NCBI GenBank assembly: GCA_035629175.1
Contig: DASPIL010000001.1
Span: 1 to 64,000, forward strand
Source: Verrucomicrobiia bacterium
Lineage (GTDB): Bacteria > Verrucomicrobiota > Verrucomicrobiia > Limisphaerales > DASXHY01
Reading direction: 5' to 3'
Length of the DNA: 64,000 nt
Both the position numbers and the translations under genes were made by a program. A model generated the notes under the pieces. It was not told where the DNA came from, made no database searches, and saw only the letters and a list, made by a program, of their open reading frames with translations. Of the stretch, positions 1-64,000 are shown in pieces; position 1 is the first letter of the stretch, and each line of letters starts with the position of its first letter.

Positions 1-1
1 C

Positions 2-256
2 TCTGCCGCCACTCTGTCACGAAGCTTCGTCGCTCCTCTGCACTGTAACGGGCTCGTCTTGTTTTTGTTGATCTTTGCATTGACCGCAACCTTAACCCAT
101 CCCGGCTCGCTCAAGAAGGACGCCCGCCGCTTACCGCTTACGAAACTTCGAACAGCAGCACCGGAGTTTCTGGCCCAGGAACTCGCTCAATTGGTACGGC
201 TCAAATCCGGCGCATTCCCGGACGACATCGCAATCGCCACGGCCAATATCCTTTGA
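2..256 (+). other. Open reading stretch at the window edge, unrecognised
   Basis: One frame stays open from the window edge to a TGA at 254-256. It would encode the last 84 or so residues of a protein, or a short peptide starting at a TTG at 59. The translation has a short hydrophobic stretch (FLLIFALTATL) followed by a basic, non-repetitive tail. I recognise no family. It lies directly before a decayed gene, so it may itself be a remnant. Confidence 0.15.
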
Positions 257-260
257 ATAC

Positions 261-675
261 GTGAAGGCCAAAATTTTACAAAACGGACTTTCGACGAGAA
301 CGAATCACTGTCTTGTCAACGCTGGTATTCCAATTACCAAGGAAGCACTTGCCCGCCTGCGTAAGTCCGGAAAACTTTACCCTTATCGATGGCCGCCCAA
401 CTACGGAACAAAGACTCACAAGGAAGTCTGTCGTTGGGCTGGGGTTGACTGGAAGAACATGCAGCCCGCCCCAAATGATGGTGACGCTGCCCCTTTTTCA
501 GACAATGGGCTATCTTATCGTGCAAATCGTTGCCTGTCGCGCTCGGGGGATTCCTACAACAAAGGAATCAGATCGGGACGCAATTCGAGACGTCGCTCTT
601 TTCCCAGGCAAGCGCCCCAGCACTTATTGACAGAAGACTCATCTCGAGTTGTGCCGGTGGGTTGGCATTGAGTGA
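261..675 (+). pseudogene. Decayed gene with two RNA polymerase alpha-CTD-like (helix-hairpin-helix) units
   Basis: A GTG start opens a clean first unit of about 60 residues. It contains GLSTRTNHCLVNAGI, a GKLYP turn and YGTKTHKEVCRWAGVD, a pattern like the alpha-CTD fold with its GLSxRxxNxL helix-hairpin-helix core. A second unit follows (GLSYRANRCLSRSG) but the frame breaks at a run of five G at 545-549. With one G fewer it would continue as GIPTTKE. In the shifted frame a TGA at 628-630 replaces the expected Gly codon of the Y-G-x-KTH motif, after which the reading resumes as QKTHLELCRWVGIE and stops at 673-675. The two lesions make the second copy a pseudogene. The first copy alone could still be expressed as a 136-residue product with an unrelated tail. 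The function is unknown; the fold suggests DNA or RNA-polymerase contact. Confidence 0.6.
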
Positions 676-937
676 TTTACAAAGCCGACACTTGTAACTT
701 AAGAGAGGCATTGAGAGCCGAGCGCTAAGAACTGTTGATTATGACTCGAACGACGGAAAAGGTGATGAACTGGTTCGGGCCTGCCGCGTTTTACGCCCCG
801 AACTGGTAATTATTGCGGGTTCTTCACATGATGTCGGGAATGGTGCTCGCCTCAGACCAGGGGCGTCTCCGTCATCTGTGGCAAGATGGAGTTTAATCGG
901 ATCGGAAACATTATCAAAAAGCTGGAATGAAATAAAT

Positions 938-1819
938 ATGGCATCCAAAACCAGAATGGCTCTTTCAGGATTTCTGCTGGCGGGAATCTTCTTTCATTCA
1001 TTGCTCTCGGAAGGCGCTGAAACATCGAGTTCATCGAGATCCGATTTGGCGTACGGGCAAAATGAGTCGGCTGGCCGCTTCGTCGAGCTGAACGGCATTA
1101 AGCTTTACTACGAGACTTACGGTGAAGGCAGTCCGATGCTTCTGATCCATGGAAATGGGCAAAGCATTTTCGGTCTGCGCCACCAAATCAACTTTTTCAA
1201 AACGCATTATCGAGTCATCGTGGCCGACAGCCGAGGACACGGCAGGACCGAGATGGGATCGGCCCGGCTGACGTACGAGCGGATGACGGAGGATTTCAAT
1301 GCGCTGCTGGATACTCTCAACCTAAGGCAAGTGCATGTACTGGGATGGAGCGACGGAGGCATCATTGGACTTCTGCTGGCGAGCAAATATCCCGAGAAGG
1401 TTGACAAACTCGCCGTGATGGGCGCGAACCTGGATCCACAAGGCGCATATGATTGGGCGCTTTCATGGGTTTCAAGACGTGAAAGGGAGATCGACGCTCT
1501 GGCGGCCAGCGGCAACTCGTCGAATCATTGGCACATTTACCGGCAACGTTTAGACCTGCTGGGGAAGCAGCCGAACATCCTGGTCGAGCAACTAAGCAAG
1601 ATTGCAGCACCAACTCTTGTGATGGCCGCCGACAGGGACGTTATTCGCGGTGAGCATACATTGAAGATTTTCAATGCACTACCCAAAGCACATCTGTGCA
1701 TCTTCCCGGGAGCGACTCATATGATTCCAGAGCAAGATCCCCAAGTGTTCAACCGAACGGTGGAGAAATTCTTCCGAGATCCGTTTTCGCGTCCTGACAC
1801 CAAGCAAATGTTCCAGTGA
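938..1819 (+). CDS. Secreted alpha/beta hydrolase
   Basis: A 293-residue protein with an N-terminal signal-like segment (MASKTRMALSGFLLAGIFF). I chose the ATG at 938 because an in-frame ATG at 878 would add 20 polar residues before the signal. The hydrolase core is complete: an HGNG oxyanion-hole region near residue 71, the nucleophile elbow GWSDGG with Ser138, the acid Asp234 in AADRDVI, and His261 in GATHMIP. This catalytic triad fits esterase, lipase or haloperoxidase-like members of the fold. The substrate cannot be told. It sits alone, upstream of a DUF1294 gene on the same strand. Confidence 0.85.
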   Translation: MASKTRMALSGFLLAGIFFHSLLSEGAETSSSSRSDLAYGQNESAGRFVELNGIKLYYETYGEGSPMLLIHGNGQSIFGLRHQINFFKTHYRVIVADSRGHGRTEMGSARLTYERMTEDFNALLDTLNLRQVHVLGWSDGGIIGLLLASKYPEKVDKLAVMGANLDPQGAYDWALSWVSRREREIDALAASGNSSNHWHIYRQRLDLLGKQPNILVEQLSKIAAPTLVMAADRDVIRGEHTLKIFNALPKAHLCIFPGATHMIPEQDPQVFNRTVEKFFRDPFSRPDTKQMFQ

Positions 1820-1852
1820 AAAATCCAAACCATTTCGTGCAAATCCCGATCC

Positions 1853-2014
1853 ATGAAAATGCCACGTGAAATCCTGACAGTTCTGCGTGGTAGACCTATG
1901 GATGTCGACGATCGGAAATCACGCGGTTTATGCACGGCGCTTCCATGCGGACTGTTTTCCATGAAAAGTCGTGAGATGGGTATCGAGGTCATCGCGGAGG
2001 ATATGAACAAATGA
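1853..2014 (+). CDS. Possible 53-residue protein overlapping the DUF1294 gene
   Basis: An ATG at 1853 opens 53 codons that end in a TGA overlapping the next start (ATGA at 2011-2014), an arrangement typical of translational coupling. The product is charged and contains two Cys in a CTALPCG segment. I recognise no family. Without conservation data it could equally be chance, since the region also stays open on the opposite strand. Confidence 0.3.
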   Translation: MKMPREILTVLRGRPMDVDDRKSRGLCTALPCGLFSMKSREMGIEVIAEDMNK

Positions 2015-2400
2015 GTATCCTGGTGACTCTGGGTCTACTGGTGCTGCCGGCAATCGCCGTAGTTCGCAGCGGCTTGGATTTCCGGTGGATGGTGGCGTAT
2101 GTACCGGTAATCAGTACGTTCACTTATTGGATGTATGCACGCGACAAGCGCCGGGCAGAAAATGGTGAATGGCGCGTGCCCGAAGCGCGGCTGCGCCTTT
2201 TGGATTTGCTGGGTGGATGGCCAGGTGGTTTTCTCGCGCAGCGACGGTTGCGGCACAAATGCTCCAAGGGCAGTTACCAGTTTGTATTTTGGCTCATTGT
2301 ACTGGCATGGCAGTTCGCAGCGGTTGATTCGCTCCAGAACTGGAAATTCTCCAAAGCTGCCCTGAACAAGGTCGAATCAATCTCGGTGCACCGGATGTAG
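2011..2400 (+). CDS. DUF1294 family small membrane protein
   Basis: A 129-residue protein matching the DUF1294 pattern. It has hydrophobic segments at about residues 2-18 and 25-43, then a YARDKRRAENGEWRVPE motif, a LLGGWPGGFLAQRRLRHK motif and a final aromatic membrane segment (FVFWLIVLAWQF). In many bacteria the domain follows a cold-shock domain in the same polypeptide. No such domain is visible here; the short reading frame just upstream does not resemble one. The cellular role of DUF1294 is not established. Confidence 0.85.
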   Translation: MSILVTLGLLVLPAIAVVRSGLDFRWMVAYVPVISTFTYWMYARDKRRAENGEWRVPEARLRLLDLLGGWPGGFLAQRRLRHKCSKGSYQFVFWLIVLAWQFAAVDSLQNWKFSKAALNKVESISVHRM

Positions 2401-2440
2401 TCTGGAGAAAGAACGTACAACGGTAATTGTCCGACAAAAT

Positions 2441-4006
2441 ATGAAACACGCGTCACTCTTGATCACATTCATGGTTTCGATGACCACATTGGGTTCCGCA
2501 GCTGAACTGCGGCTCCCTTCCTTCCTGCCGGATTACTACCGGCCGGTGTTTACCAGCCGCACTAGCCCGTTGGTTTTCGTCAATGAACGCGAGACCAACG
2601 GTGTCACGCAATTCCTCTATTCAGCCGGTGCGAACGAGATGATTTCAATTGAGAGCGTCAGAGGCGACGTGCCTGCCTGCCGCACGACTTTCAACAACAT
2701 CCTGGGGAACCTGAATCTGGCGATCACGACCAACAAAGGCGCCTTCCTGGAAATCACCGAAACCGAGTTGCACGCGAATGTCGTTCTTACCAATGTCACG
2801 CAGGAATTGTTCGTCTTTGTGCTGCCGCATTCGGTCCATGTCTGGACGTGTTCCACCTTGCCGAAAGCGCCGGCCCACTTCCCCCCCGACTTTTCCAAGC
2901 TTCTCAGCCTGGTAAAAAGGCAGCGCTACAACGAGGCACTTATCGCAGGAAATATTTCGATGGGTCACTGGCAGAACAGCATTCGAAAACACGCCCTTGC
3001 CTTGTTGGAAAAGGGCGAGAAGGAGGAAGCGCTGGTCGTGTTGAAGAATCTGCTTGCCACGGCGCCATTCGATTATGAGGCCCACCTTGCATTCATGGAA
3101 AACACTTCGGATCTCACAGCGGCAACAAACAGCGCCAAGGTGGTATTCAAGAATGCCGAAGACCCAAGCCAGATCAGCAAAGCAGGCAGCTTTCTCGGCG
3201 TTGAGACCCCTACCTTGGACAAGATTCCGGTGCTGAGCACAAACGACACTGGATTGACTGTCGTTCTCCTTCCTATCGCCCCGTGCAGCCCCTGGCTGCT
3301 TGAAGAGGTCGCCAGCACGTATCAGCGGATGACCGAGGTGCCCGTAGTGGTCCGGCGATTGGATAGCGAATGGAGGTGGGGCTCCCCCGACCGGATCGCG
3401 CGGCAACGACAGGTGGAGGGCATTCTGGTTCAACTGGCCAAAACGAATATCAACTTTGGCGGTTGGAATCAGGATCGCTATTTCCATGGTTTGACCAACG
3501 TTCTGAAGTCGCAGGACGCCGCCTGGCAATACTGGGGAACAGATCTGGTGACGAAGATAAAGGCGGAGCCGGGTCAATATCGCGTAGATACCTACATGCA
3601 GACGCTGAATCGGCATCTGAATCCGCATCGAACTGGAGACAGTCGAACCATGTATGTGGGAGTAACCGAGGCGAACATTTACGGGGACGACAACAATTAT
3701 GTTTTCAGCGTGGGAACATTCGATCCGAGATTCCACGAGGGACTGATGTCCTACGCCATGATGCTCGGAAAACTGAATCCGCAGGGTTTTGACTCCCGCC
3801 AACGATTGGTTGAACGGATGGCCAAAGAGTTGGTTCCCGCGAGCCTGAAACAACTCCGCATCCCCCGCAGCACCGATCCGACGTGCCCTTATTCTTACTC
3901 CAGTGGCATCGAACGGCTGGATCAGAAGACCCTGACGTTGTCCGATGACGTAAAACAGGCGCTGAAGAAACTGAGAGAAACGCCGGCGGATTCGAACGTG
4001 CGTTAA
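2441..4006 (+). CDS. Secreted protein with TPR-like region and degenerate archaemetzincin-like domain
   Basis: A 521-residue protein with a signal peptide (MKHASLLITFMVSMTTLGSAA). Residues 1-150 are a beta-rich region without a known match. About 150-225 looks like TPR helices (LALLEKGEKEEALVVLKNLL). From about 265 to 515 it follows the archaemetzincin layout: VVLLPIAP, an LLEEVASTYQRM helix, the core strand YVGVTEANIYG, VFSVGTF, then a terminal segment with DPTCPYSYSS. Against the family motif HExxHxxGx3Cx4CxM, the catalytic stretch reads PASLK near residue 467, so both histidines and the glutamate are lost. It is probably not a peptidase. It may form an operon with the calcium-module gene 10 bp downstream. 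The family call is from motif memory, not a profile search. Confidence 0.6.
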   Translation: MKHASLLITFMVSMTTLGSAAELRLPSFLPDYYRPVFTSRTSPLVFVNERETNGVTQFLYSAGANEMISIESVRGDVPACRTTFNNILGNLNLAITTNKGAFLEITETELHANVVLTNVTQELFVFVLPHSVHVWTCSTLPKAPAHFPPDFSKLLSLVKRQRYNEALIAGNISMGHWQNSIRKHALALLEKGEKEEALVVLKNLLATAPFDYEAHLAFMENTSDLTAATNSAKVVFKNAEDPSQISKAGSFLGVETPTLDKIPVLSTNDTGLTVVLLPIAPCSPWLLEEVASTYQRMTEVPVVVRRLDSEWRWGSPDRIARQRQVEGILVQLAKTNINFGGWNQDRYFHGLTNVLKSQDAAWQYWGTDLVTKIKAEPGQYRVDTYMQTLNRHLNPHRTGDSRTMYVGVTEANIYGDDNNYVFSVGTFDPRFHEGLMSYAMMLGKLNPQGFDSRQRLVERMAKELVPASLKQLRIPRSTDPTCPYSYSSGIERLDQKTLTLSDDVKQALKKLRETPADSNVR

Positions 4007-4015
4007 TGGGTGGCG

Positions 4016-5680
4016 ATGAAGATATCCGATCACCTGTTAAATTTCATGGCGTTGGCGATTTTTGTGAGCGCTTCAGCGTTGGCTGAATCCCCGAGATTGA
4101 ACGTTCGTGCTTTAGGAAACAACCGGATAGCGCTAACGGTTACGCCAGTCCGCCCGGAAAGCGTTTATGATATTTTCGCCCGCACCAACGGCCCTGAAGG
4201 TCATTGGATTCGAATCACGCAGATCTTGGGAGGCACGAACGGCTCGTCGACCATCAGCTATGAATTTCAGACTCAGCCGGACCCGAAGCTTTCCGGTTTC
4301 ACTCTCCCAAATCTCTCCCGCTGGACGTTGGTTGCCGGTTTTGGCGATGACAGCGATGGGGACGGCTTGCCGGACACGTACGAAGATCTTGTGACGCGCA
4401 CCGATCCGGTATCGGGCGACGCTGATGACGGATACAGCGACCCAGACGGAGACGGGTGGGCGAATTTGCAGGAGTTGTCGAACAACACCGATCCGCTGCG
4501 AGCCGATCGCCCGCCGGATCCAAGGGTTAGTGTGAGCTTCTATTCGCAAACCAATTCGCTACGGCAGGGCAAGGCTGTTCTCAAACTTCAAAACACGAGC
4601 GGGGTTTTGCCTGAGTATTTCGTCATCGACCGGGCTGAGCGAACTCTGCGTCCACCCACGGAAGATCCACGGTATCGGCGCCCGGTTCCGTTTCCGGGTC
4701 AACGAAGCTCCCCGACGAACCCGCCTCCTATTCGTCGTCCCGTTCAAAATGGTTCTCGATTCCGGCCGGGCGAACCTTCGATGATTACCGGTCCATTCAA
4801 AACTGTGGGACGAGTGAACACGCGACCGGGAATTTCGGAATACAGCTACGAGGAAACCAACGTTGACACCTTGTTTCAGCCTCTATATCGCGTGCGGGCT
4901 CACTTCGTTCCTCCCCTGCGCGCGTTCTTGAACCGGGTGGACGCTTCAAGTATCCGCGAAACCCGGCTGGCGGTGAATGTGAACCAAACCACCAATGGCT
5001 ACAATTTGGTCGCTTTGCACCCGATTCCGTATGCGCGGTATTTGCTGCTGGTCCGCGACAGGAATCATCCGAGGTGGCGCGCCAGTGGCTATTTTGAATC
5101 CGGCACCAACACCAATCCGGTCCATTTTCGCGCCGATCCCAAAGGCATGATGATTGGCGGACAACGACCAATGGCGCTGTCGCTGGTGCGGTTTACGCCT
5201 GGACTGTTCGAGCCCGAGTTTACCGCTGGCTGGGCCGAAGACAGCGATGGCGATGGACTGCCGGATATTTACGAGGTTCTCGCGACTGAAACCGATCCGG
5301 TGCGATCTGACACAGGAGATTCAGGATTGCTCGACGGTTACAAAGATCCGGATCGAGATGGCTGGTCAAACCTGGAAGAATTTCGACGGCGAACGGATCC
5401 GTCAAAAGCTGATGCAGCCCCTCAAGCCGTCACTCTGAAAAATCCCACGCTGATGGAGATCATGAGAGCGATGCCGGTGCAAAGTGACCTCCCGTATGAA
5501 ACTCGCGTGCTGATCCGGACCAATACGGCAGCGCGTTATGAACCTCTGAATCAGCCGCTCCCGATGCTTTTCCATCCCATGAATTCAGCCGACCGACGGA
5601 ACACCCGTGGCAACTTTGACCTATTGATCTCCCGGCACGTCCCTAATGGCCCGATTCAGCGTCCCGCTGACTGGCATTAG
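4016..5680 (+). CDS. Secreted protein with two thrombospondin type 3-like calcium modules
   Basis: A 554-residue exported protein; an in-frame GTG at 4010 is an alternative start. The signal peptide is MKISDHLLNFMALAIFVSASALA. Two related modules contain Asp-rich loops, one near residues 103-165 (DDSDGDGLPDTYEDL and DPDGDGWANLQEL) and one near 405-465 (EDSDGDGLPDIYEVL and DPDRDGWSNLEEF). Such DxDxDG loops bind calcium in thrombospondin-3 and related secreted repeats. Each module is preceded by a beta-rich region, so the protein looks like a duplicated unit. No enzyme motif is visible. It starts 10 bp after the degenerate archaemetzincin-like gene and is probably cotranscribed with it. Confidence 0.75.
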   Translation: MKISDHLLNFMALAIFVSASALAESPRLNVRALGNNRIALTVTPVRPESVYDIFARTNGPEGHWIRITQILGGTNGSSTISYEFQTQPDPKLSGFTLPNLSRWTLVAGFGDDSDGDGLPDTYEDLVTRTDPVSGDADDGYSDPDGDGWANLQELSNNTDPLRADRPPDPRVSVSFYSQTNSLRQGKAVLKLQNTSGVLPEYFVIDRAERTLRPPTEDPRYRRPVPFPGQRSSPTNPPPIRRPVQNGSRFRPGEPSMITGPFKTVGRVNTRPGISEYSYEETNVDTLFQPLYRVRAHFVPPLRAFLNRVDASSIRETRLAVNVNQTTNGYNLVALHPIPYARYLLLVRDRNHPRWRASGYFESGTNTNPVHFRADPKGMMIGGQRPMALSLVRFTPGLFEPEFTAGWAEDSDGDGLPDIYEVLATETDPVRSDTGDSGLLDGYKDPDRDGWSNLEEFRRRTDPSKADAAPQAVTLKNPTLMEIMRAMPVQSDLPYETRVLIRTNTAARYEPLNQPLPMLFHPMNSADRRNTRGNFDLLISRHVPNGPIQRPADWH

Positions 5681-6348
5681 GGCAATAAATTCCCTTTATT
5701 TACCCATTCAGTTCGTCTGGGTTGATGTCGGGCATCTGGGGTCGGCCGTTGTGGGCCGGCGGCGGGGTAAGGCGGGGTTGATCAGCATGGTGTTGAGCTG
5801 TTCCTGCTGGGTGGCCAGGTCCGGGTTGGGCAGGGAGGGCAGGCCGTCAATTATTGGGCGGAGCGTCATCTGACGACCGAGAAGGACCTCAAAGCTCTCC
5901 ACGCACCTAAAAATTCTTGTTCCATGTGTCCGCGCATTCTTGGAGGAACTACTTAAAGAGGTCGCCTCTGGAGAACTGACCGCACGGGAGTGGTTGAACG
6001 TCGCGAGCAAAAAGCCATGAAATTGACGTCCAATCAACGTGCCAAAAAGGTCTCCAAGAAGTTCCAGATCGATTGGTCCCACATCGTTCCGCTAGCCGCG
6101 ATTGCCCGAAGCGGTGATGAGAAGATCCGTCGCTTTCACGAACGACAGGAGATTGACTGACCGGGAGGCCGCGGTTCTGGTTCTGCTCCTGCCCGCGGTG
6201 GTGCGCGGACACTTGTCCAAGTGTTTCAATGCCGCCTGCTGCCCGGCTGCCAGCTACGCACGACTCAGAAATGCAGGCCGAGGTTCCCTTACCAATCTGT
6301 GTGCGGCAGCACGCAATATTACTCATACCGAATAGAACAGGATTATAT
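5681..6348 (+). other. Gene-poor stretch with probable remnants
   Basis: No convincing gene is visible. The first part (about 5740-5830) is G-rich on this strand. Around 5940-6020 one frame reads LLKEVASGELTAREWLNVAS and ends in a TGA that overlaps the start of a 47-codon frame. The surroundings (hipBA, a truncated tRNA, decayed genes) suggest remnants of mobile DNA, but no transposase is recognisable. Confidence 0.3.
6017..6160 (+). CDS. Possible 47-residue basic protein
   Basis: ATG at 6017 to TGA at 6158-6160, product MKLTSNQRAKKVSKKF and onward, basic and probably helical. Its start overlaps the TGA of a preceding frame (LLKEVASGELTAREWL) as ATGA, which resembles small two-gene modules. 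I recognise neither part. The preceding frame has no clear start, so this may be a remnant. Confidence 0.2.
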   Translation: MKLTSNQRAKKVSKKFQIDWSHIVPLAAIARSGDEKIRRFHERQEID

Positions 6349-6376
6349 TGTTTACATTATAGAAATGGTCTATAAC
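6349..6376 (+). promoter_or_regulatory. hipBA promoter with palindromic operator
   Basis: A perfect inverted repeat TTATAGA-N5-TCTATAA occupies 6357-6375. It lies between a -35-like TTGTTT (6349-6354) and a -10-like TATAAC (6371-6376) with a 16-bp spacer, so a bound dimer would block polymerase. This fits autoregulation by the HTH protein encoded directly downstream, as known for hipBA. The -10 ends 11 bp before the ATG and no ribosome binding site is visible, so the message may be nearly leaderless. Confidence 0.6.
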
Positions 6377-6387
6377 GTTTACGTCAT

Positions 6388-6633
6388 ATGTCGGAGTACA
6401 CTGTCAAGACGCCTCAACAGTTGGGAGCAATCCTAGCGGGTTATCGAAAGGAACGAAACCTCACTCAGGTGGAACTGGGTGCCAAACTCGGGGTCGCTCA
6501 GACGGTTGTCTCATTGCTCGAAAAGGACCCGCAGCGGGCATCGCTGGCCCGTGTGTTCAAGCTGGTTTCCGCGCTGGAACTCGACTTGGTTGTGAGACCG
6601 CGCGAGGCAGCCTCCAAACCGTCTGAGTGGTAG
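6388..6633 (+). CDS. hipB: HipB-like XRE-family antitoxin and repressor
   Basis: An 81-residue protein that is almost entirely one XRE helix-turn-helix domain: LGAILAGYRKERNLTQVELG, then AKLGVAQTVVSLLEKDP as the recognition part. The C-terminal strand LELDLVVRP is typical of HipB, where it forms the dimer interface. The stop codon is separated from the start of hipA by one base, so the two are translated as a unit. It should bind the palindrome just upstream and sequester the HipA kinase. Confidence 0.85.
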   Translation: MSEYTVKTPQQLGAILAGYRKERNLTQVELGAKLGVAQTVVSLLEKDPQRASLARVFKLVSALELDLVVRPREAASKPSEW

Positions 6634-6634
6634 T

Positions 6635-7969
6635 ATGGGAAGATCTGGCACATTGCGGACGCTGGTCGTCTGGATGAATGGGGAACGGGTTGGCGAATGG
6701 CGCCGGCCCGCCAGTGGAGGTCAGGAGTTTCTTTATGCTGAAACATGGCTTGCGTCGCCAGCTGCAAGACCGCTCTCGCTCTCGATGCCGCTTCGTCCCT
6801 CCAAAGAACCTTACCGGAACAACGTTGCCGCCTTCTTTGAAAATCTCCTGCCGGACAACCGACAAATCCTCGAACGGATTCAACGGCGCTTTGGCGTTCC
6901 CTCCGTGAACGCGTTTGATCTTCTGTCGCAGATCGGTCGCGACTGCGTCGGAGCACTCCAGCTCCTGCCAGAAGATCAGGAACCTCCCAACGTGAAGCAG
7001 ATCACGTCGAAGAAACTTTCGTCCGAACAGGTCGCGGAACTCTTGAGTCAGACGGTCGGTAATCCATTGGCAGGCGGGATGGATTCTGATGAACCGTTGC
7101 GCATCTCCCTGGCAGGCGCTCAAGAGAAAACGGCGTTGTTACTCCGAAATGGTTCCTGGCGTCTGCCGACCGGCTCCACACCGACAACCCACATCCTGAA
7201 ACTTCCTCTCGGCGTTAACCCTCAGGGGATTGATCTGTCCAGCTCGGTTGAAAACGAATGGCTCTGTTCCGAGATCGTGAAGGGCTACGGACTGCCGGTG
7301 GCCGGGTGCACGATCGAAACATTTGGTGAGTTCAAAGTGCTGGTGGTGGAGCGGTTCGACCGGAGGCTCTCATCGGATCGCAAATGGTATATGCGGTTGC
7401 CACAGGAGGATTTCTGTCAGGCCTGCGGAATTCCGCCGGCGCTAAAATATGAAAATGACGGCGGGCCTGGAATTCTGAGGATCATGGAGATGTTAATCGG
7501 ATCCGAGCAGGCTGAACAGGACCGACGTCAGTTCATGCGCGCCCAGGTGATCTTTTGGCTGCTCGCGGCGATTGACGGTCACGCGAAAAATTTCAGCATC
7601 TTTCTACTTCCTGGCGGCTCGTACCGCCTGACCCCGTGTTACGACGTTCTCTCCGCGTATCCGGTGATGGGTCACGGTCGCGGCAAACTTGCTCCGGAAA
7701 AAATCAGAATGGCAATGGCTGTGCATGGAAAGAATCGGCACTACCGCTGGAAGGAGATTCAAGCCCGGCATTGGATCGAAACCGCAAGACGATGCGGCAT
7801 CGCCGAAATGCGCTCCGTAATCGAGGAGGTCATCACCACTACGCCGCAGGTGATCCGGCATGCGCAATCGCAAATTCCAAAAGGTTTTCCTGACCTGATC
7901 GCTGATTCGGTGTTCGATGGACTGAACGCCGCCGCGAAGCAATTGAGGAACGATCTGGCGAAGCCTTGA
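6635..7969 (+). CDS. hipA: HipA-family serine/threonine kinase toxin
   Basis: A 444-residue protein, the same length class as E. coli HipA. It has the N-terminal HipA subdomain (VVWMNGERVGEW), the SLAGAQEKTALL loop whose Ser158 corresponds to the autophosphorylated serine, the catalytic DGHAKNFSIF motif with Asp314, and YDVLS with the metal-binding Asp336. All key kinase residues are present, so it is probably active. Classical HipA phosphorylates glutamyl-tRNA synthetase and causes growth arrest and persistence; the target here is inferred. It is coupled to hipB and lies in an apparently mobile segment. Confidence 0.9.
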   Translation: MGRSGTLRTLVVWMNGERVGEWRRPASGGQEFLYAETWLASPAARPLSLSMPLRPSKEPYRNNVAAFFENLLPDNRQILERIQRRFGVPSVNAFDLLSQIGRDCVGALQLLPEDQEPPNVKQITSKKLSSEQVAELLSQTVGNPLAGGMDSDEPLRISLAGAQEKTALLLRNGSWRLPTGSTPTTHILKLPLGVNPQGIDLSSSVENEWLCSEIVKGYGLPVAGCTIETFGEFKVLVVERFDRRLSSDRKWYMRLPQEDFCQACGIPPALKYENDGGPGILRIMEMLIGSEQAEQDRRQFMRAQVIFWLLAAIDGHAKNFSIFLLPGGSYRLTPCYDVLSAYPVMGHGRGKLAPEKIRMAMAVHGKNRHYRWKEIQARHWIETARRCGIAEMRSVIEEVITTTPQVIRHAQSQIPKGFPDLIADSVFDGLNAAAKQLRNDLAKP

Positions 7970-8070
7970 ACCGCCTTGAACCCTCGAGGCTCGCGCGCCA
8001 GGAAAGAGGCACCTCCGATTCCTTTCCTGCGCTCCTTGGTGAGCTGTCGGCAATTCCTCCCTGAGTGCCA

Positions 8071-8090
8071 AGTGATACAAAAGTGATACA
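8071..8090 (+). repeat. Direct repeat AGTGATACA x2 near the tRNA fragment
   Basis: AGTGATACA occurs at 8071-8079 and again at 8082-8090, two bases apart. Short direct repeats close to an attachment site can be arm-type integrase sites, and this pair lies about 90 bp from the truncated tRNA. That role is inference; two nine-base copies could also be chance. Confidence 0.3.
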
Positions 8091-8179
8091 CACGACGATT
8101 TGGAAGTAGTTTCAGTGGGCACGGAGGGCGATGAAAAGCCCGCGGTTATTGGCGATGGCGAAGGTGACGACCTCGAACA

Positions 8180-8235
8180 AGCTCGTCAGGCTCATAACCT
8201 GAAGGTAATAGGTTCAAATCCTAGCCCCGCAACCA
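8180..8235 (+). other. 3' part of tRNA-fMet, putative attachment site of an integrative element
   Basis: These 56 bases match the 3' three-quarters of a bacterial initiator tRNA: AGCTCG of the D-arm, the anticodon arm TCAGG-CTCATAA-CCTGA with anticodon CAT at 8193-8195, the variable loop, the T-arm TAGG-TTCAAAT-CCTA, the acceptor strand CCCCGCA, A and encoded CCA. The matching 5' acceptor strand (TGCGGGG) and D-loop are absent upstream, so no cloverleaf can form. A 3' tRNA fragment next to accessory genes is the classic trace of tyrosine-recombinase integration, with the intact tRNA expected at the other end of the element, to the left of this window. Confidence 0.65.
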
Positions 8236-8241
8236 GTTTTC

Positions 8242-8279
8242 AAAGGCGGCCATTTCTCAACGAAATGGCGGCTTTTTTT
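8242..8279 (+). terminator. Rho-independent terminator after the tRNA fragment
   Basis: GGCCATTTC pairs with GAAATGGCG across a five-base loop. With one mismatch, the stem extends outward through AAAG/CTTT into a run of seven T at 8273-8279. It is probably the original terminator of the tRNA-fMet gene. Confidence 0.75.
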
Positions 8280-8346
8280 CATTCGGCTGCCCCGAAGCTT
8301 GTCCAATGCACGAGGGTTTGGCAGACTCCGCGTCTCGCAATCCTAT

Positions 8347-9051
8347 GACTAAAACCAAGGAACGACCGGTGCTGCCTCAAGTGTTTTTCAGGTCCGCTCT
8401 GTTCCCGATGCCAGGACCCGAGCGCGATCCCCTCCACGAACGCGCGGATGAACTGCGGAAGGTCATATCGAATGCGCGAAAGGATCCGCAGTTCGAGGCG
8501 TTTCTTCGAAGCCTGAAACTGGCCACCAGCGCCTTCAACGACGACGAGGCTTTCGGGTTGTTGAAGCTTCGCTTCGTTCGGACCCAAAGACTCAAGAGCA
8601 GGCAAGAGTGTTCCGGGACGAAACTGCCTTCCCGCGGCGCCTCGGCAAGCAATGGGAAGCTCAAAACCTTCTCATGCTGATGTCGAAACAGGTCAATCCC
8701 GTCGCAGGTTCCCGCGTCGGATACCTCGACGTGACGCGGGTCGATCTGTTCTCGAACAACAGCCGTTTTGTGTTCGGAGTCGCTGGGATCGGCGCAAACT
8801 GCGGGATCTTTTCCTTTTGCCGCTACGCTGCTGCAGTGACTGAAGAGCCGCCGAATCGGGATCGCCTCAAGGCAAGGGCGGTGAAGCAAGCTTTGAGCAA
8901 CATAGGCCTGGTGTTTGGAATTGCGCGCTGCGGTCATCCCACTTGCGCGAGGGCATATGCCAACAGCCTGCCCGAGCATGACGCCAAGGAAATGAAGCTC
9001 TGCACCGTCTGCACGAATGGATTTAAGAAGCGGTTTTCTCTCGAACAATAA
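8347..9051 (+). pseudogene. Frameshifted archaemetzincin-like gene lacking the catalytic motif
   Basis: The frame starting at ATG 8347 (MTKTKERPVLPQVFF) gives a helical N-terminal part up to about residue 75. From about 8560-8590 the coherent reading moves to another frame (DPKTQEQARVFRDETAF) and runs to 9051. This second part (147 residues from GTG 8608) has the archaemetzincin core YLDVTRVDLF, RFVFGVAG and a terminal SNIGLVFGIARC-GHPTC block. Compared with HExxHxxGx3Cx4CxM...CxxC, the glycine and all four structural cysteines (C108, C113, C132, C135) remain while H, E and H are S, N and L. The product would be a zinc-binding pseudo-protease, if made at all. The frame shift is either a real lesion or a sequence error. 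Confidence 0.55.
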
Positions 9052-9082
9052 TGTTTCGCGGCCATCGCCTGCTGGCCAAACA

Positions 9083-9610
9083 ATGCAACTGAAACACAGC
9101 AACGGATTTCGTGGGATGCTTCTGGGAGTCGTCGCGTCCGAAATTTTGCTACCCGTGTTGTCCGAACGAGCATGGGAGCTTGTTGCGGCGATGGATCGCT
9201 TGGATGGCCCGCGACCGTTCCTGTTGCGGGCGGGATTGCCAGTTCCGAACCGCTGTGAATTACGGAGCTCAAGTGTCGGCGGGGAAAGGGTCTGCTACTT
9301 TGATCAAGGTGCGATTGAACAGGAGGTCACGACATGGCAACACCCATCTAAAATGGCTTTTCGCGTCACGGGAAACACCCTTCCCGGCCGTCGCTGGCTC
9401 ACGTTCATCGACGCGGATTATGAATTCGCATCAGTGGATGGAGGCACCCGTGTTGTCCGCCACACCACTATTGGCACGCGTCTTTACCCGCGATGGTACT
9501 GGCGTCCGCTGGAACGGTGGGGTGTCACATCTGAACACGCGTATGTGTTCGCGAATTTGAAGCGATGGTGCGCCCAAGGGGCCCGGACGGACAGCGAGCC
9601 AGGCATTTGA
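9083..9610 (+). CDS. SRPBCC (START/polyketide cyclase-like) family protein
   Basis: About 175 residues, one helix-grip domain. Typical features are SERAWELVAAMD at the N-terminus, LRAGLPVPNRCEL, RVCYFDQGAIEQEVTTW, LPGRRWLTFIDADYEF and the final WYWRPLERWGVTSEH helix. The fold binds hydrophobic ligands; no catalytic residue can be assigned. The reading frame is open from 9017, overlapping the previous gene; I prefer the ATG at 9083, but 9116 is possible. The first helical residues (MLLGVVASEILLPVLS) are more hydrophobic than usual. Confidence 0.65.
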   Translation: MQLKHSNGFRGMLLGVVASEILLPVLSERAWELVAAMDRLDGPRPFLLRAGLPVPNRCELRSSSVGGERVCYFDQGAIEQEVTTWQHPSKMAFRVTGNTLPGRRWLTFIDADYEFASVDGGTRVVRHTTIGTRLYPRWYWRPLERWGVTSEHAYVFANLKRWCAQGARTDSEPGI

Positions 9611-9856
9611 AACGCACGGTCATCGCAAGGTCCCGCAAATCGTTGCGTTCCTGCTGCTAAAAAGGGGTTCCAACCACGAAGCACACGAACCACACGAAAC
9701 AAGGCGGAGCCATCCCTGTCGTGCGGTTATTGCAGACCTCTCTTTCCGTATTTTTGATTCGCGCCGCGTTTGAGAACCACGCAACACGTTTTGGTTCCGC
9801 AGAAGTCCTAATTTGGACTGTGCGTTCACCAGTGTATCTCCATACTGTGCCGCATC

Positions 9857-10939
9857 ATGCCAACGTCCAAATTCCTCAACGTCGCCATCGTTGGTTGTGG
9901 TGGAATCACCCTGCAGAATCATGTACCCGGCCTGTCCATGTGCCCGGACGTAAAAGTCGTGGCGCTGTGCGATGCGGACTCCGCTGCGCTGGAACGCGGA
10001 CGTCAGCAAACCGGCGCAGCCATCATCAGCACGCAATACGAGGAAATCTTAAAGCGCGATGACGTTCACGCGGTGGTGATTGCAACGCCGAACATCACGC
10101 ACGCGCCGATCGCCATGCTCGCGATTGCGAATGGCAAACATGTGCTTTGCGAGAAGCCGCTGGCTTTGAACCACGCAGACGCCCGGGCCATGGCAGACGC
10201 CGCTGATCGGGCGAACGTGCGGCACATGGTCGCATTTACGTATCGATTCGTGCCCGCAATGCGTTATCTCACGCATCTCGTCAAGCGCGGTGACCTCGGC
10301 CAGCCGTATCATTTCCGTTCGTGCCGGTTGCAGGATTGGGGCACGCGGGACCTGGGCTGGCGGCAAGTGAAACAACTCGCCGGCACAGGCGAGCTCGGCG
10401 ACATGCTCAGCCACAGGATTGACTTCGCGCATCTGCTGGCCGGTCCGATGCAGCGGCTCGTCGCCAACACGAAACAGTGGCATCCATCGAGAGGCGGAAA
10501 GCCCAACGATCTGGATGATTGGGTCGCGATCATCGCGGAATTCCAGAACGGCGCGACGGGCGTTTTGGAAAGCAGCAAACTCGCGAGCGGCCGCAATGAA
10601 AGCTGGCGCAGTCTGGATTACGTCGAACTTAACGGCAGCGAACGATCGTTCGTTTTTATCACGGGCGAGTGGAACAAACTTCAAACCGGCAAGATTGGAG
10701 GACCCGGACTCGAGACCATAGAAATTCCGCGCGAGTTCTGGAAAACCCCTGGAGCACCGCGTGATTCGACGCAAGGCGATCCGCTGGTGTCGTTTCGTTA
10801 CGACCAAGCGTGGGAATTCGTCGATGCCATTCGCAATGAGCGTCCATGCGTGCCGAGCTTTCACGACGGCGCGCGCGCATTGGCGGTCATGGATGCAGCG
10901 GTTAAATCTGCTTCAACACGGCAATGGGTGGATTTATGA
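9857..10939 (+). CDS. Gfo/Idh/MocA family NAD(P)-dependent oxidoreductase
   Basis: A 360-residue protein of standard length. The N-terminal Rossmann motif is VAIVGCGGI, followed by ATPNITHAPIA and the family signature CEKPLAL with Glu99-Lys100-Pro101. The substrate-binding half contains GELGDMLSHRIDFAHLLAG, with the usual catalytic His in HRIDF. Members oxidise or reduce sugars, inositols or glycosidic substrates. Its stop overlaps the next start (ATGA), so it is translationally coupled to the SDR dehydrogenase. With the convergent GntP permease this suggests sugar or sugar-acid metabolism. The exact substrate is not predictable. Confidence 0.9.
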   Translation: MPTSKFLNVAIVGCGGITLQNHVPGLSMCPDVKVVALCDADSAALERGRQQTGAAIISTQYEEILKRDDVHAVVIATPNITHAPIAMLAIANGKHVLCEKPLALNHADARAMADAADRANVRHMVAFTYRFVPAMRYLTHLVKRGDLGQPYHFRSCRLQDWGTRDLGWRQVKQLAGTGELGDMLSHRIDFAHLLAGPMQRLVANTKQWHPSRGGKPNDLDDWVAIIAEFQNGATGVLESSKLASGRNESWRSLDYVELNGSERSFVFITGEWNKLQTGKIGGPGLETIEIPREFWKTPGAPRDSTQGDPLVSFRYDQAWEFVDAIRNERPCVPSFHDGARALAVMDAAVKSASTRQWVDL

Positions 10940-11646
10940 ACAAGACAGCAGTCATCACAGGTGGCGGCAGCGGCGTCGGCCGCGCGGTCGCGCTGAAACT
11001 CGCAAGCCAGGGCTGGCGCGTCGTGATTGTGGGACGGCGCCGAGACATGCTTCAGCAAACGATTGAACTCGCGGGGAATCGCTCGCCTGTCATCACACAG
11101 CACGAATGCGACATCGGGGATGCTGCAGCGGTGGCATCGCTGGGAAAAGCTGTGCTCGCAGAGTGCGGAGACGTTCATGCCCTGATAAATTCCGCGGGGA
11201 CCAATGCGCCCCGCCGCTCGCTCGAAGTCCTTTCGCTGGAAGATTATCACTCCATGATTGGGGCGAACCTTAATGGCGCTTACTACTGCGTGCAGGCGTT
11301 CCTGCCGCAAATGCGCGCGCGCAGGAACGGAACGATCATCAACATCGTGTCGGAAGCCGGCAAACAAGCGTCTCCGAAGGCGGGACCCGCCTACGTGATG
11401 AGCAAGTTTGGGCTGGCCGGCCTGACCCAAAGCATCAATGCAGAAGAACGCGCCAATGGCATTCGCGCGTGTGCGATTTTCCCGGGCGACATCGACACTC
11501 CGTTGCTGGACAAACGCCCTGCGCCACCCGAGGCCAGTGCGCGCGCGAGGATGATGCGCGCCGAAGACGTGGCGGAGTGCGCGGTGTTTTGCCTCAACCT
11601 GCCGGAACATGTCGTCGTGGAAGAGATGTTGGTTCGCCCGCGTTGA
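10936..11646 (+). CDS. Short-chain dehydrogenase/reductase
   Basis: A classical SDR of 236 residues from the ATG at 10936, which overlaps the upstream stop by four bases. It has the cofactor motif TGGGSGVG, an NSAG motif in place of NNAG, catalytic Ser139 (NIVSEAG) and the YxxxK pair Tyr153 and Lys157 (AYVMSK). Residues after the first strand (VGRRRDM) are basic, which favours NADPH. With the upstream Gfo/Idh enzyme it probably carries out consecutive steps of one pathway. Confidence 0.9.
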   Translation: MNKTAVITGGGSGVGRAVALKLASQGWRVVIVGRRRDMLQQTIELAGNRSPVITQHECDIGDAAAVASLGKAVLAECGDVHALINSAGTNAPRRSLEVLSLEDYHSMIGANLNGAYYCVQAFLPQMRARRNGTIINIVSEAGKQASPKAGPAYVMSKFGLAGLTQSINAEERANGIRACAIFPGDIDTPLLDKRPAPPEASARARMMRAEDVAECAVFCLNLPEHVVVEEMLVRPR

Positions 11647-11667
11647 GCTGGAACGCAACGCAACGAT

Positions 11668-13152
11668 CTACTTCATCGGCAGGAGCACTGAAAACAGGCA
11701 CACTTCGATAAAGCCGAAGATTGCCGTGGCGAAACAAGCGGCCGTCCAGGTGCGGAGCGTTTCGCGTTCGGTCATTCCAGACAGCCGGCTCACCACCCAA
11801 AACCCGCTGTCATTCATCCATGAAATGCTGAAGGCTCCAAACCCAATCGAGAGAAAAATGTACATGACGTTATACGGCAGCTCAACGCCTTGGATCACCT
11901 CAAACATCATGGCGGAAGTGGTCAACATCGCGACTGTCGCCGATCCCTGCGCAAAGCGAATGGTCATAGCCACAAAAAACGACAGGATCACGAGGTTCAC
12001 CTGGTAACCTTGCGAGACGGACTTAATGGCATCGCCCACGCCTGCATTACGCAACATCGCGCCGAACGCTCCTCCCGCCGCAGTGATCACGATGATCACG
12101 CCAGCCGTTTCAATGGGTTTTCCCATCAACTCACCCAAGGCAGCCAATTTCAGGTTTCGCTGGCGGGCCAGCACCCAAAGGGCGATCGCGGTGCCCAGCA
12201 GCATTGCGATGTTCTTGTTGCCGAGAAACAGGAATGACTTGGCCACCGGCTGAAAAATCTCTGGTCCGCCAAGGGCCTGCACTGCCGCCGGCGCGTTTTG
12301 CGCAACTTTGAACACGGATGCCAGCGTGATCAGTGCGATAGGCAGCACCACCGGCAGGACGCTCCAAAAGAACGAGGGCAACTGCTCCTCTGGCATTTCC
12401 ACAACTTGTTTGGATTCCTTCTCTGTGACGCCGGAGATTTCACGCAATGGAACGATGACCCTGCGGTTGATCCATACGGCGACACCATACCCCGCCGCGC
12501 AAGGCAGGAGTCCGGCGATCAATCCCCACAAAATCGAAAAACCGGCGTCCACGCGCAGATTATCGACCATGCCCAGCGGCCCGGGATGCGGCACAGTCAG
12601 CGAATGGGTCAGCACGCCCGCGACACAGATCGCGAGCAAATACAAAACGTAGTTCCTGCCGGTGCGCAGTCCCAGCGCCCGCGCGAGTGGGGCCATCAGC
12701 ATGAACATCGTATCGAAGAAAATGGGAATTGAGAGAAAGTAGGTGCTAATCAGAAGCGCAATGGCCGCGCGTTTCTCGCCGAACACCGCAAGGCAACGCC
12801 GCACCACTTTGTCTGCTGCGCCGCTTTCCAACAGAGCCAGCCCTATGATGGACGCCAATCCAATTGAGATGGCGATGGTCCCCGCGGCGGCACCAAATTC
12901 AATAGCCGTCAGCTCCACCGCTGCGATCCAGGAATTGGCCTGCGCATCGGCGCGCAGCATGGCAGGCAGCCGGTTGATTTGAGCGGCCGAAAATTCCGGC
13001 GTGAGAAAGCCTGCGAGAAACGCGGCGCCAATCAGCGCCAGGAAGGCGTGCACACGGAACTTCGCAATCAGCAGGATGATCGTGGCGACGGAAATCGCCA
13101 GGATGGCGAAGGGCCAGAGTCCGGTCGGGGCGGCGATGGCGAGCAACGTCAT
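11668..13152 (-). CDS. GntP-family permease (gluconate or sugar-acid uptake)
   Basis: A 494-residue membrane protein with about 12 hydrophobic segments and a central polar loop near residues 235-260 (REISGVTEKESKQVVEMPEE). Family-like features are SIPIFFDTMFMLMAPLARAL, LTHSLTVPHPGPLG and the C-terminal SWMNDSGFWVVSRLSGMT, all conserved in GntP gluconate:H+ symporters. It is transcribed toward the SDR gene and ends 22 bp from it. Together with the two oxidoreductases it suggests uptake and oxidation of a sugar acid. Other carboxylates are possible substrates in this family. Confidence 0.85.
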   Translation of the reverse strand: MTLLAIAAPTGLWPFAILAISVATIILLIAKFRVHAFLALIGAAFLAGFLTPEFSAAQINRLPAMLRADAQANSWIAAVELTAIEFGAAAGTIAISIGLASIIGLALLESGAADKVVRRCLAVFGEKRAAIALLISTYFLSIPIFFDTMFMLMAPLARALGLRTGRNYVLYLLAICVAGVLTHSLTVPHPGPLGMVDNLRVDAGFSILWGLIAGLLPCAAGYGVAVWINRRVIVPLREISGVTEKESKQVVEMPEEQLPSFFWSVLPVVLPIALITLASVFKVAQNAPAAVQALGGPEIFQPVAKSFLFLGNKNIAMLLGTAIALWVLARQRNLKLAALGELMGKPIETAGVIIVITAAGGAFGAMLRNAGVGDAIKSVSQGYQVNLVILSFFVAMTIRFAQGSATVAMLTTSAMMFEVIQGVELPYNVMYIFLSIGFGAFSISWMNDSGFWVVSRLSGMTERETLRTWTAACFATAIFGFIEVCLFSVLLPMK

Positions 13153-13236
13153 GCAGGGAATTGCGGGCGAGGTTACACAGATGTTTCGCCGGGGGAAGTT
13201 GAAAATCTAAAAAGCGGTTGACCTCCACGCGCTCGC

Positions 13237-13284
13237 TAAAGGACTAAAGGACCAAGAGACTAAAGGACCGAGAGACGAAGGAAC
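13237..13284 (+). repeat. 8-nt tandem repeat (TAAAGGAC type)
   Basis: Six 8-nt units in a row: TAAAGGAC, TAAAGGAC, CAAGAGAC, TAAAGGAC, CGAGAGAC, GAAGGAAC. The reverse complement of the unit, GTCCTTTA, forms a second array at 25420-25459. Both lie between genes. The rest of the gap 13153-13644 holds a GC-rich hairpin and nothing gene-like. Confidence 0.7.
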
Positions 13285-13410
13285 AAAAAGCAAACACGGA
13301 TGAACACGGATTCGCAAACCGAACGCTGAAACCCAAAGGCTAAAAGTCGAAAACCCTCCAGGCGCCGGACCTTTTGCCCATGGCCTTTGTTGGCTCGGTC
13401 CTTACAGCCA

Positions 13411-13466
13411 GCTGCGGGGATGCTCGGACCTCGCCGCCTCGGCCACGGCCGAAATCCCGCCGCAGC
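13411..13466 (+). other. Large intergenic hairpin
   Basis: GCTGCGGGGAT at 13411-13421 pairs with ATCCCGCCGCAGC at 13454-13466 with a two-base bulge. It encloses a second helix, TCGGCC with GGCCGA. It lies between divergently transcribed genes (permease and pilin-like protein) and is followed by ACTTATTTTTTC. It may be a structured RNA, a repeat element or a terminator-like structure. No match is known to me. Confidence 0.4.
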
Positions 13467-13644
13467 ACCCCACTTATTTTTTCAGACAGGCTCTGAGATT
13501 GTTTTGCTTTTTACCTCCTAATTCATCTGCGCGTGAAGCCGGCGCGTGAATGCGTCAAGCCAGCGCGATGATGGTCCCTTCTTTCAGGATCGGCTCAGGG
13601 TGCCGGGTGGGAATGCGTAATGCTGGGCTATCCAGCAAGGACTA

Positions 13645-14301
13645 ATGAAAACCAAAGCCTTCAGCCTTTTGGACCTCGTCATCGTGATAGCAGTCGCCGG
13701 GGTGCTCGCCTTTTTCCTGCTGCCGCCAAGCCGCGGCCCCCATACAAAGGCGCCGCGCATTCACTGCGTCAATAATCTGAAACAGGTTGGACTGGCCTTT
13801 CGCGTGTGGGCCGCGGATCACGGAGAACGCATGCCGAACCAGGTTCCGGCAATCGAAGGAGGCTCGATGGAAACGCTGTTGGCTGGCGATCTGGTTGCGG
13901 CATTTCGCAATCTGTCCAATGAGCTTTCCACGCCAAACATTCTACATTGTCCGTCCGATGCTGATTCTGTCTCGGTCCGCAGCTTTCTGGACTTCGGTGA
14001 CGAGAATGCCAGCTACTTCCTTTCGGCTGACGCCTCAACAAGCAATCCTGAAGCGCTTCTCGCGGGAGACCGCAACATTACAAACGGAACGCGGTTGGTG
14101 GCTGGGCTCCTGAATGTGAGCTCCAATGCACCGGCGGGATGGAATCATAAGATTCACGAAAAGGCGGGAAACGTTGCTTTCGCCGATGGAAGCGTTCAGC
14201 AGCTTACAATCAATGGGCTGAAACAAGTCACGACAACCCAACCTGATCCCACGCGCCTCGCTCTGCCGCGGGCAAACAGGCAGCCAATGGATCCACTGTG
14301 A
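13645..14301 (+). CDS. Prepilin-type secreted protein (type II secretion pseudopilin-like)
   Basis: A 218-residue protein with a type IV prepilin-like N-terminus: short basic leader MKTKA, then FSLLDLVIVIAVAGVLAFFLLPP. The canonical cleavage G|FxxxE is altered to A|FSLLD, with Asp in place of Glu5. The body contains NNLKQVGLAFRVWAADHGERMP and FADGSVQQLTINGL. These are hallmarks of the abundant pilin-like, H-X9-DG-type secreted proteins of Planctomycetes and Verrucomicrobia, where the ending is usually HxGGxNVAFADGSV. Here that part reads HEKAGNVAFADGSV. It stands alone, so its secretion machinery is elsewhere. Confidence 0.75.
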   Translation: MKTKAFSLLDLVIVIAVAGVLAFFLLPPSRGPHTKAPRIHCVNNLKQVGLAFRVWAADHGERMPNQVPAIEGGSMETLLAGDLVAAFRNLSNELSTPNILHCPSDADSVSVRSFLDFGDENASYFLSADASTSNPEALLAGDRNITNGTRLVAGLLNVSSNAPAGWNHKIHEKAGNVAFADGSVQQLTINGLKQVTTTQPDPTRLALPRANRQPMDPL

Positions 14302-14354
14302 TTTCGCAATCTAGAAAGACTCTTGAGTTCATAAAGTCATCCTGAGGTGGGACT

Positions 14355-14720
14355 TCAGTAACCGCCGGCGACGGTGTAACCGGACCGTTTCAGGTCCTCT
14401 GCCAGGTCAACCTCCATTTGTGCGGCTGCCTCGAAGGGCATCGGGTTCAGGTGGGCATAGAGTTCCGGCATCAGACGCACTCCAAACTTCTTCACGATTG
14501 GCGCATCCTTGATTCCTGCCTTGTGGTTGGCGAAACGCTGTTCTGGATCAAGCCCTGTCATCCCCACGTACACGCATGGCTTTTCGGGATTGCGGCCGGG
14601 ATTGGCTGCCCGAAGCTTGCGAACCCGTGCAGCGGCGGGATTCAGCAGAATCACGTAAACATGATGGTGCAGGCCCGCGCCTGTTTTGGAACGAATTTGC
14701 CTGAAGGTGCGGCGCTTCAT
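14355..14720 (-). CDS. GIY-YIG-like small protein
   Basis: A 121-residue protein. HVYVILLNP and CVYVGMTGLDPEQRF followed by ANHKAG resemble the GIY-YIG endonuclease core (VY-x-YVGxT with Arg and His). The C-terminal part has an acidic helix (FEAAAQMEVDLAEDLKRSG) where the family places its catalytic Glu. It lacks extra DNA-binding domains. Small GIY-YIG proteins can act in repair or on structured DNA, but the activity cannot be inferred here. Confidence 0.55.
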   Translation of the reverse strand: MKRRTFRQIRSKTGAGLHHHVYVILLNPAAARVRKLRAANPGRNPEKPCVYVGMTGLDPEQRFANHKAGIKDAPIVKKFGVRLMPELYAHLNPMPFEAAAQMEVDLAEDLKRSGYTVAGGY

Positions 14721-15082
14721 TTGTTAACCGCATTCCTGTCGCGCGCTGTCACTGAATTGCATCAAAACTAGATTACGAAACCCCGAGCCCTGAAGCATCA
14801 ATGGATTCGGATATTCGAATTGAAATTACCGTCGTGCGGAATGTATCAGTGGACCGTAACCCGCCTTTTGTGATATTCGTCTCAGCACGTGCGATGAGAA
14901 ACTGCATCAACATATCAACTCCGTCCCGCCAGCCAGTGGGCGCAAAAGCGCGCCGTCACGGCCGGTCCAGCCAGGGTTGTGTGTTCAACGACGGACTGTC
15001 GGCGTCGTATGGCGGATCCGTGCGCGACACGCATTTGGATCATCGGGAAGCAAGCAGGTAACGGCATCGAACGACAATTCCA

Positions 15083-15116
15083 AACCCTGCTTGCTGAGAA
15101 GTGAGCAGGGTTTTTT
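15083..15116 (+). terminator. Rho-independent terminator without an assigned gene
   Basis: AACCCTGCT (15083-15091) pairs with AGCAGGGTT (15104-15112) and is followed by a T run. No convincing gene ends just before it; the gap from 14721 to 15202 otherwise holds only a doubtful 86-codon frame (14801-15061). A short untranslated RNA may end here. Confidence 0.65.
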
Positions 15117-15202
15117 GTTGCCTCAAACGGACAGTGAACTCCCGCAAGGAGCCGCGCGCGTCTGTGAACCCCTCAAAATGAACAATCAAACATTTTTTAG
15201 AT

Positions 15203-15856
15203 ATGGTTACAAATTACGGGCAAGAGCTTCTCCGGTTTCCGCTGGATCTCTTGTATTACGGCAACACCTACTACATTGAGCGTGTTGCCAGATTGGAAGA
15301 CTCGCTGGCAGATGTGCCGAAGGAGATTCACCTCGAAATGATGGGGGACGGTGAGATTGATGCCGACTGGGCATTGGTGATCCGTGAAGTGCTGAACCAG
15401 CGTTCCGCGAACACCCGGCTCGTTACCAGGGCTCGGTCCAGCCTGAAGAACGGCTCGGCGCTGGTGTGGTTGCTCGGTGATCGCCGCCTCATCCGGGACG
15501 ACGCGCGGCTTTTCTTCCGGCGCGCAAACATCACGGATGATGCGGAGATTGGCCCGGAACGGGTCTGGAAGGAGGACGACCTGCAGTATGTGGACTCGTT
15601 CTCCGAAGCGGATCCGGGGGAAGCAAGTCACGCCCAGGTGTTGCAGTACATCAACGAATTCCTGCCCGTGCGTGAATTCGCCGGACGAATCATTGATGTG
15701 CCAACGTTGCGGCAGTTCGGGTTGGTCGATAACGAAAAGCTCGATCATTGGCTCGCTGCCACGCTGGGTGCTACCCCAAGGGACAACGACGCAGCCAGGG
15801 AGCCAAGCAAGGCAGCGGGTAATGAAATCGCTGCATCGAAGCCGGCTCAGGAATGA
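15203..15856 (+). CDS. ClpP/SDH-fold-like protein, probably inactive
   Basis: A 217-residue acidic protein, no signal peptide. The part IHLEMMGDGEID through TRLVTRARSSLKNGSALVWL and GDRRLIRDDARLFFRRA resembles the ClpP/crotonase core, where a strand, the Ser-containing SMG turn and a His-containing MIHQ strand follow each other. At the His position this protein has FFRR. A Ser is present nearby (NGSA), but without His it should not be a protease. The C-terminal 60 residues are charged and probably disordered. The assignment is tentative. Confidence 0.4.
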   Translation: MVTNYGQELLRFPLDLLYYGNTYYIERVARLEDSLADVPKEIHLEMMGDGEIDADWALVIREVLNQRSANTRLVTRARSSLKNGSALVWLLGDRRLIRDDARLFFRRANITDDAEIGPERVWKEDDLQYVDSFSEADPGEASHAQVLQYINEFLPVREFAGRIIDVPTLRQFGLVDNEKLDHWLAATLGATPRDNDAAREPSKAAGNEIAASKPAQE

Positions 15857-15862
15857 GGCCAT

Positions 15863-15890
15863 GCGGGCGGAGGCAACGGCTTCCGCCCGC
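15863..15890 (+). terminator. Hairpin directly after the ClpP-like gene
   Basis: GCGGGCGGA and TCCGCCCGC form a perfect nine-base stem with a ten-base loop, seven bases after the stop codon. No T run follows, so termination is inferred from position only. Confidence 0.45.
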
Positions 15891-16193
15891 ACCAATTGAT
15901 TCAGCAGGCAAGGGTGATGAAACATCGAAGCCCCTTCAGGTCATCGCGGTCGATCTCAAGCAGGCACTGTAAACTAATCAACAATTCCGGTTGCTGAAAC
16001 GGGTTCGCAGTGCGTTAATCGCAGCACCTCATCGCCTTGCTGCCCGTTGCCAATTTGGAAAGCCGCCCCTTCCATCGCCTGCAACGTGGAAGAAACCTTT
16101 GAGACGTCGTCCCTCGGTCGTGGAATGCTGGCGCTCGGGCGCCGGTCTCTTCTTCGATGGAGCAACCGCGGAAATAATGTTCAACCCACCAAC
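15891..16193 (+). other. Intergenic region without recognisable feature
   Basis: I see no gene, RNA or clear repeat here. The reading frame of the following phospholipase-like protein is open from 16047, but that extension precedes its signal sequence and looks untranslated. The region presumably carries the promoter. Confidence 0.4.
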
Positions 16194-19100
16194 ATGACAA
16201 TCCCACATCAATGCCGCGACACATCCGACGCACTCCCGCCGCTGGGTGTTTCTTTCATCGGCAGTGTGAAATCGGGGAAAAGGGGATTGCTGTTGCTTGC
16301 AGGAATGTTCCTTTCGTTGGATTGCCCGCTGCATGTCCATGAAGACAAGCACACGCATCCCGCCCTTACAGTTGGAGCCATGCTCTTCATGGAGCGAACG
16401 CATCCGGAAGATGGCAGTTTGATTCCCAACAGCGGGCGCCTGCTGATTCGGCAGGGATCGATTGACGAGGACGCATGCCCAAATTTTTTGAGCCATTTTT
16501 ACGATCCGAAAACGGGGCAGAATACGACGCCTCGTCCCAACTTCGTTCCGGGTTGCGGTTTTACGCCTTCGGATTTCGTTCAACAAACCGCGCCAGCCCG
16601 TGCCAGCGGCTTTTGGGCAGATGCCGTAACACAGTATCGCAGCGGCGACACCAACGCAGCGTTTCACAGTATTGGCCGGGTCATGCACCTTCTGGGCGAC
16701 ATGAGCTCACCTGCGCATGTTCATAACGATGTCCATGCCCAGGCGGGGTTGCCGGACTCGGGGTGCACGGATGGTGATGATTTTGAAAACTGGGGATGGA
16801 GTCCTGAGTGCGGGCTGAGGGATGGCATGCAAAACATTTACGATTACATCACGGACGAGGGGAATACTGCATCGTGGGCCTTAAGGACCAACCTTCTCAT
16901 CGGCCTGGAAAACATTTTCAACAACCAACCGCGGGTGGCGACGCCATTGGGTGGAGATACGAACCCTGGCTACACATTCGTTCGCGAGCTTGCCAACGAG
17001 GTTTATGATTTCACGACGTTTGAGGTCGTCCTACAAGATACTTACAATTCCAATGATCGTGGAAGCGGGGAGCTCAAGACCATGTTCCCCTCGCTTGAGG
17101 AAACGACAGTGCCAGCGGCCTGGTGGATTCAAGATATCGGTTACTCACAGGGGCAGTGCAGCGGCGCTGCGAGCTCATTCCCTCAGGATTGGTGGATGAT
17201 GAGTTGTACGGTCGAGGGATACTGCGGCTCTCCATTTCTGAAGTCCGCTTATTGCGTGACCGGGCTGGCTTACATCGAGAATATCGGTGGCGGAACCGGG
17301 CACTCCTACGAAATCCCGGACACCCTGGTTCCGGCCCAGTATGACCGGCAATGGTTTGCGGCCCGCTATGGCTCCAAGTTCAATTCAGGCAGATCGATGC
17401 TGCAAATTTACGGTGACGTATTATACCCGGCCGCCGTGACTTACGGCGCGGGGCTGCTTCTCTCGTTTCTTGACGATGCCATCATGCCCAAGCCAATGAT
17501 GCTTGGTTCATTTGGCGGGGATGGCTCCACTATGCTTTTGACGGGCGAGGCAGACGCGGGCGGTGTCGCTGCCTGGGCGTGGTTCGAGTGGGGGGTGACT
17601 ACAAATTATGGGAATTCCACTGCGCCCCAGAGCATTGGCGCCGGGACAAATTTCCTTGGCGTGGCTGCATCGATCAACGGTTTGACTCCCAACCAGACGT
17701 ATCATTGCCGTTTGATATCAAGTAATCAGTTTGGCGTTCGGCGGAGTACGGATCGCATGTTCCAGACGGAGGATTTCATTATTGCGGGTGGAGGTTTGAA
17801 TGCATGGCAGATCGCAGATGATTCCACGGCCTCTGGGTCAACCCTTTCCTATATTACAAATCTCACAGCGGGCCAGAATCAGGCGGCGACCAATTCAGGA
17901 TGGCACTTCACGGCGGTCTCCCGGTTGACTGCCGACATCAGGGGCAGCAAAACCATGCACCTCCTTTACAGCCATGGCGCCAGACGCTTTCTTGTCTGGT
18001 GGGATTTTGACCTGAACGGTGACCTTTTCGCCGAGGTGGAAGGAATCGCGCAGCCATTCAAACTGGCTGCGAATGGGTTAGGCGCCAAACAATATCATAC
18101 GCACGAGGTGCTCTACACCAACGGCATCGCAACCTATTTTTTTGACGGTTCGCCGATAACGAGCTGGACTGGCAGTTCGATCTCCGGTCCAGCGGGCCGG
18201 GTTCAGTGGGGCGCAGGCGCATCGGGCGGTCAGGGAAGCATGAACTATCATGCCGTGAGCTTTGACATTTCCGGAATGGGGCGCGTCGCTTCTTACCACG
18301 CGGGCATGGACGGTGCTCCGCCTCCAACGCCCGCCGGCCAGGGCTGGACCCGAATCGCCGGTGGCTTCTCCCTTTTCGAACAATCCCTGGCGCCAGACGG
18401 CGACGCATTCGTTCCGATCGCTTTGACTTTCGGGGCAAGCGAGGTGCAATCCCATGGTGCGCAATTGAACGCGCTGGCGAATCCGAATGGCGATGACAGT
18501 GCAGGCTGGTTCGAATGGGGATCGACCACCTCCTATGGCAACCGCACGCTCATTCAGAACATTGGTAACGGATTGGCGAACACGAATTTCAGCGCAGTTA
18601 TCTCGGGACTGGAAGTGGATTCGATTTACCATTATCGGGTCATCGCCAGCAACAGCTTCGGTGTGCGGTTCGGCAACGATCAGGAACTTCAGACTTCCGC
18701 ATACCTCTTGAGTGGCGCCGTGCCCAACGCATGGCAAATCACCGACGATTCCACTGCCTCAGGTTCGATTTTATCCTATTCCACAAACCTTGCCGTCGCG
18801 CAAAGGACGGCTGCGGCCAGCAGTTGGCGGTTCCTGATTACGTCGCGGCTGCTCACGGACTTTTCGGGCTTGCGCACGATGACGTTCGTTTACGGTAATG
18901 GAACGCGCCGTTACCTGGTTTGGTGGGATCTCGATGCGAACGGCCGGCTCACTGCAGAGCTGGAAGGACAGCCGGTCATCAATGTGGCCTCCAATGCTGC
19001 CGCAATGCTGTATCACACGCATGAATTGAGTTTCACGAATGGCGTTGCGACATACAGAGTCGACGGCAAAACAATCGGCAGCTGGGCTGGCGTCGTTTCA

Positions 19101-21284
19101 TCGGCAAACGCGAATCAAGCCTTGTGGGGTTCAGGGTCTTCGCCCGGGATGGGACAGATGAATTTTCAGCGCGTGGAGTTCCAGGTTGGCGGTTCCAACG
19201 TCATTGCGTCCTATAATCCTGGCAGCGTTGAGGATTCAACCGCGGCGCCAGATCCCGTTTCACAAGGATGGTCAATCAACCAGGGTGCGGTCACTTTGGA
19301 GATTGGAAGCATTGCGCCAGACGTCGAGGCTTACCTGCCGCGAGTGGAGACGCTGCAGGCGAATGCGGTGGGCGCAGCCAGCGCGGAGCTCAACAGCCAG
19401 ATCTCGACCAGGGGACAGGAGACCAGCGCGTGGTTCGAATGGGGGGCGACGATGAATCATGGAAATCGGACCGCGTTCCAAACTGTGGATGCGGCCCTGG
19501 ATACTGCGATCAAGAGTGCTGTCCTGGATGGATTGAGCGTCGGCACGCCTTACTTTTTCAGGGCAGCAGCGAGCAATCAGTGGGGCACGGCGTTTGGCGT
19601 GAACCAGACGTTCGTGACAAGCTGGTTTACCCAGGTTGTCACCACGCTGCCCGCGGTCGACATAGGTTCATTGGATTGGGGCGATTTCGACAACGATGGG
19701 GATCATGACATTCTCATGAGCGGCCAGGGTCAATCATCCAGCATGGCGCGTGTTTATCGGAATGATGGAAACGGAACATTCAGCGACATCAATGCCGGGT
19801 TGCCATCGGTGAACTGGAGTGAAGCGACGTGGGGCGATTTCGACAACGACACTTACCTGGACATCCTTTTGACAGGACTGGGACAAACGGGGTTGGTCGC
19901 ACGCATTTACCGCAATGACGGCGGGACGAACTTCTCCAGCATTAACGCTGGACTAGCAGGCGTCTGGAAGTCCGCGCAAGCATGGTTCGACTTCGACAAT
20001 GATGGCGATCTTGACGCCGTGATCACTGGATTGGACGCGGGAGGATTTCCCACGAGCCGAATCTATCGCAATGACGGGAGCGCTCATTTTTCGGACATCA
20101 ACGCGGGGCTCCCAGGTTTGGCGGAAGGATCCGTGGCGTCAGGTGATTTCGACGGCGACGGGGATCTCGATATTGTTCTCACGGGCCGTGACACAACAGA
20201 AACGGCTTTGACTTGTTACTATCGAAACAATGGCGAGGGGAGCTTTACAATCGTCGATCTGAATCTGCCGGGTGTTTATCAGAGCGCGCTCGCGGCTGCG
20301 GACTATGACAGCGACGGAGACCTGGATCTGCTTCTGAGCGGCTCGACTGGCGAAGGCTCCATCACGCGATTGTTCCGGAATATTCGCAATGGAACCGCTC
20401 TGGAGTTTGAAACGATCAACAACTCTTTCGCCGATGTTTCGGCAAGTTCGATCGCCTGGGGCGACTTTGACAATGACGGCAATCCCGACGTCGCCTTGAC
20501 GGGATGGAGCGGAGCGCCTTTTGCGGCGATTTATCGCAGCAATGGCGACGGCACCTTTAATGCACTAACTGTTGGATTGATCGGCGCTTTTTGGAGTTCG
20601 GCGGTTTGGGGTGACTTCGACAGAGATAGTGATCTTGATCTGCTCGTCAGCGGGCGCAACGATCCGAATGGGCAGAACACGCGAGCGATGAGCCTGTATG
20701 GGAATGTTTCCTCCGCAACGAACAGCCCGCCAGCTGCGCCGACCGCGCTCGTCGGATCAGGCGTTGGTGGAACCGCGCAGTTTGAATGGCAGGCGGCGGT
20801 CGATATGGAAACACCTGCGTCGGGATTGACCTATAACGTGGTGCTCGCCACAACTCCTGGGGGCGGAAATCTGACCTCACCCATGGCTGATGTGACCAGC
20901 GGATTTCGACGAGTTGTCCAAGCTGGAAACGCCGGAGAGAATCTCTTCTGGAGTCTCAGGGGGCTTGATCCCGGCACTTACTATTTTTCCGTGCAGGCGA
21001 TTGACTCAACGTTCGCCGGCGGAGCCTTCGCGCCGTGGCAAATGATTGAGGTGGCACCGCAACCGATCGTGATCGTTGCGGTCGAAGCTCCATCGCATAG
21101 CCAGCTGCGCCTTCAATTTGTCGGACCGGCGAACGGCAGTTACGAAGTAATGCGATCGGCAGACTTGAAGGATTGGTCCATGATCGGTTCGGCGGCTGAA
21201 GTCGAAGCCGGTCTATTTGAATTCCAGGATGCGGCCACGCCACCACCCGGCGCGTTTTATCGCATCCGATCAACAGGAATGTGA
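16194..21284 (+). CDS. Giant secreted protein: zinc-dependent phospholipase C-like domain, lectin-like modules, seven-bladed FG-GAP propeller
   Basis: About 1696 residues. The start is uncertain: ATG 16194 was chosen; 16303 would also leave a hydrophobic leader (LLLLAGMFLSLD). The N-terminal 430 residues contain HTHPALTVGA and IGRVMHLLGDMSSPAHVHNDVH, plus DDFENW, matching the HxxxD and HxxxE metal ligands of zinc-dependent phospholipase C. Then come three Fn3-like units (WFEWGxTxxYGN) alternating with two copies of a jelly-roll-like module (NAWQIxDDSTASGS). Seven FG-GAP repeats follow (WGDFDNDGDHDILMSG type), enough for one propeller with calcium loops. A further Fn3-like domain and a C-terminal module (SYEVMRSADLKDWSMIG) end the protein. 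Likely role: extracellular lipid or phosphodiester cleavage with substrate-binding modules. Confidence 0.75.
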   Translation: MTIPHQCRDTSDALPPLGVSFIGSVKSGKRGLLLLAGMFLSLDCPLHVHEDKHTHPALTVGAMLFMERTHPEDGSLIPNSGRLLIRQGSIDEDACPNFLSHFYDPKTGQNTTPRPNFVPGCGFTPSDFVQQTAPARASGFWADAVTQYRSGDTNAAFHSIGRVMHLLGDMSSPAHVHNDVHAQAGLPDSGCTDGDDFENWGWSPECGLRDGMQNIYDYITDEGNTASWALRTNLLIGLENIFNNQPRVATPLGGDTNPGYTFVRELANEVYDFTTFEVVLQDTYNSNDRGSGELKTMFPSLEETTVPAAWWIQDIGYSQGQCSGAASSFPQDWWMMSCTVEGYCGSPFLKSAYCVTGLAYIENIGGGTGHSYEIPDTLVPAQYDRQWFAARYGSKFNSGRSMLQIYGDVLYPAAVTYGAGLLLSFLDDAIMPKPMMLGSFGGDGSTMLLTGEADAGGVAAWAWFEWGVTTNYGNSTAPQSIGAGTNFLGVAASINGLTPNQTYHCRLISSNQFGVRRSTDRMFQTEDFIIAGGGLNAWQIADDSTASGSTLSYITNLTAGQNQAATNSGWHFTAVSRLTADIRGSKTMHLLYSHGARRFLVWWDFDLNGDLFAEVEGIAQPFKLAANGLGAKQYHTHEVLYTNGIATYFFDGSPITSWTGSSISGPAGRVQWGAGASGGQGSMNYHAVSFDISGMGRVASYHAGMDGAPPPTPAGQGWTRIAGGFSLFEQSLAPDGDAFVPIALTFGASEVQSHGAQLNALANPNGDDSAGWFEWGSTTSYGNRTLIQNIGNGLANTNFSAVISGLEVDSIYHYRVIASNSFGVRFGNDQELQTSAYLLSGAVPNAWQITDDSTASGSILSYSTNLAVAQRTAAASSWRFLITSRLLTDFSGLRTMTFVYGNGTRRYLVWWDLDANGRLTAELEGQPVINVASNAAAMLYHTHELSFTNGVATYRVDGKTIGSWAGVVSSANANQALWGSGSSPGMGQMNFQRVEFQVGGSNVIASYNPGSVEDSTAAPDPVSQGWSINQGAVTLEIGSIAPDVEAYLPRVETLQANAVGAASAELNSQISTRGQETSAWFEWGATMNHGNRTAFQTVDAALDTAIKSAVLDGLSVGTPYFFRAAASNQWGTAFGVNQTFVTSWFTQVVTTLPAVDIGSLDWGDFDNDGDHDILMSGQGQSSSMARVYRNDGNGTFSDINAGLPSVNWSEATWGDFDNDTYLDILLTGLGQTGLVARIYRNDGGTNFSSINAGLAGVWKSAQAWFDFDNDGDLDAVITGLDAGGFPTSRIYRNDGSAHFSDINAGLPGLAEGSVASGDFDGDGDLDIVLTGRDTTETALTCYYRNNGEGSFTIVDLNLPGVYQSALAAADYDSDGDLDLLLSGSTGEGSITRLFRNIRNGTALEFETINNSFADVSASSIAWGDFDNDGNPDVALTGWSGAPFAAIYRSNGDGTFNALTVGLIGAFWSSAVWGDFDRDSDLDLLVSGRNDPNGQNTRAMSLYGNVSSATNSPPAAPTALVGSGVGGTAQFEWQAAVDMETPASGLTYNVVLATTPGGGNLTSPMADVTSGFRRVVQAGNAGENLFWSLRGLDPGTYYFSVQAIDSTFAGGAFAPWQMIEVAPQPIVIVAVEAPSHSQLRLQFVGPANGSYEVMRSADLKDWSMIGSAAEVEAGLFEFQDAATPPPGAFYRIRSTGM

Positions 21285-21514
21285 TCTGATCGGTTGCACC
21301 TGCGCGCGTCTCCGGCATTTTCGAGAACGAAGTGAAGCAAAACGTTTTCGCCCAGGAAGTATTCCGTGCGGTCACACTCGATGGAGACCTTCGCACTTTC
21401 GGGAACAAGGCTTCCGGCCTTCGCTTCCCCGGTGGGAACCTCGCCAGCAGTTGCTATCCCCAATCTGATCAGGAAGCCAATCCACAGGCACGAAGCGATC
21501 ACACGCGGTTTCAT
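21257..21514 (-). pseudogene. 3'-truncated gene of a secreted protein
   Basis: Reading from 21514, there is a good start and signal peptide (MKPRVIASCLWIGFLIRLG), then VSIECDRTEYFLGENVLLHF and VLENAGD, which looks like the first strands of a beta-sandwich domain. The sequence then runs into unrelated residues and stops at 21257, inside the 3' end of the convergent giant gene. It is therefore only the beginning of a gene, about 70 genuine residues. A deletion that joined the phospholipase gene to this fragment would explain it. Confidence 0.5.
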
Positions 21515-21602
21515 ACGTGAACGTTAGCTTTGGTTGGAGATGGCTGATAGCTCAATTGCAAAGAGCAAACCCGGCTGAGTGCATCCTGACACTGCCCCGG
21601 AC

Positions 21603-21622
21603 CGCGACCTTCGGGTCGCTTG
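21603..21622 (-). repeat. YGAA-loop hairpin repeat, copy 1 (minus orientation)
   Basis: Read on the minus strand it is CAAGC-GACC-CGAA-GGTC-GCG, a six-base stem closed by a CGAA tetraloop. It belongs to a family of five copies in this window and faces copy 2, 50 bases away, in the opposite orientation. Confidence 0.65.
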
Positions 21623-21672
21623 AATGAGCGCATCGAGTCGTGTGAAGTCATTGCCCCGCGGATTCGCACGCT

Positions 21673-21692
21673 CAAGCGGCGTGAACGCCGCG
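21673..21692 (+). repeat. YGAA-loop hairpin repeat, copy 2
   Basis: CAAGC-GGCG-TGAA-CGCC-GCG. The flanks and loop agree with the other copies; the stem differs but is fully complementary. It lies 76 bases before the start of the sensor kinase gene. Confidence 0.7.
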
Positions 21693-21767
21693 CTCCTCCT
21701 CCATTGTGGCTTCTGGCGGGACCCAGATTCGGCTTTCGGCTTGCTGGGTTTTCGCAATACTTTCCCC

Positions 21768-24764
21768 ATGCCGTGCCGCTTTCCAGTCGCGTTGTTTTGC
21801 CGCTGGATTCTTGCTGTCCTTGCTGCCGCGTGTTTTTCTCCCACATACGCATCCGAACCGCCCGATTACCTGGTTCAAGCGTGGCAGAGCGAAGATGGAT
21901 TGCCGCACCAGGTGGTGAACTCGGTTCTTCAAGACCGCGCGGGCTACATCTGGCTCGGGACCGAAACCGCCCTCGTGCGTTTCGACGGAGTCGAATTCAA
22001 GGAATTCTCGTCACCGCTGATTGCAAATGAGAAAACGTCACGGATTCGGGCGATCGTGCAGGAGAGTTCTGGCGACCTCCTGATCGCGCCCGATGTTGGC
22101 GGATTGGTGCGGTTGCGCGACCGGAGATTCATCCCTCATCCCGCGGCGGCCGCGCTTCAGCCGCATGCCATTGCCACGTTGTTCGCGGAACCCGGTGGCG
22201 CCGTTTGGGTGGGTTATTTGGGCGGTGAAATCGAACGTTGGGAAAATGGAACGGTGCAAACCCTGGGTGCCGAGGACGGCTTGAAGGGACAATGGGCGTC
22301 GTGGGCGTACGATCGCGAAGGCCACCTTTGGTTTGCCAACAGTACGTTCCTCGGCCGATTCACCGAAGGCCGCCTGGTACCGCAGCGGGAGAACCTTGGA
22401 GATCGGCTGTATATCGCCTCTGCGCGGTCGGGTGGCATCTGGGCCGCGAGCAATGAACGACTGTGCAAGGTTGAAAACGGCCAGGTGAGCATCCTGATCG
22501 AAGACCCTCCATGGTCTGGCGTTCGCGTGCGGCACCTGTTCGAGGACCAGCGCGGCAACCTCTGGATTGCAACCAGCTCTCGCGGGCTTTTTCGATACGC
22601 CAGCCAGCGCCTCGATCCCGTCACCACTTCGCATGCGTCGGTTAACATGACCCATGAGGATTATGAGGGGAACATCTGGGTCGCAACGCATGGTGGCGGA
22701 CTCAATCGGCTTCGCCGGAAGATTTTCGATCTCTACAACGCCAGCCGCGGCCTTGCCGATGACATCAGCTATTCCGTCGCAAGCGACCGCGAAGGAGGGC
22801 TTTGGGTGGGGAATTGCGACGGCGGATTGGCAAGGTTTGACGGGAATGCATTTGAGATGCTCACCCAGAAACCTGGCTGGCCCGGGCTCCGTGTTTTTTC
22901 CGTGGACACAGACATGGAGGGCAACGCGTGGATTGGAACGCGGACCGGGCTGTATTGGTGGAATCAAAATCGTGAGACGGTCCCGCAACGCATGGAAGAA
23001 AACATCATTCGCGATGTGCATGTCATTTTTCCGGCGAAGTCTGGTGATGTGTGGATTGGTGCCGATCCCGACGTGCTGGGCAGGTTCCGCGGTCGCGAGT
23101 TCATGCAATTCGGCCCGGCTCAAGGGTTCAAGGGGAATCATGTCCGGGCGATCGCGGAAACGAGCACGGGTGAAATCTGGGTGGGAACCGAAGATGGGGA
23201 ACTCTTGCGTTTCCGCAATGGCAGGTTCGATCCAATGGGTCCCGAGCACGCATGGCCTGGCAGTTCGGTTCGCAGTCTGTGGGCAGATCCTGACGGGCTG
23301 GTCTGGGTAGGCACTTCAGGCAGCGGCTTGTTTGTCCTCGATGGCGAACGTTTCGCGCGGCTCACCACGGCGCATGGGTTGCCGGCAAATGTGATTTTCC
23401 AGATCGTCCCGGACCAGCGGGGACGCATCTGGTTCGGGTCGCCAGCGGGGTTGTTTCATGCGTCCCGCGCGGGATTGCTGGCGTGCGCGCGCGGAACCGA
23501 CGATCGGATTCCCGTGGCGATGTTCGGACGCAGTGATGGCCTTGCCAGTGTTTCGTGCCTGGGCGGGTATCAGCCGACTGCAACGGCGTTGACGAACGGC
23601 CAGCTCTGGTTCGCAACGCGTCAGGGATTGTTGAAGGTCGACACTGCGGCAGAACGGCGAAGCCAGCGGCCCCCGCCCGTGCTGCTGAATGAAGTTGTGG
23701 CGGATAATCGGCCCGTGGACTTGAGCCGGCCGCTGCGGATCGCTGCCAATACGCGCAAACTCGAATTTCGGCTGGCTGTCCTGAGTTACACCGCGCCTGA
23801 GCGCGTGCAGTTGCGCCATCGATTGGACCCGTTCGATTCAGGCTGGGTTGAAGCAGGTGGCGCGCGGCGCATCGCATATCCCAGGCTGCCTGCCGGCAAC
23901 TATCGGCTGCAGGCCGCGGCAAGCAACAGTGACGGCGTTTGGAACGAGGAGGCCATTGATCTCGCGTTTGTCGTGTTGCCGGCGTGGTGGCAAACAGTCT
24001 GGTTTCAGCTCACCGCCGTTGCATCGTTCGTGGGCTTGATTGGTCTCACCGTGCGGTATTTGTCTCATCGCCGCCTGCGGATGCGGTTGCAACGGTTGGA
24101 AGCGCAACAGGCGCTTGAAAAGGAGCGCTCGCGGATCGCTCGCGACCTGCACGACGACCTGGGCGTCAGCCTGACGCAAATTGCCCTGCTGGCTGAGATG
24201 TCGAACAACCCTGCGCTTCCGCCGGATCGCCTGGAGAAAAATCTCAGCCAGGTGGTGTTCGGCGCGCGGCAATTGGTTCGTGAGCTCGACGGGATTCTTT
24301 GGACTGTCAATCCAAAGAACGACTCGCTCGACAAGCTGGCGAGTTATGTGTGCCAGTTCTCGCAGCAGTTCTGCCGGGTAACGCCCATCTGCTGCAGGTT
24401 CGATGTCGCGGAAAATATTCCCGTCTACCCGCTGTCGCCCGACGTGCGGCATGATTTGTTTCTCACCGTCAAGGAAGCGATGAACAACGTGGTGCGGCAT
24501 TCGGGAGCGACCGAGGTGTGGCTGCGGATCCGCATGGACAGGGACGTGTTCGAGATTGTGATTGAAGACAATGGACGGGGTGTTGAGTCATCGGTGGTGC
24601 AACGCTCGGAGCGAAACGGGTTGCGCAACATGCGTTCGCGAATTGAGGGCCTTGGCGGAACCTTTGCGTTTGAGAGTCATCGGGGCGCGGGCGCGCGAGT
24701 GCAAATCCGTTTCCCTTTGCATCTTGATCCGCTAGCTTCATCGGCGAATGGCGCCCGAAACTGA
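21768..24764 (+). CDS. Two-component propeller sensor histidine kinase
   Basis: A 998-residue membrane kinase from ATG 21768 (signal MPCRFPVALFCRWILAVLAAACF). An upstream frame to 21624 overlaps a repeat and was rejected. The periplasmic part starts with YLVQAWQSEDGLPHQVVNSV and carries many two-component-propeller repeats (GYIWLGTETALVRFDG, NLWIATSSRGLFRY, GRIWFGSPAGLFH), then a Y_Y_Y domain near residue 645-725. One membrane segment (VWFQLTAVASFVGLIGLTV) leads to a HisKA_3 helix with the phospho-acceptor in ARDLHDDLG and an HATPase with KEAMNNVVRH, DNGRGVE and GLRNMRSR. Such sensors often respond to polysaccharide fragments. The adjacent regulator and lyase genes suggest pectin sensing, by inference. 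Confidence 0.9.
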   Translation: MPCRFPVALFCRWILAVLAAACFSPTYASEPPDYLVQAWQSEDGLPHQVVNSVLQDRAGYIWLGTETALVRFDGVEFKEFSSPLIANEKTSRIRAIVQESSGDLLIAPDVGGLVRLRDRRFIPHPAAAALQPHAIATLFAEPGGAVWVGYLGGEIERWENGTVQTLGAEDGLKGQWASWAYDREGHLWFANSTFLGRFTEGRLVPQRENLGDRLYIASARSGGIWAASNERLCKVENGQVSILIEDPPWSGVRVRHLFEDQRGNLWIATSSRGLFRYASQRLDPVTTSHASVNMTHEDYEGNIWVATHGGGLNRLRRKIFDLYNASRGLADDISYSVASDREGGLWVGNCDGGLARFDGNAFEMLTQKPGWPGLRVFSVDTDMEGNAWIGTRTGLYWWNQNRETVPQRMEENIIRDVHVIFPAKSGDVWIGADPDVLGRFRGREFMQFGPAQGFKGNHVRAIAETSTGEIWVGTEDGELLRFRNGRFDPMGPEHAWPGSSVRSLWADPDGLVWVGTSGSGLFVLDGERFARLTTAHGLPANVIFQIVPDQRGRIWFGSPAGLFHASRAGLLACARGTDDRIPVAMFGRSDGLASVSCLGGYQPTATALTNGQLWFATRQGLLKVDTAAERRSQRPPPVLLNEVVADNRPVDLSRPLRIAANTRKLEFRLAVLSYTAPERVQLRHRLDPFDSGWVEAGGARRIAYPRLPAGNYRLQAAASNSDGVWNEEAIDLAFVVLPAWWQTVWFQLTAVASFVGLIGLTVRYLSHRRLRMRLQRLEAQQALEKERSRIARDLHDDLGVSLTQIALLAEMSNNPALPPDRLEKNLSQVVFGARQLVRELDGILWTVNPKNDSLDKLASYVCQFSQQFCRVTPICCRFDVAENIPVYPLSPDVRHDLFLTVKEAMNNVVRHSGATEVWLRIRMDRDVFEIVIEDNGRGVESSVVQRSERNGLRNMRSRIEGLGGTFAFESHRGAGARVQIRFPLHLDPLASSANGARN

Positions 24765-25407
24765 CAATGCGAAATCGGCGGGACCGATTACTGTGGCGAT
24801 CGTTGAAGACAACGGGCCGATGCGCGACACCCTGATGCAATTGATTCAGGACACTCCCGACATGAAATGCCTTGGCGTGTGCGACACTGCGGCCAAAGCG
24901 TTGAAGCAGATTCCCAAGCTGGCTCCGGAAGTCGTCATCATGGACATCCGCCTTCCAGATCGCTCCGGCATCGAATGCACCGCGCGCTTGAAGGCGCTTC
25001 TGCCCGAGACGCAAATCCTGATCTACACGGTCAACGAGGATAACGACCAGATTTTTGAAGCCTTGAAAGCGGGCGCGAGCGGTTACCTGCTCAAGAGTGC
25101 GGCGCCTGCGGAAATCCGCGAATCGATCATTGATATTAAATTGGGTGGTGCGCCCATGAGCAGCGAGATTGCGCGCAAGGTGGTGCAATCATTTCGCCAG
25201 CCGGAGGTGGTGAAGAATCCCGAGCTCGACCAACTCACGCGCCGCGAAGAGGAAATCCTTGCATTGCTTGCGCAAGGTTACGTTGCGAAGGAAATCGCCC
25301 AGCGCCTCTACCTGAGCTACGCCACAGTCCGCACGCATCTTCATCACATATATGAGAAGTTGCACGTCAGCACGAAGACGGAGGCAGTAGTGAAGTACTT
25401 GAAGTGA
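24748..25407 (+). CDS. NarL/LuxR-type response regulator
   Basis: A 219-residue regulator whose start overlaps the end of the kinase gene by 17 bases, so the pair is translationally linked. The receiver domain has the acidic pocket VEDNG, the phospho-acceptor Asp66 in VVIMDIRLPD, a Thr in YTVNEDN and Lys in YLLKSAAP. The output domain is a LuxR helix-turn-helix (LTRREEEILALLAQGYVAKE, IAQRLYLSYATVRTHLHHIY). It is the obvious partner of the preceding kinase and the likely activator of the downstream secreted-protein genes. Confidence 0.92.
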   Translation: MAPETDNAKSAGPITVAIVEDNGPMRDTLMQLIQDTPDMKCLGVCDTAAKALKQIPKLAPEVVIMDIRLPDRSGIECTARLKALLPETQILIYTVNEDNDQIFEALKAGASGYLLKSAAPAEIRESIIDIKLGGAPMSSEIARKVVQSFRQPEVVKNPELDQLTRREEEILALLAQGYVAKEIAQRLYLSYATVRTHLHHIYEKLHVSTKTEAVVKYLK

Positions 25408-25419
25408 TTTGTTTTTGTT

Positions 25420-25459
25420 GTCCTTTAGTCCTTTAGTCCTGTAGTCCTGTAGTCCTGTA
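25420..25459 (+). repeat. 8-nt tandem repeat (GTCCTTTA / GTCCTGTA)
   Basis: GTCCTTTA twice followed by GTCCTGTA three times, without gaps. It is the reverse complement of the unit at 13237-13284. It lies just after the regulator gene; the rest of the 314-base gap to 25722 has no other recognisable feature, although one frame is open through it. Confidence 0.7.
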
Positions 25460-25721
25460 GTCTCAGCCCCGTCCTCTGTCCTCCAAAATACACCAATTGA
25501 TGGATGGCACTTGGGGCGGACACTGCGTAATTAGGATGCCATCCACAACAGCTCGCAGCGCAGCATTTGAATACAGTGAAGCGGCAATCCTCAACCGTTT
25601 GCGGTCTATTCGGCCTTCCCGGCCGTTCAATCGGGGACTTGCCTCGCGGCCTGATTCTGTCGCAGGCTCTCTTCCATCACTGGCCTTTCCGAATCTGTTG
25701 AATCAACAACCCACGGCATCT

Positions 25722-28700
25722 ATGTATCTGAACCCCGCAAAAGTACTGGCACTTCTTGCCTCCACATCGCTGCTGGCGCCCATCGGCGTCCGCGCCGCTG
25801 ACGTCATCAAGGCGAACAATTCCGACGACCTCAATCTGCCTTCCTCCTGGGTGGGTGGGGTACCGCCCCAAAGCACGCAGGTCGCCGTTTGGAACAGCGT
25901 CGTCACGACCGTTACGTTCCCTTCTCTTGGTGCGGACGCTTCGTGGGCGGGCATTCGTATTGAGAATCCGGGCGACGCGGCGACAATCAACGCTGGAAAC
26001 ACACTGACGCTTGGCGCATCGGGGATTGAGATGGGCACCGCCACCGCTGATCTCACGTTGAACAACGCCTTGGTGCTTGGCGCGCCGCAAATATGGAACG
26101 TCGGCCCCGGCCGCACGCTGACCATTGGAGGTGCTGTCTCGGGAGCCAATTCGATCACCAAGAATGGAGCCGGCACGCTTGTCCTTGGCGTGGCGAATTC
26201 CTACACGGGCGGAACCGTCTTGAATGCCGGGGTCCTGCAGCTGGATGCCGCGGCGGCAGCAGGAGCGGGCGGCGGCATTACGAACAACGGCGCCACGCTT
26301 AGAATTGGTGCCAACGCCATCAACGTTCTGAATCCGCAGCACGTGACCGGCACGGTGGTGGTCGATGTAAACAGCCAGGCCGGCGGCGCGTTGCTGACGG
26401 GCGCGTGGTCGGGCGACGGCACTGTGCAGGTCATGAACATGCATGCGGGCGCAACGCTGACCCTGGGCGGCAACGGCAATGCCGGCGGCAGCATGACCGC
26501 CTTCACTGGAACGATCTCGATGGGAACCAACGCCGGCACGCTGCGTTTCAACAACGGCGGCGGCAATAACAACACAGGCAACGCCAATGCCACGTTTGAC
26601 CTCGGCACCGGTGAACTTTCGTTTTTCTCGCGCAATCGAAACGGCAACGTCACGTTTGGCGCATTGATGGGCGGCCCCTCCACAACCATCCGCCAGGGTG
26701 CCAGCAGCTCCGGGACGAGCACGTATTCCATTGGAGGCAAGAACATCGCAACCACATTCGAAGGCAGGATCATCGACAGCGGAACGACGGGGTCAGGATT
26801 GGTCGCCATTAATAAAGTCGGGACGAACAAGCTGACGCTGACGGGCGAAAACACGAACGCTGGGCCCACGACAGTCACCAGCGGCACGTTGCAGATTGGC
26901 AATGGCGGCACCACTGGAACACTTGGAACAGGCGCGATCACGATCAACAACGGAGCTTCCCTTGTTTTCGATCGGTCCGATAACCTGCTGATCGCCAACG
27001 GCATCGCGGGAGGCGGCACCTTGATCAAGACCAATTCGAACACGCTTTCCTACCAGGGCCTGAACACTTCCGCTGGCATTACGTTCCTTGTGGGTTCGGG
27101 AACGCTTTCGATGGAAGAAGGCGCGCAGGTGATTGGAAAGATCCTGCTCAACGCTGGCACAACGCTGGCGGTAGCGAACGCTCCTTCGTTTGTCATGAAT
27201 GGCACGCTCGCCGGCAACGGCACGGTGACAGGCGCGCTCAACGCTGGCACGGGCGGAGTCATCAGCCCGGGCGACGCCAACGTGGCCGGTTCGCTGACCT
27301 TTGCCAATGGGCTGACCTTGCAGGAAGGCATCACTTACGCCGCTGACCTGTCGAGCACCCCTGCCGTGGCTTCTTCCAGCGACCGCATCAACGTCACCGG
27401 CGACCTCAACATTACCGGCAATGTGACGATTTCGATCAACGCCCTGACAACCCTCGCCGATGGGCCGTATACGTTGATTACTTACAGTGGCGCGTTGAAC
27501 GGCAGCCTTGCAAACCTGAACGTTTCGGGTGCGCTGGGCACACTCTCAAACCCCGCTGGCGCAATCGTGTTCACGCGCACGCCCACGCGTCCGCCGACAG
27601 ACGTCACCTGGGTGGGCGATGGCGGAGCGAATCAGTGGGACAACCTGATCAGCAGCAACTGGATCAGCGGAGTAAACTCGATGGCCTTTGTGCCTGGCGA
27701 CCGCGCCTTGTTCAACAACGTTGGCGCGCTCAACCCCACCGTAAATATTTCCCAGGATGTCGCGCCTCAATCGGTCGTGGTGAATTCGACAACGGATTAT
27801 ACTTTTACGGGCACGGGTCGCATTGTGGGTGACGCAACGCTTACCAAGTCCAATTCAGCAACGCTGACGATCGTCACACCCAACAATGCTTACACTGGCC
27901 CAACGCTCGTGTCCGGTGGAACGCTTGCGATCACGACCGTCGCGATCGCAGGGTCGGACAGCTCAATCGGGCGTGCAGGAAGCTCACCCACGAACCTCGT
28001 TCTGATCAATTCAACGCTGCGGTACGACGGCAGCAGTGCGAGCACGGATCGCGGCGCCACCCTGGATGGAACGAACGTGACCATCCACGTGTTGAACGAA
28101 TCGGATAACCTGACGATCGGCGGGACTGTCCCGGGAACGGCCCAGCTCACCAAGACTGGACCGGGAACGCTCACATTGGGAGCAGCGAACAGCTACGCGG
28201 GAGGCACTGTAATCAGCAATGGCGTTCTGGCGCTCGGCAGCAATGATGCGAACAGCTCCGGGAGCCTGAGCGGACTCGGGCCGACAAATGCCCCTGTGAC
28301 CTTCTACGGCGGCACGCTGGAACTCTTTGGCTACAACGGGAGCGTCGGCAACAACTACAATACCGTCCGCAATCCGCTGATCGTTCCCGCAGGGCAGACA
28401 GGGACGCTCCGGATGTTCGCGCGCGGCCCCTCCAACAGCGGAGGCAACTCCGGCCTGCAAAGCACATTGACGGGAAGTGGCACGCTGAACCTCGTGGTCA
28501 ATTATGTGCGCGACAATCTCAGCGGCGATTGGTCCGCGTTCAGCGGCGTCATCAACGTGACGTCGAAAGCCGGAACGGGCGATGAAATGCGAATCAACAA
28601 CAACTTCGGCCTGCCGAACGCCTCGGTCATCCTCAACGATGGCGTCACGCTGAATCGCGCAGACACCGCCAACACGATCAATGATATCGGCGAACTCTCC

Positions 28701-29636
28701 GGCACTGCCCTGGCCCGGCTCGCCCTTGGAAATGCCGGCGGCGCGAACACGACATGGCGCATCGGCGGCAAAAACACGACGGCCACATTCGCCGGGACGA
28801 TCGAAGAAACCACGTCCATCATCAAGGTGGGAACTGGAACATGGATCCTGACCGGACAGAACAGCCATACGGGTTCCACCACTGTCAGCAATGGTGTTCT
28901 CCAGCTCGGTGACGGCGTCACGGATGGCGCGATCAGCGCAAGCTCGCTCATTACGATTGTCGCTGGAGCCACGCTGGATGTATCCAAGCTTTCGAGCCCG
29001 ATCTTGAATCTCAATTTCGGCCAGACCCTTGCGGGGAACGGAACCTTGCTCGGCGGGCTGGATACGCAGGCGGGCGGCACGGTGAGCCCTGGCCTTCCCA
29101 CGGGCAACCTGACGGTGAACAACAACGTCATCCTGGGCGGCACTGCGATCTTGGGCGTCAGCCGGGGCAGCACCCCCAGCAGCGGACGGCTTGTGGCCCC
29201 TTCAATTCAATTGGGTGGTACGCTGGTCGTCACGAACGTGGGTGGAGCGTTGCAGGCTGGCGATACCTTTGATCTGTTCGATGGCACGCTCTCAGGTTCA
29301 TTCAGCAGCTTTGTTCTGCCGAACTACTACACCTGGAACACTGACAATGTCGCGGTGAACGGCACCATCAGCGTGGTTTCCGTTCTGCCACGGCCGTCCG
29401 TTACGGCAGTCGACTACAGCCAGCTGGCCAATGGGTTCATTGGGTTCAGCGGCAGCAACGGTGCTCCCAACGGCAGCTACATCGTACGCCGCACCACGGA
29501 TCTCGGAATCCCGATCAGCGCATGGACGGCGGTTGAAACGAACTTCTTCGACGGTGCCGGCATGATCAATCCGCCGCTCAATATTCCAGTGACGCCTGGA
29601 GCCCAGCAGGAGTTCTTCCTCATCCAGGGCTTGTAA
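25722..29636 (+). CDS. Giant secreted protein of autotransporter-associated beta-strand repeats
   Basis: About 1304 residues from ATG 25722, chosen because it starts a signal peptide (MYLNPAKVLALLASTSLLAP); an in-frame start at 25497 would bury it. The body is built from beta-helix repeats of the autotransporter-associated type, seen as GAGTLVLGVANSYTGGTVLN, GVLQLD, LTKTGPGTLTLGAANSYAGG and TWILTGQNSHTGSTTVSNG. Segments beginning TWVGDGGANQWDN mark internal restarts. There is no beta-barrel translocator at the C-terminus. Instead it ends in a roughly 75-residue module (YSQLANGFIGFSGSNGAPNG, YIVRRTTDLG) that recurs in neighbouring proteins. It is probably a cell-surface or extracellular fibre-like protein. 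Confidence 0.85.
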   Translation: MYLNPAKVLALLASTSLLAPIGVRAADVIKANNSDDLNLPSSWVGGVPPQSTQVAVWNSVVTTVTFPSLGADASWAGIRIENPGDAATINAGNTLTLGASGIEMGTATADLTLNNALVLGAPQIWNVGPGRTLTIGGAVSGANSITKNGAGTLVLGVANSYTGGTVLNAGVLQLDAAAAAGAGGGITNNGATLRIGANAINVLNPQHVTGTVVVDVNSQAGGALLTGAWSGDGTVQVMNMHAGATLTLGGNGNAGGSMTAFTGTISMGTNAGTLRFNNGGGNNNTGNANATFDLGTGELSFFSRNRNGNVTFGALMGGPSTTIRQGASSSGTSTYSIGGKNIATTFEGRIIDSGTTGSGLVAINKVGTNKLTLTGENTNAGPTTVTSGTLQIGNGGTTGTLGTGAITINNGASLVFDRSDNLLIANGIAGGGTLIKTNSNTLSYQGLNTSAGITFLVGSGTLSMEEGAQVIGKILLNAGTTLAVANAPSFVMNGTLAGNGTVTGALNAGTGGVISPGDANVAGSLTFANGLTLQEGITYAADLSSTPAVASSSDRINVTGDLNITGNVTISINALTTLADGPYTLITYSGALNGSLANLNVSGALGTLSNPAGAIVFTRTPTRPPTDVTWVGDGGANQWDNLISSNWISGVNSMAFVPGDRALFNNVGALNPTVNISQDVAPQSVVVNSTTDYTFTGTGRIVGDATLTKSNSATLTIVTPNNAYTGPTLVSGGTLAITTVAIAGSDSSIGRAGSSPTNLVLINSTLRYDGSSASTDRGATLDGTNVTIHVLNESDNLTIGGTVPGTAQLTKTGPGTLTLGAANSYAGGTVISNGVLALGSNDANSSGSLSGLGPTNAPVTFYGGTLELFGYNGSVGNNYNTVRNPLIVPAGQTGTLRMFARGPSNSGGNSGLQSTLTGSGTLNLVVNYVRDNLSGDWSAFSGVINVTSKAGTGDEMRINNNFGLPNASVILNDGVTLNRADTANTINDIGELSGTALARLALGNAGGANTTWRIGGKNTTATFAGTIEETTSIIKVGTGTWILTGQNSHTGSTTVSNGVLQLGDGVTDGAISASSLITIVAGATLDVSKLSSPILNLNFGQTLAGNGTLLGGLDTQAGGTVSPGLPTGNLTVNNNVILGGTAILGVSRGSTPSSGRLVAPSIQLGGTLVVTNVGGALQAGDTFDLFDGTLSGSFSSFVLPNYYTWNTDNVAVNGTISVVSVLPRPSVTAVDYSQLANGFIGFSGSNGAPNGSYIVRRTTDLGIPISAWTAVETNFFDGAGMINPPLNIPVTPGAQQEFFLIQGL

Positions 29637-29654
29637 GAGCAATGGAATGAATTC

Positions 29655-29692
29655 AACGGCGTGTGAGGCAATCCCCACACGCCGTTTTTTTT
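29655..29692 (+). terminator. Rho-independent terminator
   Basis: AACGGCGTGTG pairs with CACACGCCGTT (11 bp, ten-base loop) and runs into eight T. It separates the beta-strand-repeat gene from the first lyase gene, so these have separate transcripts. Confidence 0.85.
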
Positions 29693-29730
29693 GCGACGAT
29701 TAACAAGACACTCCGAAGGAAACCGCGCGT

Positions 29731-31083
29731 ATGATGCAGAACAGTTCAGCCAGCCGCCGGATCAGCAACACCCTGGCCGTGATCGCGACACTCCTGGCGT
29801 GCGGCTCTGCGCCGGCGCAGCTTCCGGCGTTTCCTGGAGCCGAGGGTTTTGGCGGCTTTTCAAAAGGCGGCCGTGGTGGCGAGGTTTATTACGTCACGCA
29901 CCTGAATGATTCCGGTCCGGGATCTTTCCGCGACGGCGTCAGCAAGCCCGATCGAACGATCGTCTTTGACGCCGGAGGTGTGATCACGATTTCGAGCCGG
30001 ATCATCGTGGCGCCGCGTATCACGATCGCCGGACAGACGGCTCCCGGCGGGGTCACGGTCTACGGGAATGGCGTGTCGTTCACGGACTCCGACGAAACAA
30101 TCGTGCGGCACATTCGTTTTCGCATGGGTGTGAAGGGAGACTCGGGCAAGGACTGCGTTACGCTCGCCCGCGGCCGGAATATGATCTTCGACCACGTTTC
30201 AATTGCCTGGGGTCGTGATGAAAATTTTTCGATCAACGGAGTCGCTACAAACATCACCATCCAGGACAGCATTGTTGCGCAGGGCCTGCAGCACCACTCG
30301 GCTGGCGGGCTCATCCAGACGAGCGGCGGCGTCAGCATTCTCCGAACGCTTTACGCAGATAACCACACGCGCAATCCGAAGGTGAAGGGTGTGAACCAGT
30401 ACGTGAACAACGTGGTGTACAACTGGGGCCGCGGCGGATGTTACATCCTTGGCGATTCCGACGGCCCATCATTTGCCAACGTGATGCACAACTATTTCAT
30501 TGCAGGCCCCAACACAGGCGCGGCTCCGTTTACGCGCGGCAATGAGAACTTCCGAATTTTCGCCGAAGGAAATTTCTTTGATGGCAATCGCGATGGCTCG
30601 TTGAACGGCCAGGTGATTCCGCGGGCGGATTATGGTGTGGTCAGCTGGCGCGAGCAGCCGTTCGATTACCCCCAAATGCGCGTGCTGAATGCCCAGCAGG
30701 CGCTCCGAACGGTTCTGGGGCGCGCAGGTGCGTGGCCGCGCGACGCAGTGGACGCGGCACTGATCCAGGAGGTCCGCTCGTTCGGAACCGCGGGTCAGAT
30801 CATCACAAACGAAATGGCTTACGCTCCCGTAATGCCAGCGCGCGTCACCAGCGAAACAGTGGTGGATACCGACAGGGATGGCATGCCCGATGATTGGGAG
30901 AAGCGCGCTGGCTTGAATCCGAATGACGCCGCTGATCGCAACCAACGGGCGTCGAGCGGCTACACGCGGCTTGAGGAATACCTGAATGGGAAAGCTGACG
31001 CGCTGCTGGCAGATGCTTCGGGATCAGATGACACTGCAGCTGCGGTTCGTTCCCCGGCGGGTGCGGCTGCGGTGCAGAATTGA
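29731..31083 (+). CDS. Secreted pectate lyase-like protein (PL1-type beta helix)
   Basis: A 450-residue exported protein (signal MMQNSSASRRISNTLAVIAT with ACGSAPAQ at the cleavage region). It has the pectate-lyase start FPGAEGFGGFSKGGRGG, the parallel beta-helix signs VTHLNDSGPGSFRDGV, ITIAGQTAPGGVTVYG and IFDHVSIAWGRDEN, and the catalytic-region pattern DNHTRNPKVKG containing the RxP motif with Arg, followed by NQYVNNVVYNWG. Near residue 385 a calcium-type module DTDRDGMPDDWEKRAGLNP occurs. It most probably cleaves pectate-like polymers by beta-elimination outside the cell. Unlike its two neighbours it has no beta-strand-repeat stalk. Confidence 0.85.
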   Translation: MMQNSSASRRISNTLAVIATLLACGSAPAQLPAFPGAEGFGGFSKGGRGGEVYYVTHLNDSGPGSFRDGVSKPDRTIVFDAGGVITISSRIIVAPRITIAGQTAPGGVTVYGNGVSFTDSDETIVRHIRFRMGVKGDSGKDCVTLARGRNMIFDHVSIAWGRDENFSINGVATNITIQDSIVAQGLQHHSAGGLIQTSGGVSILRTLYADNHTRNPKVKGVNQYVNNVVYNWGRGGCYILGDSDGPSFANVMHNYFIAGPNTGAAPFTRGNENFRIFAEGNFFDGNRDGSLNGQVIPRADYGVVSWREQPFDYPQMRVLNAQQALRTVLGRAGAWPRDAVDAALIQEVRSFGTAGQIITNEMAYAPVMPARVTSETVVDTDRDGMPDDWEKRAGLNPNDAADRNQRASSGYTRLEEYLNGKADALLADASGSDDTAAAVRSPAGAAAVQN

Positions 31084-31181
31084 CGGGGTGATGTGCCGAA
31101 AAGAGGTGGGAGTTTCAACGCACAATCCTGCTATAACTGCTTCCTGGCGTTCGGGCGAAGCCCGTTGTGCCCCAATTTGAA

Positions 31182-34100
31182 ATGAGTTCTACCGATCCAG
31201 TCATTGCCCTCGGACTACGCCTGTTCCATGCGCTCGTTCTCGGGGTGTTCGTTCTTCAAAATCCTTTCAGTGCGTGCGCCGCGCCGTTGCCCGCGTTTCC
31301 AGGCGCCGAAGGCTTCGGCCGCTTTGCCACGGGCGGCCGCGGCGGAACCGTTTATCGTGTCACAAATACGAATGACTCGGGACCCGGGTCGTTTCGGGAT
31401 GCGGTCAGTGTTTCCGGGCGCACCGTAATCTTCGACGTCGGCGGCGTGATTGATTACAAGGCGCCGCGCTACGCCCCCAAACCAAACATCACCATCGCGG
31501 GCCAGACCGCGCCCGGCGACGGAGTGACGCTTTACGGCAACGGCCTTTCCTTCTCGGGAGCGAACAACAATATCGTGCGATTCCTTCGCGTGCGGCAGGG
31601 AGTCAAGGGCGACAGCGGCACCGATGCGCTCGGCATTGCCAATGGTCACACGATGATCTTCGATCATCTCGCGGTGTCGTGGGGCCGCGATGAGACATTC
31701 TCCATCAGCGGCAATATCACAAATATCACGATCCAATCGACCATCATCGCGCAGGGTTTGCAGTCGCATTCCGCCGGCGGGCTGATCCAGACACCCGGGG
31801 GCGTAAGCATTTTGCGGAGCCTCTATGTGGACAACGACACGCGGAATCCAAAGGTGAAATTCAAGAACGAGTTCGTGAACAACGTCATCTGCAATTGGGA
31901 AACCATTGGCTACAACATGGGCGGCGATTCAGCGGGCGACTCGTTCGTGAACATGTTCAACAATTATTTCATTCGCGGTCCGGCCAGCAGTTCCACGGCG
32001 ATCGGCGGAGGCAATCTGAACTTTCACATCTACGCTTCAAACAACTGGTACGACGGAAATCGGAATGGCATCCTCGATGGCACCGAGTTGCCGATCCCGA
32101 ACTACGGTTCCATGGACCTTCAGTCCGTGCCGTTTCCGTATCCCGTAACGACAGCGTATTCGCCGCTCACCGCATTGAAGCTCGCCATCAGCGATGTTGG
32201 CCCATCATTTCGCCGCGACAGCGTCGATGAACGATTGATCACAGAACTGATTTCGTGGGGAACGCTGGGGGGTACGATTACATCCGAGTTGCTGCCGCCG
32301 ATGAACGGCCCTGGAATTGTTCGCAATGGAACGCCTTATCCGGATTCCGACAACGATGGCATGCCTGACTTTTGGGAATCGGGGACCGGATCGAACCCAA
32401 ACGTCGCGGACAACAACAGTGCCAGCCCGAGTGGAAGCGGATATACGCGGCTTGAGGATTACCTGAACTGGCTGGCGGAGCCGCATGGTATCGCGTTGAT
32501 GAACACGAATGTTGTCATCGACCTGCGCCAGTTTACGCGCGGCTGGGTGGTGCTGAATCGAAACCCGGTTTGGAGCGCCGGCAACGCTGTGAATGGCAGC
32601 GTCGCCTTGATCAACGGCTGCTTCGCTCAATTCACTCCCGACCCAGGATGGCATGGCTCGGCAGGTTTTCAGTTCACGGTGAACGATGACGATGGTGAGC
32701 CGCTGACGCGAACGATGAACCTGCTTTTCACGCCTGCTGCTCAGCCGTTTCAATCCGTATGGCGGGGCGATGATATTGCGAACAAATGGAATCGGCTCGG
32801 GGATTTCAATTGGCACGACGGCATTTCGCTCATGTATCCGTTTCATGACGGCGATTCCGTGCTCTTCGATGACAACGGTTCGGTCAATCCCGCGGTGAGC
32901 ATCGAGGGCGTGCTCCAGCCTGGATTCGTCACAGTTGACGCCGCGCGCCATTATGCGTTCGCAGGCAACGGGTCGTTGGGTGGAACAATGGCTCTTACGA
33001 AGAACAACTCCGGGACGCTTACCATTCAGAACGTGAACACCTATTCGGGCGCAACGACGGTGAGCAATGGAACGCTGCTCGTTCACGGCGCGTTGACTGC
33101 GAGTCCGGTCATGGTTCGCAGCCGCGGCACCATTGGCGGCAGCGGATCCCTTGGAAACGGGCTCACGGTTTTCAATGGCGGAAGCATTGTCCCTGGGAAT
33201 GGCAATGGTGCGGCCGGAACTCTCACGATCACGAATGGACTCACGATGGCGGGCGGCGTAACGAATCGATTCGACCTCTCCGATGACGCTGCGGGCACCA
33301 CGAAAACGAACGATGTTGTCGATGTAATCGGCGATCTGACCCTGTCAGGAGTGAACGCGATTCGCGTGAGCCTCCTGGACGGCGTGCCTGGAAATGGCGT
33401 TTACACGTTGATTCGTTACAGCGGCAACTTGAATGGCAGCCTTGCAAACCTTGTGATCTCAGGCGTGAGCGGGACGCTGACGAATCCGCCGGGATCGATC
33501 GCAATGGTTGTCGACGCGCAACGTCCGCCAGCGTTCCTCCTGTGGGCCGGAGACAACGTGAGCAACATCTGGGACGAGGGCACGAACGTCGTGTGGCTGA
33601 ACGAAGGCGCGCCGGATCGTTTCTCGTTTCTCGACGAGGTTCTTTTCGACAACACAGGTTCCACCGCGCCATCGGTGAATCTCCACGGCGTGCTGGCGCC
33701 TGCCTCCGTGACCGTGGCAGCCGATGTTCATTACACATTCAGCGGCAGCGGGCGCATCAGCGGGACAACAGTCCTCGTCAAAACGAATTCCGGCACGCTG
33801 ACGCTGAACACCACCAACGATTTCACAGGGCCGATGATCATCGGCGGCGGCGTGGTGTCCGTTGGACAACTTGCCAATGGGGGAGTGCCGAGCTCGATTG
33901 GCGCGGGCGGGGCGGATTTTGCAAACCTCCAATTGTTCAACAGCACCCTGCGGTACTCAGGCGCGACCGCATCGTTAAATCGCGGCGCCACGCTGTTCGG
34001 ATCAGGAACGATCGAAGTCGTGAACGGTGGAGCAACCGTGACGTGGAACGGGACCAACACCGGTTCGGGGTCATTGATCAAGAGCGGGCCCGGAACACTG

Positions 34101-35459
34101 GCGCTTTCGGCTGGGAATTCCTACAGCGGCGGAACCGTGCTGAAGGCGGGGATGCTGGCGCTGAGCGGCCCGGCGGGCGGCGGAACCGTGACGGCCAACA
34201 ACTACGCGATGGGCTCGGGCAGTGTCACTTTCCAGGGTGGAACGCTGAAGCTCTTCGGCCACGGCCTGGGCTTTTCGCCCAGCTACGGCACGTTCAGCCG
34301 GCCGATGATTGTCCCCGAGGGTGAAACGGGAACGCTTCTGACGCCGCCGCGTTACACCATGAGCGCTCCCCTCAGCGGTTCGGGCACCTTGAACCTCGAG
34401 GTGAATTATGTGCGCGGCACATTGAACGGAAACTGGTCAGCGTTCACGGGCTTGATCAACGTCACAGCCCTGGTTGCGGATTCAGAATTCCGCATAGCAA
34501 ACTCGTCAGGGTACGCAGGAGCAACGCTCTTCCTGAACAACAATGTCGTGATCACGCGCAGCGGCAGCGCGATCACCGTGGAAATCGGCGCGCTGGGTGG
34601 CACGGGCGGTTCGCGAATTGGTCCCGGGAATTCAACATCGAGCGGCAGCAGCTATCGCGTCGGTTGGAACAACGAGGACGCAACGTTCGCAGGCCGCATT
34701 CTCGCTGATGGCGCGAACACGGTCACCAAGGTCGGGACCGGCAACTGGCGATTGTCTGGCGCGAACACGTATTCCGGCGGAACGATCGTCAGCAATGGAA
34801 CGCTCACCGTGAACAACACATCCGGCAGCGCCACTGGAACCGGGGCGGTGACCGTCCACGCGGGTGCCACGCTCGCAGGCGCCGGCTCCATCAGTGGATC
34901 CACGACAGTCGCTGCTGGCGCGGTGCTGTCGCCCGGGGACCCCGTCGGAACACTCAAGTTTACGGGATCACTCTCGCTCAACAACGGTTCGTTGCTCGAA
35001 CTCGATCTCGGCACCGCCGGTGATCTTGTGACGGTCGGCGGCGCATTGAACGCCAACGGCGTAATTCACGTGCGTGCAACGAATGGATTTGGCCCCGGCA
35101 CCTACACTTTGTTTACGTCCCCCGCTATTATGCCCGGGAACCTTTCGGTCGGATCGATGCCGGCCGGCTACTCGGGCGTGGTGAACACCCAGACACCAGG
35201 ACAGATCCGCCTGGTTGTAACGGAATCGGTTCCGCCTGTGATGGGAAATGTTTCATTCGCGAACGGCCAGTTGATCGTGACAGGAAGCGGATCCATGGGC
35301 GTGAAGTATCGCGTGTTGACATCAACGAATCTAACCGTGGCGCCGTCGCTCTGGACGCCGATCTTCACCAACTTTGTTGATGCCAGCGGGAGCTTCCAAT
35401 TCACAAACAGCGTGTCCGCTCCCGGCGGCGCGTATTTCCGTCTTGAACTGCTGCCGTGA
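31182..35459 (+). CDS. Pectate lyase-like domain fused to a beta-strand-repeat stalk
   Basis: About 1425 residues (ATG 31182; a GTG at 31167 is in frame). After the signal, residues 40-400 repeat the layout of the preceding lyase: FPGAEGFGRFATGGRGG, GDGVTLYGNGLSF, LAVSWGRDETFS and the RxP site in DNDTRNPKVKF. A module SDNDGMPDFWESGTGSNP and a bacterial Ig-like region (FTVNDDDGEPLTR) follow. The remaining 900 residues are autotransporter-associated beta-strand repeats (SGTLTIQNVNTYSGATTVSN, LIKSGPGTLALSAGNSYSGG). It ends in the shared C-terminal module (KYRVLTSTNLTVAPSLW). Likely a surface-displayed lyase on a long stalk. Confidence 0.85.
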   Translation: MSSTDPVIALGLRLFHALVLGVFVLQNPFSACAAPLPAFPGAEGFGRFATGGRGGTVYRVTNTNDSGPGSFRDAVSVSGRTVIFDVGGVIDYKAPRYAPKPNITIAGQTAPGDGVTLYGNGLSFSGANNNIVRFLRVRQGVKGDSGTDALGIANGHTMIFDHLAVSWGRDETFSISGNITNITIQSTIIAQGLQSHSAGGLIQTPGGVSILRSLYVDNDTRNPKVKFKNEFVNNVICNWETIGYNMGGDSAGDSFVNMFNNYFIRGPASSSTAIGGGNLNFHIYASNNWYDGNRNGILDGTELPIPNYGSMDLQSVPFPYPVTTAYSPLTALKLAISDVGPSFRRDSVDERLITELISWGTLGGTITSELLPPMNGPGIVRNGTPYPDSDNDGMPDFWESGTGSNPNVADNNSASPSGSGYTRLEDYLNWLAEPHGIALMNTNVVIDLRQFTRGWVVLNRNPVWSAGNAVNGSVALINGCFAQFTPDPGWHGSAGFQFTVNDDDGEPLTRTMNLLFTPAAQPFQSVWRGDDIANKWNRLGDFNWHDGISLMYPFHDGDSVLFDDNGSVNPAVSIEGVLQPGFVTVDAARHYAFAGNGSLGGTMALTKNNSGTLTIQNVNTYSGATTVSNGTLLVHGALTASPVMVRSRGTIGGSGSLGNGLTVFNGGSIVPGNGNGAAGTLTITNGLTMAGGVTNRFDLSDDAAGTTKTNDVVDVIGDLTLSGVNAIRVSLLDGVPGNGVYTLIRYSGNLNGSLANLVISGVSGTLTNPPGSIAMVVDAQRPPAFLLWAGDNVSNIWDEGTNVVWLNEGAPDRFSFLDEVLFDNTGSTAPSVNLHGVLAPASVTVAADVHYTFSGSGRISGTTVLVKTNSGTLTLNTTNDFTGPMIIGGGVVSVGQLANGGVPSSIGAGGADFANLQLFNSTLRYSGATASLNRGATLFGSGTIEVVNGGATVTWNGTNTGSGSLIKSGPGTLALSAGNSYSGGTVLKAGMLALSGPAGGGTVTANNYAMGSGSVTFQGGTLKLFGHGLGFSPSYGTFSRPMIVPEGETGTLLTPPRYTMSAPLSGSGTLNLEVNYVRGTLNGNWSAFTGLINVTALVADSEFRIANSSGYAGATLFLNNNVVITRSGSAITVEIGALGGTGGSRIGPGNSTSSGSSYRVGWNNEDATFAGRILADGANTVTKVGTGNWRLSGANTYSGGTIVSNGTLTVNNTSGSATGTGAVTVHAGATLAGAGSISGSTTVAAGAVLSPGDPVGTLKFTGSLSLNNGSLLELDLGTAGDLVTVGGALNANGVIHVRATNGFGPGTYTLFTSPAIMPGNLSVGSMPAGYSGVVNTQTPGQIRLVVTESVPPVMGNVSFANGQLIVTGSGSMGVKYRVLTSTNLTVAPSLWTPIFTNFVDASGSFQFTNSVSAPGGAYFRLELLP

Positions 35460-35495
35460 ATCCATAGATAGCCGCGGCGCCAAGGGACTTTTTCC

Positions 35496-38400
35496 ATGAA
35501 ATGTCATTTTCGTTTCTCTAGCGCCGCAAACAGACATCAGTTAGCCGCGAACGCGATTATTCTGGCCGCAGGGTTTTTCTGCACTGCGCTGCATGGCCAG
35601 ACTCCTGCCTTCCCGGGCGCGGTCGGTCACGGAGCGTTTGCCAGCGGCGGCCGCAACGGTTCCATTTATCGTGTCACCACGCTCGCCAACAGCGGCGCCG
35701 GGTCATTCCGCGACGGTGTAAGCCAGCCCAATCGGATCATTGTTTTTGATGTGGGCGGCTATATGACGCTGTCGTCGGAAGTCCCGATGTCGCGCAACCT
35801 GACGATCGCTGGCGAAACAGCGCCAGGCGGCGGCATCGCCATTCGCGGCGCGGAAGTTTCCACTGGGTCCTCGACCAACATTATCATTCGCCACGTCAGA
35901 TTTCGGCCCGGCAACATCGCGGACTCCGGTGCGCACTGCATCAACATCCGCGGAACCAATATCATTCTCGACCAGGTGTCGCTCGAGTTCGGCCCGTGGA
36001 ACAACGTCGGAGGAGTCAATGCGGACAATCTGACGATCATGCGCTCGCTGATTGCCGATCCCATCGGACAGCAATTCGGCGCACACATGGAACGGATCGG
36101 CGGCAAGATTACGTGGTATCAGAACATCTTTGCGAATGGCCATGGACGGCAACCCATGGCGAAGATCAACACGGTCTTCATCAACAACGTCGTCTACAAT
36201 TACCAGGCGGCCTACGACACGGGCGACACTAGCGGCATCTTTTCCCACGACGTGATTGGCAACTACTTCATCACGGGTCCGGCCACGACGAGTGCGGGCA
36301 ACAGCTGGTACCAGATGAATGCCAACCAGAGTTTCTACACAGCTGGAAACCTGCGGGACAGCAATGACGACGGCGTCCTTAACGGTTCGGCAACCGCGCC
36401 ATCGGGCGTCGTCGTCCTCGCCTCTCCGTGGTCGCCGATGACACCTCTCATTCCGGCTGCAAGCGCGCCCGCAGCTTTCCGCCAGACCCTCTCTCTGGCT
36501 GGCGCATGGCCGCGCGATCAGGTCGATCAGATCATCCTGCGCGAGGTGCGGTCGATCGGAATCCTCGGGCCGTATCCCTTGCCCAACAGTCAGAACATCA
36601 CAGGCCTGGGCAACAACGGCTTTGGCACGATCAACGGCGGCCCGCTCCCGCTCGACACCGACTCCGACGGCATGCCCGATTTTTGGGAATCCGCGGTGGG
36701 TTCGAACGCAAACGGGAACGATGCGCTAAACATCGATGCGAGTGGCTACGCCGCAATTGAACATTACCTTCATTGGCTTGCCGAACCGCACGCGCTCACG
36801 AGAACCAACACGTTTGTTGACATCGATCTCTCCACGTACACCGCCGGTTTCACGAATGCATTTCCAATCTTTCACCTTGCGAACTCGAGCAACGGCGTCG
36901 TGTCGCTCGTGAACGGCCGGACGGCGCGATTCACTCCCGCGGCGGGGATGTCCGGCTTTGGCGGATTCCAGTTCGCTGTAACCTCTGCCGACGGATTGAA
37001 TCTGACGAATCGGGTCAGCATCATTGTTTCGGATTTGCCCACGCCTGCTGATCTCGTCTGGCGCGGCGATGGTGTGGCGAACGTTTGGGATGTGGGAACA
37101 ACGCTGAACTTTGCTGAGGGCGGCGCGCCCGTGGTTTTCAATTCGGGCGACAACGTCATCCTGGACGATAGCGGTTCGAATTCACCCGCGATTCAACTGG
37201 CCGCCCCCATCAATGCGGGGATGGTGTCCGTGGTGTCAGAGCAGGATTATACATTTCATGGATTTGGATTTGCGGGAGGAACGCGGCTGTTCAAGACGGG
37301 CTCGGGCCGGCTCACGTTGAACAACACCAACACATTCAGCGCGGGCGGGTTTATCAACGAAGGTGTTTTGCAACTCGGCGATGGCATCGCGATGAATGGC
37401 AGCATCAGCGGCAACGTGACGAACAACAGCACGATTCTCTTCGCCAATCCCGGCTCAGTGAACAGCGCGGCAAACTTCGGCGGTTCTGGGACGTTTATCA
37501 AAACAGGAGCGGGCGCGCTGACCTTGAGCGGAAGCCAGAGCTACACCAACCTGACGATTGTCGAATCGGGCACGCTGGAATTCAACGGCGGTGTTCCCGC
37601 GGGAGACATCACGAATAACGCAGTTGTGGCGCTTCGACCGGCTGGAGCAATGACCTATTCCGGATCGATCGGTGGACCCGGCCGCTTGCTGACGGGCAGC
37701 TCTGGAATCACGCTGACCCTCAGCGGAAACAACACATTCACGGGTGGAATCAACATCACTTCCGGCAACCTGCGATTTGCAAGCAGCAGCGCCGCGGGAT
37801 TCGGGCCCGTGACCAACAGCAGCTCAGGACTCGTATACATCGGGCCGGATGTCGTGATCACAAACGACTTTATCCTGACCAGCGCCACCACAGATTTAGG
37901 GATGCGGGCGGAAAGTGGCGTGGGTGTGTGGGCAGGGAACATCACCGTCCTGGGGGGCGGCTCCTGGCGCCCTGGCAGCGATGGCGGAACGTTCGTTTTC
38001 ACGGGTGCCGCGCATCAGGGATCGCGCAACTTCATCGTTCCGCGCGGGGCGGTTCACTTCGCGTCGAACGCTGTCGTCAGCGCGACGGGCGCAGCCACGG
38101 CGCTCGGGCGGGACAGCACCGATGGCAATCGCAGCGCCAACATCACGATTCGCGACAACGCGGTGCTTGAGTTGGGTGTCTGCTCAATGGGCGGCGGGCG
38201 GCAGGGCGGTTCGGTGACGCTCACGCTTCAGAACAATGCTGCGCTTTCCACGGGTGCAAACAGTTTCGACCTGCATAATGTGAATCGCGCGAACGCCGCA
38301 ACTACTTTGCGGCTGAACGGCGGAGCGCTGACGGTAGGCAGCTTTACCAAGACCCGCACCCACACCAACACCATTCAATTCAACGGTGGCTGGTTGCAGG

Positions 38401-39365
38401 CGGGGGGGCCGCACGGTGATTTCCTGCCTGCATTCGCGAACCAGCGCGCGCTCGTGCAAACGGGCGGTGCGCGCATTGACGATAACGGCTTCGACATCGG
38501 AATCTCGCAGGCGCTGACCCGCGATCCCGCGTTGGGCGCGGCGCCGGATGGCGGGCTGACCAAGATCGGCTCAGGTGCGGTAACTCTCAGTGGTGTTAAC
38601 TCTTTCAACGGGCCGGTCCATATTCTTGAAGGCAGGTTGAAGGCCGCGGCTTCGAGCGCTCTTGCAGACGCCGGCGTCTTGCATGTAGCGGCTGGCGCGG
38701 TGCTGGATGTCGCGATGGGCGGCACATTCGTTTTGGATGCCGGGCGTTCCATCGAAGGCGACGGCGTGGTGAACGGCGCGTTTGAACTGGGCAATGGCGC
38801 GTTTGCGAAGCCTGGCAGCAACGGCGTTGGAACACTGACATTCGATCATTCGCTCACCCTTGACGCCGGCAGCACGATCTTGATGGACGTGCGCTCTGCT
38901 GACGGTGCGCGCGATTTGATCTTCGTCGATGCCACATTGATCTTCGGAGGGACGCTGGTCGTAACGAACATTGACCCGGCCCTCTTCGCCGCTGGTCAGC
39001 AATTCCAATTGTTCGAGGCTGGCGCCATGGTTGGCGTGTTCGACTCCATACAACTTCCCGCACTTGGAGCCGGCCTGGCGTGGAACACCAACGCACTGCA
39101 CACCTCTGGAATCATCAGCGTGGCGGCGGCCACCGCAGTGACATTCAACAGCATTGGACGGACGAACGGAAACATCGTGCTGACTGCGGCGGGCGGCGCA
39201 CCGGGGGGAACTTATTATCTGCTGACGGCGACCAATCTCGCATTGCCGCTAAGTGACTGGATTCCGCTGGAAACAAATCTTTTTGATGGAAGCGGCGGAT
39301 TTCGCCGGGAAGTTCCCGTCGACTCCCTGGAGTCGCTCCGCGTGTTCCGCATTCGCGCCCACTAA
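35496..39365 (+). CDS. Second lyase-stalk fusion, divergent pectate lyase-like domain
   Basis: A 1289-residue protein with signal ending near TALHGQ. The lyase part differs from its neighbours: FPGAVGHGAFASGGRNG, ITIAGE replaced by LTIAGETAPGG, IILDQVSLEFGPWNNVG instead of the usual HxSxxWG, and GHGRQPMAKINTVFINN at the catalytic strand, where RxP (RQP) is kept. Then a module TDSDGMPDFWESAVGSN, an Ig-like region, and beta-strand repeats (LFKTGSGRLTLNNTNTFSAG, GLTKIGSGAVTLSGVNSFNG). The C-terminal module contains YLLTATNLALPLSDWIPLE. Probably acts on a different polysaccharide than the other two. Confidence 0.82.
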   Translation: MKCHFRFSSAANRHQLAANAIILAAGFFCTALHGQTPAFPGAVGHGAFASGGRNGSIYRVTTLANSGAGSFRDGVSQPNRIIVFDVGGYMTLSSEVPMSRNLTIAGETAPGGGIAIRGAEVSTGSSTNIIIRHVRFRPGNIADSGAHCINIRGTNIILDQVSLEFGPWNNVGGVNADNLTIMRSLIADPIGQQFGAHMERIGGKITWYQNIFANGHGRQPMAKINTVFINNVVYNYQAAYDTGDTSGIFSHDVIGNYFITGPATTSAGNSWYQMNANQSFYTAGNLRDSNDDGVLNGSATAPSGVVVLASPWSPMTPLIPAASAPAAFRQTLSLAGAWPRDQVDQIILREVRSIGILGPYPLPNSQNITGLGNNGFGTINGGPLPLDTDSDGMPDFWESAVGSNANGNDALNIDASGYAAIEHYLHWLAEPHALTRTNTFVDIDLSTYTAGFTNAFPIFHLANSSNGVVSLVNGRTARFTPAAGMSGFGGFQFAVTSADGLNLTNRVSIIVSDLPTPADLVWRGDGVANVWDVGTTLNFAEGGAPVVFNSGDNVILDDSGSNSPAIQLAAPINAGMVSVVSEQDYTFHGFGFAGGTRLFKTGSGRLTLNNTNTFSAGGFINEGVLQLGDGIAMNGSISGNVTNNSTILFANPGSVNSAANFGGSGTFIKTGAGALTLSGSQSYTNLTIVESGTLEFNGGVPAGDITNNAVVALRPAGAMTYSGSIGGPGRLLTGSSGITLTLSGNNTFTGGINITSGNLRFASSSAAGFGPVTNSSSGLVYIGPDVVITNDFILTSATTDLGMRAESGVGVWAGNITVLGGGSWRPGSDGGTFVFTGAAHQGSRNFIVPRGAVHFASNAVVSATGAATALGRDSTDGNRSANITIRDNAVLELGVCSMGGGRQGGSVTLTLQNNAALSTGANSFDLHNVNRANAATTLRLNGGALTVGSFTKTRTHTNTIQFNGGWLQAGGPHGDFLPAFANQRALVQTGGARIDDNGFDIGISQALTRDPALGAAPDGGLTKIGSGAVTLSGVNSFNGPVHILEGRLKAAASSALADAGVLHVAAGAVLDVAMGGTFVLDAGRSIEGDGVVNGAFELGNGAFAKPGSNGVGTLTFDHSLTLDAGSTILMDVRSADGARDLIFVDATLIFGGTLVVTNIDPALFAAGQQFQLFEAGAMVGVFDSIQLPALGAGLAWNTNALHTSGIISVAAATAVTFNSIGRTNGNIVLTAAGGAPGGTYYLLTATNLALPLSDWIPLETNLFDGSGGFRREVPVDSLESLRVFRIRAH

Positions 39366-39491
39366 CGCCTTCCTGGGCGCAGCACCTTCGTAAGCTCCTG
39401 CCCATGGAAGGTTTTTCTCGCAGGGAAATCGAAACCTGTCTACAAATCAAATCGACGGAGGCGGGAAACAACCGCCCGAGGCCAAAATTCC

Positions 39492-40316
39492 ATGAACGGG
39501 TACGCATTCTTCGCTACGGTCAGGGTTCTGATTTTCATCATGGCATTCGTCGGCGTGGGCTTGCTCATGTGCGTCATAACGATTTGGGCCGAAGTATCGC
39601 GTGAGCTGTCGTATCGACGCGAATTCGGAAGCGATTGGCAGGCTCGCTACGAAGATGTCTGGGGATTGGTCTCCCGCGCGCACACACGGATCGGCTTTGC
39701 AGCCTTTGGCGCCATCGCGATCGTATGCATTCTCATCTGGTTGTATCGCCATTTGAAAGGTGCGAGTTCCTCTGGTGGGAAAAAGGCGTCGCGCGGCCGC
39801 CATTCCGAAATCGATCATTTCACACGCTGCCGTCGAAACGCAGTCATCGGCGTTTACTTCGGGTTGTTTGGCGTGGCTGCCGGAGTTGTGTTGCAACTTG
39901 TCTGGCTCGGATTGTTCGAGCGGTCCGACGATCAACAGGCGCTTGGCATTTTTGTCTTTCTCGCGGGTTACGTTTCCGTGATTTGCGGGTGCTGGTGGTG
40001 GCTGAAAGCGAAAGCCTGGAGCGAGGGGCTAATCTTTATAGCGGTGATGCCATTGGCGATCCTGTTTGTGCCGTTTGTGCGGCTGATCTTCCTGGCCGCT
40101 CCCATGCTGATTGTTTTTGGAATGATCATGATGCCGCTCATCCTGATCGTGGTTATCCTGACTCTGCCCGACAAATCCGGCTCGCGCCGCCGCCGGCATC
40201 GATCCTATCCGCGCGAAATCCGCGAGCGGGAAGGGCGGGGTGCTCAGAAACAACTAGAGATTCTGACGCTGCAGCAAAGTGACTCCCCAAACCGCGCCGA
40301 GCGCAATCAATTGTGA
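39492..40316 (+). CDS. Membrane protein of unknown function
   Basis: A 274-residue protein with about six hydrophobic segments: FFATVRVLIFIMAFVGVG, FAAFGAIAIVCILIWLY, GVYFGLFGVAAGVVLQLVWL, GIFVFLAGYVSVICGCWWWL and a long final stretch from LIFIAVMPLAILFVPF to ILIVVILTLP. The soluble C-terminal tail is rich in Arg and Glu. No motif of a transporter or enzyme is visible. The next small gene begins 13 bases later, so they may be cotranscribed. Confidence 0.6.
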   Translation: MNGYAFFATVRVLIFIMAFVGVGLLMCVITIWAEVSRELSYRREFGSDWQARYEDVWGLVSRAHTRIGFAAFGAIAIVCILIWLYRHLKGASSSGGKKASRGRHSEIDHFTRCRRNAVIGVYFGLFGVAAGVVLQLVWLGLFERSDDQQALGIFVFLAGYVSVICGCWWWLKAKAWSEGLIFIAVMPLAILFVPFVRLIFLAAPMLIVFGMIMMPLILIVVILTLPDKSGSRRRRHRSYPREIREREGRGAQKQLEILTLQQSDSPNRAERNQL

Positions 40317-40329
40317 AAGTGAAATCATC

Positions 40330-40605
40330 ATGAAAGCGACAACCGTATGCTTCAGCCTGCTGTTTTTGGCTGGGCTTTTGTGGGCTTGTTGGTCGAGCGG
40401 TTACCAACGGGGATACTCGCGAGGTGCAAGCGACGAGTTCGCGTGCTGGAAGCGGGTCCCTGTTCGAATGGATCGCGATTGGGACGGCTCTATTGTCGGC
40501 CGCAGGGATGCCAGGCTGCTGCCGGGCGGCAGGAAGCTTTCACCGGTGCTGGTTCGAATTCCTAATCGAAGCGTCAACAATATCCCGTCCAGAATGCTGC
40601 CCTGA
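40330..40605 (+). CDS. Small protein with N-terminal membrane or signal segment
   Basis: 91 residues from ATG 40330, beginning MKATTVCFSLLFLAGLLWAC, then a GYQRGYSRGASDEF segment and a basic tail. The CWSSG after the hydrophobic stretch is not a clear lipobox. No family recognised. The position right behind the membrane-protein gene suggests a shared transcript. Confidence 0.45.
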   Translation: MKATTVCFSLLFLAGLLWACWSSGYQRGYSRGASDEFACWKRVPVRMDRDWDGSIVGRRDARLLPGGRKLSPVLVRIPNRSVNNIPSRMLP

Positions 40606-40682
40606 CGCCTGCGATATCCAGGTGGGACACAGGCAGGGGATGAAGGTTGCTGTGGACGCGTTCGGTGTTTTAAAAGGAGGCC

Positions 40683-40931
40683 ATGAACTCATCGCATCAG
40701 GAGTTGCTGCGCGCGATTGACCTCGCTCTCGCAGGGAAATGGGAAGACGCGCACACCATTGTGCAAGGTCTCGAGGATGACGCAACGGCCGCCTGGATTC
40801 ATGCCGTGCTGCACAAGATAGAAGGGGATACTGCAAATGCGCGTTATTGGTATCGCCGCGCGAATCGCATGGAACACGTCGATGCCGAGCATCGTTCGGA
40901 ACTGATGTCCATCCAGGCGCAACTGCGGTAG
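40683..40931 (+). CDS. Small conserved helical protein
   Basis: 82 residues preceded by a strong AAAGGAGG site two bases before the ATG. The sequence ([40 protein letters not shown]) looks like two or three TPR-like helices. I remember similar short proteins in many Gram-negative genomes but no assigned role. No signal peptide, so cytoplasmic. Confidence 0.65.
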
Positions 40932-40957
40932 AAGAGATCGCCGGCTTGCGCTCGAAG

Positions 40958-40977
40958 CGCAGGCTTCAGCCTGCTTC
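40958..40977 (-). repeat. YGAA-loop hairpin repeat, copy 3 (minus orientation)
   Basis: On the minus strand GAAGC-AGGC-TGAA-GCCT-GCG. The stem differs from every other copy yet pairs perfectly. It faces copy 4 in the same intergenic gap. Confidence 0.65.
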
Positions 40978-41035
40978 AGCGGGAAACATGCGGGACGTGT
41001 GGTACTTGCCCACGCCGATCTCAGTGCCCAGCGTT

Positions 41036-41055
41036 GAAGCGGCGTGAACGCCGCG
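41036..41055 (+). repeat. YGAA-loop hairpin repeat, copy 4
   Basis: GAAGC-GGCG-TGAA-CGCC-GCG, preceded by GCGTT as in copy 5. It lies 19 bases beyond the 3' end of gcvP, which runs on the other strand. Confidence 0.7.
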
Positions 41056-41073
41056 TTTCGGAGCGCGGGCCGC

Positions 41074-43959
41074 TCAAGCCTGGTACTCGTCCATACCCAC
41101 GCACGAACAGATCGGGTTCCGATCGCCGAACACATTGTCCACTCGGCCCACGTGCGGCCAGAATTTGTAGTCCCGAAGACTCTTCACCGGAAACGCAGCC
41201 TGCTCGCGAGTGTAGGGCCGATTCCAATTGTCGCTCGCAATGATATCCGCCGTGTGCGGCGCACCTTTCAGCACATTGTTCCTGGCGTCCACGCTGCCGC
41301 TTTCCACGGCTTTCATTTCTTCGTGAATCGAAATCATCGCGTCGCAAAACCGGTCCAGCTCGAACTTCGATTCGCTCTCCGTTGGTTCCACCATCAGCGT
41401 TCCCGCCACGGGCCAGGAAAGCGTTGGTGCGTGAAAACCGTAGTCCATGAGGCGCTTGGCCACGTCCTCGGCAGTGACTCCCTTGAACGCGCGCAGGTCG
41501 AGGATGCACTCGTGCGCAACCAGGCCATTGCTCCGATAGAGCGTGGGGAAATTATTCTCCAGCCGCCGGGCAATGTAGTTGGCATTGAGGATCGCAAACT
41601 TCGTGGCATCCGTGAGTCCAGTTCCGCCCATCATTGCGATATACATCCACGAAATCGGCAGGATGCTGGCGCTTCCCCAGGGCGCAGCGCTGACGGCGCC
41701 AATCGCGACCTGATGATTGTCGTCTGCCGAATGGGGAGAGATCACCGAATGGCCCGGCAGGAATGGAACGAGATGTCTTGCCACACCGATCGGGCCCACA
41801 CCTGGCCCGCCACCGCCGTGCGGAATGCAGAACGTCTTGTGCAGGTTGAGATGGCAGACGTCCGCGCCGATGAATCCCGGGCTTGTGAGGCCCAACTGCG
41901 CGTTCATGTTCGCGCCATCCATGTAAACCTGCCCACCCGCCGCGTGCACGATTTCACAAATCTCCCGAATGCTTCCCTCGAAAACGCCGTGGGTGCTCGG
42001 ATACGTAATCATCAGGCAGGAAAGGGCGTTCCGATGCATTTCGGCTTTGCCGCGCAGATCGGAGACATCGATGTTTCCATCCTTGTCGCAAGCGACTGCC
42101 ACAATTTTCATCCCGGCCATGGCGGCGCTGGCAGGGTTTGTTCCGTGGGCGGAGGTGGGAATGAGGCAGATGGTCCGATGCGTTTCGCCACGCGACTCGT
42201 GGTAAGCCCGAATCACGAGCAAGCCAGCGTATTCGCCCTGGGACCCCGCATTCGGCTGGAGAGAAATTCCGGCAAAGCCTGTGCATTCGGCGAGCCAGCT
42301 CTCGAGCTGCTTGAACAGCTCCTGGTAACCGCGTGTTTGTTCCAGGGGCGCGAACGGATGAATCCTTGAAAACTCAGGCCATGAAACGGGAAACATTTCG
42401 GCTGTGGCGTTCAGCTTCATCGTGCACGAACCCAGCGGGATCATGGATGCGGTCAGGGAGAGATCGCGCGATTCCAGCCGCTTGATGTAACGCAGCATTT
42501 CGGTTTCCGAGTGGTATCGGTTGAAAACCGGATGCTGGAGGAACGTGGATTTTCGGTTGTGAATTTCGGGTTGCGAACCTGGCGCGAGATCCCGCAGGTC
42601 GAGGCGGAATGTCTTGTCGTGATTGAATACCTGCAGCAGTTCCGCGATATCCTCGACGCGCGTTGTTTCATCCAGCGCAATGCCAATCGCGCCCTCATCG
42701 ACCAGGCGCAAGTTGATTCGATGTGCCTTCGCGATTTGCAAAATCTCTGCCGCGCGCTCCTTTCCAGCATTGATCGTTACTGTGTCGAATCGCCGCGCCG
42801 GCGGGATGGTGAAACCGAGCTGTTGCGAACCGGCCACGAACAAAGCGGTGAGAGCATGGACACGTTTCGCAATTTTCTTCAATCCCTCGGGGCCATGATA
42901 CACCGCGTACAAGGCTGCCATGTTCGCGAGCAGCGCCTGTGCTGTGCAGATGTTGCTGGTCGCCTTTTCACGTCGAATGTGCTGTTCGCGCGTCTGGAGC
43001 GTCAGGCGCAGGGCCGGCCGCCCGCGGGAGTCCTTCGACACACCAACAAGACGCCCCGGCAGCATGCGTTTGAAAGCATCCTTCGTTGAAAGGAACGCTG
43101 CGTGGGGCCCGCCATATCCGAGCGGAACGCCGAAACGTTGAGCGTTGCCCACGGCGATGTCCGCCCCGAACTCGCCTGGCGGCGTGATCAATGTCAGCGC
43201 CAGGAGATCTGCGGCAACCGTCAGCATTGCGCCCGCTGCGTGTGCCTTCTCCGCGAACGCGCTGAAATCATGGATGACACCGAACGTGTCAGGATATTGC
43301 ACCAGCGCGCCAAACACCTGGTCATGGAAAACAAATTGGTCATGACTGCCCACGATCACTTCGATGCCTAGCGCTCGCGCGCGTGTTTGAACCACTTCGA
43401 TGTTTTGCGGATGACACGCGTCCGACACGAAGAATGTATTCCGCCCATCCTTCAGCGCCTGGGAGAGGGTCATCGCTTCAGCGCATGCGGTGGCTTCGTC
43501 GAGCAGCGAGGCGTTGGCGATATGCATGCCCGTCAGTTCCGCGACCATGGTTTGGAAGTTCAGCAACGATTCCAGGCGGCCCTGCGAGATTTCTGCCTGG
43601 TACGGGGTGTACTGCGTGTACCAGCCCGGATTTTCCAGCACGTTGCGCTGTATGACGGGCGGCGTGATACAATCATGGAAGCCCATCCCGATGAAGGAAC
43701 GAAATACCTGGTTCTGCGCGGCAATGCTTTTCAGATCGGCGAGCGCGGCATGCTCGGTTCGCGGGCGCGGCAGATTCAACCGCTGTGTGAGACGGATCTG
43801 CCTGGGCACAGCGGCGTCGACAAGTTGATCAAGATCGTTGTAGCCCAACAGGTTGAGCATTTCGCGGGTGTCCTCCGCAGAGGGGCCGATATGGCGTCGA
43901 ACAAAACTGTCCGGATGCGCCAGGGAATCGGAAAAAGCCGAACTTTCTGAATCTGACAT
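41074..43959 (-). CDS. gcvP: Glycine dehydrogenase (decarboxylating), P protein
   Basis: A full-length 961-residue single-chain P protein of the glycine cleavage system, a PLP enzyme that decarboxylates glycine and passes the aminomethyl group to lipoylated GcvH. The N-terminal half shows [15 protein letters not shown] and [20 protein letters not shown]; the C-terminal half has [20 protein letters not shown] and the PLP lysine in [19 protein letters not shown]. The gcvT and gcvH genes are not adjacent, and no glycine riboswitch pattern is visible upstream. Confidence 0.96.
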
Positions 43960-44121
43960 CCGGGGAAGTTAAAAGCGATGTTCGTCAAATCAAGTGCATA
44001 TGCGCACAGCCGCGGGCAGAGCCTCCGTTTCGATGGAATCTTTGAAACAAATTTCCAGCTTTTCGGTCTTTAGTGATGACAACGGACGAAAACTGTACCC
44101 AATCTCTGCAACTCAACTTCT

Positions 44122-44844
44122 ATGAAAAGCACAATCCTCCTCGCATTCGCCGTGATGGCGGGCATTTCGGCCCATGCCGCAGAAAACGCGGACGCGGCAA
44201 AAGTCACGGCTGCAATCAGCAAGCTCGAGGCTGCCCCGAATTACAGCTGGACGACGACAACCAAGCTGCCGAATTCGCCATTTGAACCCGGACCTGTCGA
44301 GGCCAGGACAGAGAAGGGCGGCTATACACTGATTCGCCAGGACGTCGGCGACAACACCATGGAGGTCGCGTTCAAGGGGACGAACATTGTAATGAAGCAG
44401 GACGGTGATTGGCGGCTTCCGGGTGAGCTGGAAGGTTTTCCCGCGATGATGGCAGGCTGGATTGTGCGCAATGGGACGGCGGCTCGTGAAGCCACCAACA
44501 TGCTGGCAAAGGCCAGGGAATTAAAAGCCGAAGGGGATGTGCTTACATCGGACTACACGAGCGAAGGCGCCACGGCACTGCTTCACTTTGGCCGCGAGAC
44601 TGGCGCGCCTGCGCCGAAGGACGCCAAGGGATCCATCAAGTTTTGGCTCAAGGACGGAGCGCTGACGAAATTTGAGTCGCACCTGAAGGGCCTCGTTTCG
44701 TTTGGCGGCGATGAGCAGGATTTTGAGATGACCCGCACGTTCGACATCAAAGCGGTGGGAACAACCAAAGTCGAAGTTCCCGAGGCAGCCTTGAAGAAAC
44801 TGGGAGCCAAACCGGCCACCGAACAGAACGCCGAGACGAAGTAG
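44122..44844 (+). CDS. Secreted protein of unknown function, possibly LolA/LppX-like fold
   Basis: 240 residues with a clear signal peptide (MKSTILLAFAVMAGISAHA). The body alternates short strands (YSWTTTTKLP, GGYTLIRQDVGDNTMEVAF, GSIKFWLKDGALTKFESHLK, TTKVEVPEAALKKLG). This is reminiscent of the half-barrel lipoprotein-carrier fold, but no specific motif confirms it. It stands alone between divergent gcvP and convergent rlmI. Function unknown. Confidence 0.6.
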   Translation: MKSTILLAFAVMAGISAHAAENADAAKVTAAISKLEAAPNYSWTTTTKLPNSPFEPGPVEARTEKGGYTLIRQDVGDNTMEVAFKGTNIVMKQDGDWRLPGELEGFPAMMAGWIVRNGTAAREATNMLAKARELKAEGDVLTSDYTSEGATALLHFGRETGAPAPKDAKGSIKFWLKDGALTKFESHLKGLVSFGGDEQDFEMTRTFDIKAVGTTKVEVPEAALKKLGAKPATEQNAETK

Positions 44845-44867
44845 CCTGCTTTTCGCACTCTTCGCAA

Positions 44868-44901
44868 ACGGCGCGGCGGCACATCCTCGCTGCCGCGCCG
44901 T
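44868..44901. terminator. Hairpin between convergent genes
   Basis: ACGGCGCGGC and GCCGCGCCGT form a perfect ten-base stem with a 14-base loop, between the ends of two convergent genes. There is no clear T run on either side, so a shared terminator role is inferred from position. Confidence 0.5.
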
Positions 44902-44909
44902 GAATCCGT

Positions 44910-46112
44910 TTACCTCACAACTTCAAAAGCGAAGCCCTTCAGGTATTCCGTTTCGGGAATCATCGGAATGATGGGGTGATCCGGCGATTGCGAATACGTC
45001 GCCACGCGCCGCAGGATTTTGTGCGCGTCGTATGCGGCCGACAGGACGGTGTCCTGGAACAGGCTGGCATCCACGTGATGCGAACAACAGAAGGTCGCGA
45101 GCGTGCCCCCCGGGCGCAGCAACTTCAGCGCGCGCAAGTGAATCTCCTTGTAACCACGCAAGGCATCGGGCACGGACGCGCGGTTTCGCGTGAATGACGG
45201 CGGATCGAGGATGATGAGGTCAAACTTCGGAACGAGCTTCTCGTTCGTCCCGGTCTTGGTCTGCGCCTTCAGCCAGTCGAAGACGTTGGTGACTTCGAGG
45301 GAAATCTTGCCTGTTAGGCCATTGATTTCGGCATTGTGGCGGGCGGCGGCGACAGCGTCTTCACTTTGATCCAGAAGATGGACGTGAGCGGCGCCCGCGC
45401 TTGCGGCATGCAGACCGAAGCCGCCGACGAAGCTGAAGCAATCCAGGACGTGCCCGCCTTTTGCAAACCGCGCGACGGCTTTATAGCTCGTCTGCTGATC
45501 GAGATACATCCCGGTCTTATGCCCGGTGAGAAGATCCGTTTCGAACGACAAACCATTGAGATTCACGCGGACCTTTCCGGATAACTCGCCATCCAGAATT
45601 CCGTTCGACTCCGTCAACCCCTCGAACTTCCGTGATGCAACATCGCTCCGTTCGAGAATGGCGCGCGGAGAAAACATGCGCTTCAGCACGTTCACGATCA
45701 TTTGCTTCCGCTTATCCATGCCGAGCGCGGAGATTTGCAGGACGAGCACATCGTCGTATTTGTCGACAATCAGACCGCTGAGGAAGTCGCTTTCTGCGTT
45801 CACAACGCGGAACGACGTGGCCTCGGGCATGTGCCGCGCCCGAACAGCCATGGCATCATCAAACCGTTGTTGAAAGAAGGATTCGTCCACCGTGATGCGA
45901 TCGGGAGCGAGAATGCGCACGTGAATGCGCGATCGCGAATTGAAGAAACCTGCGCCGAGCAGTCGCTGGCGATGATCCTTCACCTGGACGAGTTCGCCGT
46001 CGCCGGCCTGCGCCGTCATGCGCAGGATGGAGGATTGGTAGACCCAGGGATGTCCGGCCACGATGCGATCCGCTTCGCCGGGTTTAAGAATGACCGTTGG
46101 CAATGATTCCAT
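44910..46112 (-). CDS. rlmI: RlmI-type 23S rRNA cytosine-C5 methyltransferase
   Basis: A 400-residue protein with an N-terminal PUA-like domain (ILKPGEADRIVAGHPWVYQ), the central FRVVNAESDFLSGLIVDKYD segment and a C-terminal Rossmann methyltransferase: VLDCFSFVGGFGLHAAS for SAM binding, [11 protein letters not shown], and CCSHHVD containing the conserved Cys. E. coli RlmI methylates C1962 of 23S rRNA; the same role is likely. A second, divergent homologue lies at 53745-54977, so one of the two may have another target. Confidence 0.88.
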   Translation of the reverse strand: MESLPTVILKPGEADRIVAGHPWVYQSSILRMTAQAGDGELVQVKDHRQRLLGAGFFNSRSRIHVRILAPDRITVDESFFQQRFDDAMAVRARHMPEATSFRVVNAESDFLSGLIVDKYDDVLVLQISALGMDKRKQMIVNVLKRMFSPRAILERSDVASRKFEGLTESNGILDGELSGKVRVNLNGLSFETDLLTGHKTGMYLDQQTSYKAVARFAKGGHVLDCFSFVGGFGLHAASAGAAHVHLLDQSEDAVAAARHNAEINGLTGKISLEVTNVFDWLKAQTKTGTNEKLVPKFDLIILDPPSFTRNRASVPDALRGYKEIHLRALKLLRPGGTLATFCCSHHVDASLFQDTVLSAAYDAHKILRRVATYSQSPDHPIIPMIPETEYLKGFAFEVVR

Positions 46113-46163
46113 AGTTTGTAAACAGGTCCGCGGAACATCCTACAGTTCGCCGCTCGAGGCAAG

Positions 46164-46187
46164 GCGGACCCGCGAGCGGCGGTCCGC
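46164..46187 (+). other. Hairpin in the divergent promoter region of rlmI and the FKBP gene
   Basis: GCGGACC-N10-GGTCCGC, a seven-base perfect stem in the 152-base gap between two divergent genes. It could be an operator or a repeat. It does not share the flanks of the YGAA-loop family. Confidence 0.3.
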
Positions 46188-46264
46188 GCGCGCGCAATCG
46201 CAACGCTTGCCTCTGTTGGGCGTTTCCGATAAGGAAGAGCCATTCAATTACCCATCCAATCCAT

Positions 46265-47140
46265 ATGAAATCCGGACTTTCGAAGTGTTTAGGTGTTTCT
46301 GTTGTCCTGGCTGCCACTCTCTGCAACGCCGCCGACGTTCCCGCCGCATCCACAAACTCCAGCGAGAAACTCAGCTACAGCATTGGCATGAGCATTGGAT
46401 CCAGCATCAAACGCGCTGGTTTTGAAGTGGATCCGGAAATTGTCAGCCGTGCCATCAAAGAGGTTCTCTCTGGTGCCGAATTGAAGATGACCGAGCAGGA
46501 GGCGCAACAAACAATCATGGCGCACCAGCAGGAACTTCGCGCGAAGCGTGATCAGGAACGCCAGCAACTGGCGGATAAAAACCGGGCCGCATCGGAGAAG
46601 TTCCTCGCCGAGAACAAGCAAAAGGCCGGCATTCGCACCCTCGCCGCAAGCGCCCCGGATGGATCCAGCGGTGAAGCGCAATACCAGGTGGTCGCGGAAG
46701 GCGACGGGGAATCGCCCCGGCCCGACGACGTCGTCACTTTCAACTACACGGCAAAAACGATTGATGGCAAGGAAATCGACAGCTCCACGCGGCGCGGGCA
46801 GCCGATGCAAACCGTTCTCAAGCACTACCCGCTCGCAGGTGTGCGGGAGGCGCTCCAAAAAATGAAGGCTGGCGGAAAGTGGCAGCTGTTCCTTCCGCCC
46901 TCCCTGGCCTTCGGCGACATGGGCGCGCCGAATGTGGAACCCGGGAGTGTCGTTGTGTATGACCTCGAACTCGTCAGCTTCGAAGCGCCTCAGCCGTTGA
47001 CAAGCGACATCATCAAAGTGCCATCGAAGGAAGAGTTGGATAAAGGCGCGAAGATCGAAGTGATCAAGGCTGAAGACGTGAAGAAGATGCAACAGCAGCA
47101 GCAACAACTGCAGCGAAGCAATTCACCGTCTGCGAAGTAG
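46265..47140 (+). CDS. Secreted FKBP-type peptidyl-prolyl isomerase
   Basis: 291 residues, signal peptide ending near ATLCNA. The N-terminal dimerisation domain (KLSYSIGMSIGSSIK, then a long charged helix to about residue 125) and the C-terminal FKBP domain (DDVVTFNYTAKTIDGKEIDS, LPPSLAFGDMG, VVVYDLELVSF) match FkpA/Mip. The canonical Y-G of the active site (AYG) is F-G here. A C-terminal extension of about 45 residues with a Gln run (QQQQQQLQ) is unusual. It acts in folding of exported proteins in the periplasm. Confidence 0.88.
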   Translation: MKSGLSKCLGVSVVLAATLCNAADVPAASTNSSEKLSYSIGMSIGSSIKRAGFEVDPEIVSRAIKEVLSGAELKMTEQEAQQTIMAHQQELRAKRDQERQQLADKNRAASEKFLAENKQKAGIRTLAASAPDGSSGEAQYQVVAEGDGESPRPDDVVTFNYTAKTIDGKEIDSSTRRGQPMQTVLKHYPLAGVREALQKMKAGGKWQLFLPPSLAFGDMGAPNVEPGSVVVYDLELVSFEAPQPLTSDIIKVPSKEELDKGAKIEVIKAEDVKKMQQQQQQLQRSNSPSAK

Positions 47141-47147
47141 ATCCCGG

Positions 47148-47903
47148 TTACTTGACCGTATTCACCAGGGGCGCAAGCCCCTGAATTCTCACCTCGAGGC
47201 GGTCCCCCGATTCGATTGGGCCCACACCTGACGGCGTGCCCGTCAGGATGACGTCCCCTGGCAACAGCGTCATGTTCGTGGAGACGAAGCTCACGATGTC
47301 GTAACAATTGAAGATCAATTGGTTGGTGTTCGAATTTTGGCGGAGTTGGCCGTTTTGGAATAATTGAATGGTCAGGTCATGCGGATCGATCTTCGTTTCC
47401 ACATACGGCCCGAGCGGCGTGAAGGTGTCAAATGACTTGCAGCGCGTCCACTGGCTCTCGGCATTTTGAATGGTGCGATCGCTGATATCCTGGGCGCAGG
47501 TGTAACCAAAGATGTAACGCGCGGCGGCGGCAGGTGTTACGTTTCGAACACGGCGTCCTATCACGATGCAGAGTTCGGCCTCGAAATCCGTTCGATGATT
47601 CTGAAACGGAACTTCGATCTTGCCCCCGTCAGGAATGAGCGATGTGGTTGCCTTCAGCCAGAAGAGGGGTTCCTTGGGAACGGCTTGCTGAAGCTCGCGG
47701 GCGTGATCCGCGTAATTCAGCCCGATCGCGATGACCTTCGATGGCACAACGGGGGTCAAGGTGCGCACGCCTTTCAGCGGAGTGGGCTTGCGATCAAATG
47801 AAGGTGAGCCGAATACATCTCCCCGTACCCTGAACAGTTCCCCATCCACAGCCTTCGCGTAGAATATCTCGTCGCCTTTTTGGAATCGACCGATAGCTGC
47901 CAT
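47148..47903 (-). CDS. Fumarylacetoacetate hydrolase family protein
   Basis: 251 residues from the ATG at 47903; a longer frame to 47972 adds residues unlike the family. Core features are VIAIGLNYADHARE, a metal site in FEAELCIVIGRR, GYTCAQDISDRTIQ and LLPGDVILTGTPSGVGP. Members hydrolyse or decarboxylate 2-keto-acid derivatives (acylpyruvases, oxaloacetate decarboxylase, catechol-pathway enzymes). A housekeeping acylpyruvase/oxaloacetate role is the default guess. Confidence 0.88.
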   Translation of the reverse strand: MAAIGRFQKGDEIFYAKAVDGELFRVRGDVFGSPSFDRKPTPLKGVRTLTPVVPSKVIAIGLNYADHARELQQAVPKEPLFWLKATTSLIPDGGKIEVPFQNHRTDFEAELCIVIGRRVRNVTPAAAARYIFGYTCAQDISDRTIQNAESQWTRCKSFDTFTPLGPYVETKIDPHDLTIQLFQNGQLRQNSNTNQLIFNCYDIVSFVSTNMTLLPGDVILTGTPSGVGPIESGDRLEVRIQGLAPLVNTVK

Positions 47904-48061
47904 AGGGCGGCGCCACTCTACAAACCGCGGCACCGTGCTGCAAGGCGAATCAGGCAACACGCCGGAAGACAAATCTTGGCCATACGGACAAAAAGTGTCT
48001 AGTGACGCCTCCGGGGGAATTCTCCAGAATCCTGCAAGCCGCCATTCGGGGCTATTTTGAC

Positions 48062-49363
<1,302 letters not shown>

Positions 49364-49372
49364 GTCGCCCGG

Positions 49373-50053
49373 TCAACTCTCGACCGATCGCTGCAATAAC
49401 GGCCGCAGGATTTTCCAAACGTTCTCGGCAAGGATCTCCTGGCCTTTTGCGGTCGGGTGAATGCGGTCGCCCTGGTTCAGGTCCGGGCGCCCCCCAACGC
49501 CTTCAAGTAGAAATGGAACAAGCGCTGCCTTGTTGGTCTCGGCGAGTTCCTTGAACACCTGCTCGAACTGCCTGGTGTACGTCTCGCCCATGTTGGGCGG
49601 CATCTTCATGCCGGCGATGACCACCTGCGTTCCGGGATATTTCTCCTTCGTTTGGTCGATGATCGCCTGCAGGTTTGATTTAGTCGTAAGCGGCGGAATC
49701 CCGCGCAAACCATCATTCGCGCCGAGTTCCACCACGAGCACATCCACCTTTTGGCGCAGCAGCCAGTTCAGGCGCCGCAAACCGCCCGCCGAAGTGTCAC
49801 CGCTCAACCCCGCGTTGATGACTTTGAAATTCCATCTCTCTCGCTGGATCTTGTCCTGCAGCAGCGCGGGAAAACTTTGGTCCGGTTCCAGTCCGTGTCC
49901 CGCCGCGAGACTGTCGCCCAGCACAAGAATGGTTCGGGCTGGCGCACCGCCTGTCGCGGACGGAGAGTCGGCGCCAAAAAGAAAGACAGGCATGAGATGC
50001 GACAAGACGCCTGCCAGCAGCAGGCGAATCATCGGTGTGCAAACAAAAATCAT
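49373..50053 (-). CDS. TesA-like SGNH arylesterase/lysophospholipase
   Basis: 226 residues from ATG 50053 with a signal peptide (MIFVCTPMIRLLLAGVLSHL); a longer frame to 50236 has no sense of its own. All four SGNH blocks are present: ILVLGDSLAAGHG (Ser), LSGDTSAGG (Gly), VELGANDGLRG (Asn) and DRIHPTAKGQ (Asp and His). It should hydrolyse esters or thioesters in the periplasm. Convergent with trpB. Confidence 0.88.
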   Translation of the reverse strand: MIFVCTPMIRLLLAGVLSHLMPVFLFGADSPSATGGAPARTILVLGDSLAAGHGLEPDQSFPALLQDKIQRERWNFKVINAGLSGDTSAGGLRRLNWLLRQKVDVLVVELGANDGLRGIPPLTTKSNLQAIIDQTKEKYPGTQVVIAGMKMPPNMGETYTRQFEQVFKELAETNKAALVPFLLEGVGGRPDLNQGDRIHPTAKGQEILAENVWKILRPLLQRSVES

Positions 50054-50338
50054 GGCCCACTCTTCCCGTGCCCGCGAAAAATCGCAACCGATTTTGCCCG
50101 TCAGGCGCATGCCGCAGTTGTCTCCCGTCACTTGGGACGATTCGGCAGCCTTCGACACGCGTTTTGACCAAAAAAAGGTCGCGCCCCGAACCGAAAGCTG
50201 GCAAACAGTGCGTTCGCGCCCCGCCTCGTGGGCCACGATTGCTTCAACGGCAATCCGCGGCAGCAGGACAGCAAATTCCGGAAAGCCTGAGCCCGCTGCA
50301 TCTGATGTTCTCGCGGGGCCCCAGCGTGCGCTGAAAAC

Positions 50339-51217
50339 ATGAGTACGAAAAAGTTACGGTTTGGCCTGCCCAAAGGCAGCCTCCAGGAAGCCACCATCGA
50401 GAAGATGGCCAAGGCCGGTTTCAACATCTCCGTGAGCAGCCGCTCCTACATCCCTTACGTGGACGACGACGAGATGGAAATTCGTTTGATTCGCGCCCAG
50501 GAAATCAGCCGCTATGTCGAGCACGGCTATCTCGACTGCGGCATCACGGGGCACGACTGGATTGTCGAGAACAGCTCGAAGGTGCACGAGGTGGGCGAGT
50601 TTCTGTTCAGCAAAGTTTCCCGACGCCCCGCTCGCTGGGTTTTGTGCGTTCCCGAAAGTTCACCTGTGAAGTCCGTGAAAGATCTTCAGGGAAAGCGCAT
50701 TGCAACTGAGGTGGTTAACATCACCAAAAAGTATCTCAAAAAGCACGGAGTTCAGGCAGAGGTCGAGTTCTCGTGGGGCGCCACCGAAGTGAAGGCGCAC
50801 GAACTGGTGGACGCAATTGTCGAGGTGACGGAAACGGGTTCCTCGCTCAAGGCGAACAAGCTCCGCATCGTGGACGAACTGCTGAGCTCGACACCGCGGC
50901 TGATTGCAAACATGGATACGTGGAAGGATCCGTGGAAGAAAAAGAAGATCGAGACCCTGGCCATGCTGCTCAAGGGCGCGCTGGATGCCGAGGCGAAGGT
51001 CGGGTTAAAGATGAACATTGCCGAGAAGAACCTGGAAAGCCTCCTCCGAAGTTTGCCTGCGTTGCGCAATCCAACGATCTCGGGCTTGAGCCTCAAGGGT
51101 TGGGTGGCGGTTGAAACGATTATCGACGAACACGTGGTGCGGGAACTCATCCCGCAGCTCAAGGCAGCGGGCGCGGAGGGGATCATTGAATATCCATTGA
51201 ACAAAGTGGTCTATTGA
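50339..51217 (+). CDS. hisG: ATP phosphoribosyltransferase, long form
   Basis: 292 residues. The catalytic part has [34 protein letters not shown] and [21 protein letters not shown]; the last is the PRPP loop. The length and the final domain ([20 protein letters not shown]) identify the long form with its own ACT-like regulatory domain, so HisZ is not needed. It catalyses the first step of histidine synthesis. No other his genes are adjacent. Confidence 0.94.
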
Positions 51218-51288
51218 CCTGGAAAATAGGCTTGCAACATGGGTTTTCACTGATAGGTTCTCGGCTCCTTTTTTGAGAAAGAGCTTTT

Positions 51289-51561
51289 ATGGCACGAATT
51301 TGTGAATTGACGGGTAAGCGGCCGATGAAGGGCAGTATCATCTGGCGCAGTGGTAAGTCGAAGAAGTCGGGTGGTATCGGCACGCACGTGACCGCAATCA
51401 CCAAGCGCCGCTTCATGCCCAACCTGCAGCGCGTCAAGGCTGTCATGCCGAACGGCGAAGTCCGCTACGTCCGCGTCGCCGCCAGTGCGATCAAGAAAGG
51501 GCTGGTCACCAAAGCCGCAAAGCGCACCTGGAAGAAAGACGCGCCGAAAGCCAAGGCGTAA
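51289..51561 (+). CDS. rpmB: Ribosomal protein bL28
   Basis: 90 residues, highly basic, starting MARICELTGKRPMKG and containing TKRRFMPNLQRVK, the standard bL28 pattern, with a longer Lys-rich tail. It is a structural protein of the 50S subunit. A TTGCAA / TGATAG pair 40-60 bases upstream may be its promoter, and a strong terminator follows. Confidence 0.95.
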   Translation: MARICELTGKRPMKGSIIWRSGKSKKSGGIGTHVTAITKRRFMPNLQRVKAVMPNGEVRYVRVAASAIKKGLVTKAAKRTWKKDAPKAKA

Positions 51562-51583
51562 TTTTCGTTCCAACTGAAATTCG

Positions 51584-51613
51584 AAAGCGAGGTCATGCGG
51601 CCTCGCTTTTTTG
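51584..51613. terminator. Terminator between rpmB and smpB
   Basis: AAAGCGAGG pairs with CCTCGCTTT over an eight-base loop and is followed by a T run for rpmB. It starts two bases beyond the convergent end of smpB and may serve both directions. Confidence 0.85.
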
Positions 51614-51614
51614 T

Positions 51615-52070
51615 TCAACGCGCTTTGAAGCGGTGCATCGTGGCCCGCTTCAATTCACGATCCGCCTCCTTCTTCTTCAGGTCTTCGCGCTTGTCGAACT
51701 CGGCTTTTCCCTTTCCAACACCGAGCGCGACCTTGACGCGGCCGTTCTTCCAGTAGAGCGACAACGGCACGATCGCATTGCCCTTCACGGATGCGAGACC
51801 GAAGAGCTTGCGGATCTCGCTTTTGTGCAACAGGAGTTTGCGGGCGCTCTTGGGTTGATGATTATTGAGGTTTCCGTGCGTGTATTCGTCAATGTGGACG
51901 TTGTGCAGGAAGACCTCATCGTTCTCAACCCGCGCAAACGCGTCGCTGATCTGGCCCTTGCCCGCGCGGAGGGCCTTCACCTCGGTGCCCTTCAACACGA
52001 TCCCCGCCTCGAAGGTTTCGAGGATGTGGTAATCGCGCCGGGCTTTCGGGTTGGTGACAATGTCAGCCAT
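51615..52070 (-). CDS. smpB: SsrA-binding protein SmpB
   Basis: 151 residues with the family hallmarks: NPKARRDYHILETFEAGIVL, GTEVKALRAGKGQISDAF, VHIDEYTHGN, RKLLLHKSEIRKL and the basic C-terminal tail (KKEADRELKRATMHR). It binds tmRNA and carries it to stalled ribosomes. The ssrA gene is not in the window. Confidence 0.96.
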   Translation of the reverse strand: MADIVTNPKARRDYHILETFEAGIVLKGTEVKALRAGKGQISDAFARVENDEVFLHNVHIDEYTHGNLNNHQPKSARKLLLHKSEIRKLFGLASVKGNAIVPLSLYWKNGRVKVALGVGKGKAEFDKREDLKKKEADRELKRATMHRFKAR

Positions 52071-52133
52071 AAATGGGAACAGCCAGAAGGTCGCCCCTCT
52101 GGCTGGACAGGAAAACGGGTTTGTAGCCCGGGG

Positions 52134-52388
52134 TCAGGCCTTTTTCTTTTTCTTGGCGGTGGGCCGCGTCAGCTCCACAAGCTCGGGCATCTCAAATCCA
52201 ATCTTCTCCTCGATAATCTCGAGCAGGGCGATATCCGCCACGCCCAGGTTTCCGACCTCAGTGATGAGCGGACGGCTCATGGCACCGGCGCCGGAGTTGA
52301 GCTGGCGCACGCGGCGCGACACCAGATTGATCAGAACGTTGGGGTTTCCAACCTTCTCCAAAGCCTTTTTTGTAAGTTCAGCGTTCAA
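52134..52388 (-). CDS. rpoZ: RNA polymerase omega subunit
   Basis: 84 residues. KKALEKVGNPNVLINLVSRR and VRQLNSGAG match the omega subunits of this phylum, and a Lys-rich tail (PTAKKKKKA) ends it. The start must be a TTG at 52386-52388, because the next ATG lies inside the conserved core. Downstream in the same direction comes smpB. Confidence 0.88.
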   Translation of the reverse strand: MNAELTKKALEKVGNPNVLINLVSRRVRQLNSGAGAMSRPLITEVGNLGVADIALLEIIEEKIGFEMPELVELTRPTAKKKKKA

Positions 52389-52602
52389 GGTAAAATCCAG
52401 AAAAGTCGAGCGCCGTAAGGTAGCTGGAGACCGGATGAATGCAATGCCTAATTTTTTGCCGCTCGCGCGCGATTACTGCGTAACGATTTTAACGGCGTGG
52501 GCCCATTCGCTGGGTTTCGTCATCGGCAATGTTACCAGCAACGCTTCTTCGGTTTGCTGGGCTGACGCGTACAACTTGCCTGCGCGTCCGCTGGCCAGCG
52601 TT

Positions 52603-52622
52603 GAAGCGCCGTGAACGGCGCG
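52603..52622 (+). repeat. YGAA-loop hairpin repeat, copy 5
   Basis: GAAGC-GCCG-TGAA-CGGC-GCG with the same GCGTT lead as copy 4. Compared with copy 4, a stem G-C pair is exchanged for C-G on both sides, a compensatory change. It ends eight bases before the end of the convergent epimerase gene. No partner copy is visible here. Confidence 0.7.
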
Positions 52623-52629
52623 CGGCGTT

Positions 52630-53676
52630 TTATCCAATGCCGACGCGTTCGCCAGCTTTCTGCTTGCGATACTGCTCGCGGATCCACTTGTAGGTCGCGG
52701 CCAAACCTTTATCGAGAGGCGTGTTCGGCTCCCACTTCAGCACTTTCTTGATGAACGTGTTGTCGCTGTTGCGTCCTGCCACGCCACGGGGAGCGTTCAA
52801 ATCGTAAGTCCGCTTGAGCTTCACGCCTGCGATCTTCTCCACCTTCGACAAAAGCTCGTTGATCGATACAAGTTCGCTCGAGCCAAGATTGATCGGCGTC
52901 GCAATCAACTCATCGCTGTGCATGATCATATCGATCCCTTTCACGCAGTCGTCGATATACATGAAGCTGCGGGTCTGGTTGCCGTCGCCCCAGATCGTGA
53001 TCTCCTTCTTGCCCGTCTCCATGGCGTCGATGACTTTGCGGCACATCGCGGCGGGTGCTTTTTCGCGGCCACCCGTCCACGTGCCATTGGGTCCGTAAAC
53101 ATTGTGGAAGCGAGCAATGGCGGTCTTCATGCCCCTTTCATGCCAATATTCCTCGCAGAACATTTCGGAAACGAGTTTTTCCCAGCCGTAACCGCGCTCG
53201 GCCATTGCGGGATACGCGTCGGATTCCTTGAGGGCGCGGACGTCGGGATCCTGCTGGAGGAGCGTGTTGTAGGCGCATGCGGAGGAGGAGAAGAAATAGC
53301 GGCGGGCGCCGGCGCGGTAGGCGGATTCCACCATGTGCGTGTTGATCAGGATGCTGCGCAGGCATTCAACGCGAAAACGTTCAATGAATCCCATCCCGCC
53401 CATGTCGGCGGCGAGGTTGTATACTTCGACGGCGCCTTCGCAAACGCGCCGGCAATTCTCCTCGATGCTGCAATCCAGGGAGAGGTTCTCCACATCCGGA
53501 ACATGAAGATACCATTCGTAGAGCGGCTTTTTGTCGACAGCACGAATCCGCGTGAAACCTTTCTTACTGAAATAAAGAGCCAGATTGCCTCCGATAAAGC
53601 CGCCGCCGCCTGTGATCACAATGAGATCGTCCTTCTTCAGTGCCGGATCTTTTTCAACAACTCGTTTCGTTTCCAT
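52630..53676 (-). CDS. GDP-mannose 3,5-epimerase-like sugar-nucleotide epimerase
   Basis: 348 residues from ATG 53676; the frame stays open to 53913 but that part lies inside the next gene region. An extended SDR with ITGGGGFIGGNL. The active site matches plant GDP-mannose 3,5-epimerase: Cys134 in SSSACAYN, Tyr163 and Lys167 in YGWEK, Lys206 in GGREKAPAA. As I recall the Arabidopsis numbering (Cys145, Tyr174, Lys178, Lys217), each is offset by exactly 11. FHNVYGPNGTWTGGRE also agrees. Expected reaction: GDP-mannose to GDP-L-galactose or GDP-L-gulose, for cell-surface glycans. Confidence 0.85.
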   Translation of the reverse strand: METKRVVEKDPALKKDDLIVITGGGGFIGGNLALYFSKKGFTRIRAVDKKPLYEWYLHVPDVENLSLDCSIEENCRRVCEGAVEVYNLAADMGGMGFIERFRVECLRSILINTHMVESAYRAGARRYFFSSSACAYNTLLQQDPDVRALKESDAYPAMAERGYGWEKLVSEMFCEEYWHERGMKTAIARFHNVYGPNGTWTGGREKAPAAMCRKVIDAMETGKKEITIWGDGNQTRSFMYIDDCVKGIDMIMHSDELIATPINLGSSELVSINELLSKVEKIAGVKLKRTYDLNAPRGVAGRNSDNTFIKKVLKWEPNTPLDKGLAATYKWIREQYRKQKAGERVGIG

Positions 53677-53744
53677 AGTCTTGTGTGGTCGGTATAGGGC
53701 GTTGAGTGTCGGAAAAACCTGCGGTTGCGGCAATATGAATAAGC

Positions 53745-54977
53745 TCAGTAAACCCGCAGATAAATGGCTTTCAGATAGGCTGCCTCGGGAAAGGTTGCGG
53801 GATGATCGGCGGGGTGAGCGGCCGTTTGCAGCTCTTCGAATCGACGCCCCGATTTTTTCGCTGCGACGCGAATCGCGCCGAAGAACTCGTCGTTTGTGAC
53901 GTGGGCGGAGCACGAGCAGGCGACCATTACGCCGCCGCGGTTCAGCCGCTGCAGCCCAAGAGTCGCCAAACGTTCATAGGCGTGAATGGCTGTCGCGCGC
54001 TCGTTTTCGCGTCTCGCGAACGACGGAGGGTCGAGAATGATGAGGTCGAATTCGTGGTGTTCCGCATTCGCCAGCCAGGCGAATGTGTCCCCTTGCACGC
54101 GTTCCTGGTGACATTCGCGGATTGCTGGATGATTCTTGTTCAATTGAAAGTTGCGGGCGCTGCTCGCCAAGGCATGCGCGCTGATGTCCAGATCGGTCAC
54201 CGACGCCGCCCCGCCCCGGGCGGCATGAAGCGAAAATCCTCCCGAGAAGCTGAACGCGTTGAGCACGCGTTTGCTGCGCGCCAGATGCTGAACGCGCCGC
54301 CGATTCTCCCGCTGGTCCAGGAAGAAACCGGTTTTCTGGCCGCGCAACACGTCGGCTTCGAAGCGAATTCCATGTTCCAGGAATTCCACAGGCGCAGTTA
54401 TGGGGGAACCGTAAACGACGAAATCCTCACCCGCAGGAATCGTCGAAGGCGTATCTGATGAGAATCGCTGCGCATTGATTCGGAGATTCCGGCTCCATCG
54501 AAGCACAAGGCTTTCGGGGGCAAGGGAATCGCGAAGAAGGGCGATCACCTCTGAAAGTCTCGGCAGCCACGCCGCCGAATAGATCTTCAGGACGAGGGTT
54601 GCGCTGTAGCGATCCAGCACCAGCGCGGGCCAGCCATCGCTCTCGCCATTGATCCAGCGGTGCCCAGTGGTATCGGCTTCGAAGAGTCCTGCGCGGCGCT
54701 GCAGCGCGGCAGTGAGGTGCGCCTTCCACCACGCTGCATCGATCTTCTGCGGCTTTCCGTGGTGAAGCACGCGCATGCGGATTGGCGAATCCGGATCGAA
54801 CAGGCCGACCGCCAGGAAGCGATCCTTTCGATCATAGACAACGGCCAGTTCGCCTGTCTCGCCCGGCCGATTCTGCTCGCGGATGCTGTCCGCAAAAAGC
54901 CAGGGATGCCCAGCGCGCAGCTGCGATTCTGCCGCAGGCGAAACCCGAAGGCGAAGACGTGGCGTTGCTGGATTCAT
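53745..54977 (-). CDS. RlmI-like SAM-dependent methyltransferase, second copy
   Basis: 410 residues from ATG 54977, chosen since the PUA-like domain begins soon after ([20 protein letters not shown]); a longer frame to 55109 overlaps the divergent gene's leader. It has [37 protein letters not shown] for [14 protein letters not shown] and ACSCSAHV with the conserved Cys. It shares the whole layout with the protein at 44910-46112 but is clearly divergent. The target is probably another rRNA cytosine or a redundant one. Confidence 0.82.
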
Positions 54978-55089
54978 TTGCAAGCCGGCAGACTGGCAGC
55001 CAGAGCTCCTCTCGCCAAGCAGATCGTCGAGCAGGACCAACGGAAAATTGCCCGATTGCAATTTTGACGAGTTAACAGAGATTGGGCGC

Positions 55090-56442
<1,353 letters not shown>

Positions 56443-56450
56443 TCCGCCCG

Positions 56451-57575
56451 TTAAGCAATTTTTCGGCGAAAGCGCAGAGCGCACAGCGCGAAGAGCCCCG
56501 CTGCCATGGCTCCCAGCACCGCCAGATGTTTCCAGAATTCCACGAGGCTTGCCCCGCGAAGAATGATTGCGCGCATCAGTTCGATGAAATAGGTCGCAGG
56601 CAGCAGCGCGCCGAGCGCCTGGAAAATCCATGGCATGGTCGCGCGCGGGAAGATGAATCCTGAGAAGAACACGGATGGCAGCATGAACATCATCGAGATC
56701 TGCAGCGCCTGCATCTGGTTCTGCGCGCGGGTGGAGATCAGCAGCCCGAGGCTGAGCAGCGCGAAGATGTAAAGGAAGGAGGATATCAGAAGCGCGGACA
56801 CGTCTCCCGCAATGGGAACGTGAAAGACGAAGCGCATGATCGCAAACAGGCCGCAGGCCATCACCATTCCGATGAGCAGATACGGAGTGATTTTGCCGAG
56901 CATCAATCCCCAGCGGGAAAGCGGGCTGACCAGCAGTTGTTCAATCGTGCCGCGTTCGCGCTCCCGCACCAGGGACATCGACGTGGCAAACACGGTTGCG
57001 ATCTGGAGCACAAGCCCGATCACACCCGGAACGAAAAAATTCGGACTGCGCATGGCCGGGTTGTAAAGGATCTGGGGCCGCACCTCGACAGCCAGTTCGC
57101 GCGCGCCCGGCATCCCCGGCATCTGAAGGATCGATTCGCGAAAGGCGACACCGATGGACGTATTCAGAGCGGCAGACGCAGTGGTGGAATTCGATCCGTC
57201 GATCAGCATCTGCAGGCGCGCGCTGCGGCCCGCATGAAGGTTGCGGGTGAAGCCCGGCGGGATCTGCAAACCCACCGCAGCCTTCCCCTGACGCATCAGG
57301 AGCGCCAGTTCGTCCGCGCCATGCACATGGCCGACGACGCGGAAGGTTTGGGTGTTTACGAATCGATCAACGATTTGACGGCTTTCGACGGTTTGATCCT
57401 CATCCCACACGACCATCGGCAGGTTCCGCACGTCGGTATCCAGCGCGAACCCAAATGCGATCATCTGGATCAATGGCGGGAAGAACATGAAGAACAGAGT
57501 GGCGGGATCGCGGAGGACCACAATGAACTCCTTGTAAAGTATGGCGCGGAAACCGCGAAAAGGGTTGGCGTTCAT
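56451..57575 (-). CDS. ABC-2 type transporter permease
   Basis: 374 residues, last gene of a three-gene operon. One N-terminal membrane segment (YKEFIVVLRDPATLFFMFF), a large periplasmic domain to about residue 170, then five membrane segments with RERERGTIEQLLVSPLSRW and PSVFFSGFIFPRATMPWIFQ, the ABC-2 pattern of YbhS/YbhR and YhhJ. Only one permease gene is present, so it should work as a homodimer. Its start overlaps the ATPase stop by four bases. Confidence 0.9.
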   Translation of the reverse strand: MNANPFRGFRAILYKEFIVVLRDPATLFFMFFPPLIQMIAFGFALDTDVRNLPMVVWDEDQTVESRQIVDRFVNTQTFRVVGHVHGADELALLMRQGKAAVGLQIPPGFTRNLHAGRSARLQMLIDGSNSTTASAALNTSIGVAFRESILQMPGMPGARELAVEVRPQILYNPAMRSPNFFVPGVIGLVLQIATVFATSMSLVRERERGTIEQLLVSPLSRWGLMLGKITPYLLIGMVMACGLFAIMRFVFHVPIAGDVSALLISSFLYIFALLSLGLLISTRAQNQMQALQISMMFMLPSVFFSGFIFPRATMPWIFQALGALLPATYFIELMRAIILRGASLVEFWKHLAVLGAMAAGLFALCALRFRRKIA

Positions 57576-58537
57576 TTCGGGGTGCCATTGCTTGCCGACG
57601 TCAAAGCCACAAACACATCCTCCAGCGAGGGACCGATGGGGTGAATGTCCGCGTGCTCAATGCCGGCCTGGCGCAACCGTGCGCGAATCGCCGCCTCGTC
57701 AAGGTTGTCGTCGACGAGCAGGTGCATCGATTGGCCGAACACCGTTGCGCTGAGGACGCCATCCATGTGTCGCATGGCTTGCAGGCCGGTTGTGACGTGT
57801 TCGCAGGCCACATCCAGCCTGCGCGTTCCGGGAGGATTAACGGACGCCATTGTTTTCAAATGGTCGGGCACGCCGCAGACGACAAGCTTCGACATGTGGA
57901 TGTAACCGACGTGCGAGCAACGTTCCGCTTCATCCATGTAATGCGTGGTGACAAAGAGCGTCATGCCCTGGCTTGAAAACTCGAACAGCAAATCCCAAAG
58001 CTCGCGGCGCGCGACAGGATCAATCCCGGCAGTGGGCTCGTCGAGGAACAAAACACTGGGCCGATGCAGGAGCGAGCATGCCATCGCGAGCCGTTGCCGC
58101 CAGCCCCCCGAGAGCAATGCGGCGCGCCGGCTCAAATAAGGTTCGAGATGCGTGAGCGCGACGAGTTCATCGCGCCGCTTGTCCAGTTCGGCTCCGCGCA
58201 GGCCGTATAAGCGCGCGTAGAACTGAAGGTTTTCAAAGACCGTGAGTTCGTCGTACAACGAAAACTTTTGCGACATGTAGCCAATGAGGCTTTTGATCCG
58301 GTCGGTCTCGCGAATGACATCGAAGCCGCCGATGTGCGCGGTGCCCGCGGTGGGCTCGAGAAGGCCGCATAGCATGCGAATCACGGTGGATTTGCCAGAT
58401 CCGTTGGGTCCGAGAAACCCGAAGATCGAGCCGCGGCCGACCTGCAGCGTGACGTTGTCCACAGCGGTGAAACGGCCGAACCGCTTGGTCAGACCAGCGC
58501 ACTCAATCATCGGCCGGCCGGTGTCGACGGCGCTCAT
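57572..58537 (-). CDS. ABC transporter ATP-binding protein
   Basis: 321 residues, one complete nucleotide-binding domain: Walker A GPNGSGKST, Q-loop YMSQKFSLYDELTV, signature LSGGWRQRLAMA, Walker B VLFLDEPTAGIDP and H-loop TTHYMDEAE. The extension after residue 235 is typical of YbhF-like exporters. Overlaps of four bases on both sides couple it to the membrane-fusion and permease genes. Confidence 0.94.
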   Translation of the reverse strand: MSAVDTGRPMIECAGLTKRFGRFTAVDNVTLQVGRGSIFGFLGPNGSGKSTVIRMLCGLLEPTAGTAHIGGFDVIRETDRIKSLIGYMSQKFSLYDELTVFENLQFYARLYGLRGAELDKRRDELVALTHLEPYLSRRAALLSGGWRQRLAMACSLLHRPSVLFLDEPTAGIDPVARRELWDLLFEFSSQGMTLFVTTHYMDEAERCSHVGYIHMSKLVVCGVPDHLKTMASVNPPGTRRLDVACEHVTTGLQAMRHMDGVLSATVFGQSMHLLVDDNLDEAAIRARLRQAGIEHADIHPIGPSLEDVFVALTSASNGTPK

Positions 58538-59466
58538 TCCGTAACGCCCGGAAATTCCACGTCCGCCGACATGCCGGCGCGCAGGTCGCCGCTTGAGTTA
58601 TCGAGCCGGACCTTGATTCCGAAAACCTGCTTGATTCGTTCGGCGACCGTTTGGACGTTTCGGGGCGTGAATTCGGCCTCGCGTTGAATCTGTTCCACCT
58701 CGCCCTGAAATGCGCGGCCGGGAAAGGCGTCGACGCGCACGCGCACTGTATCCCTCAGTTTGATATGGCCAAGCCAGGGTTGGGGCACATAAACCCGCAC
58801 CCAGATGTGATGCGGCAGGATCAGTGTTGCAGCGGGCTGATTCGGGGCAAGCACATCGCCAACCTTGACGCTCAACACCTCGAGGACCGCGTCGGATGGC
58901 GACTTGATTTCTGTCTCGGCGAGTTGGGATTCGATCTCCGCGAGTTGAGCGCGCGCCTGCGCGATCCGCTCCGGGCGTGTTCCTGCAAGGAGCAGGTCAT
59001 AGCGGCTGCGCGCCGCGGCCACACCTTTTTCGAGTGTCGCCGCACGCGTGACGGCGGCGTCGCGTTCGGTGACCGAAATTGTTTTGCTGGCGAAGAGTTC
59101 CTCGGCGCGTTTGGAATTCGTCAGCGCCAGCTCCAGTTCGGCTCGAAGCGATTCCCAATCCGCCTTGGCCGCTGCCAGCTCCTCCTTGCGCGGACCCGCT
59201 TCAAGTTCAGCGAATACTGCTGCCGCATGCTGTTTTCGGGCGGGGAGTTCGGCGGCGTCCAAACGAATCAGCAACTGGCCCGCCTTGAGTGTGTCGCCTT
59301 CCTGCGCCAGGATTTTCTCCACGCGCCCGCCATGGCGGGAACCCACCCGCACTTCATCCACCTGCACGGTGCCCGAAACCAGTTCGGGCGACGGACCGCG
59401 CCCGCACGAGGTGAAAGCGGCCATTGCAAGCAGCAAGACCGCGGGGATGAAGAGGCGCCTGAGCAC
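58534..59466 (-). CDS. HlyD-type periplasmic adaptor, probable lipoprotein
   Basis: 310 residues from a GTG at 59466. The leader MLRRLFIPAVLLLAMAAFTSC ends in a lipobox-like FTSC, so the protein may be lipid-anchored. Next come a lipoyl-like half (VRVGSRHGGRVEKILAQEGD), a long coiled-coil (about residues 80-190) and the second half with SPSDAVLEVLSVKVGDVLAP. It bridges the inner-membrane exporter and an outer-membrane channel. No TolC-like gene is adjacent. First gene of the operon. Confidence 0.88.
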   Translation of the reverse strand: MLRRLFIPAVLLLAMAAFTSCGRGPSPELVSGTVQVDEVRVGSRHGGRVEKILAQEGDTLKAGQLLIRLDAAELPARKQHAAAVFAELEAGPRKEELAAAKADWESLRAELELALTNSKRAEELFASKTISVTERDAAVTRAATLEKGVAAARSRYDLLLAGTRPERIAQARAQLAEIESQLAETEIKSPSDAVLEVLSVKVGDVLAPNQPAATLILPHHIWVRVYVPQPWLGHIKLRDTVRVRVDAFPGRAFQGEVEQIQREAEFTPRNVQTVAERIKQVFGIKVRLDNSSGDLRAGMSADVEFPGVTE

Positions 59467-59538
59467 AGTGGCGCGAGGCTAACAACCTCATGCCACGCCG
59501 GCAAGCGATTGGCTGCGATCGCGGGCAATTGCCGCGGA

Positions 59539-60336
59539 TTACTCGTCGCCGTCGATCAAGCGTCCCAGTCCGCCGAGAAGCGAACCTTCCTCGCGTCCGC
59601 CCCGGCCCGTTGCCGGGGATGCAGCTGTGATGCGGCCAGCGAGGCGGCTGAGGGGCAGGGATTGCAGCCAGATGCGGCCCGGCCCACGCAGAGTCGCGAA
59701 GAACAAGCCTTCGCCGCCGAAGAACGCGCTCTTGATGCCGCCGACCATCTGGATGTCGTATTCCACGGTTGGCTGGAAGCCTACGATACAGCCGGTATCG
59801 ACGCGGAGCAGTTCGCCGGGGGCGAGGTCGCGTTGCAGAAGCGTGCCTCCCGCATGAATGAACGCGAGGCCATCACCTTGCAGGCGCTGAAGAATGAAAC
59901 CTTCACCGCCAAAGAAGCCAGCACCGAGGCGCTTGGTGAATGCGATCCCGACGCTGACGCCCTTGGCAGCGCAAAGGAATGAGTCCTTTTGCGTGAGGAC
60001 TTCGCCGCCGAGATCGCCGAGGTGCACGGGAATGATTTTTCCCGGGTAAGGCGCGCCAAATGCAACGCGCTTCTTGCCCTGGCCGCGGTTGTGGAAAACC
60101 GTCATGAAGAGCGATTCACCCGTGAGCAGGCGTTTGCCCGCGCCCATGAGGGCGCCGAGAAACCCGCTGTTCTGCTGGGAGCCGTCGCCGAAGATGGTTT
60201 CCATCTGGATTCCATCGTCCATGTACATCATGCCGCCAGCCTCTGCGATCGCGGCTTCATTTGGGTCGAGTTCGATCTCCACGAATTGCATGTCATTGCC
60301 GTGGATCGTGAAGTCAATTTCGTGCATCGCTGCCAT
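59539..60336 (-). CDS. AIM24/TIGR00266 family protein
   Basis: 265 residues from ATG 60336, preceded by a good AAAGGT site; a longer frame reaches 60387. The sequence has [60 protein letters not shown] and [20 protein letters not shown], all typical of this family of beta-rich trimer-forming proteins. The molecular role is unknown. Confidence 0.9.
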
Positions 60337-60543
60337 AGATACCTTTTCTTTTTCGAAAGAATCTGAACGTTCCTGCGAAAAGTTCAAACATCAAAGTTCG
60401 GCGCCGGTTCAGAGGCATCGCAGTGCAATCTCTCGTCGCAGCAGCGACGCTGGTTCGCGTGAATCGCGCGAAGGGGAGGGGGGTGGAACCCGTTTGTTCC
60501 GCGGCGATGCGCGGCGAGAGCGCAGCACACCATCAGATGCGCG

Positions 60544-61224
60544 TCAGGCGGCGGCGCGCTGGGCGATCAGGGCCTCGATCGTTTCGGGAAGACTGGCGCA
60601 GAGCTGGTCGAGCAAATCGCGACATTCCTTTTCGGAAAGCTGCAGCTGGCGGGCGGCAGAATAAATGAACCCGCGGGTGGTCTGATATCCGTAACCGAGC
60701 AAGCCCTGCCGCAGCGGCATGGAATAGATCGCAAGGGTCACACCATACACGAGCGTGTGCCAGGCGTTGGCCTCGTTGCGTTCCACTGCGTCCGAGTAAC
60801 GGCGGATGATCCGCTCGTCACGAAGCGGGCGCAGTTTCTGCAATTCAGTCTGGCCGACGCGGCGGCTTGCTTCTGCGAACGCTTGGAGCGCCGGTTCCAG
60901 AGCAATCTCCCGGTCATAGGCGCAGAGTTCGCGAACCTCGTGGCGGCAGGTGTGATCGAAGGCGCGTTGAATCGCAGGAAGCTCGTGCGGAACCAGAATC
61001 TGGCGTTGGTAGGTCTCGAGGAATAATTGCAGCGAGGCGAGATCGTGGACAATCGGCACCTGCATGGAAAGCGAAACATCGCGCAGCGCGGCAAGGCCGT
61101 TGGTGGAACCCAGTTGCTCAGCGAGCGGGTGCCAGTTGCCAAGCCAATCCGCGGGTTCGCCGCGTTCAGGTTGCAGCTGATGCCACATCATTCTTAAATC
61201 GGTTTTCTCGTTCTTCGCCAACAC
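60544..61224 (-). CDS. UreF-like helical protein
   Basis: 226 residues from a GTG at 61224 (the next ATG is at residue 12). All-helical. The segments LQLFLETYQRQILVPHELPA, RRVGQTELQKLRPLRDER, HTLVYGVTLAIYSMPLRQGL and GFIYSAARQLQLSEKE follow the order of the UreF urease-accessory fold. No urease genes are nearby, so it may be a stand-alone homologue with another role. The assignment rests on pattern memory. Confidence 0.5.
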   Translation of the reverse strand: MLAKNEKTDLRMMWHQLQPERGEPADWLGNWHPLAEQLGSTNGLAALRDVSLSMQVPIVHDLASLQLFLETYQRQILVPHELPAIQRAFDHTCRHEVRELCAYDREIALEPALQAFAEASRRVGQTELQKLRPLRDERIIRRYSDAVERNEANAWHTLVYGVTLAIYSMPLRQGLLGYGYQTTRGFIYSAARQLQLSEKECRDLLDQLCASLPETIEALIAQRAAA

Positions 61225-61503
61225 GTTCTACCGTGCACGGGCTGTGCATCCAATGCCAGTAGTAAAACTTCACCGTCCGAAAATTAAGTTCTTGAAAATG
61301 TCCCCCGTGCGTCTCGTACACCCATCCCAAAAAGCTCCCTGTTCATCGGAGCGAATTCATCCCGCACAAGCAAAACATTCAGAGCAATTGACGGGCGGCG
61401 GAACAGCGCCGCCGCAATATACAAAAGGGCGCCCGGACGTGGCCTGGTTCCCGAAGGAACTGGCGCGAGTGTCCGGGCGCCCGTAATCGGCTTCCCGATC
61501 GAG

Positions 61504-61674
61504 CTACACTCCTGATCCGCGGCGGCCGCGGTTGATGAGCGAGACGAGGAACAGGACCAGGAACACAACGAACAGGACTTTCGCGATGGTTGCGGCGAGG
61601 CCGGCGACGGCGAAGAAGCCGAGCGCTCCAGCGATCAGCGCGACCACCAGGAATAACAGTGCATAGTTTAGCAT
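61504..61674 (-). CDS. DUF1328 family small membrane protein
   Basis: 56 residues, with a GGAGG site seven bases before the ATG at 61674. [20 protein letters not shown] and [20 protein letters not shown] form two membrane helices, and the end is [11 protein letters not shown]. This is the YtjA/DUF1328 pattern. Such proteins are common near stress genes; the role is unknown. The stretch 61225-61503 upstream on this map holds no other recognisable gene. Confidence 0.85.
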
Positions 61675-61863
61675 AGAACCTCCGTCTTTCGGCCATTCGC
61701 CTCGCTTCGTTCCTAACGTCGCTGCGGCAGCGGCCAGTTGTTTGTTTCTGCCCTGAAGCTAGTGCAGAAAGGCGCGGGGAACATGTGGGTGATGTCCCCA
61801 ACGGAGACGGGGCGATCCCAAGGCGCCTCATGGGGTGAGGCTATTTGACGAAAATTCGGAGGA

Positions 61864-62403
61864 CTAAGGATTCCAACCAACGGAGACGCTGAGCTTCTTT
61901 CCGAACCGGTTGTGATAGAACAGCTGGCGATTGGAGCAGCCGTATTCGTGGACGAGACGGGTGATCTTCACGTCGTAACAACAATACTCCGCGATGTTCA
62001 TCAGCTTGCCTGCGCGATACCACTCGATCGCCTGCAGTCCTTCCGCAGTTTTCTCGACCCCGAACGTCGCAGTGGCAATGGAGTCCAGCGAGAGCCGATG
62101 CTGCAGGGTCGCCTGCAGGTCGAGCATCATGTCGAGTGTTGGAAGCTGTCGAAGGTCGAGTGCGGTGTAACCGTGCAGCACTTCATAATCGAAGCGCAGG
62201 TTATTGAAACCCACGACGAGGTCGGCCCGCTGCAGTTCGTGGATGAGGTCATCGACTTGTTTTTCGCTGTAGATCCGGTAGTCGCCGCGAGCCGTGCTGT
62301 AGGTGACGCCGATGCTCATTCCCATGTTGCTGATTTTGTCCCAGCCGCCGACGTCGTCCGCAGACTTCTGGGTTTCCAGATCGAAATACACGATGTTCTT
62401 CAT
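61864..62403 (-). CDS. RNase H-fold (DnaQ-like) 3'-5' exonuclease-like protein
   Basis: 179 residues from ATG 62403. Motif I is YFDLETQKSADDVGG with the D-x-E pair, motif II is LVVGFNNLRFDYEVLHGY, which holds the second metal Asp, and EYCCYDVKITRLVHEYG corresponds to motif III (YxxxD). This fits the YprB/RNase H-like group often fused to helicases, here free-standing. Nuclease action on DNA or RNA is probable but the substrate is unknown. Confidence 0.8.
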   Translation of the reverse strand: MKNIVYFDLETQKSADDVGGWDKISNMGMSIGVTYSTARGDYRIYSEKQVDDLIHELQRADLVVGFNNLRFDYEVLHGYTALDLRQLPTLDMMLDLQATLQHRLSLDSIATATFGVEKTAEGLQAIEWYRAGKLMNIAEYCCYDVKITRLVHEYGCSNRQLFYHNRFGKKLSVSVGWNP

Positions 62404-62548
62404 CAACGAATGAATTAAATTGCGGCAGAGCGTAGCGGAAATTCAGCCGCTCAAAAGCCTAAAGGAGACCTCGTGCCGGAAGGGGATGAAATAAAAACGG
62501 CCGGGTGGAGACCCGGCCGCGGTGTCAATCGTGCTGCCTGAAAACGAC

Positions 62549-62797
62549 CTAGTTGCCCTGGGATTTCTGCTTTGCCTTTGCCCAGCGGCGCCGTTGCGCG
62601 GCAGCGATGCGGGCGCGGCCTTCAGGGCTCAAGCGGCGTTTTGGACGGCCGGATGATTCGGTGTTGCTGCTGGTGCTCGAGGCTTGTGCCTGGCCAGAAC
62701 TCCCGAGGAGGCTAGCGAGTTCGCTCTGCAGCGATTCGATCTTTTCCTGGATGGCAGCTGCCCTGCGTAACTTGCTAGAGGAGATGTTTTCAATCAT
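62549..62797 (-). CDS. Small basic protein with a C-terminal SPEGRARIAAAQ-type motif
   Basis: 82 residues: an N-terminal helix (KLRRAAAIQEKIESLQSELA) that could form a coiled coil, a Ser-rich linker, and a basic tail GRPKRRLSPEGRARIAAAQR ending RWAKAKQKSQGN. The GRPKRR core resembles an AT-hook. Similar short tails occur in Verrucomicrobia and Acidobacteria. DNA binding is a reasonable guess. Confidence 0.65.
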   Translation of the reverse strand: MIENISSSKLRRAAAIQEKIESLQSELASLLGSSGQAQASSTSSNTESSGRPKRRLSPEGRARIAAAQRRRWAKAKQKSQGN

Positions 62798-62994
62798 ATG
62801 CGCGCCAATCAGCCAAGTTGCCGCCTCAAAGTCAACTCCTTAAGTAAGTCGTCTTACGCGACTTAGGACGCGGAAGGCTCTTCCCGCAACGCGGCTCCTC
62901 GTTGTTTGCTAGCGGTAAGAACGGCCGGAAAATAAGACCGGCCGATCTTGCGGAGAACGCGCCATGGAGCCAGGGATCCCGGCTCGAGCGTCTC

Positions 62995-63930
62995 TCAACG
63001 CAAGTAATCCATCAGCGACAAGCGCATCAGGCTTGCGCCGCTTTGCAATGCGGCCTGATACGATGTTTGAGCCTGGCTGAGTTGCACGAGGGTTTCAGTA
63101 AGGTCCGCATCCGCCTCCTTGGACAGCATCCCTTCAAGCGATTCCGAGCGCATCGCGGCAGCCGTCTTTGCCGTTTCGAGGCGGCTCTGAAGAACGCCGT
63201 TGTTGCTCAGCTGATAGAGAAAGTTTTCCTCGTCGCGCAGCAGTGCCGCGCGGTCATTGTTGATGATGGAGGCTGTGTCGGCGGCGAGCAGATGATCCTG
63301 GAGGGAAATCAGGTGGTTGAAGAAATCAGCGCCGCTGCGTGCATCGGAAACAACCCCGCGCGCGCCTGTGCCTGCCGCGTTGGCACCGGGCGTGTCAACG
63401 GCAAGCGTCGATCCCGCAGCAATCTCGGTCTCGGGCACAGACGTGTTTCCGTGGTACGTGACACTCACGACGTTGCCGTTCGCATCCTCTTCGAAGCTGA
63501 ACGGAGGTTGATCGCCGGCGGTGCCGCCAAAGAGATGCTGATCGCCATATTTGGCGTTCATCGTATGGACGGCCTGCTTGATCAGTTGTGAGACTTCCGT
63601 TGCGAAACTGGTCAGTTCCGCGGGTGAGCGGGTGCCGTCCGCGAGCGTCGCCAATTCTCCGGCGCGGTCCGAAAGTGTTTTGATGCTCTTGAGCGAGTTA
63701 AAGGCGTTGCTCGCGCGATCCCGCAGGACCGCGATGTTGCTGTTGTACTGGGAAAGCGAACCCTGCTCGGCGCGCAGTGCCATGGCGCGCTGCATGGCCG
63801 CCGGATCGTCGCCGGGCGAGAACACGCGCTGCCCCGTGGCAGCCTGGGTTTGCAGTTGCTGCTGCCGGGCCGTGAGCTTTCCAACCTGGCTGAGAAAGTT
63901 TGTCGTGAAGGAGTTGCCAGTAACGCGCAT
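62995..63930 (-). CDS. flgL: Flagellar hook-associated protein 3
   Basis: 311 residues, a flagellin-like protein. The N-terminus (MRVTGNSFTTNFLSQVGKLT, then QTQAATGQRVFSPGDDPAAM) and C-terminus (DLTETLVQLSQAQTSYQAAL, SGASLMRLSLMDYL) form the conserved coiled-coil ends, with a variable middle. It joins the hook to the filament. It lies directly downstream of flgK, as in many flagellar clusters. Confidence 0.92.
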   Translation of the reverse strand: MRVTGNSFTTNFLSQVGKLTARQQQLQTQAATGQRVFSPGDDPAAMQRAMALRAEQGSLSQYNSNIAVLRDRASNAFNSLKSIKTLSDRAGELATLADGTRSPAELTSFATEVSQLIKQAVHTMNAKYGDQHLFGGTAGDQPPFSFEEDANGNVVSVTYHGNTSVPETEIAAGSTLAVDTPGANAAGTGARGVVSDARSGADFFNHLISLQDHLLAADTASIINNDRAALLRDEENFLYQLSNNGVLQSRLETAKTAAAMRSESLEGMLSKEADADLTETLVQLSQAQTSYQAALQSGASLMRLSLMDYLR

Positions 63931-63938
63931 GTTTCAGT

Positions 63939-64000
63939 TTAACGTTTCAGGTTGATGATGATGTCGAGCATCTCGTCGACGGTGCTGACGATCTTTGCGG
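63939..64000 (-). CDS. flgK: C-terminal end of flagellar hook-associated protein 1 (partial)
   Basis: The last 19 codons before a TAA at 63939-63941 read AKIVSTVDEMLDIIINLKR. This is the conserved FlgK ending (helix with TxDEMLDxxINxKR). The gene continues beyond the window. It ends nine bases before flgL. Confidence 0.85.
   Translation of the reverse strand, partial: AKIVSTVDEMLDIIINLKR

Follow-up and report, generated by a model that had tools for sequence, protein, structure and literature searches.

The window analysed here, a 64,000-nucleotide stretch of DNA from a Verrucomicrobiia bacterium, contains five small hairpins whose stems differ while the loop is retained. The question raised by this locus is what kind of element these hairpins are and, if they are mobile, what has spread them.

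Hairpins in the window

All five elements of the original prediction are present at the positions and on the strands claimed for them, and AAGCNNNNYGAANNNNGCG has five exact matches in the window, which are precisely these five. The four variable bases are perfectly complementary in each copy, as had been stated, and the paired stem is 6 bp rather than 4 bp long, consisting of an invariant GC and the four variable bases. When one mismatch was allowed, AAGCNNNNYGAANNNNGCG matched 10 times in the window versus 4.75 ± 2.34 times in shuffled sequence, with 10 or more matches in 3 out of 100 shuffles; the five additional one-mismatch matches are absent from the list of window hairpins with a YGAA loop and a 6-bp stem. 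A search of the window against Rfam retrieved no matches at gathering thresholds. The window content amounts to two pairs (21597-21698 and 40952-41061) and one single hairpin (52598-52628), scored below with the R1 covariance model:

21580..21597, plus strand: left terminal inverted repeat of a probable ISKra4-like MITE remnant, TGCATCCTGACACTGCCC, one mismatch to the repeat of genome G088
21597..21627, minus strand: probable REP hairpin, left arm of a back-to-back pair, stem GACC, 38.7 bits
21668..21698, plus strand: probable REP hairpin, right arm of the 21.6-kb pair, stem GGCG, 45.2 bits
40952..40982, minus strand: probable REP hairpin, left arm of a back-to-back pair, stem AGGC, 43.3 bits
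41031..41061, plus strand: probable REP hairpin, right arm of the 41.0-kb pair, stem GGCG, 44.3 bits
52598..52628, plus strand: probable lone REP hairpin, stem GCCG, 40.6 bits

The back-to-back pairing at 21.6 kb and 41.0 kb and the outer terminal repeat at 21.6 kb are additional to what had been described. Hairpin starts are 71 bp apart in the 21.6-kb pair and 79 bp apart in the 41.0-kb pair. The latter is located between convergent genes, with its right arm 12 bp away from the minus-strand gene 41074-43959, on that gene's 3' side, and the lone hairpin lies 1 bp from a gene call, at the 3' end of a minus-strand gene (end 52630).

Copies and compensation across the genome

The assembly of the window's genome comprises 5.41 Mb in 108 contigs. 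With the stem left unselected, GAAGCNNNNYGAANNNNGC occurs at 43 places genome-wide versus 16 for the same pattern read backwards. Perfect arms were found at 22 of these 43 places, with 10 different stems, whereas 2000 shuffles of the partner arms averaged 2.9 and never exceeded 9; the proposal that structure is kept with compensation is thus borne out in an unselected set. In a separate set of 25 sequences, all 150 cells pair and 36 two-sided changes were counted versus 12.6 in shuffles, but these sequences were picked for paired stems, a choice that favours pairing, and the unselected 43-place test is therefore the fair one. The covariance-model search of the genome that had been suggested yielded, using R1, at least 106 matches at E≤1 and at least 71 at E<0.01, with 150 of the 8126 first-look candidates scored.

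Neighbouring close pairs (n=22) are back to back (−,+) in 21 cases and (+,−) in one, which indicates that the basic unit is an inverted pair with the foot outermost. Starts are 71–89 bp apart in 20 of the 21 (−,+) pairs and 160 bp apart in the remaining one. Many sites carry one hairpin alone. The spacers of 20 pairs from this genome are weakly alike, with a mean similarity of 0.54 versus 0.46 in shuffles and 26% of the comparisons exceeding the 99.5% quantile of the shuffles. Two pairs fold better than shuffles as single-stranded DNA, the one at 41.0 kb (z −3.34) and one next to the RAYT gene of G043 (z −3.05); folding is not unusual for the 21.6-kb pair (z −0.89) or the single hairpin (z −0.75). 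A search for empty sites, in which the flanks of 51 pairs were compared with 405 loci, retrieved five matches, none of them clean.

Placement and distribution

Genomic placement was determined for R1 matches of at least 22.9 bits, corresponding to 66 sites with 83 hairpins, using a simple and crude gene caller. Sixty of the 66 sites fall outside crude gene calls; six overlap one, two are at a locus edge, and 34, 14 and 10 occupy co-directional, convergent and divergent gaps, respectively. All copies had been said to lie between genes. In the window this stands if the crude gene call across 21597-21698 starts too far upstream, as we think it does; genome-wide it does not, this pair being one of the six overlapping sites. 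The suggested enrichment between convergent genes is unconvincing (14/58 sites, versus 8/34 of the window's gene pairs, or 15% of its intergenic length).

Proximity to gene ends gave a clearer pattern. No more than 30 nt separates 31 of the 58 sites from a gene 3' end, where placing them at random within these gaps would give 15.3 ± 2.5; for 5' ends the same distance takes in none of the 58, with 8.2 expected. Together with the compensated stems, this bias would suit an interpretation of the hairpins as RNA signals of the host, resembling terminators or stabilising mRNA at the ends of genes, which arose or were kept for that function and do not move. We consider this very improbable. REPs in general are reported to favour 3' locations (PMC3733652), and one-sided (G-U) changes make up 2 of 150 cells versus 36 two-sided changes, which would be odd for RNA, in a set chosen for pairing. 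The presence of the hairpin is also patchy, at least 62 out of 146 genomes of the window's order having R1 matches at E≤1e-5 (at most 49 candidates scored per genome), and neither the fixed pair spacing nor the RAYT association and MITE form described below would be expected of such signals.

Among the 80 matches listed for one form of the hairpin, the named records are nearly all Verrucomicrobia (Pedosphaera, Limisphaerales, subdivision 3), with several labelled Akkermansia muciniphila and one Acidobacteriaceae. A pair is found at the same place, with flanks 78–88% identical, in a Limisphaerales record (L190, ~7472) and in one labelled Acidobacteriaceae (L259, ~5186), and the contig of the latter may be mis-binned.

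A RAYT clade beside the same hairpin in relatives

Two rounds of Pfam Y1_Tnp searches, covering seven and six genomes, provided 58 loci that were scanned with R1, four of which had a match at E≤0.001 anywhere in the locus (L137, L279, L287 and L295). In L137 and L295 the hairpin is hundreds of bases away; L279 and L287 gave the lead to a RAYT clade. Genomes G043 and G029 encode RAYT genes among copies of the window's hairpin. The G043 protein had matches in 140 of the 320 genomes searched in the order, and this search supplied one locus from each of 30 genomes for an R1 scan.

When these 30 loci were placed in a tree with four RAYTs from the window's own genome, 17 formed one branch with support 100/100. 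An R1 hairpin is located within 300 bp of the matched frame in all 17 clade loci, in 14 of them at E≤0.001, the weak matches being L388, L390 and L391 (E 0.015–0.083). Twelve of the 17 have a hairpin on both sides, and in six clade loci a hairpin stops 6 bp short of the matched frame on its upstream side. Outside the clade, 1 of 13 RAYTs has a weak match (L392, E 0.09). Considering that two of the 17 loci, those of G043 and G029, gave the lead, 15 are independent. A start-to-start distance of 79 bp, that of the window's 41.0-kb pair, recurs among the pairs beside clade RAYTs. The suggestion that the elements look like REPs was right, and relatives hold a matching RAYT clade beside the same hairpin.

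Clade proteins aligned with the REP_Tyr_transpos profile at 80.0 and 84.0 bits (cut-off 80), and the sole solved relative found was the TnpA-REP 4er8 (E 1.7e-5). They contain the HUH-type PNHxH motif and a C-terminal tyrosine region, whose roles we take in part from PMC6006769. Of the 15 genomes with at least 20 strong R1 matches, three (G029, G043 and G052) have a clade RAYT from the set of 17, a figure that is an undercount because RAYT fragments were left unplaced and draft assemblies break at such repeats.

Two further observations concern individual loci. Relative to L389, locus L382 (~1437-1514, genome G100) seems to lack both the hairpin pair upstream and the beginning of the RAYT gene. 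In the RAYT sub-branch of L386, L388, L390 and L391 (support 87/93), the hairpins mostly match the core of the model alone, as if the hairpin flanks had changed along with the transposase.

Transposases of the window's own genome

Five Y1_Tnp genes were detected in the window's genome, none on the window's contig (C1), which agrees with the earlier remark that no RAYT is visible in the window. Four are readable RAYTs (L044/C37, L045/C67, L047/C69 and L048/C42), each bracketed by its own, different hairpin family; one of them scores above the REP_Tyr_transpos cut-off of 80 (81.7 bits) and three below it (59.7, 74.9 and 79.6 bits). The fifth gene (C64) is cut by a contig end, and the fragment, 28% identical to the G043 protein, was left out of the tree. 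No own Y1-transposase was found in the clade branch, the own RAYTs being 26–47% identical to the G043 protein. They were also rejected as partners of the window's hairpin, as an R1 scan of the five stretches around the own Y1-transposases returned no match better than E 0.17. With the clade RAYT absent from the window's assembly, the link between hairpin and transposase rests on relatives.

By eye, three of the hairpin families of the own RAYTs have a G(T/G)AG-C-palindrome layout, with the foot GTAG in the C67 family and GGAG in the C37 and C69 families. The spacer of the 160-bp pair (L005, L024; C37:77045-77235) encloses a hairpin-pair element that is, again by eye, nearly the same as the one at the side of the C37 RAYT; this nested insertion is without clear target duplication.

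Given the compensated stems, the many pairs, the mostly intergenic placement with its 3' bias and the RAYT clade flanked by the same hairpin in relatives, the window hairpins are very probably REPs and REPINs, likely spread as single-stranded DNA by a RAYT that was not found in the assembly. Several results count against a RAYT origin: no clade RAYT was found in this assembly, few genomes rich in the hairpin have one, the GGAG foot is rare among the hairpins of this genome (see below), its spacers are only weakly alike, the 21.6-kb pair and the single hairpin fold unremarkably, and the empty-site search gave no clean case.

The foot tetranucleotide

The outward layout of the hairpin is GGAG-C-palindrome. 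Counting fully paired stems exclusively, with G-U allowed, the GGAG foot is present in 19/27 hairpins beside clade RAYTs and 23/27 in G017, and it is scarce in the window's genome (5/36) and in G088 (4/31). A GTAG foot was found in none of the 121 hairpins from the clade-RAYT loci, G017, the window's genome and G088, and we therefore do not place the hairpin in the GTAG super-family of REPs. According to published biochemistry, selection of the cleavage site depends partly on the foot, to an extent that varies by system (PMC8266576).

A form inside an ISKra4-like MITE

Genome G088 has at least 114 R1 matches at E≤0.01 (150 of 5074 candidates scored). Here the repeat reaches outward to terminal inverted repeats of the form GGGTGCATCTTGACACTGYCC, the pair being enclosed in a MITE that has 9-bp target duplications. 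The direct repeats flanking 30 G088 elements have a mean identity of 0.563 versus 0.320 for mismatched flanks, and 5/30 are perfect where none was expected; these values are for the best of 16 offset and length combinations (ends GGG...CCC, 9 bp), the runner-up giving a mean of 0.467 and 1/30 perfect. Both terminal repeats were recognised at 23/30 loci and at least one at 29/30, with 0 in the control. By eye, two of the 30 elements are short: L334 is without the hairpin pair and L338 has the left hairpin only. At a contig end of the same genome (G088:C50:50-368, L302-L304), the hairpin pair forms a short tandem array with a period of 144 bp.

Traces of these ends are present in the window's genome, where TGCATCCTGACACTGCCC occurs at 20 places with up to three mismatches versus one for the backward control. 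Seven of the 66 sites, the 21.6-kb pair among them, keep one terminal repeat (control 0) and 59 show none; at the 21.6-kb pair no right-hand terminal repeat was found. An IS with such ends on both sides was detected in G050, measuring 1374 bp from repeat to repeat. Its transposase is most like ISKra4 (NF033572, 170.4 bits, below the cut-off of 205), and its flanks showed no target duplication. L366, also of IS size (1354 bp from one repeat to the other), has flanks that, by eye, share 8 bp. In the window's genome, IS ends were seen at contig ends only: the same 141-bp IS end is present at two of them, with 77% identity to that of G050 over part of its length. Separately, a 153-bp element in G005 (L363, ~1370-1522) has ends of the same type, encloses a different, GGAGCGC hairpin pair and has flanks alike at 7/9 bases.

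The terminal repeats and perfect duplications of G088, and the single repeats at seven own sites, would suit a DDE-type MITE as the true mobile unit, the pairs without repeats being worn remnants and the likeness to REPs secondary. We regard this as improbable. The clade-RAYT loci have no terminal repeat at up to four mismatches (0/17; at five mismatches, 3/17 versus 4/17 in the control), G017 has both repeats at 0/20 loci and one at 2/20 (control 1), most own sites have none, and a MITE of this kind would not predict the association with RAYTs.

Proposed history

The likely history is RAYT-driven spread followed by orphaning; a DDE-type element would have carried some of the copies. An HUH/tyrosine transposase would recognise the foot and hairpin on one DNA strand, then cut there and mobilise both hairpins together. 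Once the window's lineage had lost its RAYT, the copies would have persisted and decayed, often minus one arm, with the GGAG foot eroding, and some pairs may have become enclosed by ISKra4-like ends and been multiplied by a DDE transposase. The chances seem to us evenly divided as to whether the REPIN lineage swapped its vehicle altogether, a RAYT-moved pair caught in DDE-type repeats then multiplying RAYT-free while its GGAG eroded; the 21.6-kb copy would be a hybrid relic, and the G005 element would suggest repeated capture.

Comparison with known systems

REPINs with RAYTs are already known (PMC3116915, PMC3733652). As far as our searches show, what is new is a GGAG foot with its own RAYT clade and a REPIN within an ISKra4-like MITE. 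Among the papers listed by searches of the open-access literature, none describes the window's family, REPs in Pedosphaera/Limisphaerales, or a REPIN inside an ISKra4-like MITE. For a Verrucomicrobia order that has been little studied and is mostly uncultured, the family supplies a RAYT/REP partnership with a clear gene–repeat match and a new foot tetranucleotide. Its forms make up a natural series: hairpins with a GGAG foot beside their RAYT, hairpins with an eroded foot where the RAYT was not found, and a pair in a DDE-type shell. This series makes testable what sustains REP populations without a transposase, a question from REPIN models (PMC8049555).

The REPINs of Pseudomonas fluorescens SBW25 (PMC3116915) are likewise inverted REP pairs, RAYT-linked, with the conserved end outermost and a spacer less conserved than the arms; their GI pairs have a spacing of 71 bp, and those of the window's genome 71–89 bp. 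Unlike them, the window's family has another sequence and another host phylum, one third of its spacing classes in G017 is shorter (44 bp), the RAYT was not found in the window's genome, and one form lies inside a DDE-type MITE.

The GTAG-tagged REP super-family, which includes Opitutus terrae (Verrucomicrobia), shares short palindromes, complementary stem variants, tag-outside pairs, 3' location and RAYT association with the window's family, whose tag is GGAG rather than GTAG/GTGG (PMC3733652). CGTC-tagged REPs (PMC3733652) are similar in their 4-nt loops, in forming pairs and in occurring in many genomes without a transposase; however, their stems are 8–9 bp versus 6 bp, and they reportedly never flank a transposase gene, whereas the window's family does in relatives. 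Group 3 TnpA-REP/REP systems, e.g. Marinomonas Mb (PMC8266576), resemble the window's family in having a RAYT that adjoins its own REPs and, just behind the foot, a small perfect palindrome whose loop is 4 nt long. They differ in that their foot is GTAG rather than GGAG and their palindrome 10 nt rather than 12 nt, and the window's family is characterised here by its sequence.

As for ISKra4-family IS and MITEs, the terminal repeat in G088 and in the window matches an IS whose transposase is nearest to NF033572, although that transposase scores below the family cut-off and the MITE carries a REP pair. A partial precedent for such an arrangement is provided by the REP pairs inside palindromic sequences described in A. 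variabilis and H. neapolitanus (PMC3733652).
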